From Gloeocapsa sp. PCC 7428 (GTDB lineage Bacteria > Cyanobacteriota > Cyanobacteriia > Cyanobacteriales > Chroococcidiopsidaceae), in NCBI RefSeq assembly GCF_000317555.1, contig NC_019745.1, positions 3,906,001 to 3,970,000 of the forward strand: a DNA stretch of 64,000 bases, in the 5' to 3' direction. The notes beneath the pieces are model-generated. The model worked only from the letters and a program-made list of their open reading frames with translations, was not told the origin of the DNA and did not search any database. Positions within the stretch are counted from its first letter, which is position 1. Every line of letters starts with the position of its first letter. This document shows, piece after piece, positions 1 to 64,000 of this stretch. Both the position numbers and the translations under genes were made by a program.

Positions 1-1089
1 CCGTGTCAAGCAGCATCTATCGCTGAAAATAACACTAGTATTGCGCAAGCTAAAGCCCCAATAACCTCAAATAGCTTTGTCACCGCCGCAGTCAATCGCG
101 TTGGACCTGCTGTAGTACGCATTGATACCGAGCGTACAGTAACGCGTCGGGTTCCTGAACCATTTCTAGAAGATCCTTTCTTTCGCCGCTTCTTTGGCGA
201 CGGCTTTTCGCAACAAATGCCCCCAGAAACTTTACGCGGATTGGGTTCTGGCGTAATCATCGATCCCAGCGGTGAAATTCTTACCAACGCCCACGTTGTC
301 AATCAAGCGGATCGCGTTACCGTACAACTGAAAGATGGACGCACGTTTGAAGGTACAGTTCAAGGTGTCGATGAAGTAACCGATTTAGCCGTCGTTAAGA
401 TCGATGCTGGCGGTGATGTGCCAGTTGCACCCTTAGGCGATTCGAGTACAGTACAAGTCGGTGATTGGGCGATCGCTGTTGGTAATCCTTTGGGATTAGA
501 TAATACAGTTACCCTCGGAATCGTCAGCACATTAAAACGTTCGAGTCGCGAAGTTGGCATTCTCGATAAACGCCTAGAATTTATTCAAACCGACGCAGCG
601 ATCAACCCTGGTAACTCTGGAGGACCATTATTAAACGATCGCGGTGAGGTCATTGGAATTAATACCGCCATCCGTGCAGATGCAATGGGAATTGGTTTTG
701 CGATTCCGATTGACAAAGCCAAAACAATTAAAGACAAGTTGATGCGCGGCGAAAAAATCGCTCATCCTTATTTAGGCGTGCAAATGGTAACACTTACCCC
801 ACAGCTAGCGAAACAAAATAACAGCGATCCAAATTCACCGCTTGACGTACCAGAAATGAACGGCGTACTTGTCGTGCGAGTCATCCCGAACTCTCCCGCC
901 GCCGCCGGAGGAATGCGTCGCGGAGATGTAATTGTACAAGTTGACCGTCAACCTGTATCTACAGCCGAGCAACTGCAAAATATCGTAGATAATAGCGAAG
1001 TCGGTCAAACCTTACAAATCAAAGTTCAGCGCGGTAAACAAACGCAACAACTATCAGTACGCACTGGCGAACTAGAAAACAACTACTAG
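1..1089 (+). CDS. HtrA/Deg-family trypsin-like serine protease with PDZ domain (5' truncated by window)
   Basis: The reading frame is open from base 1, so the true start and signal region lie upstream of the window; an internal ATG at 217 is not the start. The protease triad is visible: His in NAHVV, Asp in TDLAVV and Ser in GNSGGP. A C-terminal PDZ domain follows (HPYLGVQM through the GDVIVQVD stretch) and binds unfolded C-termini. Cyanobacterial HhoA/HhoB/HtrA proteins act in the periplasm or at the membrane in protein quality control; which paralogue this is cannot be decided without the N-terminus. There is one PDZ domain, as usual for the cyanobacterial proteins. The gene is followed by a 9-bp hairpin and then by the convergent cellulose synthase gene. 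Confidence 0.93.
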
Positions 1090-1097
1090 TGATAACG

Positions 1098-1122
1098 AGG
1101 ACTTACCTGTAGCGTAAGTCCT
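1098..1122 (+). terminator. Hairpin after the HtrA gene
   Basis: AGGACTTAC (1098-1106) and GTAAGTCCT (1114-1122) form a perfect 9-bp stem with a 7-nt loop just after the stop codon at 1089. No T-tract follows, so it may be a processing or weak termination structure. Two more small hairpins, CCCCC/GGGGG near 1145-1160 and GGGCAA/TTGCCC near 1184-1206, sit in the same gap between convergent genes. Confidence 0.45.
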
Positions 1123-1267
1123 ACCACATCATTAAACTCCGTCCCCCAGAATGGGGGATGTAGGGGGCTAATACCATTGACTACGGGCAAGGCACTGCTT
1201 TGCCCCTCTGACCTCTGCTACCCAGATGTCGCAAATTTAAAGTGAAATGGTATAACTATACTATTCG

Positions 1268-3814
1268 CTACAAAGTCAGTAACAATTCCTTAATCTTCTC
1301 ACCTTGTTTTTGCTTAAACTGCTCAGGAAACTGTAACTCAATTGTCAATGCTAAGTCAGACTCGCTGTCGTTAGGACAAACCTCTACATGAGCAATTTGA
1401 GCTAATAGACGATTGGAAGCGCTGTTATTATCAACAAGTAAACCCACAAGTGGCTTTTCTTGCTTCATCTTTGTAATATCCTGCTCTTGTAGCTGTTTTT
1501 CAGAAGACGTAGCATTACCATCAAGCTCAAGCCTTAAACTACTCGCTCCGATTTCAGTCGCTTCTCCCGCATAAAATTGTCCTTCCCAGTAAATTTGTGC
1601 TGTCGTTTGAACGCGTTTGCGTACTTGTTTGACACTACGCTCTGGCTTAAAGTCGCGGAATGAACGTGTTAAGCTTGTAGCCAGAAACTTAAATGACTGA
1701 AACGGTCGATCGACGATTTCGCGCTTTTGTCCGTACCACTCTTTCACATCTGAATAGAGAGCCAATACTAAATTATCTAACTGCGCGCGAGTCGGATTAA
1801 TAAAATCAACGACGACATGAATTTGAGTATCATTAATCGGCGTCCAGCGGACAATTCTACCATTGAGAAATGCGCGCGCGCCGTAATCGCCAATAATTTC
1901 GACTTCAACTTCATCAGGCAAGTTAGCCCACGAATCGAGCGCAATCAGCGCGCCCGTTTCTGAAATATTCACCGTAATTCCTGGAACGCTTTGATTTGCG
2001 CTATAAATTACTGCACCAAGATGGCGCTGCAAACGGTGTGCAGTACGTAATTGCGGCTGTTCAAAAGCAACAAGGCAAGCAGCTACTAATAATATCAAGT
2101 TAAAAACGCACCACAGCGCGTTGACTAAAACCGCCTCGCTATCTTCGGGACGCAGTAATAACCAGAAAGGAACCGCAAGCAGTGAGGTGACAACCAGCGC
2201 AGTTACAATTAACAGTGGGCGTACCGATTGCCAATCAAAAGTGCGCTTATCGACAGTTTGTCCTTTATCCGTAACGTTGAAAGAACCAAGCTTCGGGTTA
2301 ATGAGTGCTAAAAACGTGACAATTCCTGCTTGGTACGCCATGACGAACTCAAAAATTTCGTTCCAGAACGAAAAGCGGACGTGTTTGTAAGTTATGTGGT
2401 TGGTGTTTAAAGCTAAAAGAATGTGTGGTAAAGCATACGCAAGGGTTTCCAAACCTAAACCGCGAATCGGGTTAATGCTAAACAGTAAAAATAGCGTAGG
2501 AGCGATCGCATACATCAATCGCGGAAACCCATAGAAAAAGTGCGATGTTGCCGAAAAATAACAAATTCGTTGCGGTAGCGTCAGCTTCAACTTCGGGTTG
2601 AACATCGGGTTTTCGATTCGCAGGATCTGCGCCATGCCTCTTGCCCAACGCACTTGTTGACCAACATACGCCGCGAACTTCTCTGGCGCTAAGCCCGCAA
2701 CCATAATTTTGTCGTAGTAAACCGTCTCGTACCCCAAAGAATGCAAGCGCAATGATGTATGACAATCTTCAGTAACAGTTTCTACCGCAATACCACCAAT
2801 TTGCATGACGTGTTCTTTGCGAATCACCGCCGCCGAACCGCAGAAAAAGGCAGCATTCCAGAAATCATTACCCTTTTGCAATACCTTATAAAACAGTTCA
2901 TTACCTACTGGAACTTTGCCCTTCGTCATCAAGTTACGTTCAAACGGATCGGGGTTATAAAACCAGTGCGGTGTTTGTACTAAAGAGACTTTCGGATTGT
3001 AAAAAAAGCCTACCGTGTTTTGCAGAATATCTCGCGTCGGAATGTGGTCGCAGTCTAAAATTAAGACTAAATCGCCTTGAGTACGGCGAAACGCAGTATT
3101 AATGTTTCCTGCCTTTGCATGATCGTTGTTTTCGCGCGTTAGCAATGTACAACCGATTTCATCGCACATTTGGCGTAACTCTGCTCTCCGCTCAGGGAAT
3201 TTACGACCATCATCGAGAATATAGACACGTTTTTTATCTGCTGGATAGTCAGTCGCTAATGCACCAAGCGCGGTTTTACGGACAATTTCTATACTTTCGT
3301 TGTAAGTAGGAATATAAATATCAACTGTAAACCACTGCTCTTGGGGAATTGTCTTCAAGTCTACAGGTTTACGGTCTTTAATCTTCAGCGTTTGAAAATA
3401 GGCAAGTATAAGGGTAAAAACTGCGTATAACTCGGCTCCATAAAGTAGTACGCAACTAATGCCATTAATCCAGTTGTTAAAGTTGAGCGTGTAAGAAGTT
3501 CGGTAGTAAAGATAGCGTAGCGTTGTCACGAGACTAAGCCACACCATGAACAAGTGCAAGTATTCGCTGCGCGATTTTGAGGGATTGTTTTGCTCGGCGC
3601 GAACGATAATTTGACCGATCGCAATTAAAAATACCGTCACAACACCTTGCTGCCAAACTTGTAACGGCGTTGTAATCAACGGTACTGATAGCAGCAAAAG
3701 CGGTAAGATGAGCCACTTGAGATGACGGATTTCTAATTTTTCCAGCGCTCGATCAAAACGTTGCGGCAGATCCTCAACCAGCCAATTTGCAAGTGAAATA
3801 CTAAATAAAGCCAT
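1268..3814 (-). CDS. bcsA: Cellulose synthase catalytic subunit (BcsA-like, GT2 with PilZ)
   Basis: Inner-membrane family-2 glycosyltransferase that polymerises UDP-glucose into beta-1,4-glucan. Hydrophobic N-terminal segments are followed by the catalytic motifs (numbering from the start used here): DD at about 201, DCD at about 254, TED at about 348 and QQVRW at about 386-390, the full D,D,D,QxxRW signature. C-terminal membrane segments lead to a PilZ domain with RxxxR (RTAHR) and NxSxxG (NISETG), the c-di-GMP-binding pattern, so allosteric activation by c-di-GMP is expected. The frame extends 19 codons further upstream, but ATG at 3814 is preferred: it sits 4 bp after the upstream bcsB stop and has GGAGG and AAG-rich sequence upstream. 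The length (848 aa) is normal for BcsA. Confidence 0.92.
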   Translation of the reverse strand: MALFSISLANWLVEDLPQRFDRALEKLEIRHLKWLILPLLLLSVPLITTPLQVWQQGVVTVFLIAIGQIIVRAEQNNPSKSRSEYLHLFMVWLSLVTTLRYLYYRTSYTLNFNNWINGISCVLLYGAELYAVFTLILAYFQTLKIKDRKPVDLKTIPQEQWFTVDIYIPTYNESIEIVRKTALGALATDYPADKKRVYILDDGRKFPERRAELRQMCDEIGCTLLTRENNDHAKAGNINTAFRRTQGDLVLILDCDHIPTRDILQNTVGFFYNPKVSLVQTPHWFYNPDPFERNLMTKGKVPVGNELFYKVLQKGNDFWNAAFFCGSAAVIRKEHVMQIGGIAVETVTEDCHTSLRLHSLGYETVYYDKIMVAGLAPEKFAAYVGQQVRWARGMAQILRIENPMFNPKLKLTLPQRICYFSATSHFFYGFPRLMYAIAPTLFLLFSINPIRGLGLETLAYALPHILLALNTNHITYKHVRFSFWNEIFEFVMAYQAGIVTFLALINPKLGSFNVTDKGQTVDKRTFDWQSVRPLLIVTALVVTSLLAVPFWLLLRPEDSEAVLVNALWCVFNLILLVAACLVAFEQPQLRTAHRLQRHLGAVIYSANQSVPGITVNISETGALIALDSWANLPDEVEVEIIGDYGARAFLNGRIVRWTPINDTQIHVVVDFINPTRAQLDNLVLALYSDVKEWYGQKREIVDRPFQSFKFLATSLTRSFRDFKPERSVKQVRKRVQTTAQIYWEGQFYAGEATEIGASSLRLELDGNATSSEKQLQEQDITKMKQEKPLVGLLVDNNSASNRLLAQIAHVEVCPNDSESDLALTIELQFPEQFKQKQGEKIKELLLTL

Positions 3815-3818
3815 AGCT

Positions 3819-6383
3819 CTACTTCTTATCCTCCACAGTAGCCCGCTTGAGATACGTTTGCGTGATGCCATAAAGCACTACCGCGATACCCAAAATTCCC
3901 AAGGGTAATAAGTACCAATGTTCTTGTAGTAAACGCGATGCTTTACTCAGCAAACTTGCATTTTCAATGCGCCGCTGTGGCGAACTTTGGAGAAACTTGA
4001 GTTCGTAGCCCTCAGGATCGTACGCCGCAGGATCTTGCTGATTGCTGGAAATCAGTACGGTATCTTTTTGCAGTTGGAAAAACCAAGGATCTTTATCGAG
4101 AATCTGACGAACTCGTTCTAAGCCGGTTTCGGTTTGCGCGCTGAGCGCCAAAACAACGCGATCGCGATTCCAAGGTGAAACGATTGATTTAATTACCCCA
4201 TCTTCATCAGGTAACGCTTGTACGGTTCCACCACCCCAAGCACGAGAAAAGACATCGCTCAGGAAAAAGCCACCTGCTTGAAACACTTCCGGAAAAGGAA
4301 ACTCCTGGCGCGTACCAATTCCCACCAAATGATACTTGCCCTGATCTTGGCTAGGAAAAGTCCCTGCGGTATAAACCTGCAATGCTACCGACTCGGCTTG
4401 ACTCAACCGCCCCATGCGTTCGCTAAATTCCAACATCGTTAGCAAATCGGTTTCTGAAGGCGTGTCGGGTAAAACAATCGCCGTACTCGAAAGATCCTGC
4501 GGTGCGGTGAAAGGATAACCAGCTTGCAGAAGTTTCAAGTCAGGAATTTGTACCGATGTTTCGCGATTGAGGTGAAAGCTTGTATCTGCATGGACTGTCC
4601 CAGAAAGTTGTTGATCGGCAACAATTCCACTACACTTATCCGGTGGTTCTTTAGAGTGCAAGCGAAATGCAACTTGAATTTTCGATGTGGGTGTAATCAG
4701 ATTTTCTGGTAAGTTGATATTGAGTGTTTTTCTCACTTCTCCCTGTTCTGAAGTCAGACGTTCTCCACCGATAAACACGCCATCGAGTAAAACTTCTACC
4801 GCTGAAGTTCGTGGATTAACTTGCGGACCGTAGCTGTAACGCAAAGTCATCGAATTACCGCGATTAAAGCGATCGCTCGGCAACGCGCGGAAGTCAAATT
4901 CAATTGGTGGCGCAGCGGAACCGCGAACCGTCACATCTTCAAACGGTTGATTGTTACTTGTTGCTAAATCTTTGAGTTCAAACGAATCGCGCTCAGGAAG
5001 ATAACGCGGCCATTGACGCAACCCTGGTGTAGGCGCTTCAGTTAACTGGGAAACGATCATTCCCTGTCCGGTGGCAAGTTTCCGGTTTTGCGACTGTACA
5101 AGTGCTTGCACCGCTTTTGTCACACCTTCAGTCCCATTACCAGTTGCAACAAGCACAGGAACACCGCTATCTTGAGTTGTTGTCACCATCACAACACCCA
5201 CATCTTCAGGAAGCGGATCTTGATTGCCATCAAGAACTTGATTGCCAGCGATCGCAAACGGTAGATCGAGGTTTCTTAGCGCTGGTTGTTCTTCGGGCGT
5301 GCCAATAATAACTAGTCGCTGTCCTTCTACCGCGTCAATGCTTTCGACTAAACTCGTATCAATCGGGCGAAACTCAGCAAATCTACCCAAAGACGTTTGA
5401 AAACGAGCCGCTGCGGTTAGCCACGTCTCGCTCATTTGTTGCGGTAGCAAATACGCAATTTGATTTGAATCAAGACTGAGTTCGTCGAAGAAAGGATAAG
5501 GATAACGACTTAAATTAATCGGAACGGGCTGAGGAGTATAGTTAAAGATTAATTTGGAATCGGGCAAAATCTCCGTCCACAGTGTTTGGTCATTCGGTTC
5601 GCTACACGTTGCGGAATTATGCTGCTGCGCCACCATTGTTAACTCATTGAAGTTCTGAATCAAATTTGGTGGAATGTCAAACAGCACGCTACCGATTTGT
5701 GATTGCTTGCGATTTAAGGGAACGCTACCAACACTCGTACCATTCACTCGTAGTGTCAAATTCGAGCGATTTGCAAACAACGCTGGTGAATGTTGAAAGC
5801 GAATTAAAGCTTTAACTGATTGCACCTGCCAACCACGCGGGCGAGTAAACCCCAATCGTCCTTCAGAGTAAATACCTTGTAAACGAAAGCGATTGCCAAC
5901 AACCGGACTGCGATTGAACTCCAAAACATATTGACTGGGAGGTGCAGTATTTTCGGTAACTGGAATCGGTGTCGCAGGATTAGATCTTGGTGCTTGACGC
6001 GGGCGAGGAGTTGCAGCGGGTGCAGGTGGTTGAGATCGCGTAACTTGTCGTGTAGCTGCTGGTGCTGGTGTTGTTGCACGAGGTGCAGGCTTTGGCGATC
6101 GCGGTTGTGCAGATTTTGCTGGTGCTGGAGTAGCGCGTTGCGGTCGATAAACTGGCGGTCTTGCGGGTGCTTTAGGCAACGCGTATTCTTGAATTAACTG
6201 CTGTTCTGCTTGCCGCAGCGTGCTTTCGCTTTGAGCTTGCGTTAAAGTCGTTGTTGAAGCAAGGACGGCGGTACTACAACCTAACACCACTAGCCAAAGA
6301 AGCCGTGGTGATACATTGTTGGACGAGTGGAATATTGTTTTAGTTTTGGGGCGAGTCGGTCGATCGCGACGAAAGCTGTGCAT
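3819..6383 (-). CDS. bcsB: Cellulose synthase accessory subunit BcsB-like, periplasmic with C-terminal anchor
   Basis: This 854-aa protein sits directly upstream of bcsA (4 bp apart), as bcsB does relative to its catalytic partner. An N-terminal signal or anchor segment (about residues 29-50, LLWLVVLGC...) is followed by a Pro/Ala/Arg-rich low-complexity linker (about 60-145). A long beta-rich region then contains two similar carbohydrate-binding/flavodoxin-like modules, as in BcsB. Near the C-terminus is a single transmembrane helix (LLPLGILGIAVVLYGI) with a basic tail, the part that packs against BcsA. BcsB guides the nascent glucan across the periplasm. The Pro-rich linker is unusual compared with enterobacterial BcsB. 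Its repetitive GC-rich coding produces spurious Cys/Trp-rich ORFs on the other strand. Confidence 0.88.
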   Translation of the reverse strand: MHSFRRDRPTRPKTKTIFHSSNNVSPRLLWLVVLGCSTAVLASTTTLTQAQSESTLRQAEQQLIQEYALPKAPARPPVYRPQRATPAPAKSAQPRSPKPAPRATTPAPAATRQVTRSQPPAPAATPRPRQAPRSNPATPIPVTENTAPPSQYVLEFNRSPVVGNRFRLQGIYSEGRLGFTRPRGWQVQSVKALIRFQHSPALFANRSNLTLRVNGTSVGSVPLNRKQSQIGSVLFDIPPNLIQNFNELTMVAQQHNSATCSEPNDQTLWTEILPDSKLIFNYTPQPVPINLSRYPYPFFDELSLDSNQIAYLLPQQMSETWLTAAARFQTSLGRFAEFRPIDTSLVESIDAVEGQRLVIIGTPEEQPALRNLDLPFAIAGNQVLDGNQDPLPEDVGVVMVTTTQDSGVPVLVATGNGTEGVTKAVQALVQSQNRKLATGQGMIVSQLTEAPTPGLRQWPRYLPERDSFELKDLATSNNQPFEDVTVRGSAAPPIEFDFRALPSDRFNRGNSMTLRYSYGPQVNPRTSAVEVLLDGVFIGGERLTSEQGEVRKTLNINLPENLITPTSKIQVAFRLHSKEPPDKCSGIVADQQLSGTVHADTSFHLNRETSVQIPDLKLLQAGYPFTAPQDLSSTAIVLPDTPSETDLLTMLEFSERMGRLSQAESVALQVYTAGTFPSQDQGKYHLVGIGTRQEFPFPEVFQAGGFFLSDVFSRAWGGGTVQALPDEDGVIKSIVSPWNRDRVVLALSAQTETGLERVRQILDKDPWFFQLQKDTVLISSNQQDPAAYDPEGYELKFLQSSPQRRIENASLLSKASRLLQEHWYLLPLGILGIAVVLYGITQTYLKRATVEDKK

Positions 6384-6407
6384 GAGCGGTGAGTATTGAG
6401 TGCGATA

Positions 6408-7697
6408 CTATTTGGTAGGTTGTAAAAGTTGTGTTAACTCGGTAGGCGGAAGTAACCCCAATCCCACCAGGTTTTGCGTGTAGTAAGCGGAATCCTGCTC
6501 CCAAATGCCACCTTGATACTGCGGTAAAAGTTTTTGTTGCAGAATCTCAGTTGCAATTGCTGGCGCAATCAAGCGAAAGGCAGCATAGAGCATGGCATAC
6601 TGCGACGCTGCCTCGTAATTGACTAACGGATTTCCTTGCAAATCGATTTGTGCTGGAATTCGGTTTGTGGAACGCCACGTTTGTTGAAGAGGCTTGAGGT
6701 GATTTTGTAAAAATTGAGTTGCTCGTGGTTCTTGAAACCAAACTGCATCCCAAGCCAAACGCCACCAAACTCGATACGCATTAAAACTGTATTCGGTTCG
6801 TAATGAATGCGATACAGGTAGTGCTTGATAGTCACCTGTTTGCGTATCTAGAATGACCCAATCGCTCGGTAAATTCACTCTAGATAATTTGGCAGAATCC
6901 TCTAACGCCTGGTAACTGCTATCTACAAGCGATAGCCAATCACGCGCAGGATCAACTTGCGCAAAAATCCGAAATGCGTAAGGTGCAAAGTAAGAAGGAT
7001 TGAGAATGAGCAGGTGCGATCGCTCTTGAAAGGCAACGGTAGGACCTGGGATGAGATAACGATGTCCTTGCAAAACGGCAACGGTAGACAAGTTCCATAA
7101 ATCTTGCAGCTTACTTTGTGCTAACTGTAGATAATCAGGACGTTGCCAACGGCGCGATGCAAAAATTAATGCCGTAATCGCATCAATATCGGCATCACTT
7201 GCAAAATTGCGATCGCTAATTCCCCAATTTCCTTGCGCATCACGACCCCATTTCCATGCCCATAACTGATCCGTGCGTTTACCAGCCACAGTACGCTGGA
7301 GGTTGTTTTCGCTCCAATTGAGCGTACGAGCAAATGTCGTTGGATCGTCCGCAAACACTGCCCGCAGCATGGCATAGGCTTGAGCTTCTGAGGTAGAGCG
7401 ATCGCTATCTTCCCGATCAATTACTCGCCCATCAGCTTGAATAAACCTTTGCCGATAAGCATTCCAGCTTTCTTGCAATAAATTGTCCAAGTCGATCGCT
7501 GTAGCAGAGGTGACAACAGGCGATTGAGATGGCGTCGTTATTGGCGTGCTATGCAGTGGTAACTCGGATTGTTCTACTGACGAACCAGAAAAACAACCGC
7601 TTAACCCAATGACAGCAACAATAACAGCAAGTGCAGAACTCAAAGGCAAAAAGCTCGTATTTTGAATCTGACTTTTACCTTGAGCGAGTTGCTGCAT
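6408..7697 (-). CDS. bcsZ: Glycoside hydrolase family 8 endoglucanase (BcsZ-like), predicted lipoprotein
   Basis: A 429-aa GH8 protein, 24 bp upstream of bcsB and co-directional. The N-terminus has a hydrophobic signal ending in the lipobox LSGC (Cys at about 35), so it is probably a lipoprotein facing the periplasm. The family acid residue is visible as Glu in TSEAQAYAM (about residue 104; compare SEGQGYGM in BcsZ) and the Asp-rich base motif as SDADIDA (about 167-172). BcsZ cuts disordered cellulose in the periplasm and is needed for normal cellulose export and architecture. Its place as the first gene of the GH8-bcsB-bcsA unit supports a biosynthetic rather than degradative role. Confidence 0.88.
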   Translation of the reverse strand: MQQLAQGKSQIQNTSFLPLSSALAVIVAVIGLSGCFSGSSVEQSELPLHSTPITTPSQSPVVTSATAIDLDNLLQESWNAYRQRFIQADGRVIDREDSDRSTSEAQAYAMLRAVFADDPTTFARTLNWSENNLQRTVAGKRTDQLWAWKWGRDAQGNWGISDRNFASDADIDAITALIFASRRWQRPDYLQLAQSKLQDLWNLSTVAVLQGHRYLIPGPTVAFQERSHLLILNPSYFAPYAFRIFAQVDPARDWLSLVDSSYQALEDSAKLSRVNLPSDWVILDTQTGDYQALPVSHSLRTEYSFNAYRVWWRLAWDAVWFQEPRATQFLQNHLKPLQQTWRSTNRIPAQIDLQGNPLVNYEAASQYAMLYAAFRLIAPAIATEILQQKLLPQYQGGIWEQDSAYYTQNLVGLGLLPPTELTQLLQPTK

Positions 7698-8305
7698 CTT
7701 ACTGATTACCTAAGATATAAATACAAAAAATCGAAAATTATAAATCCTGTTTTGCGTAAAATATTGGCTTGCAATAAAATTGACGATTAATTAATATTCA
7801 TTAAATAGTAAAGTTACAAATCTTCCTCCTTTAAAAGTTTCCATGACGTTTATAAAGCTAGAATGCTCTAACTTAGTTCAATATTAAATAAAAACCTACA
7901 ATTGAAATCTAGCTTTGCTTCTCGGTAATAACCAATAGCGAATTTACTGAGAGTTTTGATATAGTTTCTAATAGATAAAGCTCAAATTCAGTAAATGTGC
8001 GGTGGTGTATTAGGGGCTGGAGGTCAGAGGTCAGGGTTAAAAGCAAGCTAAAGTAATAGTTTTGAGCTTCTACTATGTCCTAAGTAGCTCTTCAATTGCT
8101 AAAGTATCCAATAAAAAAACAAATAAATTTTTACAAGCTAAATGATCAGCATATTATATTAGTATTGTTGCTAGTAATTAGTGGTGAGTCACTAGTCACC
8201 TTAACTGACCATTTTTGTTATCACTAATCAACCGAATTTGAAATCGTACCATTTCATTAAATAAAAACTGCAATTAATTTCTCCTCTACTTTTCTGCTTG
8301 CTACA
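7698..8305. promoter_or_regulatory. 608-bp AT-rich gap upstream of the GH8-bcsB-bcsA unit
   Basis: No credible ORF. The gap splits the cellulose genes into two minus-strand units, so it must hold the terminator or read-through region of the TPR gene and probably the promoter of GH8-bcsB-bcsA. It contains one copy of the dispersed GGTCAGAGGTCAGGG-type heptamer repeat (about 8017-8037) and a small inverted repeat GGTGA/TCACC at 8183-8200. I see no clear -35/-10 pair that I would defend. Confidence 0.4.
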
Positions 8306-10606
8306 TTAATACCGTTCCCAGGAAGGTTGAAAGCCCCGCCGTCGGAGAAAGTTTTCTTGAAGTTGTTGGCGTTGACGCGATAGCTCGTTATCTGATGTTC
8401 CGTTGGTAAGTTGTTGTACTTGCAACTGTTCTACTTGTTCGAGCGCAGCTAAAGGTTTATCTTGGGCAGCACTTAAGCTTGCGAGCGTACGACGGATCGC
8501 TAAATCATTAGGATTCAACGCCAAAACTTGAGAATATAGCTGTTGTGCAGAGTTAAAGCGTCGTTGCTGGAACCGAATACCACCTAAAGCAGATAGCGCA
8601 TCTGCATTATAGGGTTGCGCCGTCAAGATTGTTTGATAAGCTTTGTCTGCAAGACTCAAATCGCCGATCGCCTGCGCTAGCTGTCCTTGCAAGAAATAAA
8701 CACCAACATTGTTCGGATTGCTCGCAACGATTTGCGCAACTCGCGCGCGTGCTAGTGCTGGATCGCGGGAGGCAAGAAGTTGAAGCGATCGCGTTTGAAT
8801 CGGAATATTGTTCGGGTCAATTGCTAAAAGCGCGTTGTATAAATTTTCGCGCTGCGGACTCGCAGGTAAAGCAGCCACTAAACTAAATAACTCAGCAGGT
8901 GCGTTAGTTGTAGGTTGCGTTTGCAGCCAACTGTTGAGTACAACTTCTGCTTGAGCTTCCGAGATTCGGTTTGCTTGATAAGCAATACTCGCCCGTCCTA
9001 GTTGGACATTAGCATCTTGTGGATTACGCGCTAGAAGTTGATCGTAAAGTACCAGTGCATTATCAGGTTGATTCTGGCTCAGGTAAATTCCAGCGAGTCC
9101 TTGCAGGGCGGCATTAAGAACATCGGTATCTTGAATATTGCCTGTAATCAAGGCTTGGTAACGTGTTTGTGCTGCTGCTAGGTTTCCTTCGCGTCGCTCA
9201 ATTTCTGCCGCAAGTAACTGTGGTGCAAGATCAGTTGTGCCTGCGGGAGTGGCTGCGTAAGCAGCTAAAGCGCGTTTTGCACCTTCTAAGTCGTTGTTTT
9301 GCAATAATAGCTGCGCGATTCGGAAGTTAAGAAACGGTTGATTTGCACCTGCTAGCAGTAAATTTTGGTAAATAGGCAGAAATTCGGGTCCTGGAGGCTC
9401 AATTTGGGCTAAAGCTTGTGCTAACTGTTGCTGTTGTGCAGGATCAGTTGGTAAGATTTGCAAAACCTGATACAGCCTTCCCTTGAGATCGGCAGGCGAG
9501 ATTAAACCAAGCTGGCGTTCGAGCGAGAGAATTTGAATTTGAACGCTCGGATCATTCGGTTGACTCGTTGCTAACTGACGATACAGTTGTAGTGCGGTTT
9601 GCTGTCCTTGCGGTAAACCTCGGAAAACATCAGCAGCTTCGCGTAAAAGTTGCGGATTAGGCGTTACAGTTTGCGCAAGCGCTTGGCTATAAAGGTTTCC
9701 AACCCGCTCTGCAAGTCCGGCTGCATTTGTTTGTAGACGAATTTCATTGAGCGATCGCGCCAAAGGTAAAATTGCGTCAACTCTACCTTGCAAAGGATCT
9801 AAAATTGCTAACGCTTCAGTAAATTGTTGATTTGCTAAGTAAGCTAACGATAGTTCAGCGCGCGCTTGAATGATGCGATCGTCAATTTGGGCAGCTTGCA
9901 CTTGTGGTTCGAGAACTTGAATTGCACCTGCGGGATTACCAGTTTGGCGTAAAGCCCGCGCGTAGGCGATCGCCGCATAGCCAGAAATGGATTTTCCAGT
10001 CGCACGATAGCGGTTAAAAAGTTCTAAACCTTGTTGATAGTTACCGCTATTGGTAAAAGTTTCTGCTGCACCCAGTAAAATTTCCGGCGATGGATTGTTT
10101 GCTAAAACTGTCTGATAATCTGCTAAAGCTTCGGCAAAACGCCCTTGGTAGCCGTAAAGTAACGCACGTTGAGCGCGGGCTTCGGTGTCGTTGGGATTAA
10201 GACTTAGCAACGTCGTCAGTGCTTCAATCCCGCTTGCTTGCCAATCAGGGCGATAGCTACCGAGAAGACCAACACTTTTGAGCGCTAATTGATTATTGGG
10301 TTCCTGTGCCAAGACTTGTTGGTAAGTATCCCACGCATCAGAAATTTGTCCCTGTCGTCTATAGGCGATCGCTAAGCCGAGTTTCGCAGGAATAGATTGT
10401 GGATAGCGACGGACAGCTTGTTGAAAAGCAGCGATCGCATCCTTGACTAAGCCTTGATCCAGGAGCGTATATCCTCTACGCACTTCGGCTGGCAGTGCTT
10501 GTGCTTGAGCTACGAGAACACCAAGATTTACAATTTCTAAAGCTGGAGTGCCGATTAATCCTGCACACAGCGCAAAAGGTACTATATAAGAACAAAGCTG
10601 CCTCAT
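8306..10606 (-). CDS. TPR protein of the cellulose locus (BcsC periplasmic-half equivalent)
   Basis: A 766-aa protein with an N-terminal signal-like segment (LCSYIVPFALCAGLIG...) followed almost entirely by tetratricopeptide repeats, for example the AKLGLAIAYRRQGQ and ALSALGGIRFQQR modules, with Asn-Pro-x-(D/N) turns between repeats. The tail is short and basic, with no beta-barrel. In BcsC a periplasmic TPR superhelix is fused to an outer-membrane barrel. Here the TPR part stands alone and its ATG overlaps the stop of the upstream barrel gene by 4 bp (ATGA), implying translational coupling. The inferred role is a periplasmic conduit between BcsA/B and the outer-membrane channel. The TPR architecture is certain; the exact partner is an inference from position. 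Confidence 0.85.
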   Translation of the reverse strand: MRQLCSYIVPFALCAGLIGTPALEIVNLGVLVAQAQALPAEVRRGYTLLDQGLVKDAIAAFQQAVRRYPQSIPAKLGLAIAYRRQGQISDAWDTYQQVLAQEPNNQLALKSVGLLGSYRPDWQASGIEALTTLLSLNPNDTEARAQRALLYGYQGRFAEALADYQTVLANNPSPEILLGAAETFTNSGNYQQGLELFNRYRATGKSISGYAAIAYARALRQTGNPAGAIQVLEPQVQAAQIDDRIIQARAELSLAYLANQQFTEALAILDPLQGRVDAILPLARSLNEIRLQTNAAGLAERVGNLYSQALAQTVTPNPQLLREAADVFRGLPQGQQTALQLYRQLATSQPNDPSVQIQILSLERQLGLISPADLKGRLYQVLQILPTDPAQQQQLAQALAQIEPPGPEFLPIYQNLLLAGANQPFLNFRIAQLLLQNNDLEGAKRALAAYAATPAGTTDLAPQLLAAEIERREGNLAAAQTRYQALITGNIQDTDVLNAALQGLAGIYLSQNQPDNALVLYDQLLARNPQDANVQLGRASIAYQANRISEAQAEVVLNSWLQTQPTTNAPAELFSLVAALPASPQRENLYNALLAIDPNNIPIQTRSLQLLASRDPALARARVAQIVASNPNNVGVYFLQGQLAQAIGDLSLADKAYQTILTAQPYNADALSALGGIRFQQRRFNSAQQLYSQVLALNPNDLAIRRTLASLSAAQDKPLAALEQVEQLQVQQLTNGTSDNELSRQRQQLQENFLRRRGFQPSWERY

Positions 10607-12834
10607 TGGAAGATACTCTCGATGGGACTTACGTTAAACTCGGTTTTAAGTCGAAATCCGAAAATTGTTTCAGAGAAGTTGTTGCGTTCTTGAAATGTAA
10701 AACCCAATCGCAAATTAGAGAGAAAGCGAAAATCATAGTACAACTCCAGCACATCAGGTCTATCATTCCCAGCTTGGCGACGCAGTTTATCATTCGATAA
10801 ACTTCTCCCATAAGCTAAACCGAGCCTGTCATCTGGGGAAAAAACATCCAAAAAGCTGACACCCAGACTATAAGTATCGCCTCCTAGGTCTAAATCGCGG
10901 TTTTCATAGCGACCGTAACGACCAAATATTCCCATTTTGAGATTAGGAATGTAAACTTCGGCATTGACACCGTATGATTCCTCGCGATCGGCACGCAAAA
11001 TTCCTGTTTCACTGTCACTTCTTGCTACTTGAAACGCTTCTTGGAAACCGTCTTGAGTTCCCGCATCACGCGCTGTCGCATAAGTCCCGCGAATGATCGC
11101 ATTGCCATAACGAATTCCGACTTCGGTCGCGAAACCATCGAGGGCAAAATCCCCAATCGCCCGCGCAGAAGAAAACACCGCAGCTTTAGCCTCAATGTTA
11201 TCCGTGATCGACCAGTTCACCAAAGCACCAGGACGCGAGTTAACGCCCGCACTCACCAAAGCTGGGTTTGTTTGGAACACGGAATTAAAAAACTGCGATG
11301 CTCCGTCTTTAGCAAAGCTATTGCGGTCAAAGTAGGAAGTCAAATCAAGTTGACCAATCACAAACCGCAGGTTAGGCACGTTTTCTAGCGAAGTTGCTAA
11401 ATAAAACTCATTGAGGCTTAATCCTTGAGTACGCGAATCAGCAAACGCATTGCCATCGGTTAAATCGACAGTAGCACCTACTAACACTCGTGGTGCAAGA
11501 GGATACACCGCACCTACGCGGGCGCGTGCCGAAGACTCATCGCCTTGATATGAATACACGCCTTGTAACTGTAAAGCTGAAGCGCTGACCGGTTGGCTAT
11601 CCAACGTGGGTTGTGTTGCTGGTGGTGCTGGAATTGGGTTAGCAGGTGTTTGCGGAATTGGCGCTAAATTTGGATTAGGAGCGCTCGGCGGTGTTGTATT
11701 GGGTAGTGCAGGTAATTGCGTTGTGACTGGGGCAAAGTAGGAACCAACAGGAGTAAAGGGGTTACTAGGTGTCGGTAACTGTTGCCCCATTGCTGTATTT
11801 GGATTGGCGATCGGTATACCACTTGGAGCATAGTAGGATGTCAAACTACCTTGGTTAGCCGCATTTCCTACAGTGTTCGGTTGCGGCATCACCGACGGTG
11901 GTAGGTACGGCAATTGTCCTGGCACTGCATAAGGAACCATCATGCCGTTCAAATTATTGCCTGGTGGTAGCGGCACAGCTGTACCGCCGATCGCATTCGG
12001 TTGCGGCATTACCGGCGGTGGTAAGTACGGTGCTTGTCCTACGGGTGCATAAAGAATCATCCCGTAAGGAACCATCATGCCGTTCAAATTATTGCCTGGT
12101 GGTAGCGGCACAACTGTGCCGCCGATCGCATTCGGTTGCGGCATTACTGGCGCTGGTAAGTACGGCGGTTGTCCTGGCACTGCATAGGGAACCATTCCGT
12201 AAGGAACCATCATGCCGTTCAAATTATTGCCTGGTGCTGGTGGTAGCGCATTACCACTGGTAGAATTTGGTTGCGGAATTCCAGGATTTGCAGGAACGGG
12301 TAGTGGTGCAGGCGCTGTTTGAACATAAAGCGGTTGTCCGATAACGCCATAAGGATAAGCGTTGTGACTCGGAACTTGCGGCACATAAGGTTGCTGTATG
12401 ACACCTGGGGCATTTCCAGCACCCTGCATATAAGGCTGTGGTGTCGCAACCAAAGGCGGATAATGGCTTTGACTTCTTGCTGAAAGTTCTTCCTGCCATG
12501 TTCTTGCCGGAAGCATCGATGGCGGTTGCGCAACTCCATTCGGCATAGGAGTAGGAATTGGCAAAAACTGATTGTAGTTAGGATTGACCTGCTGAGGTTG
12601 AATATCAGAGAAATTTGGTGGCGCAAGATTTTGCGTCGGTAAGCTTGGCAGTTGCGCTATCTGATATTGCGATTCAACGTGTTTACCCTGTTCTACAGAA
12701 TTGGCGCGAGCAGGTTGTATCACACTCGTTTCTAGCAGGCACGTAGCTAGTGCGCTCGTGCCTACTAAGCTGATTAACTTGAATTGATTCAAAAAGGCGA
12801 ATAAAGGACGATCAGGTACAGTTTGGCTCATCAC
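10603..12834 (-). CDS. Pro-rich outer-membrane beta-barrel protein of the cellulose locus
   Basis: A 743-aa protein with three parts. The first is an N-terminal signal-like segment. The second, about residues 60-395, is a Pro/Asn/Gln-rich low-complexity region with three near-identical 45-residue repeats (NNLNGMMVPYG core). The third, about residues 420-743, looks like an outer-membrane beta-barrel: alternating hydrophobic strands, Gly/Asn/Asp turns, YGVNAEVY and LGFTFQERNN type strands, and an aromatic C-terminal residue (Phe near the end, IESIFQ). It resembles OprB/porin-type or BcsC C-terminal barrels, but I cannot assign the exact family. It is first in the operon and overlaps the TPR gene, so the two together may replace a one-piece BcsC. 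Confidence 0.75.
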   Translation of the reverse strand: MMSQTVPDRPLFAFLNQFKLISLVGTSALATCLLETSVIQPARANSVEQGKHVESQYQIAQLPSLPTQNLAPPNFSDIQPQQVNPNYNQFLPIPTPMPNGVAQPPSMLPARTWQEELSARSQSHYPPLVATPQPYMQGAGNAPGVIQQPYVPQVPSHNAYPYGVIGQPLYVQTAPAPLPVPANPGIPQPNSTSGNALPPAPGNNLNGMMVPYGMVPYAVPGQPPYLPAPVMPQPNAIGGTVVPLPPGNNLNGMMVPYGMILYAPVGQAPYLPPPVMPQPNAIGGTAVPLPPGNNLNGMMVPYAVPGQLPYLPPSVMPQPNTVGNAANQGSLTSYYAPSGIPIANPNTAMGQQLPTPSNPFTPVGSYFAPVTTQLPALPNTTPPSAPNPNLAPIPQTPANPIPAPPATQPTLDSQPVSASALQLQGVYSYQGDESSARARVGAVYPLAPRVLVGATVDLTDGNAFADSRTQGLSLNEFYLATSLENVPNLRFVIGQLDLTSYFDRNSFAKDGASQFFNSVFQTNPALVSAGVNSRPGALVNWSITDNIEAKAAVFSSARAIGDFALDGFATEVGIRYGNAIIRGTYATARDAGTQDGFQEAFQVARSDSETGILRADREESYGVNAEVYIPNLKMGIFGRYGRYENRDLDLGGDTYSLGVSFLDVFSPDDRLGLAYGRSLSNDKLRRQAGNDRPDVLELYYDFRFLSNLRLGFTFQERNNFSETIFGFRLKTEFNVSPIESIFQ
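11931..12237 (-). repeat. 135-bp tandem repeats inside the barrel gene
   Basis: The block beginning AAGGAACCATCATGCCG on the plus strand occurs at 11931, 12066 and 12201, an exact period of 135 bp or 45 codons. About 36 bp of each block are identical and the intervening sequence is diverged. A further degenerate unit flanks them near 11880. The period keeps frame, so repeat number could change without breaking the protein. Confidence 0.9.
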
Positions 12835-13143
12835 ACCCTGGTTATGTGGCTGATTAATTCTTCAGAGGCAGACTGACGCCACTTTAACAAACCTTATTTC
12901 GATCGACGAGATCTAGTGAGTCTATATTTTCGCTTAAAAAGTTTTAGCCAATGGCTAGTAACCGTAGATTTGGCGGGATGAGCGCCCTAATGAAGGTAAA
13001 TAAAACTACTAAATTAGTTCACCAAAGTTTCATAAAAATTCTTTGTGAAGGTCTCTTGTTGAACTGAAAAAGCAAGATTATCCTGGAACAGTAGTTTTCT
13101 GACTTTTGAAGCACAAACGGTGCCTACTGGTATCTAATATTTT
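12835..13143. promoter_or_regulatory. Divergent intergenic region between the barrel operon and the lipoprotein gene
   Basis: The 309 bp lie between two genes transcribed away from each other, so the region must contain promoters in both directions. It is AT-rich with no ORF of note. I see no confident operator or riboswitch. Confidence 0.4.
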
Positions 13144-13209
13144 TTGCCTCATTTTGAAATTTTTGACCAGAATACTGAAAAATTAATGTTTATTTGTGGC
13201 GATCGCGCT

Positions 13210-13956
13210 ATGTTTACCCATTTATATCAATTTATTTTACAAAAAATTAAAATCTTCCCTCGGATGACAGCTTACGGTTTACTACTGCTGTTGTGTGTCA
13301 GCTGCTCGCAACGTTCATCATCACCAAATGTAGAACTCAACATCAACGAGGTGAAAGCGACAAGTCGTCCTGGAGTTTACAATGTTGCAGGTAGCACCAA
13401 TTTACCTGATGATAGTCAAATTGTCGTCACAGCAGTGCGTTACCTACGTTCCGCACAAGAGCGATCGCTCAATCCTAACTCGTCTACTAATACATACTCA
13501 ATCTTGGCGCGGCAAAGTGTGCCAGTATCTGCTGGAAAATGGCAAACTACGCTTAGCTTTTGGCAAGTTGCACCAGATGGGCGCTTCCAAGAAGCTTGGC
13601 AGATGGAAGCCACATTGCAAAACTCATTACAACCAGCAACAACGGTTAGTTTTATTGCTACTTACAAACCTTCAAGCCAGTTAACAGCAACACAACAGCA
13701 AATTCCAGAATTACAAGGGAGACTAGTTCGCTTTAGTAATGATGGAGAAGAGTATGTACAAGCAAGTCAAACTTTACCAATTGCTTTGGCTTCTGGAAAA
13801 ACAACTCCTCCAAGTATTCAGCCAGAAGATATCAATGGTGGTTGGGGAAATCGCGCAGAACTTAGAGTCAATAATCCTAGTAGTACTACACGTCCAAAAG
13901 TAATTAGAACAATTCAATCAAATGCGCCACTTTCTAGGTCTGAATATTTACGTTAA
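13210..13956 (+). CDS. Predicted lipoprotein of unknown function next to the cellulose genes
   Basis: I do not recognise the family. The N-terminus encodes a short basic segment, a hydrophobic stretch (AYGLLLLLCVSC) and a lipobox-like LCVSC, so a lipid-anchored periplasmic protein is likely. The mature part (about 200 aa) is beta-rich, with a fold suggestive of an immunoglobulin-like domain (VYNVAGSTNLPDDSQIVVTA) and a polar C-terminus. Candidate starts in this frame are TTG 13144, ATG 13186, ATG 13210 and ATG 13264. The ATG at 13210 leaves a usual n-region before the signal, and 13264 gives the shortest normal signal peptide. It is divergent from the cellulose export operon, so a role in the same envelope process is possible but unproven. 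Confidence 0.6.
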   Translation: MFTHLYQFILQKIKIFPRMTAYGLLLLLCVSCSQRSSSPNVELNINEVKATSRPGVYNVAGSTNLPDDSQIVVTAVRYLRSAQERSLNPNSSTNTYSILARQSVPVSAGKWQTTLSFWQVAPDGRFQEAWQMEATLQNSLQPATTVSFIATYKPSSQLTATQQQIPELQGRLVRFSNDGEEYVQASQTLPIALASGKTTPPSIQPEDINGGWGNRAELRVNNPSSTTRPKVIRTIQSNAPLSRSEYLR

Positions 13957-14084
13957 TTATAATCATAGTCAACATTAGGATATTATAGAAGCTTGTATTG
14001 ACTTGTCTGAGCGTAGTTTAACCCTGACCCCTGACTCCTGCTATAAATATCTTTTCTAGGAAGTTAAAAGACTATGTGAGTTTG

Positions 14085-14115
14085 ACACATAAAAAAAGAC
14101 GCCTTGTTGACGTCA
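14085..14115 (-). terminator. Possible weak terminator for the 14250-14969 gene
   Basis: Read on the minus strand, GACGT and GCGTC form a 5-bp stem (one G-T pair) followed directly by seven T residues. The stem is short, so confidence is modest. Confidence 0.4.
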
Positions 14116-14249
14116 ATAATTATTGAGTTTGTTTTCTAATTAAGATTTAAAAAATCTCAGGTACTTAAAGCATTCTGTCTCTTACGTATGACTATCTATT
14201 AATTAGTAATGAGTAACAAACGTAGAAGAAATAGATAATCATTTTGACT

Positions 14250-14969
14250 CTATTTGACTGAAGCATTCGTTTGTAACGCTTTGTGTAAAGTTTCCATTTG
14301 AGCCATGATTTGCTGTAATTGCTCTTGCAGTTCCTCAACTGGCGATGCTTCAGGTGCAGGGGCTAATTCAGAAGCTTGTGAATTAGGCTGCTTTTGAGTA
14401 GAAGTTGCTTGCGTGTATGCTAGATATGTTTGTGCTAGAGCAAACTGTGCAGTAGCTGATTGAACTGTTGAAATAGGCGCTTCTTTTGGTTCTTCTGTAA
14501 TGACAATGAAAGGTTCGATAGCTGCTACTGGCTGCGATGAATGCTGTGGTGAAGTTGTTGTATTTTCTGAAGCAGGGTTGGATATTTCACTGTCTAAGAA
14601 TGAATCTAATCCGAAATTTGCTAAACGAGATTCAGACAGTTTGAGTTCTTTTAATAATTCTTCTTTTTCTTGTAAATGTTGTTGTAATCCAGATAACTGC
14701 TGCTCTACTTGCGCTGATTTACGCGAAGATTGTTGCCAGCCTGCAACTGCAACACTTGCAAGTCCTGTTCCTAAACTTAGTAAGCTTGCTAAGCCAAGAT
14801 AAGGAGTAGCAATATCTCTAAGTTGACCGTGAAAAACTGGTTCTTCTTGTAACTGAATTTCTACAGGTTTAGAACCTAGTAAAGCTAAAGGTAAAGTTAG
14901 TGTAGCAAAAACTCCAGCAGAAAGAAGTACAGGAGGCAAAACAAATTTTTTGAAGATAGATGCAGTCAT
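14250..14969 (-). CDS. Membrane-anchored coiled-coil protein of unknown function
   Basis: A 239-aa protein with two hydrophobic segments, about residues 9-30 (VLPPVLLSAGVFATLTLPLALL) and 55-75 (YLGLASLLSLGTGLASVAVAG). A heptad-rich stretch follows (about 80-115, QLSGLQQHLQEKEELLKELK), then a Ser/Thr/Ala/Pro-rich linker and a second short coiled coil at the C-terminus (EELQEQLQQIMAQMETL). No enzymatic motif is visible. Proteins with this layout are frequent hypothetical proteins in cyanobacteria. It lies between the cellulose-locus lipoprotein and the GH5 gene but on the opposite strand, so a functional link is not shown. Confidence 0.65.
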   Translation of the reverse strand: MTASIFKKFVLPPVLLSAGVFATLTLPLALLGSKPVEIQLQEEPVFHGQLRDIATPYLGLASLLSLGTGLASVAVAGWQQSSRKSAQVEQQLSGLQQHLQEKEELLKELKLSESRLANFGLDSFLDSEISNPASENTTTSPQHSSQPVAAIEPFIVITEEPKEAPISTVQSATAQFALAQTYLAYTQATSTQKQPNSQASELAPAPEASPVEELQEQLQQIMAQMETLHKALQTNASVK

Positions 14970-15551
14970 GTTTAATACTTGTGAGTGATGTTGTTAGGAA
15001 ATAAGAAAAGGGAAGAATATTTTGAAAACTAAAGTAAATACTAGGCTTTAATTCAACGATTATTATTTGTCAATATTTAGTAATAGGATACTAACAAAAT
15101 TCATTTTTATCTGTGCTGTTTAATCGGCTCGTTGTTTTCTATACCAAGTTTAACTTTGGTAGCGCAATTGTCTGTATAGAAAAAGTAAAGTTACGTGGAA
15201 GTACTTAAATCTGTTGTAAGGATTTTCAGTGGAGTGAGTCAAGCAATGTTGTACTAAATCGTTGTAATTACTTATGCTGCAACGATTTGAAGTGAGATAG
15301 AAAGATAATAGTATGCGATCGCGCTCGAAGCGATCGAGGCACTTTTTGATACTCAAGCCTATCATACTCAATAGAAAGCCTGACGCATAAGTTGGCGGCT
15401 CATAAACTTCACTTAAATAACGCAATCACTGTTGCAAAGGCTGTGTTAGGTACTTTTCTCACAACCACTCCAAGGATATTCCTGACTTCAAGGAGAATAT
15501 TGAACTTCATGCTGAACGGAACTGTAACTAATTTGCTGCATATATATAAGT
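14970..15551. other. 582-bp gap with a nested palindrome
   Basis: There is no convincing gene; a 91-codon minus-strand ORF at 15150-15425 has no family features and covers the palindrome. The gap holds the promoter regions of the two divergent neighbours (14969 minus and 15552 plus) and the nested inverted repeat described separately. Confidence 0.4.
15135..15183. repeat. Nested inverted repeat
   Basis: TTTTCTATAC (15135-15144) and GTATAGAAAA (15174-15183) are a perfect 10-bp inverted repeat. Inside it CCAAGTTTAACTTTGG (15145-15160) is itself a hairpin. The shape recalls small palindromic mobile repeats. Confidence 0.6.
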
Positions 15552-17255
15552 ATGACTAAACCTTTTTTAGTTCATTTGACTCGTTTACCAAGTTTACTAG
15601 TATTTATACTGAATGAATTAGTTCAATTTTTACTCTCAAGTGCTTATTTGTTTAACGTAAGTCATCGCTGGCACTTTCTGTGGGGGGAGAAGTATTACCA
15701 ACGCCGTAGCAAGATAACATTTGTACAGTTGCTATGTTTATTCGTCTTAACGACGACAACTGTATTGACAATTCCTGCGCTATGGCAAGAAACACGAGCA
15801 ATAACTCGCGCATATACAACAATACAGCTTCCTTTGTCTACTCAAGGCTCAAAAATTATTGATACCAAAGGAAATCAAGTTTTACTCAGGGGTGTAAATT
15901 GGTTTGGAATTGAAACCGAGATACATGTACCGCATGGCTTATGGCTACGCGATTATCAGGAAATGCTAGCTCAAATCAAGCACCTAGGATATAACACGAT
16001 TCGCTTACCTTACTCCGTACAATCACTGAGGAGTACAACTATCAGTGGAATCGACTACAAAAGAGGTGCTAATCAAGAACTTGAAAGGAAAACGCCCCTA
16101 GAAGTGATGGACTGCATCATTCAAGAAGCACAGCGTCAAGGCTTGTTCATTTTATTAGACAGTCATCGGTTGAATGATCGGCGAATTCCTGAATTATGGT
16201 ACGGCGATGGATTTACGGAGCAAGACTGGATTGATACATGGAAAATGCTAGCTGTTCGTTATCAAAATCAAGCTAATGTCATTGGTGCCGATTTAAAAAA
16301 TGAACCTCACGGTCGTGCAAGTTGGGGAACTAACGATTTAGCAACTGATTGGCGACTTGCTGCGGAACGTGCAGGTAATGCGATTCTTGCGATCAATCCT
16401 AACTGGTTAATTGTAGTCGAAGGTGTCGAGAACAATGTTCCAGGACAACGATTATCAGGACATTGGCAAGGAGGTAATCTTGAAGGTGTGCGACGTTATC
16501 CGGTGCGGTTGTCGCGTCCTCGTCAATTAGTCTATTCTCCGCATGAATACGGTCCTGGAGTTTACAATCAGCCTTGGTTTAGGGAGCAAACTTTTCCTAA
16601 TAATCTCTACCATCGTTGGGAAACTGGGTTTAATTACATTGCTACGCAAAATATCGCTCCAATTTTAGTTGGGGAGTTTGGCGGTCGTTATGTCGATAAT
16701 TTATCTAAAGAAGGTATTTGGCAGCAGCAATTTGTGAAGTACATTCAAAAAAATCATCTCAGCTTTACCTACTGGAGTTGGAATCCTAATAGTGAAGATA
16801 CAGGCGGGATTCTGCAAGATGATTGGCAAAGTATTAATGTACCCAAACAAAATTTGTTAAGTCGGCTATTAGACAATATTCCTTTTGCTCCAGCCATAGC
16901 AAGCGACGCGATCGCATCCAAAAATCCGATTCAAATTCCTCCTCACAAGCTCAAAGTGACAACTCAATTACAATCTGATTGGCAAACAGGGTTTTGTGTG
17001 AGTTTACAAGTCGCTAATCAAAGCAGTACTTTGATAAACGATTGGCAAGTTAGTTTCCAAATGCACGACGCAACGATTAACAATATTTGGAACGCGACAT
17101 TCAAAAAGCAGCGCCATAAGCGATCGCATTACATCCTCTCTCCAGAAGATTGGGTAAAAAATATTGCGCCAAATCAAGTGAGAGATCTTGGTTTTTGTGC
17201 AACTAAGCAAGGTGCAAACTATCACCCCCAGCAGGTATCTGTTTCTAGCCGATAG
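15552..17255 (+). CDS. GH5 glycoside hydrolase with C-terminal CBM2-like cellulose-binding module
   Basis: A 567-aa putative endo-beta-glucanase. An N-terminal hydrophobic segment (about residues 55-75) suggests membrane anchoring or an uncleaved signal. The GH5 domain (about 95-420) shows the acid/base Glu in LKNEP (about 251), His in HEYGPG (about 331) and the nucleophile Glu in VGEFGG (about 375). The last 100 residues resemble CBM2: a Cys pair near each end, NDWQVSF and NIWNATF, and Trp positions that stack on cellulose. Next to a cellulose synthesis operon it could trim or remodel the cell's own cellulose; use of external cellulose is the alternative. A strong terminator follows. The start at 15552 is the first ATG of the frame. 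Confidence 0.9.
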   Translation: MTKPFLVHLTRLPSLLVFILNELVQFLLSSAYLFNVSHRWHFLWGEKYYQRRSKITFVQLLCLFVLTTTTVLTIPALWQETRAITRAYTTIQLPLSTQGSKIIDTKGNQVLLRGVNWFGIETEIHVPHGLWLRDYQEMLAQIKHLGYNTIRLPYSVQSLRSTTISGIDYKRGANQELERKTPLEVMDCIIQEAQRQGLFILLDSHRLNDRRIPELWYGDGFTEQDWIDTWKMLAVRYQNQANVIGADLKNEPHGRASWGTNDLATDWRLAAERAGNAILAINPNWLIVVEGVENNVPGQRLSGHWQGGNLEGVRRYPVRLSRPRQLVYSPHEYGPGVYNQPWFREQTFPNNLYHRWETGFNYIATQNIAPILVGEFGGRYVDNLSKEGIWQQQFVKYIQKNHLSFTYWSWNPNSEDTGGILQDDWQSINVPKQNLLSRLLDNIPFAPAIASDAIASKNPIQIPPHKLKVTTQLQSDWQTGFCVSLQVANQSSTLINDWQVSFQMHDATINNIWNATFKKQRHKRSHYILSPEDWVKNIAPNQVRDLGFCATKQGANYHPQQVSVSSR

Positions 17256-17281
17256 ATAAGCTTTATTTCTTTCATTAAGAA

Positions 17282-17317
17282 ACCCTCTAAACCAAAATAG
17301 GCTTAGAGGGTCTTTTT
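17282..17317 (+). terminator. Intrinsic terminator between GH5 and rpoC2 (bidirectional)
   Basis: CCCTCTAA (17283-17290) and TTAGAGGG (17303-17310) form an 8-bp stem with a 12-nt loop, followed by TCTTTTT on the plus strand. On the minus strand the hairpin is followed by a TT-rich run as well, so it can serve the convergent rpoC2 end. Confidence 0.85.
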
Positions 17318-17356
17318 ATCTCAGTTCGAGATTAGCTGATGAGAAGTTGTTATCGC

Positions 17357-20300
17357 TTAGATGTCGTCATCATCATCTTCTTCGTAATCATCCTCGTCTT
17401 CATCCTCTTCTACTTCAAAGTCCTCGATTGCATCACTAATCATCAAGTCCTCATCATCATCTTGGATAAAGGAGTTACGATCAAAGCTGAAGCTATCTCC
17501 CAAACCGCCGTCCAAGTTGTAAGCGCGAGCCGTACGGTCATCAAGCACAACATCGAGCGAATCTTCGCCATCGTCAAAGACACTTCCTGAATCAAGCGAG
17601 AGATCTTCACTCATCGGACTTGTTAATTCCTCGTAGGCATTAAAGCCTGTTCCAGCAGGAATTAATCGTCCAATAATCACGTTTTCTTTCAAACCGCGCA
17701 ACCAGTCTGATTTTCCTTCAATTGCGGCTTCAGTGAGGACTCGCGTCGTTTCTTGGAAGGACGCGGCTGAAATAAAGCTGTCGGTATTGAGCGATGCCTT
17801 AGTAATACCGAGGAGCATTGGCGTATATTGCGCTTTAGCACCTCCAGTAATACTCATTGCTTCATTGACTTGCTCAATCTGCCGCAGTTCAACTAACTCA
17901 CCAGGAAGCATCGTGGTATCACCACCATCATCAACGCGGACTTTAGAGGTCATTTGTCGCACGATGACTTCGATATGCTTGTCAGCAATATCAATTCCTT
18001 GCGATTGGTAAACGGTCTGTACTTCGTTCACTAAGAAGGTTTGTACTTGCTGCAATGCTTCTAAAGCATCTGCATAAGCACCTTGCTGCGTGCCATACTC
18101 GAAGAAAATTTCGAGAATCTCGTGCGGATTTGCCGGCCCTTCGGTGAGGGGCATTCCGACTTCTACACTTGCGCCATCAGGTACGACAGCATTCTGCCCA
18201 GGTCCAATTGGATATTCGGTAACAGCGCCAGAATCTTCGACAACTCGAATTGCGACTGTTTCATCCTCCAACCTGCCAACTTCGACCGTTCCAGGTCTAC
18301 GAGCAAGAACGCAGGCTTCCTTAGGCTTACGGGCTTCCAAGAGTTCTTCAATTCTCGGTAAACCTTGAATGATGTCTCCAGTCTTAGCCCGCTCGAATAC
18401 GAGTAGCACTAAGTTATCACCACGTTGAACTAAGCCGCCATCCTCAACTTGTAGTACCGCACCTGGTGAAACGCGATAAGGACGCGCAATGCGCAAAACG
18501 ACTTCGTAATTGTTACTAGCTAAAGCAGTATCGGCAGCACCTTGACTTGCCGTCATCGGGCTTTTAACTTCCAGTACTTGACCGGACTCTTGCAGAACGA
18601 TTCCTGGAGCGATTTCGCGACCAGCAATGAGTAAGTCACCGACTTTGACATGAGGTTTCTCTTTCGTTGTTACCGTAAGTTGATCCGTAGATCGAACAAC
18701 TAAGATCCGCCGAATTGCTTCTGCTCCCTCGCGGATACCGCGAATTTCTCCTGCTTCTTTACACTGAATCTCAGTACGGGCTACAACAGCACCAGCTTCG
18801 ATGGTTTGTCCATCTTCGACAAGGAGCCTCGTTTGCGTACTACCTTGAGTCGCATCCGCCGCAATATCACGACGAATCACTAACGATTCGAGAATCACTA
18901 GCTGCAAGCGTTGAACATTAGGATCTTCCTCATCCGGAACTAACTCGATGTCAGCCAGCATGGGCGAACCTGTGTGTTCAGGTGACTGCATTTGCTCAAT
19001 TTCTAATACCAATTGAGTCCGTAGCAGTTCTACTCCTTCGACCGATCTGACCCGCTCTGAGTCTTTGTAGGGAACGCGTTGCACGGCTCGCAGCGTAATT
19101 GAGCGACCTATGCCTGCACTCGATTGCGTGCTTGGCACTGAAGGTTCATCAGGTACTGCAAATTCAGTGACTGGGCGCAGTAATAACGCCGGTCCCTCTG
19201 GTGATTCGACATACTCGATGTAACGCAAATCAGAGAGTGTATGACCTGGTAAAATCTCCTCGCCTGGTTGACCAAACGTGCCATCGCGATTCATCACTGC
19301 TTCAGGATCGTCTACCATCAGCAGTTCGCCAGGTTTCACAACTAGCTCGCGCAAGATGTCGTTTTTCTGAGTGACTTCGACTACACCATTGTTTTGGCAG
19401 AAGATATCCTTAACAACTTCGGTGCCAGCTTCAACGTATTGAGCATCTTCCACCATCAAGAGCGAGATATCTTTGTTGACTTCGTGAGTTTCCTCAGGAA
19501 TCCACAAGATTGTTCCGCCTTGAACAATTTCGTAGCCTTGCTTGGCTTTACCTTTTTTCGCGAGTTCAATGCCAGAATACTTAATCAAGCCACCAGTCGT
19601 GGTGCGATATTCATCAGAAATTAATTCTGCGACGACTTGATTATTTTGCACTTTTGTGCCTGGAGTCGCGAGCAGCGAGAACATTTGGTTATTGTTGGTT
19701 TCGATCAGATATTGATCGCGACCTTGACTGTGTTCTACACGGACTTTAGCAGTGTCTAGCACGACTGAGGCAGTGATAATTTCGATTTCTCGTCCACCTT
19801 TGCCGTTGTTGACACTGGTTGTAGGTATGCGAACAGTACCACCATAGACTGTATTTAGCCGTGTTTCTGCCAGGACGCTGTTTGCTTCTACCTGAGTACC
19901 ATTAACAACCGATGGTTCTGCACCAGGAGGTAAGTTATATACTTCTCCAGATAAGATCCAGATCAAGCCACCGCGTGCGGCGGTAGTTGTTGTATTACCC
20001 TGGCGGTCGGTTTTTTCTTCAGGTACGACGTCAGCAAATTTAACTTCACCTGCTAAGTCTGAAGCAACGTCTTTGGTCGCTTTTTCAGTATGTGCGCGAG
20101 TGTTACGACCGCCGATCGCAACTTCGGCTAAAAGTTCGCCAACTTTTACAGCTTGACCGTCGGTGATATACAGCGTCGAGCCTTGCGTTACTGGAATCGT
20201 GACTTTCTCGCCAGAAGTTGCCTCAACCGTTAATGAACCATTGGCTTCGACAATCAATGCGTCTTCACCATGACGCGTACGGAAGGGTCGAGTCCGCAAG

Positions 20301-21403
20301 CGGCTAGGAATGCGCAATGTACCTTCCACTTCGCTGCGGACTTGTCGGGCGACTTCACCCGTGAACACACCTCCTGTGTGGAACGTCCGCATCGTTAGCT
20401 GTGTTCCAGGTTCGCCAATACTTTGCGCCGCAATGATTCCTACAGCTTCGCCAAGATCGACCATTTCGGCATGAGCTAAACTCCAGCCGTAACAGTGTTG
20501 ACATACGGATCGCGCCGCTTCACACGTGAGAGGTGATCGCACGATGACTTCTTCAACGCCTGCTTTCTCGATGTGTTTCGCAACTTCGTCAGAAATTGGC
20601 TGATTTTTCTCGTGCAAGACTTCTTGCGTTTCGGGATGCACGATATCGGTTGCGGCGACTCTGCCTAGTAGTCGCGAACTCAGCGGAATCATGACGCGAT
20701 CGCCTTCGCGCATCGCGCGTAGTGAAATCCCCCGCGTTGTACCGCAATCAATTTCGCGAATGATCACATCTTGTGCAACGTCTACTAGACGACGCGTCAA
20801 GTAACCAGAGTCAGCAGTTCTGAGTGCGGTATCAACTAACCCTTTTCTCGCTCCGTAAGAAGAAATAATATACTCAGTTACGGTTAAGCCTTCGCGGAAG
20901 TTCGTTTTAATCGGTAAGTCGATGATCTCACCCTGAGGATCAGCCATCAAACCGCGCATTCCTACCAACTGGCGCACCTGGGAAATATTACCCCGCGCCC
21001 CAGAGAACGCCATCATATACACTGAGTTCAACGGATTCGTCGCACGGAAGTGATCGACGACTTCGTCTTTAAGCGCTTCACTCGTACTGTTCCAGGTATC
21101 GATAACTTTTTGGAAGCGTTCGACTTCGGTAATTTCGCCGCGCGTGTAGCGTTCTTCGGTCGCTCGAATTTCTGCTTCGGCGGCTTCGAGTAAAGCACGC
21201 TTGCTGGGAGGTACCATCAAGTCATCAACGCTAATCGAAACACCGGCTTTTGTGGCGTAGCGAAATCCCAAGTCTTTCAAACGGTCAGCGATCGCGGCTG
21301 TGCGAGCCGTTCCATAATTGGTAAAAGCCCAAGCGATTAAATTTTTCAGCTGCCCCTTGTCAACAACCCGATTGCGAAAAATCATTCCCTTTTGTTCTGC
21401 CAT
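17357..21403 (-). CDS. rpoC2: RNA polymerase beta' subunit, C-terminal part (RpoC2)
   Basis: A 1348-aa subunit carrying the C-terminal half of beta', as found in cyanobacteria and plastids, where the universal rpoC gene is split. The N-terminal region contains the trigger-loop and bridge-helix area ([31 protein letters not shown]). A long insertion of repeated beta-barrel hybrid motifs (SI3) occupies the middle, typical of cyanobacteria. The C-terminal conserved block ([35 protein letters not shown] split by short gaps) closes the fold. The tail is very acidic ([14 protein letters not shown]). It is the last gene of rpoB-rpoC1-rpoC2 and ends at the bidirectional terminator. Length and start ([11 protein letters not shown]) match the family. 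Confidence 0.98.
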
Positions 21404-21473
21404 TTCTCTACTATCCCTTGCTCAAAAGAATTCAGGAGTTAAAAGACAGAAGCCAAAAATTAGGAGAATTCTT

Positions 21474-21501
21474 CCTAGCCTCTAGCCTCTAGCCTCTAGC
21501 C
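21474..21501. repeat. Four tandem heptamers TCTAGCC between rpoC1 and rpoC2
   Basis: CCTAGCC is followed by three TCTAGCC units in direct tandem. It is a short tandemly repeated repetitive sequence of the cyanobacterial type and lies just downstream of the rpoC1 stop. Confidence 0.85.
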
Positions 21502-21506
21502 CCTCT

Positions 21507-23381
21507 TTACTGCAACGCTTCCTGAATTACTTTGTTGTAAATAACGCGACCTGGAGTTGTTTGTATAAACTGAGAAATCAAATTTCCATTAGCATCTTCA
21601 CGGGTACGCCGTTCGCGATAGTGTTTTGTTACCGTGCCATCATCATTTTGTTCGACTTTAACGGGTTCGGTATCTGGTTTTGTTGATTCGACTTCGCCAT
21701 CAAACCGTACCCAGACTTTGGCATGAAGTGCGACTTGCTCTTGTTCGTAAGCCATAATCGCGTCGTCAAGCGAAGCAAAGAAGCGTCCAGCACCTTTTTG
21801 GCTGTGGGGATTTTCTGCTGTTAGGTAATAGCACCCCAAGACCATATCTTGGCTAGGAGTAATAATTGGTCTACCTGTTGCTGGTGACAGAATATTATTA
21901 GACGCCAGCATCAGTAATCGTGCCTCGGCTTGTGACTCTAAAGACAATGGCACGTGAACCGCCATTTGGTCTCCGTCAAAGTCAGCGTTGAACGCAGGGC
22001 AGACAAGCGGATGCAGTTGAATCGCGCGTCCTTCGACAAGAATCGGTTCAAAGGCTTGAATTCCTAAGCGGTGCAGCGTCGGCGCGCGGTTGAGTAAGAC
22101 GGGATGACCTTCAATCACTTCTTCGAGGACATCCCACACACTCGGATCGCCTCGCGAGATTAGCTTTTTAGCCGCTTTAATGTTGTTGACTAACCCCGAC
22201 CGAATCAATCGGTGAATGACAAAAGGTTGGAACAACTCGATCGCCATTTCTCTGGGTAAACCGCATTGATGAATATGAAGTTTTGGTCCCACAACAATGA
22301 CGGATCGCCCTGAGTAGTCAACCCTTTTACCGAGTAAGTTCTGCCGGAAGCGACCTTGTTTACCCTCAATAATGTCTGACAAAGACTTCAGCGGTCGGTT
22401 ATTTGCGCCTACTACAGTTCGACCGCGACGCCCGTTATCAATCAGCGCATCGACGGCTTCTTGCAGCATCCGCTTTTCGTTGCGAACGATAATTTCAGGC
22501 GCTAAAATTTCCTGCAATCTTGCCAAGCGGTTATTGCGGTTAATGACTCGACGATAAAGGTCATTCAAGTCAGAAGTTGCGAAACGACCGCCGTCAAGCT
22601 GCACCATCGGGCGCAAATCAGGAGGAATGACAGGAATAACAGTCATCACCATCCAATCAGGTTGCGAGCCAGTGGCGATAAAGTTATCGATTACCCGCAG
22701 TCGCTTAATCAGCTTGGCGCGTTTTTGTCCTTTGGCGTTAGCGATTTCTTCGCGCAGTTTTTCGGCTTCAGTTTCTAAGTTGATATCCGATAGTAAACGC
22801 GCTAGCGCTTCTGCACCAATGCCCACTTCTACGCCAGTCAGCTGCGAGTCTTCGCTGTAGATTTGGTCTTCAATTTCGAGCCACTGGTCTTCGGTTAAGA
22901 GTTGTTTGTAAGTTAAAGTCTCAGCATTACCAGGAGACAGAACAACGTAAGCGTTGAAGTAAACAATTTGTTCGACATCGCGTAGGGGCATATCGAGCAA
23001 AATTGAGATATAGCTTGGTATCCCTTTGAGATACCAAACGTGCGCAACAGGTGCAGCAAGTTTGATGTATCCCATGCGATGGCGGCGAACGCGGGATTCG
23101 GTAACTTCTACTCCACAGCGTTCGCAGACAATACCACGGTGCCGTACTCGTTTATATTTACCACAGTGACATTCCCAGTCTTTTGCTGGACCAAAGATGC
23201 GCTCGCAAAATAGCCCATCCATCTCTGGTTTAAGTGTCCGGTAGTTAATTGTCTCTGGTTTGGTAACTTCCCCGACGATTTGACCGTTAGGCAGGGTACG
23301 TTCTCCCCACTGCCGAATGCGTTCGGGTGAAGCTAAACCAATCTTCACATAGTCAAACTGCGTTGTTTGCGCGTGTCTCAT
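21507..23381 (-). CDS. rpoC1: RNA polymerase gamma subunit (RpoC1)
   Basis: A 624-aa N-terminal half of beta'. The zinc-binding cysteines are seen near the N-terminus (CHCGKYKR and CERCGVEVT). The catalytic Mg2+-binding motif [12 protein letters not shown] is present at about residues 460-470, along with the clamp and rudder region ([18 protein letters not shown]). The C-terminus stops where cyanobacterial RpoC1 normally ends, so this is a natural split, not a frameshift. It lies about 95 bp downstream of rpoB and about 100 bp upstream of rpoC2, with short repeats in both gaps. Confidence 0.98.
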
Positions 23382-23474
23382 ATCTAAGGGATTGGAAATT
23401 GGAAGGGAATAAGGAGTCAGGGGTAACAGATCAGGGGTAGACAGAGATGTACTCTGCCTCTTCCCCTAGACGGA

Positions 23475-26400
23475 TTACATATCGTCTTCTAGTGCCTCGC
23501 GAGTTAAGGATTCGTAGGTAGGACGTGAAGGCGTGCGGCGATTACCAGTGTCTGCCATCAGATCGACTTCGGCATCTGTAGTACTACCGTCTGCTTGCGT
23601 TTCGACTTTGTGGACGGCAATATCTAGCCCTAGCGATTGCAGTTCGCGCATCAACACTTTGAAGGATTCTGGTGTGCCTGGTCGCGGAATGGCTTTGCCT
23701 TTAACGATCGAATTGAGTGCTTCGTTACGTCCTTGCATATCATCCGATTTGACGGTGAGCAATTCCTGCAAAGTATAAGCTGCACCAAAGGCTTCTAATG
23801 CCCATACTTCCATCTCGCCAAAGCGCTGACCTCCCTGTTGTGCCTTACCACCTAGAGGCTGCTGTGTGACTAAAGAGTATGGTCCGGTAGAACGTGCGTG
23901 AATCTTATCATCGACGAGGTGAACGAGTTTGAGCATATACGCCATGCCAACGGTGATTGGGCGATCGAATGCCTCTCCCGTACGACCATCAAATACCTTG
24001 ATTTTGCCTGGGGCTTCGGGGTCGAATAACCAATCTTTACCGCTGCGATCGCGGGCTTCGCTTAATTTGCTATGCACTAGCGTTCGCGATGACTCTTCGC
24101 CGTACATTTCGTCAAACGGCGTTACTTTGAACCGCGCACCTAAGTTTTCTCCAGCCCAACCGAGTAAGCACTCGAAGACTTGACCGACGTTCATCCGCGA
24201 AGGTACACCCAAGGGATTCAGCACAATGTCTACGGGCGTGCCATCTTCTAAGTACGGCATATCTTCCATTGGCAAAATTCGGGAAATAATGCCTTTATTG
24301 CCATGACGTCCTGCCATTTTGTCGCCAACTTGAATTTTGCGCTTTTGCGCGACGTAGACGCGTACCACCATATTTGCTCCAGGTGGCAGTTCATCGCCTT
24401 GTTCGCGGGTAAATACGCGCACATCGACGACCCGACCTTTTTCGCCGTTGGGGACTCGCAAGGAGTTATCGCGGACATCACGCGCTTTTTCGCCGAAAAT
24501 GGCACGTAATAATTTTTCTTCGGGGGGTTGATCCGATTCGCCTTTGGGAGTAACTTTACCGACGAGAATATCTCCGGCTTCTACCCAAGCACCGATGCGG
24601 ATGATTCCCTGTTCGTCGAGTTGTCGTAGTGCGTCTTCGCCGACGTTCGGAATTTCCCGCGTGATTTCTTCGGGTCCTAGTTTAGTTTGTCTTGCTTCAA
24701 TTTCATACTTTTCAATGTGAATTGAAGTATAGGTATCTTCCTGAACGAGTCGTTCCGAAATCAAGATCGCGTCTTCGTAGTTGTAGCCTTCCCAGGGCAT
24801 GTAGGCAACAAGGATATTTTGACCAAGTGCCAATTCACCGCCTTCGGTTGCCGAACCATCTGCGATCACTTGACCCGCAACGACGCGATCGCCTTTTTGC
24901 ACCAAAGGTCGTTGGTTCAAACACGTGTCTTGGTTTGAGCGCTGATATTTTGAGATTTGATACTCAATCTCGGAACCATTGCCATCGGGACGAACGCGAA
25001 TGCGGTTAGCATCGACATACGAAATCACACCATCTGTGCGACTCACAATCACCATTCCAGAGTCGCGTGCGGCTTGGGCTTCTAAACCAGTTCCGACCAA
25101 GGGACGTTCTGGTTTAAGCAAAGGAACTGCTTGCCGTTGCATGTTCGACCCCATGAGCGCGCGGTTCGCGTCATCGTGTTCTAAGAAGGGGATCATACTT
25201 GTTGCTACCGACACAATTTGCACGGGCGATACAGCAACATAGTCTACTTGCTCTGGCGTCGTTGTTGTCCAGTCTTGGCGATAGCGGACAGGGACTTGCG
25301 AGCCTAAAATATAACCGTTTTCGTCAACCGGAGTGTCTCCTGGCGCAACGCGCAGATCGTCTTCTTCGTCTGCTGTCATATAAACTGGCGATTGATCGAA
25401 GCGGACGCGTCCGTTTTCTACGGCTCGAAATGGCGTTTCTAAAAACCCGTATTGGTTAACACGGGCGTGGGTTGCCAAAGAACCAATTAAACCCGCGTTG
25501 GGTCCTTCTGGTGTTTCGATCGGGCAGATGCGTCCGTAGTGCGAGGGATGAATATCGCGTACAGCAAAGCCTGCACGTTCGCGGGTTAATCCTCCAGGAC
25601 CTAACGCACTCAAGCGGCGTTTATGTGTCAGTTCAGCTAACGGATTTGTCTGATCCATAAACTGACTCAATTGGCTTGAGCCGAAGAACTCTTTAATTGC
25701 GGCAACGAGGGGTTTAGGGTTAACTAAAGATGCAGGAGTCAAAGCGTCGGCATCCGATACAGTCATGCGCTCGCGAATAATTCGCTCTAAGCGGTTTAAA
25801 CCAACGCGTACCTGATTCTGAAGTAATTCCCCAACACTGCGGACTCGGCGATTACCCAAGTGGTCAATATCATCGGTATTGCCAATGTCAAACTCTAAGT
25901 TGATCAAATAGTCAACTGCTGCGAGAATATCATTAGACGTGAGAACTCGTGTCGTTTCAGGAATACTCAAGCGGAGTTTCTTGTTGAGCTTGTAGCGTCC
26001 GACACGACCAAGGTCATAGCGTTTGGGATCGAAAAAGCGCGAGTCTAATAGCTGTTGACCGCCGAGTACAGTTGGTGGTTCACCAGGACGTAGCTTGCGG
26101 TATAACTCCATTAATGCTTCTTCTTCCGAAAACTGCCCTTCTTTTTCAATTGTCTTTTGGAAATACTCTGGATGGCGCAGCGCATCGAAAATTTCATTAT
26201 CTGATAGTCCGAGTGCTTTGAGTAACACTTGCGCAGACAGCTTGCGTGTTTTGTCGATGCGTACCCAGACTAAATCATTACGGTCAGTTTCAAATTTGAG
26301 CCACGCACCTCGGTTCGGAATCAAACTCGCTGAGTAGGTACGACGACCATTTTTATCAACTTCGGATTTGTAGTAAACTCCTGGCGAACGGACAATCTGA

Positions 26401-26774
26401 TTGACAATGACGCGTTCCGCACCATTGATAATAAAGGTACCGCGATCCGTCATTAAGGGAAGATCGCCAATAAAGACTTCTTGTTCTTTGATTTCACCCG
26501 TTTCTTTGTTAATCAATCGTGTAGGCACGTACATTTGTACCGCGTAGGTGCTATCGCGGCGCTTTGCTTCGTCTACATCGTACTTAGGTCTTTTAAGTTT
26601 GTAGTTTTGACCGATAAAATGTAGTTCTAACTTGCCTGTGTAATCTGTGATCGGAGAAAAGCTGTTAAGTTCTTCTATCAGACCGTCTTCTAAAAACCAA
26701 CGGAAGCTAGAACGCTGAATTTCGATTAAGTCGGGCAATAGAAAAGCGGGTTCTATATAGGTTTCGTTCGTCAT
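23475..26774 (-). CDS. rpoB: RNA polymerase beta subunit (RpoB)
   Basis: A 1099-aa beta subunit, the compact length expected for cyanobacteria. Motifs seen include the rifampicin-pocket region ([20 protein letters not shown] with [13 protein letters not shown]), [13 protein letters not shown], the Lys-containing active-site stretch ([13 protein letters not shown]) and the C-terminal [18 protein letters not shown]. The rifampicin pocket carries the usual Q-MDQ-N-L residues. The start [11 protein letters not shown] follows a long 0.7-kb leader that must hold the operon promoter. It is the first gene of the rpoB-rpoC1-rpoC2 operon. Confidence 0.98.
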
Positions 26775-27477
26775 GCTTCTTATACGTACTTACTTTATGT
26801 GGTTAAGCTTGTCGATTTTGGGCAAAGATCCTCATACACTACCTGTTGTGGTCAACAGCTAAGGGACAAGCACTGTAGAAGAAATTGTGCCTTTTTGATT
26901 GCATTGTTTGTACAATAAACACAAAGGTATAAGCTTAAGCTCGGTAGCAGGGCTGCATCACTCTTGAAGCAACAAGGATCTGATTTAGAGCTATGGTTGA
27001 TATTGCCATAACAGCTTGAGGTCTCCGTTCAGTGGTTGGTTACTTACAACATCAATAGGCTTGAATATTCTAAGCCCGATCGCTAGTATTTGTTCTTAGG
27101 CATCAAGTTTTGGGTATTTCGCTTTGGTCTGTCGCATGACACTCCTTTCGTTAGGAAAGTGGGTCTTGATCCACAAAAGAAATCAATTTTCCTGATTTGC
27201 TGTATGCTTTTGAAGAGTGATGTATCAAAGTCGAACGAGTCTAACGATTAGACTCTGCCGCCATAAGGTCACACCTTAGCAGCAATTGCGTGCAACTTCA
27301 GTTAATCTTATCTTTAGATGAGCGATCGCTAAGGTATTTAAATGTCCAGACTCGTGAATAATGCGCAACTGCCTGAAAAATAAATTCATATTTGCTTCAT
27401 TAAATATTATGGCTTTTTTCTGACAGCTTTTGCCAACCTCAACTGAAATATGCTAGGTTTAGCCATTGACATGAAAT
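26775..27477 (-). promoter_or_regulatory. 703-bp leader/promoter region of the rpoBC1C2 operon
   Basis: There is no large gene. Read toward rpoB it contains two close dyads, AAGGTCACACCTT (27265-27277, plus-strand reading) and AGTCTAACGATTAGACT (27238-27254), then a 13-codon ORF with a strong Shine-Dalgarno, then GGCTT/AAGCC hairpin-forming sequence. A long structured leader is compatible with attenuation or regulated initiation of RNA polymerase synthesis, but I cannot identify a -10/-35 pair with confidence. Confidence 0.5.
27096..27137 (-). CDS. Possible 13-aa leader peptide upstream of rpoB
   Basis: The ATG at 27137 (minus) is preceded by AAAGGAG at 4-nt spacing, an excellent ribosome-binding site. 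It encodes a 13-residue basic peptide beginning MRQTKAKYP and ends in TAA. The reading frame is too short to be judged by composition. It lies about 320 bp upstream of the rpoB start on the same strand. It could be a leader ORF or chance; the strength of the RBS is the only positive evidence. Confidence 0.3.
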   Translation of the reverse strand: MRQTKAKYPKLDA

Positions 27478-28260
27478 CTAGATAGAAAGTCCAAACAACT
27501 TGCAAGCGTTCGTTGTTGTTTGCATAGCTATCTCTTCTAAGGTCACGCCGCGTAAACTTGCTACGGCTTCAGCTACGTAACGGACAAACGCTGGTTCATT
27601 ACGCTTTTGACTTCTTTTAGGAACCGGAGATAAAAACGGGCAGTCAGTTTCGATTAACAGGCGATCGCTCCAGACCATTTTTGCTGACTCTTGAATTTGC
27701 TTAGCATTTTTAAATGTGACTATACCACTGAAACTCACATACAATCCTAGATCGAGAAACCACTGCGTTTCCTCTGGGTTCCCCGTCCAGCAATGCATAA
27801 CTCCTTTGATTTGACGACCCTGTTGCCGAAAATCTTGTAAGATATCGCGCATCACGTTCGCTGCATCGCGGCAGTGGATAATTACAGGTAAGTCTAACTC
27901 GTCTGCGATCGCCAGCTGTTGCGATAACACTTCTTTTTGTTGTGCTTGGTTCTCTGCTTTGTAGAAATCTAGCCCAATTTCACCGATTGCCACAACTCGA
28001 CGCTCTAAACGAGCGTAGGAGGCAATTTGAGAGGCTGTGTCTGCTGTCCACTTATCCGCATCGAGGGGATGTAAGCCGACCGCAAAACTCAACTCAGGAA
28101 TTTTTTCTGCTAGTAATTGAATACTAGCAAATTCTGCTGGTTCTACGCATGAGTGTACCAAATGCACCACGTCAGAAGCTTGCCAGCGCGATCGCACGGC
28201 TGGCAAGTCTGGTTCAAACACATCAAAGTTGAGATGAACGTGAGAATCTATGAGTTGCAT
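27478..28260 (-). CDS. tatD: TatD-family metal-dependent deoxyribonuclease/hydrolase
   Basis: A 260-aa TIM-barrel hydrolase. Metal ligands are visible: His-x-His in DSHVHLNF at the N-terminus, Glu in GEIGLDF, His in VIIHCRDA, His in VMHCWTG and Asp in ETDCPFL. TatD enzymes act as 3'-5' exonucleases/AP-endonucleases and in DNA repair or quality control. The length is standard. It is placed between rpsT and rpoB on the same strand, the order seen in many cyanobacteria. The 703-bp gap after it means rpoB probably has its own promoter. Confidence 0.93.
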
Positions 28261-28320
28261 TTTTAAAGAGGCTAGGGGGTGGGGGTTAGAGAAGAGAGAC
28301 TTTCTACTGTTCCCGATTGC

Positions 28321-28626
28321 TTAATTCCCTGTTGCTTCTGCTTGTTCGTGCTGTCTCAACCGTTTAACCAAACGCGATTTTTTTCTCGCTCCATTGTTGG
28401 GATGTAATACGCCACGTTTTACAGCTTTATCAATCTTGCTGTATGCTGCTGCCATATGCGAAAGCACTTCCTGCTTTGCTTCTGGAGTAGGATTGGCAGC
28501 ATAGATATCGACAGCGGTTAGGTATTTTTTCATCAAAGTTCTCACCGCCGATTTGTAAGCTTTGTTACGGAGTCGGTTTCGTTCTGCAATTTTGATACGC
28601 TTGATAGCAGATTTTGTATTCGCCAC
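28321..28626 (-). CDS. rpsT: Ribosomal protein S20 (bS20)
   Basis: A 101-aa 30S subunit protein that binds 16S rRNA. The family N-terminus [19 protein letters not shown] begins right after the GTG codon at 28626, so GTG is chosen as the start; the frame runs 22 codons further upstream without family similarity. The helical Lys/Arg-rich body ([18 protein letters not shown]) is typical. It is co-directional with tatD, 60 bp apart, and divergent from hisD. Confidence 0.95.
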
Positions 28627-28836
28627 AGTTAAACCCAGGAAAACGATAAAGTTATAAAGACAAAATCCTAGATGTACTAATATAGCATTCAATTTAGCAA
28701 TATTGCGATTATCCGGAAAATCCAGGTTAAGCTAGAGAAACGAGTATAGCTTAGCTTTGCCTTCTGATTGGGGTTAAGCGATATAAATAATCTGTACTCG
28801 ATTTGGTAATTCCTAGAAAGCCACAGTCCGAACTTC

Positions 28837-30177
28837 ATGCTGCGAATTATTACTCAGCAAGCCGAGGTACGAGCAGAGCTACAACGCATCTGCGATCGCA
28901 CCCACGATGACCAAGTGGTTCACAAAGAAGCGACGGTGCGGGAAGTGCTTCAAGCAGTGAAGCGCCAAGGCGACCGAGCCTTACTGCACTACACAGCAGA
29001 ATTTGACCACCAAAACCTCAAACAAGAAGAGCTACGCGTTAGCGGTTCAGAATTAGATGCGGCTTACCAGCAAGTGTCGAAAGAACTGCTCGATGCGATT
29101 CGGCTCGCTTGTCGTCAAATCGAAGCATTTCACCGCCAACGAGTCCCCAAATCATGGGTTCATTTTGGCGACGATGATGTTGTCTTGGGCAAACGCTACA
29201 CGCCTGTAGACAGAGCAGGGTTGTATGTGCCTGGTGGTAGAGCCGCATACCCAAGCACGGTGCTGATGAATGCGATTCCGGCAAAAGTGGCAGGAGTCCC
29301 ACGGCGAATTATGGTGACGCCGCCAGGCGTAGGCAAATCAATCAACCCCGCAGTATTAGTCGCGGCGCAAGAAGCTGGAGTAGAAGAAATTTATCGCGTA
29401 GGAGGGGCGCAGGCGATCGCGGCATTAGCGTATGGCACAGAAACGATACCCAAGGTAAATATTATTACAGGACCAGGTAATATCTATGTCACCTTGGCAA
29501 AAAAACTCGTCTATGGAACTGTCGGGATTGACTCGCTAGCCGGACCTTCTGAGGTACTGGTAATTGCTGACGAAACCGCGAACGCGACTTATGTCGCCGC
29601 TGACTTGTTAGCGCAAGCCGAACACGATCCCATGGCAGCGGCAATTTTGTTGACGACGGATGCGGAGTTAGCCAAGAAAGTACAAGCTGAAGTCGAGCGA
29701 CAACTCGAAAATCATCCGCGCAAAACGTTAACCGAAAAAGCGATCGCGCATTATGGCTTAATTGTGATTGTCGATTCGCTAGAGCAAGCTGCGGAACTTT
29801 CAAATGAGTTTGCGCCAGAACATTTAGAACTCGAAATCGCAGAACCTTGGGAGTTGCTAGAAAAAATTCGTCATGCTGGGGCAATTTTCTTAGGTTCATC
29901 TACACCAGAAGCTGTAGGAGACTATTTAGCAGGACCAAACCACACGCTACCTACTTCAGGAGCCGCACGTTATGCGTCAGCTTTAGGTGTGGAGACTTTC
30001 TTAAAACACTCTAGCCTCATTCAGTATTCACCGCTCGCGCTTCAAAAAGTGGCAGGGGCAATCGAAGTCCTCGCCAAAGCTGAAGGATTGCCATCTCATG
30101 CTGCATCGGTACGGTTAAGGACGCAGCCCAAAAGTGATACTTGGGGAATGGAAGATGGGGAAAAGCCAAAGTCTTAA
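28837..30177 (+). CDS. hisD: Histidinol dehydrogenase
   Basis: A 446-aa zinc enzyme catalysing the last two steps of histidine synthesis (L-histidinol to L-histidine, 2 NAD+). Seen: the family signature around IDSLAGPSEVLVIADE, the catalytic Glu-His pair in EFAPEHLEL, zinc-ligand residues in LAQAEHDP, and GPNHTLPTSGAARY. The length is normal. It is divergent from rpsT and followed closely by a Usp gene. HisC is encoded 23 kb away in the same window, so the his pathway is scattered, as is usual in cyanobacteria. Confidence 0.97.
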   Translation: MLRIITQQAEVRAELQRICDRTHDDQVVHKEATVREVLQAVKRQGDRALLHYTAEFDHQNLKQEELRVSGSELDAAYQQVSKELLDAIRLACRQIEAFHRQRVPKSWVHFGDDDVVLGKRYTPVDRAGLYVPGGRAAYPSTVLMNAIPAKVAGVPRRIMVTPPGVGKSINPAVLVAAQEAGVEEIYRVGGAQAIAALAYGTETIPKVNIITGPGNIYVTLAKKLVYGTVGIDSLAGPSEVLVIADETANATYVAADLLAQAEHDPMAAAILLTTDAELAKKVQAEVERQLENHPRKTLTEKAIAHYGLIVIVDSLEQAAELSNEFAPEHLELEIAEPWELLEKIRHAGAIFLGSSTPEAVGDYLAGPNHTLPTSGAARYASALGVETFLKHSSLIQYSPLALQKVAGAIEVLAKAEGLPSHAASVRLRTQPKSDTWGMEDGEKPKS

Positions 30178-30207
30178 CCCTCAGTGCAGCACAAAGGAGA
30201 TGAGCCT

Positions 30208-30633
30208 GTGTTAAAAACAATTGTGGTCGCTCTTGATGGTTCAGACCTTTCAGAACACGTCATTCAAACCGTACAAGAACTCCAACTGCAACCTGATAGC
30301 CAAATTATCCTTTGTCACGTTATTCCGCCACCAGTATCTGACTTAGAAATGGTGGCTGACTTACCTCACGCCTATGCAGCGGAAGTACCTTACCGAAATA
30401 TAGAAAAGCAGATCGCAGCCTATCGAGATAAGTTACCAGGAGAACGTCAAGTTGAGATTGTCAGCGGCGATCCGGCGGAAGAGATTGTACGGATTGCGAA
30501 TATTTACCAAGCTGATTTAATTGCGATCGGTAGTCGCGGTTTACAAGGTGTTAAGCGAATTATTCAAGGCTCGGTGAGTAGTCAAGTTGTCGAGAGTGCT
30601 CACTGTTCGGTATTAGTGGTCAAGCCACAATAG
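30208..30633 (+). CDS. UspA-family universal stress protein
   Basis: A 141-aa single-domain Usp. It starts with the beta-strand KTIVVALDGSDLSEH and has the ATP-binding pattern G-2x-G-9x-G-(S/T) in GSRGLQGVKRIIQGSVSSQV near the C-terminus. The GTG at 30208 is chosen because AAAGGAGATG lies at proper spacing; a longer frame from GTG 30184 would place the ribosome-binding site inside the gene. It starts 30 bp after hisD ends, so cotranscription is possible. Usp proteins bind ATP and aid stress survival; the specific role is unknown. Confidence 0.9.
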   Translation: MLKTIVVALDGSDLSEHVIQTVQELQLQPDSQIILCHVIPPPVSDLEMVADLPHAYAAEVPYRNIEKQIAAYRDKLPGERQVEIVSGDPAEEIVRIANIYQADLIAIGSRGLQGVKRIIQGSVSSQVVESAHCSVLVVKPQ

Positions 30634-30695
30634 GTTTTACTCAGTACAAGATGCTTAAGAAGTCAGGATGAATCGCAACCGCTATTTTTAAGGTT

Positions 30696-31289
30696 CTACA
30701 CCGACACACTGTCTTCAAAAACAATAAATCCAAATTGCTCTGAGACGAAAATATCTGCATGGCTCAGCAACGGTTTGTTTGCTATTGTTGCTAATTGTAT
30801 TTGCTTGCTTGGACCTATACCATCGCGATCAAAGTACAAAGCGCCAGACTTTCTGTCATAAATAAAGCGATCGCTCGGATCGCCAGCGGCTGTACCGAGG
30901 CGAAACTGATGCGGCTTGATAGTTTCGCCTGGCTTTAGTCCACCACCAAAATTACGTGGGGAGACAACGATCGTGTCATCAGCAGCGATAAAGTCGGTAA
31001 TAATATCAGTTCCTTCGTTGGGAGAATCAAAGTTAAAGCGATCTGCTCCGAGTCCGCCAGTCAGCGTATCTCTTCCAGAACCTCCTGCCAAGGTGTCGTT
31101 TCCGGTTCCACCAATCAACAAGTCTCTACCAGAATCGCCGTCAAGAATATCTGCACCAGCACCGCCGCGAATTGTATCATTGCCACCGTCACCAGTGATA
31201 ATATCTGCGCCTGCTAGCCCCAATATCAAGTCATTAAAATCAGTGCCGACGATGATATCACTTCCATTGCTACCAATAATTTTTGCCAT
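30696..31289 (-). CDS. RTX-type calcium-binding repeat protein
   Basis: A 197-aa protein. Residues 1-95 are glycine/aspartate nonapeptide repeats of the GGxGxDxLx type (for example GGDGNDTIR, GGAGADILD, GGTGNDTLA, GGSGRDTLT), which form a calcium-bound parallel beta-roll. The C-terminal half (FNFDSPNEGTDIITDF and the following 90 residues) is the domain often found after RTX repeats in secreted cyanobacterial proteins. There is no N-terminal signal peptide, as expected for type I secretion with a C-terminal signal. The partner exporter is not evident: the C39-ABC exporter nearby processes double-glycine leaders, which this protein lacks. Confidence 0.88.
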   Translation of the reverse strand: MAKIIGSNGSDIIVGTDFNDLILGLAGADIITGDGGNDTIRGGAGADILDGDSGRDLLIGGTGNDTLAGGSGRDTLTGGLGADRFNFDSPNEGTDIITDFIAADDTIVVSPRNFGGGLKPGETIKPHQFRLGTAAGDPSDRFIYDRKSGALYFDRDGIGPSKQIQLATIANKPLLSHADIFVSEQFGFIVFEDSVSV

Positions 31290-31834
31290 GATGAATTGCT
31301 CGCTTGAATTGAATATTAATGAATCTGCAATTTTCCTGCTTCAATTGCTCCTCTTAAATACCTAAACATATAACTGAACCAAAATCTTAATCAACAACCT
31401 CGTGCTAATCTTTAAAAATTTTTACCTTATTAATTTTGCTTTAAAAGCTAGAGATGTTGAGCTAATATCATGACTGTTTTTCTAGAAAAAATTACTAGAT
31501 TTATGTCCATAATTAAGCTGTGTTTCACACGTGATTCATTAATACAAAAACCTAGAATGATTATTAAGCTCATTATTTTTGATCTACCAATTTAATTATG
31601 AATCTATTTAAATTACTCTGATTTGCTATTGTTAACGTTACTAAAACTCTTTATTTAAACCACTTTTCAAATTAATGCTTATTGGCTTATCTGTTAGACA
31701 TAAATACTTACTTTGCGTCTCAACAACCACTAAAAAAGCATTGACGGTTCAGTTTTCGTGTTGAATGATTAAAAGCAGGCAATACAAAAGCCTAGTCCAA
31801 CAAACAACTAGTTATTAAACACGAGGAAAATCAA
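31290..31834. promoter_or_regulatory. 545-bp AT-rich intergenic region upstream of RiPP precursor 1
   Basis: There is no ORF with protein-like features. It lies between divergent genes (RTX gene minus, precursor 1 plus). A possible promoter for precursor 1 is listed separately. Confidence 0.4.
31741..31769 (+). promoter_or_regulatory. Possible sigma70-type promoter of RiPP precursor 1
   Basis: TTGACG (31741-31746), a 17-bp spacer and AATGAT (31764-31769). This matches 5/6 and 4/6 of consensus and lies about 65 bp upstream of the start codon. Confidence 0.35.
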
Positions 31835-32065
31835 ATGGCTAGCATCAAAATTTTTGAACTAACTCCTGCTGGTGCTGAACTGTTTCAGGATAATGAAAGC
31901 TTTCTTAATGAGTTAAACGATCAAGAGTCACTAATGATATCTGGTGGCGGTGGTAGCGATGTAAACATTAGTGTCATTAGCCAGAATTCAGTTTCTATTG
32001 GTATTTCAATTAAGACAGTTTCTGTAGTATCTCAAGTCAAATCTTACGTTTTTAAGAAGAAATAG
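31835..32065 (+). CDS. RiPP precursor peptide 1, double-glycine leader, Cys-free Ser-rich core
   Basis: A 76-aa peptide. Residues 1-38 are the leader (motif SIKIxELxPxGxELFQD, then ESFLNELNDQE) ending in ISGG, the cleavage site for C39 peptidases. The 38-residue core has nine Ser and one Thr, no Cys, alternating Val/Ile, and a basic tail FKKK. Precursors 2 and 3 share a leader of exactly the same length. GAGGAAAA precedes the ATG. A strong terminator follows at 32166, so it may be transcribed alone and in excess of the enzymes. Inferred substrate of the downstream kinase/HopA1 pair; the mature structure is unknown. It is recognised as a bacteriocin-type cyanobacterial secretion leader, not as a known named product. 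Confidence 0.88.
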   Translation: MASIKIFELTPAGAELFQDNESFLNELNDQESLMISGGGGSDVNISVISQNSVSIGISIKTVSVVSQVKSYVFKKK

Positions 32066-32165
32066 GCTAATAAGTTCAACTTTAAGTTAGCTTGTTGTGT
32101 CTTAGACACACTAACCGATATCGGATGTTTTAAATCTAGTCATAATTGTTGCGAGTACTCTATAC

Positions 32166-32200
32166 GGGTCGGAGTTAGCATAGCTCTGACCTATTTTTTA
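32166..32200 (+). terminator. Intrinsic terminator after RiPP precursor 1
   Basis: GGTCGGAG (32167-32174) pairs with CTCTGACC (32184-32191) in an 8-bp stem with one G-T pair and a 9-nt loop, followed by TATTTTTTA. Confidence 0.85.
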
Positions 32201-32654
32201 TATTAAAAATATTACTGCGAATTAAAATAAAGTTAAATTACATAAGTCATTAATTTGAGACATAAATATCTTACTTTTCCTCATCAGGAATGACACAAAA
32301 TTACAAAAAAAGAACTACATTAGTGCAGCGTTAGGCGTCAAAGTAAAAAAGTAATAAGAGTTTCAAAAAGCTCTTGTGTAAGCTTTAATAATCTCAAGTC
32401 TTATTTTGCCTAAATATCAGTAGATTCTAAAATAAAAAAAACATTGAAACTTAGTTTTTAAAACATAAGATCATTGCGCCATCTCATTCGCAGCAACGTA
32501 AATAAATATTAAATATATGACATAATACTTGTTTTTTTGTCTTTTTAAAAAAATGAAATAACTTGACTAATAAAAAGCACTCTTCAATTATAAAAAGTAT
32601 ACAAGCTTAATTTTTGATTTAAGCTTGAAGATTAAAATAATTTGGAGAGAATCA
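32201..32654. promoter_or_regulatory. Very AT-rich gap upstream of RiPP precursor 2
   Basis: There is no ORF with protein features. It contains TTGACT at about 32562 with a TTATAA/TATAAA box some 19-20 bp downstream (spacing longer than ideal). It also holds a 9-bp hairpin, CAAGCTTAA (32602-32610) with TTAAGCTTG (32619-32627), just before the ribosome-binding site of precursor 2. The hairpin would sit in the 5' leader and could modulate translation or mRNA stability. Confidence 0.4.
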
Positions 32655-32894
32655 ATGGCTAGTATAAAGATTTCTGAATTAAAGCCGTTAGGCAATGAAC
32701 TATTTCAAGATGAAGAGAGCTTTTTAGATGAATTAAATGAAAGAGAAACTTTATTTATTACAGGTGGAAAGAAGAACGAGGCAAATTTAGATATATCAGT
32801 ACTGACAGTTTTAACGGAAAGTATAGGAATTTCTTTACAAACAGTTAGTATTGTGACTCAAATTAAAAAAATAAAGATAAAAATTAAACAGTGA
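32655..32894 (+). CDS. RiPP precursor peptide 2, double-glycine leader, Cys-free Ser/Thr-rich core
   Basis: A 79-aa peptide with a 38-residue leader very similar to precursor 1 (identical MASIKI start; ESFLDELNERE) ending ITGG. The 41-residue core has four Ser and four Thr, no Cys, many Ile/Val/Leu, and a strongly basic alternating tail (KKIKIKIKQ). ATG 32655 is chosen because GGAGAG lies directly upstream and MASIKI matches precursor 1; the frame extends 10 codons further upstream without similarity. It is followed after 80 bp by the kinase gene, so it is probably the first gene of the modification operon. The core can be aligned with precursor 1 over SIGIS, TVS and QIK/QVK blocks. Confidence 0.88.
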   Translation: MASIKISELKPLGNELFQDEESFLDELNERETLFITGGKKNEANLDISVLTVLTESIGISLQTVSIVTQIKKIKIKIKQ

Positions 32895-32974
32895 TAGAAA
32901 GGTTCTGCATGAGGATGAATTCCTTGAACTAATTATTATTTTGTGTTTCTGAGACTTTTCGGGAAACTGCGAAT

Positions 32975-34120
32975 ATGGAATTTGTTTTAAGTGACATAAA
33001 CGTTTTTGACCATCTGATAAGCAGAGGATTGTGTACTCAAGAGGAAGTAACGAGTAAAGTTGAGCAAAAAACTGCAAAAAACTTTAACTTACTTGTTAGC
33101 TTATCAGCGGGACGTAAACTTTTAGTTAAACAGGAACCTTACACTGGACAGCAAGAGGCTGCTAGTGAGTTTCTACGAGAATGGCGAATTCATGAATTTA
33201 TTCAAAGATTTCCAGAATTAGAATACATTAGTGCTTGGTTGCCAGAGGTAATTCATTTTGATGCAGACCGTTCTATCATTGTTGTGAATTATCTGACGAA
33301 TTATCGTGATTTAGCTGAGTTTTACGCTCAAGAAAATAACTTTTCACCTGAAATTGCAGGTGCAATTGGCTCAGCATTAGCAGCTATTCACCGCGCAACG
33401 CTAAATTGCCAAGAGCATCAAGAATTTTTTGTTCAAGGTACAGCAATTGAAACGGATCAAGAAGTACAGTTAACTGAAGGTTTAGACAGAATTAGTCCAG
33501 AAATCTTTAGTCAGGTTCCTGATGACGGCTTGAAATTCTTTGCGCTTTATCAGCGCTATGACAGCTTAGGAAAAGCGATCGCCGAACTTGGTAGCGCATA
33601 CCAACCCTGCTGTTTAACGCACAATGACCTCAAGCTTAATAACATTCTCTTACCGTTGGATTGGGAAAACCAGCTACAAATTCGTCTGATTGACTGGGAA
33701 CGATCTGGTTGGGGCGATCCGGCGTTTGATTTAGGGGCGCTGATGGCAAGTTATCTTGTACTATGGCTAACGAGCTTGGTTGTGAGTAAATCAATTGGCA
33801 TCGAAGAAGCTTTGCGTTTAGCGATGACGCCGCTGGAAGTCTTGCAGCCTTCACTTGTTGCGTTGATGCGTAGTTACTGCGATCGCTTTCCAGAAATTTT
33901 TGAACTGCGTCCTGAGTTTCTCCAACGGATGATGCAATTTTCTGGGTTGAATTTGATCAAAGCAATTCAATCGATGCTGCAATATCAGAAATCTTTTGGT
34001 AATACAGGAATTTGTTTATTACAGGTAGCCAAGACTTTACTATGTCGTCCTGAAGCATCCATCCGAACTATTTTTGGCATGGAAGAATCAGAACTGACTT
34101 GCCTTGTTCGTTCCACTTAA
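32975..34120 (+). CDS. APH-fold kinase of the RiPP cluster (predicted Ser/Thr peptide kinase)
   Basis: A 381-aa aminoglycoside-phosphotransferase-fold protein with its catalytic elements intact: Lys52 in LLVKQE, the catalytic loop THNDLKLNN (Asp218, Asn223), Asp240 in LIDWE and GDPAFDLG. Antibiotic resistance is improbable given the neighbours. Kinases of this fold paired with a HopA1-family protein are the dehydration pair of class V lanthipeptides and thioamitides, where Ser/Thr is phosphorylated and then eliminated. The inferred substrates here are the Ser/Thr-rich precursor cores. It lies 80 bp after precursor 2 and 20 bp before the HopA1 gene. The N-terminal 40 residues may be a leader-binding part, but that is a guess. 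Confidence 0.82.
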   Translation: MEFVLSDINVFDHLISRGLCTQEEVTSKVEQKTAKNFNLLVSLSAGRKLLVKQEPYTGQQEAASEFLREWRIHEFIQRFPELEYISAWLPEVIHFDADRSIIVVNYLTNYRDLAEFYAQENNFSPEIAGAIGSALAAIHRATLNCQEHQEFFVQGTAIETDQEVQLTEGLDRISPEIFSQVPDDGLKFFALYQRYDSLGKAIAELGSAYQPCCLTHNDLKLNNILLPLDWENQLQIRLIDWERSGWGDPAFDLGALMASYLVLWLTSLVVSKSIGIEEALRLAMTPLEVLQPSLVALMRSYCDRFPEIFELRPEFLQRMMQFSGLNLIKAIQSMLQYQKSFGNTGICLLQVAKTLLCRPEASIRTIFGMEESELTCLVRST

Positions 34121-34140
34121 TTATTAATTGTAGGCACAAT

Positions 34141-35217
34141 ATGCTGTTGTTGGATTCGCTGCATCAATTAGTAGACGAGCGATTACGAACTTCCTTACAA
34201 GATATTGTTAACAATATTCATATCGAATCTAACTTTTGTATTCGCCATCCCCATTACAAACCCTTACAACTTCCTACTGAAGCCGTAGAGAGATTCGAGC
34301 GATTACCGAATAGCCTGCAAATGAAATACCTCAATTTGCAGCTACAAAATTTCCTCTATGGCATTTATTACAACGGCTTTTTGCAAACAGCGCTTGCTCC
34401 TACTGAGGATAGTAAAACACCACAACATCGCGAAAATAATACCTTTTTGGGTGTAGACCTCGCATTTTATGAGCGATTGCACGACAGTAACAACGGCGAA
34501 GGCTATTTCGATCCTGGTTGGCTGGTAGTAAGACACGACGATGATGACTTCGTTGTCACCAAAGGTGGATTAAATTTGTGGGTGAGCGATCGCCATCTGC
34601 AACCGGAAGCAGTGCCATCGATTGGTGAAGAAATCGCGATTCGTTTACCTCGCAATCGGGTACAAAACGGCTTCTATATGGCGGTGGGTAATGCAGGTTC
34701 TCCGAGTGATGACGAGCAACTGACGCGGATTTATTTTAATTTCGGCCCAGAAGGTGCGGTTGCTGTTATGGATAGCTTGACGCGGCGACTTAACGAAATT
34801 GCTCTACCTTTTCTATTCAAGGTTCTCTACGATCCTGCGTACTACAAGCGCTACGACGCGGGGGTACTGTATTTCGCGAAAATTCACTACGCAGCTATTC
34901 GACGGGTACTACAGCAAGTTTATGCTGAAAACCAAGCGCATTTTCGCGCCCAAGTTCCATTGTTTACGAAGTTTTTAGCACCAGGACTCGCGATCGCTGA
35001 AGAACCAGATTTGAAATTTGCCGAACAAGAAAGTTTTGGCATGAATCGCTGCCAACTCGTTGCGAGTGGCTTGCTAGAAGCAAAAGAAGACAATGACGAG
35101 TCTCCAGAAAGGCGTATGAAAGCAATTTTGCAACAGTTTTCCTCGTTAGGGTTGGAACTGAATCGTTCTTACCTCAATGCAAATTCTGAAGACATTTATA
35201 CTCCGCTACAGTTATGA
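34141..35217 (+). CDS. HopA1-family protein of the RiPP cluster (predicted dehydration/lyase partner)
   Basis: A 358-aa protein with features I associate with the HopA1 effector family: the LYGIYYNGF segment near the N-terminus, then DPGWLVVR, FNFGPEGAVAVMDSL, PFLFKVLYDPAYYKRYDAGV (given in pieces) and a C-terminal PLFTKFLAPGLAIAEEP / SFGMNRCQLVASGL block. In class V lanthipeptide and thioamitide clusters HopA1-like proteins are partners of APH kinases in Ser/Thr dehydration. ATG 34141 is preferred over an upstream in-frame TTG at 34099, which would overlap the kinase gene. Its stop overlaps the start of the next gene (ATGA), indicating translational coupling. The activity is not demonstrated by sequence alone. 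Confidence 0.82.
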   Translation: MLLLDSLHQLVDERLRTSLQDIVNNIHIESNFCIRHPHYKPLQLPTEAVERFERLPNSLQMKYLNLQLQNFLYGIYYNGFLQTALAPTEDSKTPQHRENNTFLGVDLAFYERLHDSNNGEGYFDPGWLVVRHDDDDFVVTKGGLNLWVSDRHLQPEAVPSIGEEIAIRLPRNRVQNGFYMAVGNAGSPSDDEQLTRIYFNFGPEGAVAVMDSLTRRLNEIALPFLFKVLYDPAYYKRYDAGVLYFAKIHYAAIRRVLQQVYAENQAHFRAQVPLFTKFLAPGLAIAEEPDLKFAEQESFGMNRCQLVASGLLEAKEDNDESPERRMKAILQQFSSLGLELNRSYLNANSEDIYTPLQL

Positions 35218-36239
35218 AGATTACCGATCTCACCGCCCCCACACCCACACAAGATGTTATTCCTGTGAGGAAGCAATTTGCCAATTCTGATCTACCTTTT
35301 TATCGTCCCCTCGGTCGCACAAACTTAATGGTAAGTTGCCTAGGCTTGGGAGGTGGCGGACAGATTTCGAGTGAAGATACGCTTTATGCGTTTGACCAGG
35401 GAATCAATTTCTTTTTCTACTCTAGCGACCTCCACCACTATCTTTATAGTTCAATGGCGGGGGCGTTACGTCAATTATGCGGACGCAAATCCGCAGTGCG
35501 CGAGCAAGTGGTGCTTGCAACGGTATCGTACATTGTGAAAACTCCAGAGGCGATTTTCTCTTCGCTTTACGATCAATTTGTTGATTTGGGTATTGACTAC
35601 ATCGATATCTTTTTTTGGGGTTGGATTGGTGCAGATAATGCGGGTGATTTGCAAAACTGCTTGAGTGCTTCTAACGATCTGCGCGGTTCCAATACCGTAT
35701 GTCAGCGCACGATGGAAAGAATATTTGGTACTTCAGAGCGCCTTAAGAAAATGGGTGCAGTTCGCTATATTGGTGCGTCTTTCCACGATCATCATTTAGC
35801 GCGTCAGTGGCTCAACAATCCGCTATTAGATGTGGTGATGGTACGGCATAATGTCGCTCATCGTACTGCCCAACAAGAGGTTTTCGCAAAGCTCGATCCT
35901 CACGACTCGCGGCGTTCAGGAATTGTCACGTTTAAATCGGCTGGAATGCACAATTTTCTGGGAGATCCACCTGTCGGTTTACCACCAGGATGCTGGCGAC
36001 CAAAAGTTCCTGATTTGTATCGCTATTCGCTAAGTCAAAACTGTGTTGATGTGTGTTTGACAGGGTTAACACGGCGCGAAGAAGTGGATGCAGCGATCGC
36101 CAATGTGCAACAAGGTAAGCTCTCGGCTACAGAACTCGACTATCTCGCGCTGTATGGTGATTTGCATCGCAATCGCGTCAAAGTGCAAGATGTTCCGGCT
36201 GAACGCTGGTATCAGCCAACGCTTGCAGCAGCTTTGTAA
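35214..36239 (+). CDS. Aldo/keto-reductase-like protein with degenerate catalytic tetrad, in RiPP cluster
   Basis: A 341-aa protein with the AKR fold: RPLGRTNLMVSCLGLGGG at the N-terminus, then DQGINFFF, ALRQL, GIDYIDI, VRYIGAS and CLTGLTRREEVDAAI. The usual catalytic positions look replaced: the Asp of the FFDTA motif is Phe68 (NFFFYSS), the Lys of the ATK motif is Val104 (LATVSY), and the His of the DLYxLH motif is Gly136 (DIFFWG). The Tyr position is ambiguous. It is therefore uncertain whether it reduces anything; a structural or binding role is possible. If active it could reduce dehydroalanine/dehydrobutyrine. It overlaps the HopA1 gene by 4 bp and precedes a parvulin-like gene by 18 bp. 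Confidence 0.85.
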   Translation: MKITDLTAPTPTQDVIPVRKQFANSDLPFYRPLGRTNLMVSCLGLGGGGQISSEDTLYAFDQGINFFFYSSDLHHYLYSSMAGALRQLCGRKSAVREQVVLATVSYIVKTPEAIFSSLYDQFVDLGIDYIDIFFWGWIGADNAGDLQNCLSASNDLRGSNTVCQRTMERIFGTSERLKKMGAVRYIGASFHDHHLARQWLNNPLLDVVMVRHNVAHRTAQQEVFAKLDPHDSRRSGIVTFKSAGMHNFLGDPPVGLPPGCWRPKVPDLYRYSLSQNCVDVCLTGLTRREEVDAAIANVQQGKLSATELDYLALYGDLHRNRVKVQDVPAERWYQPTLAAAL

Positions 36240-36257
36240 ATTGATTGAGGTAAAGCT

Positions 36258-37013
36258 ATGTCGGAAACTTTAGAAATCGACCAACTTGTTCTACCCACAA
36301 TTGCTCGTGCAACTGATGCAGAGATTACGACCTACCTCCGTCGTTCGGGTAAATTTGCTGAAATTGCTGCTTTAGCTGAACGCGATGCTTTTATTTTACA
36401 GCTTTGCGCGCAGTACGAAGTGACCGTTGCAGATGAAGAATGGCAAGCGGCTGGTGATGTTTTTCGCACCGAACACAAAATTCTAGGCGTTGCAGAAACT
36501 TATGCATGGTTAGCGCGCCAACGGATAAGTGTCGAAGATTGGTCTGAGGGAATTAAAATTAGGCTTCTAGCGAAGAAGTTGAAAGCGGAGCTTTTTGGAG
36601 AAGTTGTCGATAGTTATTACTTCCAAAATCGAGAGGAATATCAGCGGGTTGCGCTGTCACAAATTCTTGTGCTTGATTTAACGATCGCGATGAAACTAGC
36701 CAAGGCGTTGCGCGAGGAACAAGCTTCCTTCTGTGCTTTGGCGTTGGAGTACTCGAAGGGAAAACAATCGCAAGAAAATGGCGGGTTTGCGGGAGTGCGC
36801 TTTTTAACGGAATTGTTGCCAGAAATTTCCCAGGCGATCGCAAATGCTAAAGAAGGTGAAATTATTGGTCCAATTCATACAAAACTCGGCTATCACATTC
36901 TTCGAGTTGAAAAAAGATTTCCTCCAGAACTTAGCGAAGCAGTGCGAGAGCAAATTTTAGATACGTTATTTGAACTTTGGATTCAGGAAAACAGTAAAGC
37001 TTCTCATGCTTGA
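36258..37013 (+). CDS. Parvulin-type (SurA-like) protein without signal peptide, RiPP cluster
   Basis: A 251-aa protein with an N-terminal helical SurA-like chaperone region (about residues 15-125, YAWLARQRISVEDW) and a C-terminal PpiC/parvulin domain (about 130-235): SQILV, ENGGFAGVRF, LLPEISQAI, EGEIIGPIHTKLGYHIL. No signal peptide or membrane segment is present, so it acts in the cytoplasm, unlike periplasmic SurA/PrsA. Parvulin-like genes often accompany C39-ABC/HlyD export genes in cyanobacteria. A role in binding or isomerising precursor peptides before export is inferred. It is last in the kinase-HopA1-AKR run and 61 bp upstream of precursor 3. Confidence 0.82.
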   Translation: MSETLEIDQLVLPTIARATDAEITTYLRRSGKFAEIAALAERDAFILQLCAQYEVTVADEEWQAAGDVFRTEHKILGVAETYAWLARQRISVEDWSEGIKIRLLAKKLKAELFGEVVDSYYFQNREEYQRVALSQILVLDLTIAMKLAKALREEQASFCALALEYSKGKQSQENGGFAGVRFLTELLPEISQAIANAKEGEIIGPIHTKLGYHILRVEKRFPPELSEAVREQILDTLFELWIQENSKASHA

Positions 37014-37074
37014 CGACTCCCCTGTTACCTACTTGTCTTAACCTCAAAGCAAATCGTTATTAGGAGTGCATCCA

Positions 37075-37365
37075 ATGTCTTGTCTAAAAATCTCCGATCT
37101 ATCTCCTACTGGTTTAGAACTATTCCAGGATGCTGAAAATTTTTTGAATGAATTAAGCGATCGCGAAATAGAAAACATTACAGGTGGCTTTTTCAGTTTT
37201 TTTACAGATGAATTCCTGCCAATCCCCAGTGACTTAGTGCTTAAAACTGTAGTAAAAACACGAGTTGTTTCTGTGGTAACTAAATCAGTTCAGGTAAAAA
37301 CCAAAGGTATCAAAACCTTTGGAGTCTCGCATACGCACAAAACCATCGTTACTATTAAACGCTAA
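37075..37365 (+). CDS. RiPP precursor peptide 3, double-glycine leader, long Cys-free Thr-rich core
   Basis: A 96-aa peptide. The 38-residue leader (CLKISDLSPTGLELFQD, then ENFLNELSDRE) ends ITGG, the same length and pattern as the other two. The 58-residue core differs: an aromatic/acidic start (FFSFFTDEF), then a Lys/Val/Thr-rich stretch with five Ser and nine Thr, and HTH near the end. It has no Cys in the core; the only Cys is residue 3 of the leader. The block RVVSVVTKSV echoes TVSVVSQVKS of precursor 1. ATG 37075 is chosen because TAGGAGTG just upstream is a good RBS; a GTG at 37066 lies inside that RBS. It is convergent with the second parvulin-like gene. Confidence 0.85.
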   Translation: MSCLKISDLSPTGLELFQDAENFLNELSDREIENITGGFFSFFTDEFLPIPSDLVLKTVVKTRVVSVVTKSVQVKTKGIKTFGVSHTHKTIVTIKR

Positions 37366-37404
37366 AGCCACATCAAATCACTTATGATTTTACCGAATCA
37401 TCCT

Positions 37405-38139
37405 TTACAACTGGAAATTAATTTCTACCTTTGCAATCTGTTGCTTAAGCCACTCCGAAAATAAATCAGAAAGAATTTTATAACGTAGTTCATCGTCTAA
37501 TTGCGGTTGAATAATTTCCTCAACGAAGATCAGATGAACTCCTTTTGAGGTAATAATTGGTTTGAGGAGTTGTGGTGGAGATGCAGCAAATACCGCAGCA
37601 GAAATCTCAGGTTTTAAATCTTTCCTGTGGAGAATCCCACGATATCCACCACAGCGCCTTAGTTCAGATTCCTCTATATATTGACTGGCCACGTCAGCAA
37701 AACTTATTTCTTTTTCGGTAATAGCATAGAAGAGTTCCAATGCTAAATCTTGATCGTTCAATATAACTTCATATAATACTACACTAGCATAATCAAGTTG
37801 ATGCTCAACAAAAACAGGTTCAACGCTATCTGCAAATAGATATTGCGCTAGTTTTGCAGAAATAACATTTGTATAAACTATTTCCTCAAAATCATCGACA
37901 GATATATGATGTTGCTCTAACCATTTCCAAGTATCCTCTGCGTGATGAAGCTCATTGAGAATCCGCAGGTTATCTGCCCCTTGTTGTAACTCTTCTTGTG
38001 TTGCTACGATACCTTTTTCTGCTGCCATCAGAGCAATAATTTTTCGATTCATAATTCCTTCAATAATTGTAGGAAGTTGACACGTCAGCTTGATTTCATG
38101 CAGGATATTGCTAGGAGTAATGTTAATGGTGGTTAACAT
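37405..38139 (-). CDS. Second parvulin-type protein without signal peptide, transporter side of RiPP locus
   Basis: A 244-aa protein homologous in layout to the 36258-37013 gene: an N-terminal helical region (EEDTWKWLEQHHISVDDF-like, matching YAWLARQRISVEDW) and a C-terminal parvulin domain (LYEVILN, RRCGGYRGILHRKDL, PEISAAVF, LLKPIITSKGVHLIFVEE). No signal peptide is visible. It is last in the minus-strand unit HTH, C39-ABC, HlyD, parvulin. The two parvulin-like genes are thus divided between the modification unit and the export unit, which suggests distinct client peptides or steps. No enzymatic test can be made from sequence. Confidence 0.8.
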   Translation of the reverse strand: MLTTINITPSNILHEIKLTCQLPTIIEGIMNRKIIALMAAEKGIVATQEELQQGADNLRILNELHHAEDTWKWLEQHHISVDDFEEIVYTNVISAKLAQYLFADSVEPVFVEHQLDYASVVLYEVILNDQDLALELFYAITEKEISFADVASQYIEESELRRCGGYRGILHRKDLKPEISAAVFAASPPQLLKPIITSKGVHLIFVEEIIQPQLDDELRYKILSDLFSEWLKQQIAKVEINFQL

Positions 38140-38287
38140 GATTTAGGCCTTAAATGAAATAGTAAATTTTGTGATACTCAGATATTTTTTTAGGTTATGT
38201 CCGATGCAGTATATTTATAATTCTAAATACTAGAATTATAAATTACACTACTTAATTGTGTTGCTTTAATTGCACAAAATTACCTTG

Positions 38288-39580
38288 TTAGAGTTCCAAA
38301 CCACCAACTTGTAATTTCTTGAAAGGATCGAGAATAAAGTCTATAACTCGGCGCTGTCGAATGATAACTTCAGCAGTTGCTGTCTGACCTGGAGTTAAAG
38401 GAATACGTTTATGAGTTGTTTGAATATAAGGCTGAGGAACTGTAATTTCTAGTTTGTATGTATCTACCTGACCTTGAATTGTTTCTTTACTTTGTGAATC
38501 AGGTGATACCCAAATTAAAAAGCCAGGTACTATCCCATAATCCTGAAAAGGATAAGCATCAAATTTGATTTTGACAGGTAATCCAGGACGAAGAAAACCG
38601 CTTTGCTGACTAGACATTTCGGCTTTCAGAACAAGAGTAGTACCACTAGGTGCAATTTGAGCGATCGTTTGCCCTGTTTGGACTACAGCACCTGCGCGTT
38701 GAATAGGTAACTGAAAAATGATGCCATCAATGGGGGCGTGTAAAATATGCTGTTGTAGTCGTAACAGTAACGATGAAATTTGATTTTTAGTTTGGGCAAT
38801 ATCTGCTTTTAAATCGATGATTTGTGTTTGAATTTCTTTGATTTGTCTTTCACTTTCTAAAATTGCTAATTCACCAGCACGCAAATTACTTTCGTAAGTA
38901 CTCTGCTGTTTTTCAAGTTCAGCTTTAGCTTGTTCGATATCTGATTGTGCTTTTTTTAAACGCTGCTCGTTTTCAATCATAGTTCGTTCCGCCATGTCTA
39001 CTTGTACTCCAGAAATGATGCCTTCTCTTTGGAGTCGTCGATAGCGTTGCACTGTATCTCGGTCTTTACTTAATAATTGGTGTGCGGCTTGTGCAGCTTC
39101 TTGATTAAAATTCTGCTGTTGGCGAATTTGAGTAGTTTGTGCGAGTTGTGCTGAGGCTTGTGCTTGATTTTGTAGTCGTTGTGTACGGATACTGATTGCT
39201 AGTTGATTTTTAATAAGTTGTAACTGTGGTAAACGATTTTGCTGTCCTTCTAATTTTGCTCTCGCTTGTTGAAGTTCGGTTAAAATTGCCTCGGATTCTA
39301 AAACTAATAAACTTTGCCCAGCTTTAACAGTTTGACCTTCTTCAACATTAATTGCTGCAACAGTACCGCCAACAGGGACATCAAGTCTTACGATTTTTCC
39401 TTTGGGTTCTAGGCGTCCTCTAGCACTACCAGTTTCATCAACTTTAGCTAGCATTGTCCAAGGTAAAAGAATGACAGCAAACATTAACAAGAAATACAGT
39501 AATCCTCGCGTCCAAACTCTTGGTAAGGTATCGATTAATTCTTGTGTGGGATAAGACCAATTTTCGCTTTGGTTAGGCAT
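38288..39580 (-). CDS. HlyD-family periplasmic adaptor subunit
   Basis: A 430-aa membrane-fusion protein with a short cytoplasmic N-terminus and one transmembrane helix (about residues 28-48, LLYFLLMFAVILLPWTML). A lipoyl half-motif follows (VPVGGTVAAINVEEGQTVKAG), then a long coiled coil (about 115-275), the second lipoyl half (APIDGIIFQLPI...GAVVQTGQ) and a beta-barrel/membrane-proximal domain. It bridges the inner-membrane ABC exporter to an outer-membrane TolC-type channel, which is not in this window. It lies 175 bp downstream of the C39-ABC gene on the same strand, the expected pairing for double-glycine peptide export. Confidence 0.93.
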   Translation of the reverse strand: MPNQSENWSYPTQELIDTLPRVWTRGLLYFLLMFAVILLPWTMLAKVDETGSARGRLEPKGKIVRLDVPVGGTVAAINVEEGQTVKAGQSLLVLESEAILTELQQARAKLEGQQNRLPQLQLIKNQLAISIRTQRLQNQAQASAQLAQTTQIRQQQNFNQEAAQAAHQLLSKDRDTVQRYRRLQREGIISGVQVDMAERTMIENEQRLKKAQSDIEQAKAELEKQQSTYESNLRAGELAILESERQIKEIQTQIIDLKADIAQTKNQISSLLLRLQQHILHAPIDGIIFQLPIQRAGAVVQTGQTIAQIAPSGTTLVLKAEMSSQQSGFLRPGLPVKIKFDAYPFQDYGIVPGFLIWVSPDSQSKETIQGQVDTYKLEITVPQPYIQTTHKRIPLTPGQTATAEVIIRQRRVIDFILDPFKKLQVGGLEL

Positions 39581-39755
39581 TGGTAATAGTTCAATTTTTT
39601 GAGGAGGTAAGGCTTGCTTTACCTGTTGAATTTTGAGTAAAGCTTGTTGACGAACTATAACTACGCATAGTAGTAATTATTTTGTTTAATAAATAATCTT
39701 CTACATCGTGGCTAGTGAATAAGATGCAAGATTAAGTGGGGTTTTAATTGCAAAG

Positions 39756-42700
39756 CTAAGAAGTAATTCCTGTGATTTGTTGCTGATTGAGGTAGAAATA
39801 TTGACCGCGTTTTGTCATGAGTTCTTCGTGCGTGCCACTTTCAACTAATACTCCTCGATCTAAGACTAAAATCTTGTTAGCTTGGCGCACGGTAGAGAGA
39901 CGATGGGCGATAATTATTGTTGTGCGTCCTTGTAAAAGAGTACTGAGGTTATTTTGAATAATTCGCTCAGATTCGGCATCAAGATGACTTGTTGCTTCAT
40001 CGAGAACAAGGACGTGGGGATTCCCAAGAAAAGCGCGGGCGATCGCAATTCTTTGGCGTTGTCCTCCAGACAGCATTCCACCACCCTCACCAATTTTAGT
40101 TTCATAACCCATTGGTAGTTCTTGAATAAACTGATCCGCACCTGCAAGCTTCGCGGCTTGGCGAATATCCTCTGGAGACGCTTCGGGATGTCCAAGGCTA
40201 ATATTTTCCCAAATCGTACCGCCAAAGAGAAACGTATCTTGATCGACAACACCAATCTGCTGACGGAGCGATCGCAGCGCTACACTCGTAATATCGTAAC
40301 CATCGATCAAAATCTTGCCTTCGGTGGGTGGATAAAGCCCTAAAACTAACTTAGAAATTGTCGTTTTTCCAGAACCGCTACGACCAACAAGCGCGACTGT
40401 TTCCCCTGGTTTTACCTCAAAGCTAATATTCTCTAATGTATTCACCTCGCTCTCTGGATGGTAACGAAACGTCACTTGCTCAAAGCGAATGTGACCTTGT
40501 AATGTTGGTAATAATTGCCGTGGTTGATTTTGTAAATCTTCTTCTGGCTGAGTTTCAATCACATCATTAATTCGCTCGACTGCAATAACCACTTCTTGCA
40601 GTTGATTCCACAAAACTGTTAAGCGTTGAAAAGGATTTATCACATTACTCAACAACATATTGAAAGCAACTAATTGCCCAATAGTCAGTTGGTTTTGAAT
40701 CACCTGCCATGCACCAAACCAAAGCAATGCTGTGGTTGCTAGCGCTTCGATTGTTGAGCTAAAAACTAAGAAACTGTTATCAATAACTTGCCCCGAAAAA
40801 GAAGTTCGCACTGACTTATTCAGAAGTTCTTCCCAATGCCAGCGTACTGTCTGCTCAACTGCCATCGATTTAATTGTCCGAATGCCTGTGAGCGCTTCAA
40901 TTAAGTAACTATTTTGCTCGGCGAGGGAATTAAAAATTTCTTTGGAGATGCGGCGAAAAAAGGGCGTAGCAATTAACGCTAACAAGAAAAATGGTGGTAC
41001 AACAACTAAGACAAGCAGTGCCATTTGCCAGCTGTACCAAAACATTAATCCTGCATAAACAAATACTGTGAGGAGATCGAGAAAGATTGACAGTGCTTCG
41101 CCGGTCAGAAATTGCTGAATTTTATAATTTTCTTGAACGCGCGAGATGATATCGCCAACATAGCGAGACTCAAAAAAACTGAGGGGTAAGCGAAACGTAT
41201 GTTTGATAAAACCAACAATTAACGCTAAATCAATTCGGTGAGCCGTGTGGTCTAGTAAATATTGTCGTAGACCAATCATCGCTACTCGGAATAAACCAAA
41301 GATCAGCAAACCCATTCCTACAGCAGTCAACGTGAGAGTGCTGCGTTGCACCACCACTCGGTCGAGTAGTAGCTGTGTTAGTAGTGGCGTAATTAGTCCA
41401 AAAACCTGCAAAAGAAGTGAAGCAATCAGTACCTCTAGCAAAACTAAAGTGTGAGGTTTAATTAACTCAATAAACTGCCACCACGTTTGCTTTGTGTCTT
41501 TTGTCTGATCGAGTAGGGCGGTAGGTTGAAGTAATAATGTGTAACCTGTCCAACTTGCCTTAAACGCTGCTGAACTCAGAGTTTTTTGACCTGTGGCAGG
41601 ATCGCCAATGACAACTTGCTTGGGAGTGATTTCGTAAACAACAACATAATGTCTTCCTTCCCAATGCGCGATCGCAGGTAAAGTTTGTTCTGCTAGTTTG
41701 TTGAGGCTAGCTTTTACTGGTCGAGTTATAAACCCAATGCTTTCTGCTGCTGCTGCTAAGCCCCGCAAAGATGCTCCGTTACGGTCAACATTAGCAATAT
41801 CGCGCAATCGATTGACGCTAAAGCGTTTTCCCCAATAACGCCCAATCATGACAAGACAAGCAGCACCACAATCAGCAGTACTTTGTTGCGCAAAAAAAGG
41901 ATAACGTCGTGTAAATCGCTGCCACCATTGACCAACTTTTACCGTAGGACGAGGAAAGTAAGCTTGGTTGATTTTGACCTGATTTTTGCGGTCAACGGCA
42001 ACTTCTGTCAATGAAATGCGTGTCTCTGGTTCTACAGCAGCGACTTGTGGTGCATCTGCTGTAGTAGCTAATTGTGGTAGATACTGGAGTGCGCTTTGCC
42101 AATGCACATCACGCAGAACATACAACTCAGTTGATACAGTTGCTTGCCAAGTTTTATCTTTGGACGGTTTCGGGAAATGGATATCGCCTGTAGTCAGTTT
42201 GTCTTGCGCAGAGTTTACGAGTTCTCCGCGCCGTACTAGCCATAACCGCGATTCTGCAACATCAGCAGAAACGTTATGTCTACAGATATGTTGCTCTAGC
42301 AGCGGTAATATCTGCATTAACTTGTCTACAGAAGCATTGTGAAAAAAGCTACTTTGGCGACACAACAGAAGTAAGTCTCGGAGTACTGCTTGTTGATATA
42401 GGCGATCGCGAAGTGCCGGATAAGTTGCAATCAAGCTTTGTAAGCAATCGTAACTGAGATAACAAAGCTTTAAATTAATAGATGCTCTGATAGCATAAGG
42501 TTGAAATTGTTCTGGAGTAAATAGCGTTACTTCACCAAATATCGAACCTGCCTCTAACGAGGTTATCAGACTATCGCTGCTATCAAGAAGTCGGGCTTTG
42601 CCTGCAAGAACTAAATAAATGCCGCGATGCGCATCGGCGGTACACCAAAATTTCTTACCTGCATTTGGTTGGATAATTTCAGCTTGCTGATAACAGCCGA

Positions 42701-42788
42701 AGAGTTCGCGTTCAGAAAGCGTTAGCCCTATTTGGGTAAAGAGTTGACTTAGCTGTGCTAATGAAAACTCTGATAATTTGTGTGCCAT
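39756..42788 (-). CDS. C39-peptidase ABC exporter with cyclic-nucleotide-binding-like N-terminus
   Basis: A 1010-aa bifunctional protease/transporter. Residues about 1-130, perhaps to 240, resemble cyclic-nucleotide-binding domains (YLVLAGKARLLD, GSIFGEVTLF). Residues about 297-425 form a C39 peptidase with Cys307 in TADCGAACL, His380 in GRHYVVVY and Asp396 in GDPATG, a complete triad. Six transmembrane helices follow (about 440-720). Then comes an ATPase domain with Walker A GRSGSGKTT, signature LSGGQRQR and Walker B VLVLDEATS. It cleaves double-glycine leaders during export, matching the ISGG/ITGG ends of the three precursors. HetC-like exporters with this layout are known in cyanobacteria. 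Confidence 0.94.
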   Translation of the reverse strand: MAHKLSEFSLAQLSQLFTQIGLTLSERELFGCYQQAEIIQPNAGKKFWCTADAHRGIYLVLAGKARLLDSSDSLITSLEAGSIFGEVTLFTPEQFQPYAIRASINLKLCYLSYDCLQSLIATYPALRDRLYQQAVLRDLLLLCRQSSFFHNASVDKLMQILPLLEQHICRHNVSADVAESRLWLVRRGELVNSAQDKLTTGDIHFPKPSKDKTWQATVSTELYVLRDVHWQSALQYLPQLATTADAPQVAAVEPETRISLTEVAVDRKNQVKINQAYFPRPTVKVGQWWQRFTRRYPFFAQQSTADCGAACLVMIGRYWGKRFSVNRLRDIANVDRNGASLRGLAAAAESIGFITRPVKASLNKLAEQTLPAIAHWEGRHYVVVYEITPKQVVIGDPATGQKTLSSAAFKASWTGYTLLLQPTALLDQTKDTKQTWWQFIELIKPHTLVLLEVLIASLLLQVFGLITPLLTQLLLDRVVVQRSTLTLTAVGMGLLIFGLFRVAMIGLRQYLLDHTAHRIDLALIVGFIKHTFRLPLSFFESRYVGDIISRVQENYKIQQFLTGEALSIFLDLLTVFVYAGLMFWYSWQMALLVLVVVPPFFLLALIATPFFRRISKEIFNSLAEQNSYLIEALTGIRTIKSMAVEQTVRWHWEELLNKSVRTSFSGQVIDNSFLVFSSTIEALATTALLWFGAWQVIQNQLTIGQLVAFNMLLSNVINPFQRLTVLWNQLQEVVIAVERINDVIETQPEEDLQNQPRQLLPTLQGHIRFEQVTFRYHPESEVNTLENISFEVKPGETVALVGRSGSGKTTISKLVLGLYPPTEGKILIDGYDITSVALRSLRQQIGVVDQDTFLFGGTIWENISLGHPEASPEDIRQAAKLAGADQFIQELPMGYETKIGEGGGMLSGGQRQRIAIARAFLGNPHVLVLDEATSHLDAESERIIQNNLSTLLQGRTTIIIAHRLSTVRQANKILVLDRGVLVESGTHEELMTKRGQYFYLNQQQITGITS

Positions 42789-42815
42789 GATTTGCAGATA
42801 TGACGCTGAAATCAG

Positions 42816-43469
42816 TTATTTACTCGGCTTGACAGCATTAAAAGTCCAAAGTGGATTTGCTTGTGCAGAAGATTGCAAGTTACTAATCTTGATACTCGCT
42901 GCTTTGTCTTGAGAAAAGCTTTTTGTTTCTTTTTGCACGCGGATTTGCCTTAAAGATAATCCTAATTTTTGCAATATCCGACTGATGTGGCGATCGCTGA
43001 CTTCAACTCCAAATTCTTTTGCGAGTTGCTTTCTTAACCATTCTGCTGTCCAGCACCGAAATGAATAACCATATTCGCGAGGACTATGATTAACTAATTC
43101 CTGTAATCGAGCAATATGATGGGCATCAATTGTTTTTGGGCGACCAATTGGGCGATCGTTCCATTTATGCGCTAATCCGGCTTTCGCCATAGCAATCCAG
43201 TACCTTGCCATTTCTTGAGAGCATCCCAATGCTGCGCAGATTTCTGCTTGTGAGTACCCCATATCTGCTAATAGCATGATTTCTATTCGACGATGATATT
43301 CTGGACGTAAATTACTCTGCCTACTCTTCAACAAAAACTCTCTTTGAAAACTTGTTAAAAACTGACTTTCTTCTATATATAATTCCTCAAAATTACGTTG
43401 TTGAGGCTGATAAATATGAGATTTATCGTTATTTATACTTAAGTTATGAAAAGGTTCTTTATTCATCAT
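42816..43469 (-). CDS. Solo winged helix-turn-helix protein (IS630-type transposase N-terminal domain)
   Basis: A 217-aa protein. Residues about 60-190 match the HTH/winged-HTH pair found at the N-terminus of IS630-family transposases: MGYSQAEICAALGCSQEMARYW, in two pieces, then GRPKTID and a second HTH (WTAEWLRKQL, VSDRHISRIL, QKLGLSLR). The catalytic DDE domain is absent and no inverted repeats are seen, so this is not an intact IS. The gene lies 27 bp upstream of the C39-ABC gene on the same strand. It is probably a domesticated DNA-binding regulator of the export unit; a decayed transposon end is the alternative, but the clean ORF and operon position argue against decay. Confidence 0.78.
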   Translation of the reverse strand: MMNKEPFHNLSINNDKSHIYQPQQRNFEELYIEESQFLTSFQREFLLKSRQSNLRPEYHRRIEIMLLADMGYSQAEICAALGCSQEMARYWIAMAKAGLAHKWNDRPIGRPKTIDAHHIARLQELVNHSPREYGYSFRCWTAEWLRKQLAKEFGVEVSDRHISRILQKLGLSLRQIRVQKETKSFSQDKAASIKISNLQSSAQANPLWTFNAVKPSK

Positions 43470-44805
43470 GGTTCTGTCTCAGCGTTATTAAATCTTCCAA
43501 ATTCTATATTTGGTTAGGGCGTATTAAAAAGAATTAATGATTGCTTCGTATGCAATAGTGATAGATGTATTACTTATTTCTTAAAATATTCAACTGTTTC
43601 TCTTATCTTAAGAAAAAGAGATGTATTGAGCCATACGCCTTTTTAAATCTTTGACCAAGACTAAAAAACGATCTTTAATAACTATTTTTTTGTAAAATGC
43701 TTAATTTCATTTGAAACGCAAGCAATTTTCAATTAGCAACTTATCGGTTGTATTTGAAATTTAGAATAAGTTTCTATTTTAATTTAAGACTATATTGCTT
43801 TCATCGATTCGCTCTCCTGCTAGGCACGTCTCGTGTCGCTAAATTATCTAAGCATTTTTAGCATTTTTGAAGTAAAAGCTAAGATGCTATTAGCAACGCT
43901 TTCAATTATCGTTTGCTAAATGATTTCGGTTTATTTGTTATGTATTTCAAGTATTTAAATTATCAAGATTTCTGTTACTGAATGCAAGCTCTATTTAAGT
44001 TAAGTAATTTATGTAAAATTTATTACCAAATGTAAATTATGAGTAGCAAAATATACCTAAGTAACTTGTGTATGCAAGTGTTGGCAACTGCTGTCATCTT
44101 CCTTGTTCTGGGAGAAATAAAGTAGCGGAAACTATAACAAAGTACTACTTAGTATAATTCAATACAGTATTTTGCTAGACATCATATGTATATAAATAAG
44201 AAATTAGTATACAAAGAATCTAGCTTGAAAACTAAATAATCTTTGTCTCTTATTGCTAATACAGCTTTATTAGTAGCAAAAGATACATAATAAATATTTA
44301 TATGAGGAGCATATTTATCGAGTAGGCATGACAAATAGCTTTGTTTTCATTAAGCTGAGATCTGTTATTGCACCACTTAATATTATCAAAGCTCGCAGAA
44401 AAATAGACAATATTTCCAGAAAAAAGTTACTTTATATCGGAAAACAACACGCAACTTGCTGTTTAAACAATCAATGTCGCGCATCTAAGTTGCATGTTGT
44501 TAACCAGAAAAATATGGTTTATGTCAGAATTGTTCTTGAAAGCGAGTGTATAAATTTATTCTTTTTGCTGGAATGTAGCGAGCTATAGTGCTTTGTTCTA
44601 CACAGATGTTGCAACTGACAATACACCTATAAATAAGTCGTTGCAGAGGCCGGTTTCAGCATTCTTCTGGAAAAAGACATATAGTTTGTTGTGCTTGCTG
44701 TTCAAGCTAGCAGCAAACTTCACCTTAAGTCGCGAGTCACAAACCTCTCAGCTACACGCGCTTGAAATTGTGGTTTCAGTCGTTGGTCACACAGTAGACA
44801 AATAT
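43470..44805. other. 1.34-kb AT-rich gap upstream of the HTH-export unit
   Basis: I see no gene I would defend. Two plus-strand ORFs of 86 codons (44328-44588) and 73 codons (44593-44814) have no signal, domain or leader motif. A TATAAT-like box occurs near 44150 (AGTATAATTC). The right-hand part is less AT-rich than the left. It probably carries the promoter of the minus-strand HTH-export unit, and could hold an untranslated RNA or the remnant of a deletion. Confidence 0.4.
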
Positions 44806-45192
44806 TTACGCTGATTTAGTTGCTAAAAACTGACGTAGACTGAGTAAACTCATTGTCTGTGCCAAGTTGAGTGGTAAAAGTGACACTCCCGCTAGAGACG
44901 ACTGCACCCAGCCTTCACCCCAGTACCATTCGTGATATCCATCAACGCCTTGACTCAGTAAAAAACGCAAGCAAACAGGTGTCGCTACTTCAACTTGATG
45001 GCGAATGGCAATTGGTCCTGTCCAACTTGTGAAAGCAAGTCCTGAATGTAGCTGTTCGGGCATTCCTTCTGCTAGACGTTGGAACCAAAGCCATTTTTGT
45101 AGCTGTTCTGGACGCAGTAAACTGTCGCGAATTGCACTTGCTGACGCTTCTATTTCTATTCGCAGTTGGCTTTGTTGAAAAGTACCTAGCAT
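44806..45192 (-). CDS. SRPBCC-like small protein, conserved hypothetical
   Basis: A 128-aa protein with N-terminal pattern QSQLRIEIEASASAIRDSLLRPEQLQKW (in pieces), reminiscent of START/Bet v1-like domains, in which a beta-strand is followed by a helix carrying PEQLxKW. The central stretch (GLAFTSWTGPIAIRHQVEV) and the late helix (LLPLNLAQTMSLLSLRQFL) also fit a helix-grip fold. No catalytic motif is visible. It is divergent from hslO. The fold assignment is tentative; gene reality is supported by its sensible composition and intact start. Confidence 0.65.
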   Translation of the reverse strand: MLGTFQQSQLRIEIEASASAIRDSLLRPEQLQKWLWFQRLAEGMPEQLHSGLAFTSWTGPIAIRHQVEVATPVCLRFLLSQGVDGYHEWYWGEGWVQSSLAGVSLLPLNLAQTMSLLSLRQFLATKSA

Positions 45193-45399
45193 GATAATTG
45201 TTGCGATCGCCCAATGTTCTATTTTTAGTATGACTGAAACTTAGACGTGAGTGGTGAGGAATGAGGGGTGAGTGAATAGTTGTTAGTGAAAGAGTGCGTG
45301 AGTTTTGAGTTAACCATCATTACTCAAATTTTCCCAAGTCGTTCGCTTTATCTCCACCTTAGAATAAAAAAGGAAGATGTGTAAAGAAATGTAAGGGTC

Positions 45400-46305
45400 A
45401 TGGCGGATCAGTTAATTCGTGCCACAGCAGCTGAGGGCGGAATTCGGGCGGTGGGTGTCATTACCACTCGCCTCACCGAGGAAGCAAGACAGCGGCATCA
45501 GCTTTCGTACGTAGCCACAGCAGCTTTGGGACGTACTATGTCAGCAGGACTGCTTCTGGCATCAAATATGAAACGTGCCGAATCGCGAGTCAATATTCGG
45601 ATTAAGGGCAATGGTCCACTCGATGGAATTCTTGTCGATGCAGGGTTAGACGGTACAGTACGCGGTTATGTAGATAATCCTACTGTAGAACTACCGCCCA
45701 ATTCCCGTGGAAAACTAGATGTAGGTGGTGCGGTTGGAAATGACGGCTATTTGTATGTCGTGCGCGATGTCGGCTATGGGTATCCTTACACCAGTACTGT
45801 AGAACTAGTTTCTGGTGAAATTGGTGATGACATTACTCACTACCTGGTCACTTCTGAACAGACACCATCAGCATTGGTTCTTGGTGTATTTGTAGGAAGT
45901 GAAGGCGTACAAGCCGCAGGAGGGCTGCTGATACAAGTCTTACCAAAAGCCGCAAGAGACGAAGCACTCATTCAAACTTTAGAATCTCGTGTTGCCGCCT
46001 TGTCAGGGTTTACACCGCTATTGCAGGCTGGAAAAACTTTACCCGAAATCTTAGGGGAATTACTCGGAGATATGGGTTTAGAAATTTTACCAGAAACGCA
46101 GTTGGTACGTTTCCATTGTGGTTGTACATTTGATCGGATGCTAGGAGCATTAAAAATGCTCGGTGAAGCTGAACTACAAGACATGATTGAAAAAGACGAC
46201 GGCGCTGAAGCAACGTGCCATTTCTGTGGAACGGTTTACCAAGCAAGTAGTGCCGAGTTGAGCCAGTTAATTGCAGATTTGCAGTCTGAAGCTTCAGCTA
46301 AATAA
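45400..46305 (+). CDS. hslO: Redox-regulated chaperone Hsp33
   Basis: A 301-aa cytoplasmic holdase activated by oxidation. The N-terminal domain has the family stretch TTRLTEEARQRHQLS and AALGRTMSAGLLLAS. The C-terminal zinc site is complete: CGC (in FHCGCTF) and CHFC about 30 residues later, four cysteines that hold Zn2+ when reduced and form disulphides under oxidative stress. The length is standard. A weak RBS (AAGGGTC) precedes the ATG at 45400. The neighbouring genes are unrelated, so it is probably monocistronic. Confidence 0.97.
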   Translation: MADQLIRATAAEGGIRAVGVITTRLTEEARQRHQLSYVATAALGRTMSAGLLLASNMKRAESRVNIRIKGNGPLDGILVDAGLDGTVRGYVDNPTVELPPNSRGKLDVGGAVGNDGYLYVVRDVGYGYPYTSTVELVSGEIGDDITHYLVTSEQTPSALVLGVFVGSEGVQAAGGLLIQVLPKAARDEALIQTLESRVAALSGFTPLLQAGKTLPEILGELLGDMGLEILPETQLVRFHCGCTFDRMLGALKMLGEAELQDMIEKDDGAEATCHFCGTVYQASSAELSQLIADLQSEASAK

Positions 46306-46483
46306 GACAGAGGTGCAAGGGTGCAGGGGAGAAGAGTTAGTCTAGATAGCTTGTGGATTGTTGAAGATTTTAGAAACGCTTTTCGTGCTAAAATACACGT
46401 CTTTACACATAACAAAGTGGGTTGACAAACAAGGCTGATTATAAACAGAATCAAAGCCAGGTAAAGACATTTGGGTGTAAGCA

Positions 46484-48508
46484 ATGAGAGAGCAAGGTAT
46501 TCCCGATGATTGGTCTGTTGGCAAGGCTTCTAGCCGCGAAGATAGCAGCCAGTCTTTACCTCCCGTTGCAGGAATTGGCGCTCCTAAAGTAGGACAGCAT
46601 ACAGCTAATGAGGGCGGCAACACTCCAGGCTCCTCGCAGCCAAAATCCCCAAAAAGATTATCGCCGAAGCGAAAAGTACGAGGCTGGTCGAAAAATTGGG
46701 TCTTCTGGGTGGGGTCAGGAGGCTTAGTTACAAGTGGAGTGAGTATTATCGCGCTGGCAATGCTACTGAAGTCACCAGCAGCGCCAAATTGTCCGGCAAT
46801 TTTTTGGCCTTTAGCTTCAGCCTCGGTGCGACTACAGTGCGCGCAGGTAGCCGCAAATAAGCAAACGGTGAAAGACTTGTTGCAGGCGATCGCGCTTGTT
46901 GAAGCTTTACCAGACGATCACCCACTGCGCCCAGAAATCAATCGTTTACTTGAACAGTGGTCGCTGGACATTTTGGCTTTGGCCGAGCAAGACTTTCAAG
47001 CAGGAAGATTAGAACAAGCGATCGCCACTGCGCAGCAAATTTCTAGAGACGTACCTGCGTATCAAAACGTAGAAAGTACAATTGCGAATTGGCGGTCGAT
47101 TTGGTCAAAAGCAGAAGCTATCTATACAGAAGTAGAAGATAACTTACGCGCGCGCAATTGGCATCAAGCATTTATGGCAACGGTGCGGTTGCTGAGTGTC
47201 GGTAACGAATACTGGGCAACAGCGAAATACGCAGAACTCAATCAAAAAATTGAAATTGCCCGCGAAGATGCCAGCAAGTTGGCAAAAGCTGAGAGTTTAG
47301 CAAAAAGAGGCGGTGCAGACAACTTAGTCGAAGCTATTAAAATCGCCGAAGCAATCGGAGTTAATAGTTATATGTATCAAGAAGCGCGGGCACTGATTCC
47401 CGATTTGGGACAACAAATGATGGCTCTCGCGCAAGCAGCCTTGGAACGTCGCGATGCTGATGCCGCGATTGATATTGCCAATCGTATTCCCGCAAGTACC
47501 GGCTTACGTACAGAAGCGCAAGATTTTACAACCTTAGCATCAGCGCAGCAAAGTGCGTGGATAGGGGAAATTCCCGATATCGAAACCGCGATCGCTACCG
47601 CACAAAAAATTGCTAATGACAGACCACTCTATAGCAAAGCGCAAGAATTAATCGCGCAGTGGCAGCTGGAAATTGAAGCCGTAGCGCGTCTCGATCGAGC
47701 GCGACAACTCGCCCAGGGCGGTACTATCGGAGATTTAACCGCAGCAATTACCGAAGCACAATTAATTTCAGATACTAATCCTCGTGCTGCCGAAGTTCAA
47801 ACCGAGATTAATCGCTGGCGGCGACAAGTTGAGACGATTGAGGATAGACCACTACTTAACCGCGCAGAAGATTTAGCCGCAGGCGGAGATATTGCTTCGC
47901 TGCAAGCCGCAATTAACGAGGCAAGTCAAATTCGTAGCGGACGTGCGTTGTATCGCGAGGCGCGGAGTCGAATTCGCAATTGGACAAGCCGAATTCAACG
48001 AACTGAAGATCAGCCGATTCTTGATGAGGCAAGATTTCTTGCAAGTAACGGCAATCTTCCGGCGGCGATCGCTGCTGCGCAAAGAATCGCGCCAGGTAGG
48101 GCGCTTTCCGGAGAAGCCCAAGCCGCAATCAACGATTGGCAAGGACAAATTCGCGCGCGACAAAACTGGCAAGAAGCACGCACGACAGCGCTACAAGGTA
48201 CGCCAGAAGCATTGGCACAAGCAATTCGACTGGCTAATCGCGTCCCGCGAACTAGCCCATTGCGTGCAAATGTCAATCCGGCGATCGCGCAATGGAGTCA
48301 ACAGCTATTTAATCTGGCGTTGAGTCGCGGTCAGTATGATATCCCTGGTGGCATTGCGATCGCCAGAAGAATTCCCCCAGGAACCGACGCGTATCGTGCT
48401 GCACAACAGCAAATTACCACCTGGGAGAGATTTTTAAATCCTGAACCTGTTGTAGTACCAACAACAGTACCAACGCCAACATCAACTCCGCAACAATTGC
48501 CGCAATAG
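46484..48508 (+). CDS. Membrane-anchored helical repeat protein, conserved cyanobacterial hypothetical
   Basis: A 674-aa protein with a Ser/Pro/Lys-rich N-terminus (about 70 residues), one transmembrane segment (about 72-95, WVFWVGSGGLVTSGVSII) and a long helical region of degenerate repeats of about 65-75 residues. Each repeat has an A-x-A-I-x-x-A-x-x-I core and a tryptophan in a W-x-x-x-I/L position, for example AIATAQQIS, AIKIAEAIG, AIATAQKIA and AIAAAQRIA. The C-terminus is Pro/Thr-rich. Similar proteins in cyanobacteria are often labelled segregation ATPase without ATPase motifs; no Walker motif is seen here. The likely form is a periplasmic helical scaffold; function unknown. Confidence 0.8.
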   Translation: MREQGIPDDWSVGKASSREDSSQSLPPVAGIGAPKVGQHTANEGGNTPGSSQPKSPKRLSPKRKVRGWSKNWVFWVGSGGLVTSGVSIIALAMLLKSPAAPNCPAIFWPLASASVRLQCAQVAANKQTVKDLLQAIALVEALPDDHPLRPEINRLLEQWSLDILALAEQDFQAGRLEQAIATAQQISRDVPAYQNVESTIANWRSIWSKAEAIYTEVEDNLRARNWHQAFMATVRLLSVGNEYWATAKYAELNQKIEIAREDASKLAKAESLAKRGGADNLVEAIKIAEAIGVNSYMYQEARALIPDLGQQMMALAQAALERRDADAAIDIANRIPASTGLRTEAQDFTTLASAQQSAWIGEIPDIETAIATAQKIANDRPLYSKAQELIAQWQLEIEAVARLDRARQLAQGGTIGDLTAAITEAQLISDTNPRAAEVQTEINRWRRQVETIEDRPLLNRAEDLAAGGDIASLQAAINEASQIRSGRALYREARSRIRNWTSRIQRTEDQPILDEARFLASNGNLPAAIAAAQRIAPGRALSGEAQAAINDWQGQIRARQNWQEARTTALQGTPEALAQAIRLANRVPRTSPLRANVNPAIAQWSQQLFNLALSRGQYDIPGGIAIARRIPPGTDAYRAAQQQITTWERFLNPEPVVVPTTVPTPTSTPQQLPQ

Positions 48509-48520
48509 GTTTTAGTTCGG

Positions 48521-48605
48521 GTAATGGGTAATTGGTGATGGCGAATGAAGTTTGAAAAAGCTAATCGCTAATTGCTACTTATTACCAATGACTAATTACT
48601 GGTTA
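48521..48605. repeat. Heptamer-type ATTACCA/GGTAATT repeats
   Basis: GGTAATGGGTAATTGGTGATGG is followed by complementary ATTACC / TTACTGG units, making imperfect hairpins in the 235-bp gap. The same family recurs at 51125-51171 and 53411-53484. Confidence 0.7.
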
Positions 48606-48743
48606 CTAGCTTTTGAAGTTATTAATTTACATTGATTTTCACCATCTACTTATTTGTAGTAGTTGCCCTTCTTAAGTTGCATGAATTAAGATTCACAAAG
48701 TCGCCTTATGGCTACGGCATAACCTCAAAATTGACATATTGGC

Positions 48744-50519
48744 ATGAGAAGCCTTGGTCCGCTTGTTGCACCGGAGCAAAAAGCGAGTAAACAGTTACCG
48801 ACTCTACGGCGTTTTTTAGGGTATGTGCAACCCTATCGTAAAGAAGTCCCTATTGCCCTCAGCTTAGTCGCAATTGGCGCAGCATCGCAATCGCTTGGTC
48901 CTTTTTTAGTTGGTTGGTCAATTGATAATTTAATTGCCCAAGGTAACTTGCAAGGCTTACTTTTGATGCTTGTACTACTTGTGGGTGTTTACGTTGGCGG
49001 AATTATGGCAATCCGCGCCCAAATTATCCGTGTCGGCTGGATCGTTCAACGCCTACTCGCGCAATTACGTAAAGATATTTTTACAAAAGTTCAAAGCTTA
49101 CCGATCAGTTTCTTCGATCAAAGTGAAGCTGGAGATTTAATGAGCCGCTTGCTCAACGATGTCAGTGTCGTGAATCAGGCGTTTGGACAAACGATCGCCC
49201 AAATGTTGGGTAACTTATTTAGCTTGGTAGGAATTGTCATTGCGATGTTCCTCATTAACCTGCGGCTAGGGATAGTGAGTAACTTGGTTGTTCCGCTGAT
49301 GCTGGCGACTACTGGCTTATTTTCGCGCTGGGCGAGGAAACGATTTCGCGTGACACGACAGACGATTGGGGAACTTTCGACTAAAATCGAGGAAGATATT
49401 AGTAGCGTGCGCGAAGCTCAAGCTTTTAATCGCGTACGGCTAAATATTGCAGAATTTAAAGCTTTGAATGCGGCAAACCGCGACGCTAACATCGATGCAG
49501 TCGCAATTACAGCTGCTTTTTTACCATCCATTGACTTTCTCAATACACTAGCAACCGCCGGAGTTCTCGCTTATGGCGGCTATTTAGCGGTGACAGGAGC
49601 AGCAACAGTCGGAACCGTAACGGCATTTTTACTTTACGTACAGCAGTTTTTTCGTCCAATTCAGATTTTGAGTCAGTTTTATACGCAAGCTCAATCAGCG
49701 TTAGCCGCAGTTGAGCGTATTTTCCTGTTACTCGACGAACCTGCTCAACTTAATGATGCACCCGATGCGATCGCAATGCCACCCATTCGCGGAGAGGTGA
49801 CATTCGAGCGAGTTTCCTTTGGTTACAAACCCAATCAGCTTGTCCTCAAAGACGTGAGCCTTCGTGCGAAACCAGGACAAACGATCGCATTAGTTGGACC
49901 TACAGGAGCGGGAAAAAGTACTATTATTAACTTAATTCTGCGATACTATGATGTGACGAGTGGAGCCATTAAAATTGATGGCATTGATATCCGTAAAGTA
50001 ACGCAGGCAAGCTTACGGAAACAGATTGGATTCGTTTTGCAAGACAATATCTTATTTAGTGGCACAGTTGCCGAAAATATTGCTTTTGGTCGTCCTGATG
50101 CTACACAAGCCGAAATTGAAGCAGCTGCACAAGTCGCTAACGTTCATGAGTTTATTACCAGTTTGCCCCAAGGATACGCAACGCTATTAGGGGCAAGAGG
50201 TGCAAACCTGAGCAAAGGACAGCGACAACTACTGAGTATTGCGCGTGCTGTTTTAGTCAACCCGCGAATTCTGATTTTAGATGAAGCGACAAGCAGCATT
50301 GATACGCGTACCGAAGCTTTAGTTCAAGAAGCGATCGACCGATTATTAAGTGAGCGTACTAGCTTTGTGATTGCTCACCGTCTCAGCACGGTTACGCAAG
50401 CAGATCAGGTATTAGTGATTCAACAAGGTCAAATTATTGAAGGTGGTACGCATAGCGAGTTAATTGCGCAAGGTGGAGTTTATGCAAATCTCTACGCATT
50501 GCAATTAGGTGCAGCCTAG
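48744..50519 (+). CDS. ABC exporter, fused membrane and ATPase domains
   Basis: A 591-aa half-transporter. Six transmembrane helices (about residues 35-310) are followed by an ATPase domain with Walker A GPTGAGKST (about 392-400), the Q-loop in FVLQDNILFSG, signature LSKGQRQL, Walker B ILILDEAT and the H-loop in IAHRLST. It belongs to the MdlB/MsbA-like group of multidrug or lipid exporters and acts as a homo- or heterodimer. No leader peptidase is present, so it is not a peptide-processing exporter like the C39 protein. The substrate cannot be told from sequence. It ends 15 bp into the convergent mocA gene. Confidence 0.93.
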   Translation: MRSLGPLVAPEQKASKQLPTLRRFLGYVQPYRKEVPIALSLVAIGAASQSLGPFLVGWSIDNLIAQGNLQGLLLMLVLLVGVYVGGIMAIRAQIIRVGWIVQRLLAQLRKDIFTKVQSLPISFFDQSEAGDLMSRLLNDVSVVNQAFGQTIAQMLGNLFSLVGIVIAMFLINLRLGIVSNLVVPLMLATTGLFSRWARKRFRVTRQTIGELSTKIEEDISSVREAQAFNRVRLNIAEFKALNAANRDANIDAVAITAAFLPSIDFLNTLATAGVLAYGGYLAVTGAATVGTVTAFLLYVQQFFRPIQILSQFYTQAQSALAAVERIFLLLDEPAQLNDAPDAIAMPPIRGEVTFERVSFGYKPNQLVLKDVSLRAKPGQTIALVGPTGAGKSTIINLILRYYDVTSGAIKIDGIDIRKVTQASLRKQIGFVLQDNILFSGTVAENIAFGRPDATQAEIEAAAQVANVHEFITSLPQGYATLLGARGANLSKGQRQLLSIARAVLVNPRILILDEATSSIDTRTEALVQEAIDRLLSERTSFVIAHRLSTVTQADQVLVIQQGQIIEGGTHSELIAQGGVYANLYALQLGAA

Positions 50520-51107
50520 TCTTAGTGCAGCTTGATAGGCTTGTGGGGTATTGAGATCTAATAAAACTTCTGGAGTGTCAAAGTTTACGCGCTGAATTTG
50601 CGAATAAAATGTTTGGACAACTTGACGTAGACCTAAGTTTGCTTCACTTATATTTTCTAGATGCGATCGCACTGACGCCGAAAATAATAATGGATGACCT
50701 AACTTGCCTTGATAGAGAGGTGCAGTAATAGGTACGCTAGGAGAAGATAGGTGTGCTTGAAGTAATCGTTGATAGATCCAACTACTTCTTGGTTGATCGA
50801 CTGCTGAAATAAATAAACAATCAAATTGTGGTACGTGCTTTAATCCTGTCAAAATCGAACTGACTTTTCCAGCGCTAGCATGATGATTAATCGCTACGAT
50901 AGTTCCTTGTGGAACTTGCGTTTGTTTGAAATTATGCAACCCCATTACAACAATAGGTACAATCTTGGCAAGAGATAGTTGCTCAACTTGATACGACAAC
51001 AAACTTTTACCATTTCGCCAAGGTAAGCTAGCTTTACAAGTACCCATCCGGCTGGATGCACCTGCTGCCAAAACTAATGCAAAGTAACTAAAGGTTGGCT
51101 GTGGCAT
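50505..51107 (-). CDS. mocA: MobA-like NTP transferase, probable molybdenum cofactor cytidylyltransferase
   Basis: A 200-aa nucleotidyltransferase with N-terminal LAAGASSRMGTCK (P-loop-like GxG motif binding CTP) and the metal-binding Asp in SAVDQPRSS. MocA attaches CMP to molybdopterin to make MCD, the cofactor form used by the xanthine dehydrogenase family, which is encoded 4 kb away in this window. That neighbourhood supports MocA over the GMP-transferring MobA. Its 3' end overlaps the convergent ABC gene by 15 bp. The length is typical. Confidence 0.85.
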   Translation of the reverse strand: MPQPTFSYFALVLAAGASSRMGTCKASLPWRNGKSLLSYQVEQLSLAKIVPIVVMGLHNFKQTQVPQGTIVAINHHASAGKVSSILTGLKHVPQFDCLFISAVDQPRSSWIYQRLLQAHLSSPSVPITAPLYQGKLGHPLLFSASVRSHLENISEANLGLRQVVQTFYSQIQRVNFDTPEVLLDLNTPQAYQAALRLGCT

Positions 51108-51124
51108 CGTTAATTGTCGTGAAA

Positions 51125-51171
51125 GTTGGTAATTGGTAATTGGGGAACATCTTGACTATCCATTACCCAGG
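51125..51171. repeat. GGTAATTGG-type repeats
   Basis: TTGGTAATTGGTAATTGGGG and a complementary ATTACCC form a small imperfect hairpin in the gap between mocA and the Uma2 gene. Same family as 48521-48605. Confidence 0.6.
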
Positions 51172-51258
51172 ATATATTCAACTCAAAACTCAACATTCAA
51201 CACTCCTTAAATTTAGCTACGATTTACACACAGCTGTTTGTTGTTTTAGAGTCATTCT

Positions 51259-52020
51259 ATGATTCTGCAAAAGCCAACAAAAAAACTCACAATCACCTGG
51301 GAACCTCTTCCAGATGACTTTGTGTTACCTGACGATCCTGTGGAGAATATTCAACAACCATCCCTTGCTGCGGCACTTACAGACGCATTAGGAGCCGCAG
51401 GATATATCCAACCAGATATGCTCATCGGCTCAAACTTTGGTTTAGTTGCTACGGTAAATAAAAAAATTGTCATCAAAGCGCCTGATTGGTTTTATGTGCC
51501 GCACGTCCAACCTGTACCACCAGACGTGATTCGTCGCAGCTATACGCCGCATCTCGAAGGCGATGCAGTAGCTGTTGTCATGGAGTTCCTCTCGCAAGAA
51601 GAAGGCGGTGAGTTATCGATACGCTCAACGCCGCCCTATGGCAAGCTTTATTTCTACGAACAGGTTCTTCAAGTACCTACTTATGTCACTTATGACCCTT
51701 ACGAACGAAGTTTAGAGGTACGATATCTAGAAGAAGGCAAGTACGTTTTACATCGACCTGATGCTAACGGACGCTATTGGATTCCGCAGTTAGAGTTGTT
51801 TTTAGGAATATGGTACGGCGAGCGACTGCGCCAGACAACCAATTGGCTGCGCTGGTGGGATGTTGAAGGTAATCTGCTGTTGTGGAGTGCTGAACAAGCC
51901 GAACAAGAACGACAACGTGCCGAACAAGAACGACAGCGTGCCGAACAAGAACGACAGCGTGCTGAACTTTTGGCAGCTAAATTACGTGAATTAGGAGTTG
52001 ATCCAGATGCATTGAACTAA
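51259..52020 (+). CDS. Uma2-family (DUF820) protein with heptad-repeat tail
   Basis: A 253-aa protein with the Uma2 PD-(D/E)XK-like core: AVAVVMEFLSQEEG in place of the usual AIEI..S, PTYVTYDPYERSLEV and the WYG block. Uma2 proteins are very abundant in cyanobacteria and are annotated as putative restriction-fold endonucleases; their biological role is uncertain. The C-terminus is an AEQERQR coiled coil repeated three times and ends LRELGVDPDAL, the usual Uma2 tail. The acidic residues of this copy differ from the canonical motif, so nuclease activity is doubtful. Confidence 0.85.
   Translation: MILQKPTKKLTITWEPLPDDFVLPDDPVENIQQPSLAAALTDALGAAGYIQPDMLIGSNFGLVATVNKKIVIKAPDWFYVPHVQPVPPDVIRRSYTPHLEGDAVAVVMEFLSQEEGGELSIRSTPPYGKLYFYEQVLQVPTYVTYDPYERSLEVRYLEEGKYVLHRPDANGRYWIPQLELFLGIWYGERLRQTTNWLRWWDVEGNLLLWSAEQAEQERQRAEQERQRAEQERQRAELLAAKLRELGVDPDALN
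51898..51960 (+). repeat. Three 21-bp tandem repeats coding AEQERQR
   Basis: Units 51898-51918, 51919-51939 and 51940-51960 are nearly identical (one base differs in the first). Seven codons equal one heptad, so copy-number change would preserve both frame and coiled coil. Confidence 0.9.
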
Positions 52021-52154
52021 TGTCGAGCAAGCGATCGCACTTTGCGCGTAAATTGTAGACACCGAAAGTAAGCTGCACTCTAAGATAATGATAGTTGCTA
52101 CTTTTGCCCAAGAATGCGGCGGAAATTATTGTTGAGTGTTAGCGCAAGAAATTT

Positions 52155-53420
52155 ATGGTGTATTGGATAACAGCAGTTGGTTGGGGAGTAGGTTCGATTC
52201 TCTGGGCAGAAATCGTGCGAGATTTGTATCACTTACTATCGCATCGCGTGCCAATGTTGTACCGACAGCACGTATGGCATCATCGTGTTTTTCGGCGGGA
52301 TTTGACTTTTGCAAGTGCGGCGATTTATCGTCAGGCACAGTGGCGCAATGATTTTCCTGAATGCATTGTGATGTTAATACTCAGCCTAGCATTGTGGTGG
52401 GTGTGTTTCGTATGGACACCTGCGTATCAATGGGCAGCTTTGGCAGGAACGATTTATACACTAGGATTTCTTGTTAGCTGTATAGCGCGTGGTAGTGGTA
52501 GTGAATGGGCGCGAGAAGTGACTGACGTCACGCATAAACCAGGACGTTTTTTATCGCCGCCTGCAACTTGGTTTGTGAACCGTCCTTATCACTGGCGACA
52601 TCACTTTGATGATGACCAAGCTTATTATTGTGGTACTCTCACTTTGGTGGATAAGTTGATGGGTACAGCACTCGCGCTCAAAGGAAAGAAAATTGCAGTT
52701 ACCGGCGCATCGGGAACGTTAGGGAAAGCTTTGTTACTTCACTTACATCAAGCAGGCGCGAAGGTATTTGCGCTTAGTTCACATTCTGAATCGATTACTT
52801 TGACAATCAACAATGAACCTCTCGCCATAAAGACAATTACCTGGAAAACAGGACAAGAGGCGGAACTGGCAGAATTCTTAAAGAAAATCGATATTCTTAT
52901 TCTGAATCATGGCATTAATGTCCACGGCGAACGGACTCCTGAAGCCATTTCTAAATCTTATGAAGTGAATACTTTTTCAAGTTGGCGGCTGATGGAATTA
53001 TTTTTTACTACTATCCGCACAAACGAAGACATTGCATTGAAAGAAGTGTGGGTAAATACGTCTGAAGCCGAAGTTAGCCCAGCGTTTAGCCCTTTGTATG
53101 AACTTTCTAAACGTGCTTTGGGCGATTTAGTTACATTACGCCGCTTAGATGCGCCGTGTGTTGTCAGAAAACTGATCTTAGGACCTTTTAAGAGTAATCT
53201 TAATCCGATTGGAATCATGTCAGGCGATCGCGTCGCTCGACAAATTATTGCTTTAGCAAAGCGTGATGTCCGTAACATCATCGTTACAGTTAATCCGCTG
53301 ACTTACTTGCTATTTCCCATTAAAGAATTTTGCACATCAATGTACTTCAGATTCTTCAGTCGTGCAGAAACTACGATTACAGAGGTAGAAGCGCAGAATG
53401 ATCTTCTTGGTAATAGGTAA
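52155..53420 (+). CDS. Sterol-desaturase-like / short-chain dehydrogenase fusion
   Basis: A 421-aa two-domain protein. The N-terminal 165 residues are a membrane fatty-acid-hydroxylase-type segment with His boxes HVWHH and HWRHH plus hydrophobic helices. Residues about 175-400 are an SDR domain: VTGASGTLGKA (NAD(P) Rossmann), LNHGIN (NxG equivalent), a Ser-containing NTSEAE and the catalytic YELSK (Tyr-x3-Lys). The same fusion is widespread in cyanobacteria under the name bifunctional sterol desaturase/short-chain dehydrogenase. The reaction and lipid substrate are unknown. The number of His boxes seen is smaller than in classical desaturases, so the first domain may be partly degenerate. Confidence 0.85.
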   Translation: MVYWITAVGWGVGSILWAEIVRDLYHLLSHRVPMLYRQHVWHHRVFRRDLTFASAAIYRQAQWRNDFPECIVMLILSLALWWVCFVWTPAYQWAALAGTIYTLGFLVSCIARGSGSEWAREVTDVTHKPGRFLSPPATWFVNRPYHWRHHFDDDQAYYCGTLTLVDKLMGTALALKGKKIAVTGASGTLGKALLLHLHQAGAKVFALSSHSESITLTINNEPLAIKTITWKTGQEAELAEFLKKIDILILNHGINVHGERTPEAISKSYEVNTFSSWRLMELFFTTIRTNEDIALKEVWVNTSEAEVSPAFSPLYELSKRALGDLVTLRRLDAPCVVRKLILGPFKSNLNPIGIMSGDRVARQIIALAKRDVRNIIVTVNPLTYLLFPIKEFCTSMYFRFFSRAETTITEVEAQNDLLGNR

Positions 53421-53484
53421 TGGGTAATGGGTAATAGTTTTTTTCCAATTACCAGTCACCAATTTCCAGTTACCAATTTCCAGC
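53411..53484. repeat. GGTAATGGGTAATGG / TTACCAATTTCC repeats
   Basis: TAATGGGTAATGGGTAAT units are followed by complementary ATTACCAGTCACC and TTACCAATTTCC units, giving a long imperfect hairpin that starts at the stop codon of the fusion gene and ends before hisC. Confidence 0.75.
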
Positions 53485-53520
53485 GATAGTCTGGTTATTC
53501 AACCGAAGTTAATATCACAT

Positions 53521-54570
53521 ATGAGTTTTTTTCGTGCTGCTGTTGATGCGATGACAGGTTACATTCCTGGAGAACAGCCTAAACCAGGAACGCCTATTAT
53601 TAAGCTCAACACCAATGAAAATCCCTATCCGCCATCACCGCAAGCAATCGAGGTACTACGCAATCTAGATAGTGAGTGGTTGCGCCGCTATCCCGATCCA
53701 TTTGCGAAAGATTTCTGTTGTGCTGTGAGTGAGGCGTTGGGTGTACCTGCGGATTGGGTGATTGTGGGTAACGGTAGTGATGAGTTGCTGAATGTCATTA
53801 TACGGGCGAGTGCCGAGGGCAGCGATCGCAAAGTTGTTTATCCGATGCCGACGTATGTGTTATATCGTACGTTAGCCGCGATGCAACCTGCGGAGGTTGT
53901 CGAAATCGATTATCCTGCTAATTTTCAATTACCGATTGACGAACTTGTCAAAGCTAGAGGTGCAATTACATTTATTGCTTCGCCGAATAGCCCTTCAGGT
54001 CATTTGGTTCCACTTGCAGACTTACGCGTACTCGCACAACAACTTTCAGGGATATTAGTAATTGACGAGGCGTATACTGATTTTGCAGAGTACTCGGCTT
54101 TACCACTCGTGCAAGAATTTGAAAATGTAATCATTCTGCGGACGTTATCGAAAGGATATTCGCTAGCAGGGTTGCGGATGGGATTTGGGATTGCAAATCC
54201 GCAGTTACTTGCAGGGTTATTCAAAATTAAAGATAGCTACAACATTGATGCGATCGCAACCGCTGTTGGTACTGCGGCTATGCGCGATCAAGCTTACAAA
54301 AATGCTTGTGCTGACAAAGTGAAAAAGTCACGCGCTAAACTCGCGGTAGAACTAAAAAATTTGGGATTCACGGTTCTCGATTCGCAAGCAAATTTTGTTT
54401 TAGCAACTCCACCGCAAGGAAATGCTGAACAGTTGTATTTAGCACTGAAGGCGCGGGGAATTCTGGTACGGTATTTTAAGCAAGTTGGATTAGAAGATAA
54501 GTTGCGAATTACTGTTGGAACAGATGAACAAAATCAAACTTTGATTGAGGCGTTAGTAAGTTTGGTATAG
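53521..54570 (+). CDS. hisC: Histidinol-phosphate aminotransferase
   Basis: A 349-aa PLP-dependent class I/II aminotransferase converting imidazole acetol phosphate and glutamate to L-histidinol phosphate. Seen: NTNENPYPPSP at the substrate-binding N-terminus, VGNGSDEL, the Asn in SPNSPSG, Asp and Tyr in VIDEAYTDF, the PLP lysine in SKGYSLAGLRMGF and the phosphate-binding Arg in LRITVGT. Length and motifs are complete. The start ATG at 53521 follows a repeat-filled gap. hisD is far away on the same replicon, so no his operon exists here. Confidence 0.96.
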   Translation: MSFFRAAVDAMTGYIPGEQPKPGTPIIKLNTNENPYPPSPQAIEVLRNLDSEWLRRYPDPFAKDFCCAVSEALGVPADWVIVGNGSDELLNVIIRASAEGSDRKVVYPMPTYVLYRTLAAMQPAEVVEIDYPANFQLPIDELVKARGAITFIASPNSPSGHLVPLADLRVLAQQLSGILVIDEAYTDFAEYSALPLVQEFENVIILRTLSKGYSLAGLRMGFGIANPQLLAGLFKIKDSYNIDAIATAVGTAAMRDQAYKNACADKVKKSRAKLAVELKNLGFTVLDSQANFVLATPPQGNAEQLYLALKARGILVRYFKQVGLEDKLRITVGTDEQNQTLIEALVSLV

Positions 54571-54595
54571 CAATGTCATTTCAGGCTTTTTGAGG

Positions 54596-54650
54596 AATGA
54601 ACCACATAGGCGTAGCCTTCCCGCAGGGTAGAACACAAAGAGCACAAAGA
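54596..54650. repeat. Small palindromic repeat element, intergenic copy
   Basis: Contains AATGAACCACAT (54596-54607), CCCGCAGGG (54620-54628) and CACAAAGAGCACAAAGA (54634-54650). A second copy in inverted orientation lies inside xdhC at 55210-55265 and shares these three blocks. Confidence 0.85.
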
Positions 54651-54677
54651 TAAAGAGAGGTAAGTTGTGTTGTTTAT

Positions 54678-55685
54678 TTAAGTGAGAACGGTTGTAGTTA
54701 CTGGATCTGATAAAGATTTGCCCGTACCGCCACGACGCACTTTGATCAATTCGGCACAAATACTTACCGCGATTTCTTCGGGTGTCAAAGCACCGATATC
54801 TAATCCGATGGGTGCATAGAGTGATGCTAAAACTTCTGGGGAATATCCTTCTTGTTGCAATTGCTGACACACTAAGCGTACGCGCTTGCGCGAACCAATC
54901 ATGCCAATATATTGTGCGGGTTGCTGCAATAAAAGCCGCAAAGCTTCTAAATCATGTTGGATTCCTCGCGTTACTAGCGCCACATATTGCGAATTCACCC
55001 CACACTTTAATGCAAATGTCAAGGATTGGACAATCACCTCAGCTGCTTGCGGAAACCGTTCTCGTGTAGCAAATTCAGCGCGATCGTCAACTACAGTCAC
55101 CCGAAACCCAATCATCGCCGCGATCGCTGCCAAAGGAACAGCAACATGACCCGCCCCCACAATCAACAGCGTTGGCAACGGCACCAAAATCTCTCTAAAA
55201 GCTTCATTCTCTTTGTGCTCTTTGTGCCTAGCCTTCGGCAACCCCTGCGGGGAATGTGGTTCATTATCTCCAAACTCCAAATACGGCTGCGAATCTCCCG
55301 AAAACGGCGTCACCAAAGTTCCACGTCCACTACTTGACAAAATCTCAATAATTTGCTTTATTAACTTTATCGCCTCATTCCCACTCCAACGTTCTAACCA
55401 AACTTGCATTGCACCACCACAAACGCCCTGAGTTTCGCGCTGCAACGCCCCAGATAAATCGATTTCCACAAATTGCTTTTCACCTGTCGCCAAAACCTGC
55501 AAAGCTTGGCGGATCACTTTTGCTTCCCCAGCACCACCGCCAATTGTGCCGATCGCGCGATCGCGACATACGAGCATTTTTGCCCCAACTTCACGCGGAA
55601 CCGAACCAGTGACACTCACAACCGTGGTAAGAACAACTGAATCTTGTCGTAAGGCTTGCGCCATTTGTTGATAAAATTCAAGCAT
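54678..55685 (-). CDS. xdhC: XdhC-family molybdenum-cofactor maturation factor (with internal repeat insertion)
   Basis: A 335-aa protein with the N-terminal XdhC/CoxI domain (about 1-125: VTGSVPREVGAKMLV, TIGGGAGEA, CGGAMQVW) and the C-terminal Rossmann domain (about 170-320: LLIVGAGHVAVPLA, VVDDRAEFA, IGMIGSRKR, PIGLDIGALTPEE). XdhC holds sulphurated Moco and loads it into xanthine dehydrogenase. It is last in the uraD-FAD-XDH-xdhC run and overlaps the XDH gene by 8 bp. Residues about 141-159 in the linker (NEPHSPQGLPKARHKEHK) are encoded by a copy of an intergenic palindromic repeat, in frame and between the two domains, so function is probably kept. Confidence 0.9.
   Translation of the reverse strand: MLEFYQQMAQALRQDSVVLTTVVSVTGSVPREVGAKMLVCRDRAIGTIGGGAGEAKVIRQALQVLATGEKQFVEIDLSGALQRETQGVCGGAMQVWLERWSGNEAIKLIKQIIEILSSSGRGTLVTPFSGDSQPYLEFGDNEPHSPQGLPKARHKEHKENEAFREILVPLPTLLIVGAGHVAVPLAAIAAMIGFRVTVVDDRAEFATRERFPQAAEVIVQSLTFALKCGVNSQYVALVTRGIQHDLEALRLLLQQPAQYIGMIGSRKRVRLVCQQLQQEGYSPEVLASLYAPIGLDIGALTPEEIAVSICAELIKVRRGGTGKSLSDPVTTTVLT
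55210..55265. repeat. Palindromic repeat element inserted in frame in xdhC
   Basis: TCTTTGTGCTCTTTGTG (55210-55226), CCCTGCGGG (55243-55251) and ATGTGGTTCATT (55254-55265) are the reverse complement of the three blocks of the intergenic copy at 54596-54650. The copies flank the 3' part of xdhC as inverted repeats. Confidence 0.85.
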
Positions 55686-58395
55686 TCAAGGCTTGCCAAA
55701 CTCGTTCGGGCGTCATCGGAATTTGCGTTAGCCTTACACCTGTTGCGTGCGCGACAGCATTAGCGATCGCAGCTGCGGTACAGTTTGTGCCAATTTCTCC
55801 GATACCTTTTGCACCAAACGGACCATAAGGATCGGGCTGTTCAACTAAAAAGATTTCCATTTGCGGTGTATCTTTGGCAGTAGGTAGGCGATATGTTCGG
55901 AGTGCAGGATTTAAAATGCGCCCTGAATCATTAATGAGTAATTCCTCAGACAATGCATAACCTAAACCCATCACAATCCCTCCTGTTGCTTGTCCGTGAC
56001 AGATTCTTGGATTAATTGCAGTACCAACATCAATAGCTTGTACGCAACGCAGAACGTTGATTCTACCTGTTTCGGTATCAACTTCGACTTCCGCCCCTTG
56101 CACTGCAAATGTTAAAGATGATTCATTCGCGGCGTGTTCGACTTCGACAACAAAAGGTTGTTGATTGCGAGTGACAAGTTCTTGTAGTGTTATTTCTTGT
56201 TGTGAGGCAAGTGCTTTGTCTGCGGTGAGTGTGATATTCTCAGGTTGAGTGTCGAGAACTTTAGCTGCAAATTCCAAGATCTGCGATCGCATGGTGATAG
56301 CAGCTTTGTTGACGGCTTTACCCGATATATAAGTCGTTGCTGACGCATACGAACCTGCATCAAAAGGTGTATTGTGCGTATCACCCGCGATGAGTTCAAT
56401 ATCTGCAACTGTCACACCCAGAACCTGCGCCGCAATTTGTCGCAATGCTGTATCAGCACCCGTACCAACGTCAACCGCCCCAGTTCTTAATTCGTATTTC
56501 CCGTCGTTTTTTAAGGATAACTTGACTCCCGCGCTATGAATTTTTGCCAAGCCACTTCCTTGCATTGAAACTGCAAATCCGACACCGCGCTGCAGATGTC
56601 CGTTGACGCTAGGCTGCATTCCAGGAACGTAATTTAAAGCTTGCGTGACTTTATTAAAACATTCGGGTACGCCATAGCTACCAATCAAGTGAAAATGGTC
56701 GTGCGCTTCTTCGCGTCCGAGGCGAATGATATCGTGAGGTTGAATAATATTTTTCTGACGCAGTTCTATCGGATCAATTCCTAGTTTTTCCGCAATTTCG
56801 TCCATTTGCGACTCAACTGCAAACGTTCCTTGCGTTGCACCGTAGCCGCGAAACGCCCCAGCAGGCATTGTATTCGTGTAAACTGATAATCCCAGAAATC
56901 GCTGATGCGGACACCGATATAAACCTAGGGGATAGCAACCTGTCAAGAAAACAACCGTAGGCGCGTGATTGCCATACGCCCCTGTATTAGCGATCGCTTC
57001 CATATCTTGCGCGACTAGCGTACCATCCGTTTTGACTCCGGTTCTTACTTTAACCTGCATCGCATGGCGGCTATTGGTGGCTGTGAATTCCTCTTCGCGT
57101 GTAAATTCCCATTGCACAGGTTTTCCGGTATATAAGGTAGCTAAAGCACACAAATCTTCGGTGAGAATTTCTTGTTTATTGCCAAAGCCTCCGCCAATTT
57201 GAGTTTTGAAAACGCGAACTTTGTCTTTTGGTAGATCGAATAGCTGCGCGAGAACTCTTTGCGTGTGAAATGGCACTTGCGTACTCGATCGCACTACCAA
57301 GCTTCCGTCTGCTTCTAACCAACTTGTACTGATATGTGGTTCTAAATGAACGTGTTGTACTGCTGGTAAGTAGTAAGTATTTTCAACGATTAAATCTGCT
57401 TGGGCGAATCCTTGTTCAATATCATCGGTTCCCAGCGTAACTTTAGCTGCAATGTTGCGTTGCGTATCGTAAATTTGTGATGACTCAGGTTCATCATGAA
57501 TCACAATCCCGCAATTCATTGCTTTGACAGGATCGATTACATGAGGAAGAATTTCGTAATCGACTTCAATGAGTTGACACGCTTGAGTCGCGATCGCTAC
57601 CGATTCTGCAACAACCACTGCAACGCGATCGCCAACAAACCGAACTTTATTATCTAATAAATAATGATCGAGAGGATCGGGAACTGGATCGGCGTGTCCC
57701 GCTGTCGTATAAGGTTTACGCGGAACGTCTTCATGTGTAAACACTGCATGAACGCCAAGAAGGGCTTTTGCTTTTTCGGTATTAATCTTGCGAATACGCG
57801 CGTGGGGATGCGGCGATCGCACCGCTTTAATATGCAACAATCCTGGTGGCGACCAATCTGAAGTATAATCTGCTGTACCTTTAACAATTGCTGGTCCATC
57901 TTGTTTAGGAACACTTTTTCCGACAGGATTTTGAATGGGGCTAATTTCTGTTCGTTGTTCTTTAGCCGCGAGAATACTTTCTAGAATTGCTTCGTATCCG
58001 GTACAGCGACACAAATTACCATCTAAAGCTTTACGTAGTTCAGCTAGGGAATTAAATTGCAACTTCGCCGCACTCATAATCATTCCTGGAGTGCAGAAGC
58101 CACACTGAAAACCTTGTTTTTCGAGAAAAGCTTGCTGAATTGGTGCTAATTCATCTGTCGCAAGTCCTTCAATGGTTGTTACGTCATGTCCTTCTAGCTT
58201 CATGACAGGATAAATACAGCTATGGATAGGTTTATCGTCAACCCATACTGTACAACTACCACAATCACCCGATTCACAAACGCGGTGTACACCTACCCAG
58301 CCAAGATCGCGTAATAAAGTTAATAAGCTTGTTCCTGGGAGACAATTTTCGGTGTAGGTTTTGCCATTAACTTGAAAAGTTACGGGTTCTTGCAT
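55678..58395 (-). CDS. Xanthine dehydrogenase-family, fused [2Fe-2S] and molybdopterin subunits
   Basis: A 905-aa protein. Residues 1-150 bind two [2Fe-2S] clusters: CESGDCGSC plus a fourth Cys further on, then CGFC and CRCTG. Residues about 165-905 are the Mo-binding domains: GGGFGNKQEI, GAFRGYGATQG, GTGADTALRQIA and the active-site Glu in GAKGIGEIG. Purine hydroxylase activity (hypoxanthine/xanthine to urate) is likely from the uraD neighbour, but aldehyde oxidase-type activity cannot be excluded from sequence. The fusion order FeS-Mo with a separate FAD gene is less usual than FeS-FAD plus Mo. It overlaps the FAD gene by 16 bp and xdhC by 8 bp. Confidence 0.9.
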   Translation of the reverse strand: MQEPVTFQVNGKTYTENCLPGTSLLTLLRDLGWVGVHRVCESGDCGSCTVWVDDKPIHSCIYPVMKLEGHDVTTIEGLATDELAPIQQAFLEKQGFQCGFCTPGMIMSAAKLQFNSLAELRKALDGNLCRCTGYEAILESILAAKEQRTEISPIQNPVGKSVPKQDGPAIVKGTADYTSDWSPPGLLHIKAVRSPHPHARIRKINTEKAKALLGVHAVFTHEDVPRKPYTTAGHADPVPDPLDHYLLDNKVRFVGDRVAVVVAESVAIATQACQLIEVDYEILPHVIDPVKAMNCGIVIHDEPESSQIYDTQRNIAAKVTLGTDDIEQGFAQADLIVENTYYLPAVQHVHLEPHISTSWLEADGSLVVRSSTQVPFHTQRVLAQLFDLPKDKVRVFKTQIGGGFGNKQEILTEDLCALATLYTGKPVQWEFTREEEFTATNSRHAMQVKVRTGVKTDGTLVAQDMEAIANTGAYGNHAPTVVFLTGCYPLGLYRCPHQRFLGLSVYTNTMPAGAFRGYGATQGTFAVESQMDEIAEKLGIDPIELRQKNIIQPHDIIRLGREEAHDHFHLIGSYGVPECFNKVTQALNYVPGMQPSVNGHLQRGVGFAVSMQGSGLAKIHSAGVKLSLKNDGKYELRTGAVDVGTGADTALRQIAAQVLGVTVADIELIAGDTHNTPFDAGSYASATTYISGKAVNKAAITMRSQILEFAAKVLDTQPENITLTADKALASQQEITLQELVTRNQQPFVVEVEHAANESSLTFAVQGAEVEVDTETGRINVLRCVQAIDVGTAINPRICHGQATGGIVMGLGYALSEELLINDSGRILNPALRTYRLPTAKDTPQMEIFLVEQPDPYGPFGAKGIGEIGTNCTAAAIANAVAHATGVRLTQIPMTPERVWQALNA

Positions 58396-59207
58396 ATCTG
58401 AAATTCCAAAAGCGATCGCTGCATCAAAACTTTAGTCAAGTGTTGCCGATAAGTCGCACTTGCGGCATAGTCTTCGATAAAACAATCCAGCGGTAATTGT
58501 GCGTCAAAGACTTCCTCAATTTCATCTGCGGTAGGAATATGGGAAAATTCCAAAACGCGCGGTGTTGGTACGCAAGCGCCTAAACCAAATCTGACTTGTG
58601 ATGTTTGCGGGTTATAAGCTGCAACAACAAGCGATATGGCAATTCCCGCAGTCGCGACACAAACTCGTTGATAACTAATTTGCCATTCTAAATTCGCTTG
58701 CAAAATCCAGATTTTGCGCAAAACTTCGCCTGGCTGTAATACTGTTTGCTGTATCCCAGTTTGAAAATCCTTAGCAGCAATAAGACGCGGCGCAGCTTGC
58801 GGATGCCAAATTTCGTAGCTTGCGTTTAGTGCTACCATTGCCGGAGCAAACGTACTTGCTGGTATCGCTAAACAGATGTTTCCGCCAACTGTTGCCATGT
58901 TGGTAACTTTAAAGGAAGCAAGTTCGTCTACAGCGCGCAACAAAGCTGCAACGCCCGTCCAATTATCTGGGAAATTCCATTGACGCAACTTTGCCATTGT
59001 ACAAGTTGCACCAATACTTAATCCGTCTGAAGTGACTTCAATTTCTGACCAATTTAACTTTTCTAAATCGACTAATACTTTTAAATCAGGTTGTGCTTGT
59101 GTAAAAATCCACGTTCCACCAGCTAGCCAAGACCAGCCTTGCGACCAATTTTCAACTGTTTCTAAACTTTGGGGACGTAGGTAAGTTTGAATATTATGTA
59201 AATCCAT
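58380..59207 (-). CDS. FAD-binding subunit of the xanthine dehydrogenase complex
   Basis: A 275-aa protein of the CO-dehydrogenase/XDH flavoprotein type. FAD-binding motifs are seen: SWLAGGTWIF (GGT loop) near the N-terminus and TVGGNICLAIPASTFAP, the second glycine loop; the C-terminal CO-deh-flav domain (RFGLGACVPTPRVLEF) follows. It passes electrons from the FeS clusters to NAD+ or another acceptor. It lies 12 bp after uraD and overlaps the FeS-Mo gene, so the three are one transcript on the minus strand. Confidence 0.9.
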   Translation of the reverse strand: MDLHNIQTYLRPQSLETVENWSQGWSWLAGGTWIFTQAQPDLKVLVDLEKLNWSEIEVTSDGLSIGATCTMAKLRQWNFPDNWTGVAALLRAVDELASFKVTNMATVGGNICLAIPASTFAPAMVALNASYEIWHPQAAPRLIAAKDFQTGIQQTVLQPGEVLRKIWILQANLEWQISYQRVCVATAGIAISLVVAAYNPQTSQVRFGLGACVPTPRVLEFSHIPTADEIEEVFDAQLPLDCFIEDYAASATYRQHLTKVLMQRSLLEFQICKNP

Positions 59208-59219
59208 TTAAATCTACTA

Positions 59220-59726
59220 TTAATTATCATTAATAACTTCTTGTAACCGAAACAATGCTATTTTTTCTATTTCTGCTATAACTGTTTTTAATTCTCTCTC
59301 TTTTGTATTTTCTAACCTTTGAGAAAAGCTTGCTAGAATACTTTCTTTAGTGTGATTTCTAACAGCAACGATAAAAGGAAAGTTGAATTTTTCTTTGTAT
59401 GCTTGATTGAGCGAGTTAAATTTATCGTACTCTTGTGGAGACAATCGATCCAAACCAACTCCAGCTTGCTCTTTTACAGAGGCTTCAGCCATTTTAGCTT
59501 TAGCGCCTAGATCAGGGTGCGCACAAATGAGTGTAAGTTTTTCTGCATCACTCGCCTCACGAACGACATCTACCATACTTTGATGTAGAGAAAGTACATC
59601 TGTAAATGGTTTTTTAGCCCAAGCTTTCGCTGCAACCCAAGGGGAATCTTCAAATATCCACCCTAACGCTGCTACAAAGTCATCCTGATTCATCTGATTT
59701 AACTCAGATAACGAATTCATCCACAA
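59220..59726 (-). CDS. uraD: OHCU decarboxylase (2-oxo-4-hydroxy-4-carboxy-5-ureidoimidazoline decarboxylase)
   Basis: A 168-aa all-helical enzyme that converts OHCU to (S)-allantoin after urate oxidation. The family motif CAHPDLGAKAKMAEASVKEQ (catalytic His in HPDL, Glu downstream) and the C-terminal FNFPFIVAVRNHTKESIL are present. Uricase and HIU hydrolase are not in the window, so they must be elsewhere or replaced. It is the first gene of the purine-catabolic run, which supports calling the following genes xanthine dehydrogenase. Confidence 0.93.
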   Translation of the reverse strand: MWMNSLSELNQMNQDDFVAALGWIFEDSPWVAAKAWAKKPFTDVLSLHQSMVDVVREASDAEKLTLICAHPDLGAKAKMAEASVKEQAGVGLDRLSPQEYDKFNSLNQAYKEKFNFPFIVAVRNHTKESILASFSQRLENTKERELKTVIAEIEKIALFRLQEVINDN

Positions 59727-59959
59727 TAACCCTGACCTTTACCAAGATTTTTCTGATATTCACGGTTTGACTTTACATCAAAAGCCATGATTTATTTGGA
59801 TAATTTTATACAGTTTACTAACTCAGGTTTTTTAGTATGGCTAGTAGGTAATAAATAACAAGTAACTATTGATAGATATTCTTTCCAATTACCAGCTTTA
59901 ATGCGACGTTTACCTATCTTTATTTCTCAACTAAAAGATGTAACTTTTGAGTAAAAATT

Positions 59960-60676
59960 TTAACTCAGTATCTCATCAGGATCGATACCTTGAGAACGCA
60001 ATATTTCTGCTAAGCGTTCCGCGCGTTGGCGTTCAGATTCCGCACGCTCATCGCCTGTTGCGATTAAATTACCATCGCGATCGCACCAACGCAACCAAGT
60101 ATCTTGTTTTCCTTCAAAGATTCCATCCCATAGCGTTAATCCCAAACCCACTGGTTCCATCCAAGTTGTTTCTAAAGGAGTGTAACTCGTACCCCTCAAC
60201 TCATGAACTTGTAAGCGGCGATCGCCTAACTGCTGCAAAGGATCGTAAACGACATAGTAAGCAACACCAATACGGGCATAGTCTTTCATTTTACTACCCA
60301 GTTCGTTACCCACGGTATTGGAGACGATTTCAATGACAACTTCCGGAGGCTTACCAATGATCCAGGTAAAATAAGAGCGATTTTTCTTTTGTTGCCAATC
60401 TTGAGGAACTTCTACATCCAAGCTGAGTAAGACATCCGGTACAATAGCAGGTTTATTAATTGCGTAAAACAAGCCAACATTTGCGGTAGCTAAAAACGGA
60501 ATACCTGGTTTCCACGAACTGTATAAACAACTCGTCAAAAGTCGTTGCTGTTTTTCTGCAAGCAGGTTGTCCACAGGGGTATCGTCTTCTGTCACCAAGT
60601 GGCTAATATCAGGTTCTTCCACCCACTCAGCTTGCTCTTCAGGGGAAAAGAGATCTGCCGCTATTGATTGTGACAT
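59960..60676 (-). CDS. Uma2-family (DUF820) putative restriction-fold protein
   Basis: A 238-aa Uma2 protein. Core motifs seen: LLSLDVEVP (conserved Asp), PPEVVIEIVSNTVGNELGSK (catalytic Glu in the VIEI strand followed by Lys), YYVVYDP and GDGN-type C-terminal residues, with tail AERLAEILRSQGIDPDEIL. It is canonical at the metal-binding acidic residues, unlike the 51259 copy. The function of the family in cyanobacteria is unknown. It is near another Uma2 gene but separated by 123 bp. Confidence 0.88.
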   Translation of the reverse strand: MSQSIAADLFSPEEQAEWVEEPDISHLVTEDDTPVDNLLAEKQQRLLTSCLYSSWKPGIPFLATANVGLFYAINKPAIVPDVLLSLDVEVPQDWQQKKNRSYFTWIIGKPPEVVIEIVSNTVGNELGSKMKDYARIGVAYYVVYDPLQQLGDRRLQVHELRGTSYTPLETTWMEPVGLGLTLWDGIFEGKQDTWLRWCDRDGNLIATGDERAESERQRAERLAEILRSQGIDPDEILS

Positions 60677-60799
60677 AGTTAGCTACCAATTTTGTGCTTA
60701 TAGCTATTTTAATTCGCACGTGGCGATCGCAATTAGTAAAGAGTAGAAATACGTTTGCGTAAGATGTGCAGCGATCGCTAGATATTTAAAAGAGTAAGC

Positions 60800-61444
60800 T
60801 TATTGACCAAGATATTCTCGCACCCTCTTACGGAATGCTTTAAGTGCAAAAGTTGTTCCTGTTGTCCTCGCCATTTGTACAAATCGAGGAATTTCATCTT
60901 TAACTGGAATTGAGAAAATTGAACTTGTTTCTGACTTGATGTAATCATCTCCTTGGAATAAATTTATTTCTAAAACACCATCTTCATAACGCCAAATTTC
61001 TGGTACTTGCAATGCTTTATAGGCAGTTATTTTAGTTTTAGAGGTAACATCGATTTCAATTGCTAAATCAGGAGGAGGATCGACACTTAAATCTATCTGT
61101 TCTTTTCCGATCATTAACTTATAGTTTTGAATGTAAAAACAATCATCTGGTTCTACACCCGCAGCCATATCTTCACGCTTAAAGGTAGTTGAACCGAGAG
61201 GTTCCCAGTCTAAATCCAGTTCATCCAGCAGAATTTTTACTAAGTCTCCAATGATGACTTTAGCCTTTTCATGCTCTGGAAGGGGAACCATTATTTCTAA
61301 CGAACCCTGAGTGTATGCAACTCGACTACCACGATGTTCTCCTAACTCAATAAGAATTGTTTCAAACTCTTGCCAACTAATATCTTCTAATATCACGCAC
61401 GCACCTGGCGGAACTCGAATTTGCTTGAGTTGCAGTGTCACCAT
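60800..61444 (-). CDS. Uma2-family (DUF820) putative restriction-fold protein
   Basis: A 214-aa Uma2 protein of the shorter subgroup. The motifs are YTQGSLEIMVPLPEHEKAK (N-terminal strand-helix), EPDDCFYI (Asp) and PPDLAIEIDVTSKTK (Glu/Asp and Lys of the PD-(D/E)XK-like site), then PEIWRYEDGVLEINL. There is no coiled-coil tail. It is not closely similar to the other two Uma2 proteins in the window, so these are not recent duplicates. It is divergent from the P450 gene. Confidence 0.88.
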   Translation of the reverse strand: MVTLQLKQIRVPPGACVILEDISWQEFETILIELGEHRGSRVAYTQGSLEIMVPLPEHEKAKVIIGDLVKILLDELDLDWEPLGSTTFKREDMAAGVEPDDCFYIQNYKLMIGKEQIDLSVDPPPDLAIEIDVTSKTKITAYKALQVPEIWRYEDGVLEINLFQGDDYIKSETSSIFSIPVKDEIPRFVQMARTTGTTFALKAFRKRVREYLGQ

Positions 61445-61524
61445 ATTACTGTGGCTTTTAGATAGATGTATTTTAGCGAAATTGATTAGAGTAAACTGTT
61501 TGCTACAAGTTTTAGAAGAGAATT

Positions 61525-62859
61525 ATGACAATTACAGATAAGATGCGATCGCTTCCTGTACCTCCTGGAAACTTTGGTTTACCCGTTATTGGTGAAACTC
61601 TCAGTTTCTTGCGCGATCCAAATTTTATACAGCGGCGACAGCAGCAACACGGAAATATCTACAAAACTCATGTCTTTGGTCGTCCTACTGTTGTTATGAT
61701 TGGCGCAGAGGCGAATCGCTTTTTGTTTAGTAACGAGAACCGCTACTTTTCAGATGGAGTTTCTGCAAGTGCGCCACGACACGTGAAATTATTGATGGGA
61801 ACTGGTGCGATCGTCATGCAGACAGGAGATAAACATCTCCAACAGCGCAAATTACTGGCACAAGCATTTCAACCGCGATCGCTGGCAGGATATATTAATA
61901 CGATGGCGGCGACTACGTGCAACTATCTTGATAAATGGGAGCATACAGGAAACTTAAATTGGTATGATGAACTTCGCAAATATACGCTTGATGTTGCTTG
62001 CAAGTTACTTATCGGAATAGAGGCAAATAATGATTTCGGTAAGTTGTACGAAAATTGGGGTCAAGGGTTACTATCAATTCCTCTACCTTTACCTGGGACA
62101 AAATTTAGTAAAGCATTACGCTGTCGTAAATTATTACTGGCAAAAATTGAAGCAATCATCTTAGAACGTCAGCAGCAATCTACAACAAAACAAGATGTTT
62201 TAGGTTTGCTATTACAAGCACGCGACGAAGAAGGACACGGTTTAAGCTTACAAGAACTCAAAGAACAACTACTAACGTTACTCTTTGCAGGTCATGATAC
62301 TTTATCGTCATCGTTAACTGCACTCTGTCTGCTATTAGCTCAATATCCACAAGTGAAAGAGGCTATTTTTGCAGAACAAAAGCAACTAGGGTTAGAGCAA
62401 CCATTGACCCTGGATCTTCTCAAACAAATGACGTATCTAGAACAAGCCTTGAAAGAAGTTCTTCGCCTTTATTCTCCAGCAAGTGGACCTCGAAAAGCCA
62501 TTGAGTCTTGTGAGTTTAATGGTTACTTGATTCCTGAAGGTTGGCAAGTCTTCTATCACCCCGCTGCGACACATCAAGATAGCAGCATTTTTACACAGCC
62601 AGAACGCTTTGATCCAGAAAGATTTGCGCCTCCCAGAGCAGAGGATAAGCAAAAATCAATGAGTTATATTCCTTTTGGCGGTGGAGTGCGAGAATGTATT
62701 GGTAGGGAGTTTGCCAAGCTAGAAATGAAGCTATTTGCAGCATTGTTAGTCCGCAATTACAATTGGGAACTTGTGCCAGGACAAAATCTTAATATGGTTA
62801 TGCTACCTACGCCGCATCCTCGTGATGGTTTAAAGGTAAAATTTTGGCGTAGAGGTTAA
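61525..62859 (+). CDS. Cytochrome P450, CYP120-like
   Basis: A 444-aa soluble P450. Seen: the proline-rich N-terminus LPVPPGNFGLPVIGETL, the I-helix AGHDTLSS (oxygen-activating Thr), ExxR as EVLR, and the heme-binding loop FGGGVRECIGREFAKLE (Cys ligand). Length and N-terminus strongly resemble CYP120A1 of Synechocystis, a retinoic-acid hydroxylase, so a retinoid or apocarotenoid substrate is likely but unproven. The start at 61525 lies 80 bp from the divergent Uma2 gene. No ferredoxin or reductase gene is adjacent. Confidence 0.93.
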   Translation: MTITDKMRSLPVPPGNFGLPVIGETLSFLRDPNFIQRRQQQHGNIYKTHVFGRPTVVMIGAEANRFLFSNENRYFSDGVSASAPRHVKLLMGTGAIVMQTGDKHLQQRKLLAQAFQPRSLAGYINTMAATTCNYLDKWEHTGNLNWYDELRKYTLDVACKLLIGIEANNDFGKLYENWGQGLLSIPLPLPGTKFSKALRCRKLLLAKIEAIILERQQQSTTKQDVLGLLLQARDEEGHGLSLQELKEQLLTLLFAGHDTLSSSLTALCLLLAQYPQVKEAIFAEQKQLGLEQPLTLDLLKQMTYLEQALKEVLRLYSPASGPRKAIESCEFNGYLIPEGWQVFYHPAATHQDSSIFTQPERFDPERFAPPRAEDKQKSMSYIPFGGGVRECIGREFAKLEMKLFAALLVRNYNWELVPGQNLNMVMLPTPHPRDGLKVKFWRRG

Positions 62860-62926
62860 GGTGAATAATAGACTTCTAGCAGGAATTGCAGGTGCCTTAC
62901 GGCTAAAGTCGAGGCTATGCAGACAA

Positions 62927-62944
62927 AGTGTGCCTGCGCACACT
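62927..62944. repeat. Hairpin between the P450 and the small secreted gene
   Basis: AGTGTGC (62927-62933) and GCACACT (62938-62944) form a perfect 7-bp stem with a CTGC loop. No T-tract follows, so termination is uncertain. Confidence 0.5.
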
Positions 62945-62973
62945 CCTAATTAATAGTTTTAAGGGGGTAAATC

Positions 62974-63018
62974 ATGCCTTACTCGTATGTATTATCTAGT
63001 GGTGAATTCATTAGCTAA
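62974..63018 (+). CDS. Possible 14-aa upstream ORF
   Basis: The ATG at 62974 follows AAGGGGGT at good spacing and encodes a 14-residue peptide (MPYSYVLSSGEFIS), then TAA. The next gene starts 3 bp later and has no Shine-Dalgarno of its own, so this ORF could couple its translation. The evidence is only positional. Confidence 0.3.
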   Translation: MPYSYVLSSGEFIS

Positions 63019-63021
63019 GCT

Positions 63022-63339
63022 ATGCGAAAAGCTTTTTTGCTAACTAGAAATAGCCTAGTTTTTGTGCTGCTATTACTACTTACTTTATTGTTAATGTCTG
63101 CATCCTGGGCATCTATGTGTCGTAGTTACGGCGGTCATCAAATTTGTATTATTAGTATTGAGCGCAGTGCAAAGAATTATTGGGAATACAAGGCGGCAAT
63201 GAGTGTGGATGGTGTAAAGCAACCGATAGCAATATATAATTGTCGCGATCGCCTCAAATTACAAGATAAAAAATCTGTACAATTTAGTGATAATGACCCT
63301 GGTTATTTGATATGTAGTTTTTTCAAAAACCATCAGTGA
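63022..63339 (+). CDS. Small secreted protein of unknown function
   Basis: A 105-aa protein with a clear signal peptide (about residues 10-31, SLVFVLLLLLTLLLMSAS, cleavage near SWA). The mature part has four Cys (MCRSYGGHQICI, YNCRDR, YLICSF), suited to two disulphides in the periplasm. I do not recognise a named family. It may be translationally coupled to the short ORF just upstream. It is convergent with the Cys-rich gene and shares a terminator with it. Confidence 0.75.
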   Translation: MRKAFLLTRNSLVFVLLLLLTLLLMSASWASMCRSYGGHQICIISIERSAKNYWEYKAAMSVDGVKQPIAIYNCRDRLKLQDKKSVQFSDNDPGYLICSFFKNHQ

Positions 63340-63488
63340 TATTCAAGTAAACAAAGCTGTTAAGAATATCTATTTCTTTGGTGTGGCAAATACGCGCCAC
63401 ATAACAAAAACTGTAAAACCTATATAAAATAGTACAGTTAACCAATCTTGCCAACTACTATAATTAGTCATTTTTCTACAAAAAAATT

Positions 63489-63515
63489 AAGTGTAAGTTA
63501 TTAAAACTTACACTT
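63489..63515. terminator. Strong bidirectional intrinsic terminator
   Basis: AAGTGTAAGTT (63489-63499) and AACTTACACTT (63505-63515) form a perfect 11-bp stem with an ATTAA loop. TTT follows on the plus strand, and on the minus strand an AATTTTTTTG run follows. It sits between two convergent genes. Confidence 0.9.
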
Positions 63516-63527
63516 TTTACGTTCACA

Positions 63528-63863
63528 TTATGCTGCCATTTCGTGACAAAGTTGAGCGCAGCAACGACAAGATTCAGCACAACGTTGACAGTGATCGTCA
63601 TCATGCTTTTCACATTCGCTAGCACAGCGATCGCACGCTTGGGCACAAACATCACACATTTGCTTGTGAAGTTCCGAACGACGCGACATCAAGCGGGCGC
63701 AAAGGGCGCAAGTATCAGCGCAATCGCGACATCGCTTAATACATTCAGCCATCATCTGCACCATGTCTTCACTCAAGCAAGCATCAGCGCAGTATTCACA
63801 ATCGCGCAGACAATCGAGACATGCTTGAATACACGCGTCAAGTTGAGATTGCGCAGTCGTCAT
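63528..63863 (-). CDS. Cys-rich four-helix-bundle copper-binding protein (DUF326/Csp-like)
   Basis: A 111-aa protein with 22 cysteines in repeating CxxxCxxC patterns (for example DACIQACLDCLRDC, MCDVCAQACDRC, HCQRCAESCRCC), the layout of copper-storage-type four-helix bundles whose Cys side chains line the core and bind many Cu(I). No signal peptide is present, so it is a cytosolic form. The ATG at 63863 is preceded by GGAGGTT. Role: copper storage or buffering; no other copper gene lies nearby in the window. Confidence 0.9.
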   Translation of the reverse strand: MTTAQSQLDACIQACLDCLRDCEYCADACLSEDMVQMMAECIKRCRDCADTCALCARLMSRRSELHKQMCDVCAQACDRCASECEKHDDDHCQRCAESCRCCAQLCHEMAA

Positions 63864-63927
63864 ATTTAACCTCCGATTTTACAGCGTTCTTCTTACTTCA
63901 ACGTGACACACGCGCATGAAATCAGGA

Positions 63928-63970
63928 GGACACTGCGTTGCGGGGGTTCCCCCCGTTATAGCAAGTGTCC
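63928..63970. repeat. Nested palindrome at the window edge
   Basis: Outer arms GGACACT (63928-63934) and AGTGTCC (63964-63970) enclose the inner hairpin CGGGGG (63941-63946) with CCCCCG (63950-63955). TGC/GCA near the base can extend the outer stem with a bulge. It is a stable cloverleaf-like structure upstream of the copper-binding gene. Confidence 0.7.
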
Positions 63971-64000
63971 GGTGATGAAATTACCTAGTTGAATTCACCC

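What the first reader, a model, noticed from the sequence alone, without database searches (positions are those of the whole stretch)
31741..43469. RiPP locus with a class V-type dehydration pair but Cys-free cores
Three double-glycine precursors sit with an APH-fold kinase and a HopA1-family protein, the Ser/Thr dehydration pair of class V lanthipeptides and thioamitides (established knowledge). Yet none of the three cores contains Cys, so no thioether ring can form within them. There is no LanB, LanC, LanM or YcaO gene in the window. The product may be a linear dehydroamino-acid-rich, cationic peptide, or the pair may do something other than dehydration (for example leave phosphoserine). I cannot tell whether this exact combination has been described.
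Basis: partly seen in the sequence, partly recalled or inferred. Interest (0 to 1): 0.88.

Follow-up and report, generated by a model that had tools for sequence, protein, structure and literature searches.

The report
Ring-free dehydrated peptide cluster in cyanobacteria
A cyanobacterial gene cluster appears to strip water from serines and threonines of small cysteine-free peptides, which therefore cannot form the usual sulfur rings, and it carries an unusual reductase-like protein that, in every copy found, sits near such dehydrating enzymes, suggesting a further, untested way in which bacteria finish these peptides.

Summary
Three double-glycine precursors with Cys-free cores lie with a LxmK-like kinase, a HopA1 protein, an aldo-keto-reductase-like (AKR) protein, two parvulins and a C39/HlyD exporter. 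The HopA1 model best matches LxmY of the lexapeptide dehydratase and keeps its Lys/Arg/Tyr; of 88 cyanobacterial HopA1 proteins 58 keep the lysine, and the 29 Gln/Glu variants (one clade) all lie where no precursor of this leader family was detected. Dehydration is thus likelier than phosphoserine. Cys-free cores are the family rule (180 of 195), and a matching family is in print, uncharacterised (Eyles 2021, Family 1A). The addition is the AKR: of 19 copies 15 lie with HopA1 and 4 with LanM, with at least two partner changes; none of six LanMs there keeps the full LanC zinc triad, and 30 of 31 precursors are Cys-free. Best reading: dehydration without cyclisation, then AKR action on dehydroamino acids, most likely reduction to D-Ala/D-Abu. 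Against: canonical AKR residues are replaced, and within HopA1 loci the AKR does not track Cys-freeness. In passing: the Lys-less pair lies beside phylloquinone genes in 20 of 29 loci. No chemistry was tested.

The parts
31835..32065 (+). precursor A1, 76 aa, leader ...ISGG, core of 38 aa, no Cys, 10 Ser/Thr
   Evidence: nine of ten core Ser/Thr kept as Ser/Thr in one Gloeocapsopsis crepidinum homologue, ten of ten in the other
32655..32894 (+). precursor A2 (start placed at an internal ATG of ORF 32625-32894), leader ...ITGG, core of 41 aa, no Cys, 8 Ser/Thr
32975..34120 (+). LanK/LxmK-like APH-fold kinase
   Evidence: window has K52, D218, N223 and D240
34141..35217 (+). LanY/LxmY-like HopA1 phospho-Ser/Thr lyase (358 aa from the ATG; K227, R237, Y244, with R196 upstream)
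35214..36239 (+). AKR-fold protein without the canonical tetrad; start overlaps the HopA1 stop by 4 bases
36258..37013 (+). parvulin (PpiC-type) protein; sub-threshold match to TIGR04500, putative peptide maturation
   Evidence: next to the AKR in the HopA1+AKR loci laid out
37075..37365 (+). precursor A3 (start placed at an internal ATG of ORF 37066-37365), leader ...ITGG, core of 58 aa, no Cys, 14 Ser/Thr
37405..38139 (-). second parvulin-type protein
38288..39580 (-). HlyD-type membrane fusion protein
   Evidence: TIGR01843 3.2e-62, above its cut-off
39756..42788 (-). ABC exporter with C39 leader peptidase and an N-terminal cyclic-nucleotide-binding-type domain

Best explanation
A thioether-free, class V-like RiPP cluster. 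The kinase phosphorylates core Ser/Thr and the HopA1 protein eliminates phosphate, giving Dha/Dhb (inferred from CaoK/CaoY and LxmKY; fold and residues shown here). With no Cys in the cores and no LanC, LanM or YcaO gene found in the genome, no lanthionine ring can form within a core. The AKR-fold protein, whose start overlaps the lyase stop, then acts on dehydro residues, most likely reducing them to D-Ala/D-Abu (inferred from where it occurs; not shown). The parvulins are guessed to be folding helpers. The C39 exporter cuts after GG and secretes the peptides with HlyD (inferred from domains). Rough personal confidence by step: dehydration 0.85; AKR acts downstream of dehydration 0.7; that action is reduction 0.45.
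For: (a) The AlphaFold model of HopA1 matches LxmY of the lexapeptide dehydratase first (9dk3_B E 1.5e-16, TM 0.69/0.77), and K227/R237/Y244 align with Lys/Arg/Tyr of LxmY at the spacing reported for CaoY K219/R229/Y236. (b) In 88 HopA1 proteins that Lys is K in 58 (56 of them in loci with a detected precursor of this leader family), Q or E in 29 (none in such loci), Y in one second copy; the 29 form one clade, 100/98. (c) Core Ser/Thr are kept as Ser/Thr at 31 of 32 positions between window and Gloeocapsopsis, other residues identical at 64 of 104; on strict identity Ser/Thr 29 of 32, p=0.002. (d) Of 19 distinct AKR copies 15 lie in loci with HopA1 (14 with the kinase in view; the L118 contig stops short) and 4 in loci with LanM, and starred branches force two changes of partner (copies found through). 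(e) In the four LanM+AKR loci 30 of 31 precursors are Cys-free against 22 of 65 in LanM loci without AKR, and 0 of 6 LanMs keep the full zinc triad against 17 of 18 in Cys-bearing loci. (f) Precedent for HopA1/kinase dehydration followed by reduction to D-Ala: kintamdin, with KinJ as putative reductase (PMC9415263 passages); class V lanthipeptides with F420H2-dependent reductases (passages).
Against: The AKR has lost canonical residues: D->F68, K->V104, H->G136, and nicotinamide contacts N->F190 and Q->M209 (profile-profile alignment; which residues those are is recalled), so usual carbonyl chemistry is unlikely and NAD(P)H binding is unproven. Within HopA1 loci the AKR does not track Cys-free cores (33 of 41 precursors with AKR, 147 of 154 without). 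Of 56 HopA1 loci with precursors 42 lack the AKR, so it is not needed for the basic pathway. Four LanM loci with only Cys-free precursors lack the AKR. Counted by locus the LanM contrast is weak: 3 of 4 AKR loci strictly all Cys-free against 4 of 21 (p=0.053). The kinase is below the LxmK cut-off and did not find LxmK in the PDB by sequence. No mass data.
Confidence: 0.5

Rival explanations
1. Dehydration happens, but the AKR-fold protein is not a reductase: it is a redox-inactive scaffold, or guides another fate of Dha/Dhb (for example addition of Lys or His nitrogen), so the product keeps Dha/Dhb or has nitrogen cross-links.
For: Canonical tetrad residues and nicotinamide contacts are replaced while other residues (among them Y78, Y106, W135, W137, H191, R211, H212, H216) are invariant in 19 of 19; the window cores carry several Lys; 42 of 56 HopA1 loci with precursors have no AKR.
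Against: AKR fold; known fates of dehydro residues in HopA1 pathways include D-Ala by a reductase; no cross-linking enzyme was recognised among the ten locus proteins searched with profiles.
Confidence: 0.3
2. The pair leaves phosphoserine/phosphothreonine: phosphorylation without elimination.
For: Kinase catalytic residues are conserved; a sister clade of HopA1 lacks the lyase Lys, which suggests that the pair can persist without elimination.
Against: The window's HopA1 keeps K227/R237/Y244 and best matches LxmY; a CaoY active-site mutant gave mostly phosphorylation (PMC9486802 passages; the passage shown does not name the residue mutated).
Confidence: 0.07
3. Thioethers form between a core and a Cys elsewhere (another precursor, or glutathione).
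For: Eight of 41 precursors in HopA1+AKR loci, all in other genomes, hold a single Cys.
Against: All three window cores are Cys-free; no LANC_like gene found in the genome.
Confidence: 0.05
4. Ordinary class II-type unmodified bacteriocins; the enzymes act elsewhere.
For: Double-glycine leaders and a C39 exporter also serve unmodified bacteriocins (general knowledge, recalled).
Against: Gene order and 4-base overlap, conserved core Ser/Thr, and the lyase-Lys/leader segregation.
Confidence: 0.08

Closest known systems
HopA1-associated precursor Family 1A of cyanobacteria (Eyles et al. 2021, PMC8153245; section 16 read)
   Same: HopA1 plus phosphotransferase, several double-glycine precursors per locus, cores without conserved Cys, cyanobacteria only
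   Different: The section read does not mention an AKR, the lyase-Lys split or any product; membership of these exact sequences was not checked (supplement not readable here)
Class V lanthipeptides: cacaoidin, lexapeptide; and kintamdin (passages)
   Same: HopA1/kinase dehydratase; D-amino acids from dehydro residues
   Different: Those contain Cys-derived rings and use F420H2-dependent or putatively such reductases; here no Cys, no cyclase found, an AKR-fold protein instead
LanJA, LanJB, LanJC reductases (PMC11519912 and PMC7268733 passages)
   Same: proposed net reaction
   Different: LanJA Zn-dependent dehydrogenase, LanJB flavin-dependent, LanJC F420H2-dependent or luciferase-like; no AKR-type LanJ showed up in the searches named in the full report
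LanM-like synthetase without zinc ligands and its Cys-free precursor in Pseudanabaena galeata (PMC11356792 passages)
   Same: proposed dehydration without cyclisation, Cys-free core, cyanobacterium
   Different: LanM rather than LanK/LanY; no AKR mentioned in the passages seen

Membership tests
LanK/LanY (class V) dehydratase | HopA1-family lyase with the Lys, Arg and Tyr of CaoY/LxmY | tested here: met
LanK/LanY (class V) dehydratase | APH-fold kinase encoded beside it | tested here: met
   Pfam APH 2.9e-14; catalytic residues present
LanK/LanY (class V) dehydratase | kinase passes the curated LxmK (NF038156) cut-off | tested here: not met
   93.8 bits against 315, though E 1.1e-26 over nearly the full length
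Class V lanthipeptide | Cys in the core to form a thioether (Lan/MeLan/AviCys) | tested here: not met
   no Cys in any of three cores; so not filed as a lanthipeptide
Thioamitide | YcaO/TfuA thioamide-forming enzymes | tested here: not met
   no YcaO match in the genome (controls rang); TfuA not tested
Eyles Family 1A | cyanobacterial double-glycine leader family beside HopA1 and phosphotransferase, cores without conserved Cys | tested here: met
   agreement with the paper's description, not with its sequence list
LanJ-type dehydroamino-acid reductase | reduction of Dha/Dhb to D-Ala/D-Abu | not testable with these tools
   needs co-expression and chiral analysis
Aldo-keto reductase, catalytically canonical | AKR fold | tested here: met
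   Foldseek top hits are AKR-fold oxidoreductases, best E 4.6e-12 (model mean pLDDT 69)
Aldo-keto reductase, catalytically canonical | Asp/Tyr/Lys/His tetrad | tested here: not met
   D->F68, K->V104, H->G136; Tyr uncertain (tetrad recalled)

The most novel reading that the evidence does not exclude
The AKR-fold family is a further class of dehydroamino-acid-processing RiPP enzyme, working without the canonical AKR tetrad. It was recruited by two unrelated dehydratase systems (LanK/LanY, and LanMs that lost their cyclase zinc site) and makes thioether-free peptides rich in D-Ala/D-Abu or another dehydro-derived residue.
Probability: 0.45. Interest if true: 0.8.

Novelty: new variant of a known kind. 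Interest (0 to 1): 0.62.

Why it matters
It turns a puzzle (a lanthipeptide-type dehydratase with nothing to cyclise onto) into a testable pathway: dehydration as an end in itself, or as a step towards D-amino acids. If the AKR protein acts on Dha/Dhb, it would be a new enzyme type usable with two dehydratase families. The Lys-to-Gln split of HopA1 gives a natural contrast between lyase-competent and presumably lyase-dead kinase/HopA1 pairs.

Tried and rejected
Beta-helix (alternating D/L, polytheonamide-like) cores: suggested by eye, not supported. The 170-degree hydrophobic moment of the three window cores has mean z 0.72, none above 1.65; 2 of 37 further cores from AKR loci exceed 1.65. What does differ: of 149 cores scored from loci without AKR 84 exceed z 1.65 for alpha-amphipathicity (mean 1.77), of the 37 with AKR none (mean -0.64); cores under 20 residues were left out.

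AKR as the cause of Cys-free cores within HopA1 loci: rejected (33 of 41 with AKR, 147 of 154 without).

Phosphoserine product for the window: disfavoured (see rivals).

The LanM control used leader profiles seeded from AKR-linked loci, so it may be biased; 13 of 34 control loci gave no precursor and are not in the 65. By locus the contrast is 3 of 4 against 4 of 21 (p=0.053; 0.0055 if all four AKR loci were counted, but L095 does have one Cys-bearing core). The zinc-site count does not depend on precursors for the 6 AKR-linked LanMs, but its other groups do. Fisher p-values ignore relatedness. The L123 AKR frame is broken; its longest piece alone went into the AKR tree.

Full report
WHAT IS THERE. 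The window lies in a 5.88-Mb genome; the nearest named relative of the locus is Gloeocapsopsis crepidinum LEGE 06123 (AKR 91% identical; Chroococcidiopsidaceae, Cyanobacteriota). On the + strand lie two precursors, kinase, HopA1, AKR, parvulin and a third precursor; on the - strand a second parvulin, HlyD and a C39-ABC exporter. The AKR start overlaps the HopA1 stop by 4 bases, as in several relatives, for example L112 and L113.

THE DEHYDRATASE. HopA1 matches PF17914 (1.6e-58). Its model (mean pLDDT 75.7) finds LxmY of the lexapeptide dehydratase complex first among PDB structures, ahead of Pseudomonas syringae effector structures, class III synthetases and SpvC/OspF-type lyases. A sequence profile finds LxmY as its only PDB match at E<=0.001 (5.6e-13), aligning K227, R237 and Y244 with Lys, Arg and Tyr; the spacing equals that reported for CaoY K219/R229/Y236 (PMC9486802, passages). 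The kinase resembles LxmK below the cut-off.

A NATURAL CONTRAST. HopA1 occurs in 56 of 386 genomes of the phylum sampled. I compared 88 HopA1 proteins from the fetched loci, after dropping L112 and L114 as duplicates of L032 and L092; not every place listed was fetched. The Lys is K in 58, Q in 25, E in 4 and Y in 1. Of the 58, 56 lie in loci with a detected leader-family precursor (the other two: L090, and L118 on a cut contig); of the 29 Q/E, none. The 29 form one clade (100/98), so this is one event, not 29 tests. In 20 of these 29 loci, and in 0 of 58 K loci, at least three of five phylloquinone-pathway-type genes lie nearby (similarity to one locus, L055, where profiles name MenE, MenC, MenA and isochorismate synthase over their cut-offs and the thioesterase below its cut-off). 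Kinase K52, D218 and N223 are kept in 29 of 29.

CYS-FREE CORES ARE THE RULE. In HopA1 loci 212 of 228 precursors (180 of 195 at E<1e-8) have no Cys in the core (L112 and L114 dropped). This fits Eyles et al. 2021 (PMC8153245; section 16 read): Family 1A, 570 peptides in 183 cyanobacterial clusters, without conserved core Ser, Thr or Cys. Between window and Gloeocapsopsis, core Ser/Thr are kept as Ser/Thr at 31 of 32 aligned positions while other residues are identical at 64 of 104; on strict identity Ser/Thr 29 of 32, p=0.002.

THE AKR. It was found in 9 of 386 cyanobacterial genomes at E<=1e-30 and at 12 cyanobacterial places with 64-91% identity in a pattern-based scan of one genome per species (the other 31 hits were 22-49% identical over part of the protein, and distant kin can be missed). 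Nineteen distinct copies were compared: 15 in loci with HopA1 (14 with the kinase in view), 4 in loci with LanM (L094, L095, L120, L122); starred branches force two changes of partner. In L122 precursors lie between AKR and LanM; in the other three the AKR is next to a LanM. LanM identity: TIGR03897 at 3e-259 to 2e-265 for one protein each of L094, L095 and L122, a second one each in L094 and L095; L120 by similarity and alignment.

LANM CONTROL. In the four LanM+AKR loci 30 of 31 precursors are Cys-free (the exception is in L095); of 34 LanM loci without AKR, 21 gave precursors, 22 of 65 Cys-free. By locus: 3 of 4 against 4 of 21 strictly all Cys-free (p=0.053). The aligned LanC zinc triad (motifs WC.G and C[CH]G; ligand identity recalled) is intact in 0 of 6 AKR-linked LanMs, 0 of 4 in Cys-free loci without AKR, 17 of 18 in Cys-bearing loci and 10 of 13 where no precursor was found (proteins over 600 aa). 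One such LanM with a Cys-free precursor was described in Pseudanabaena galeata, where it is also said that zinc-ligand mutants of LctM still dehydrate (PMC11356792 passages). So two unrelated dehydratases, one without a cyclase gene and one with a broken cyclase site, share this AKR.

WHAT THE AKR MIGHT DO. Foldseek puts the model in the AKR fold (mean pLDDT 69, C-terminal part poor). Profile alignment with generic AKRs shows D->F68, K->V104, H->G136, and nicotinamide contacts N->F190 and Q->M209 (role of these positions recalled). F68 is kept in 18 of 19, V104 and G136 in 19 of 19. A reductase of usual mechanism is therefore unlikely; C=C reduction with other residues, or a non-redox role, stay open. 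Known routes use LanJA, LanJB and LanJC (PMC11519912; PMC7268733; passages). My searches for an AKR in lanthipeptide biosynthesis (open-access full texts only) showed none in their listings; one search gave 0 papers, one review that I did not open.

LIMITS. No wet data; adjacency is not proof; many loci are related; leader detection is profile-based; supplementary tables of Eyles et al. were not readable, so exact membership was not checked. LanB absence is not shown.

Noticed in passing
L055:7417-16364 and 19 further loci with Lys-less HopA1: A HopA1/kinase pair with the lyase Lys replaced by Gln/Glu, but kinase K52/D218/N223 intact, lies beside phylloquinone-pathway-type genes in 20 of 29 such loci and in 0 of 58 Lys-bearing loci; no precursor of this leader family was detected there.
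   Followed up: partly
window 30696-31289 (-): A 197-aa RTX-type calcium-binding repeat protein; related proteins lie in five loci, all with AKR and precursors, window included.
   Followed up: no
window 42816-43469 (-): A helix-turn-helix protein resembling the start of IS630 transposases (below cut-off); ORFs of similar size sit beside the exporter in other loci (by position only), so it may be a regulator rather than a transposase.
   Followed up: no
L167, L174, L179, L180: LanM loci with only Cys-free precursors, no AKR and an incomplete LanC zinc triad; all six detected cores in each of L179 and L180 end in Lys-Trp.
   Followed up: partly
L038:15861-17549 and relatives: An M16-peptidase-looking gene (named by eye, not by profile) near precursors in 20 loci, none with AKR.
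   Followed up: no
L177 (G091:C3:2952000-2971900): A LanM with intact zinc triad and a HopA1/kinase pair lie in the same 20-kb stretch.
   Followed up: no
L113:5524-5823, L092:12085-12339: Moorena-type precursor cores with a repeated FPIKT-like unit.
   Followed up: no
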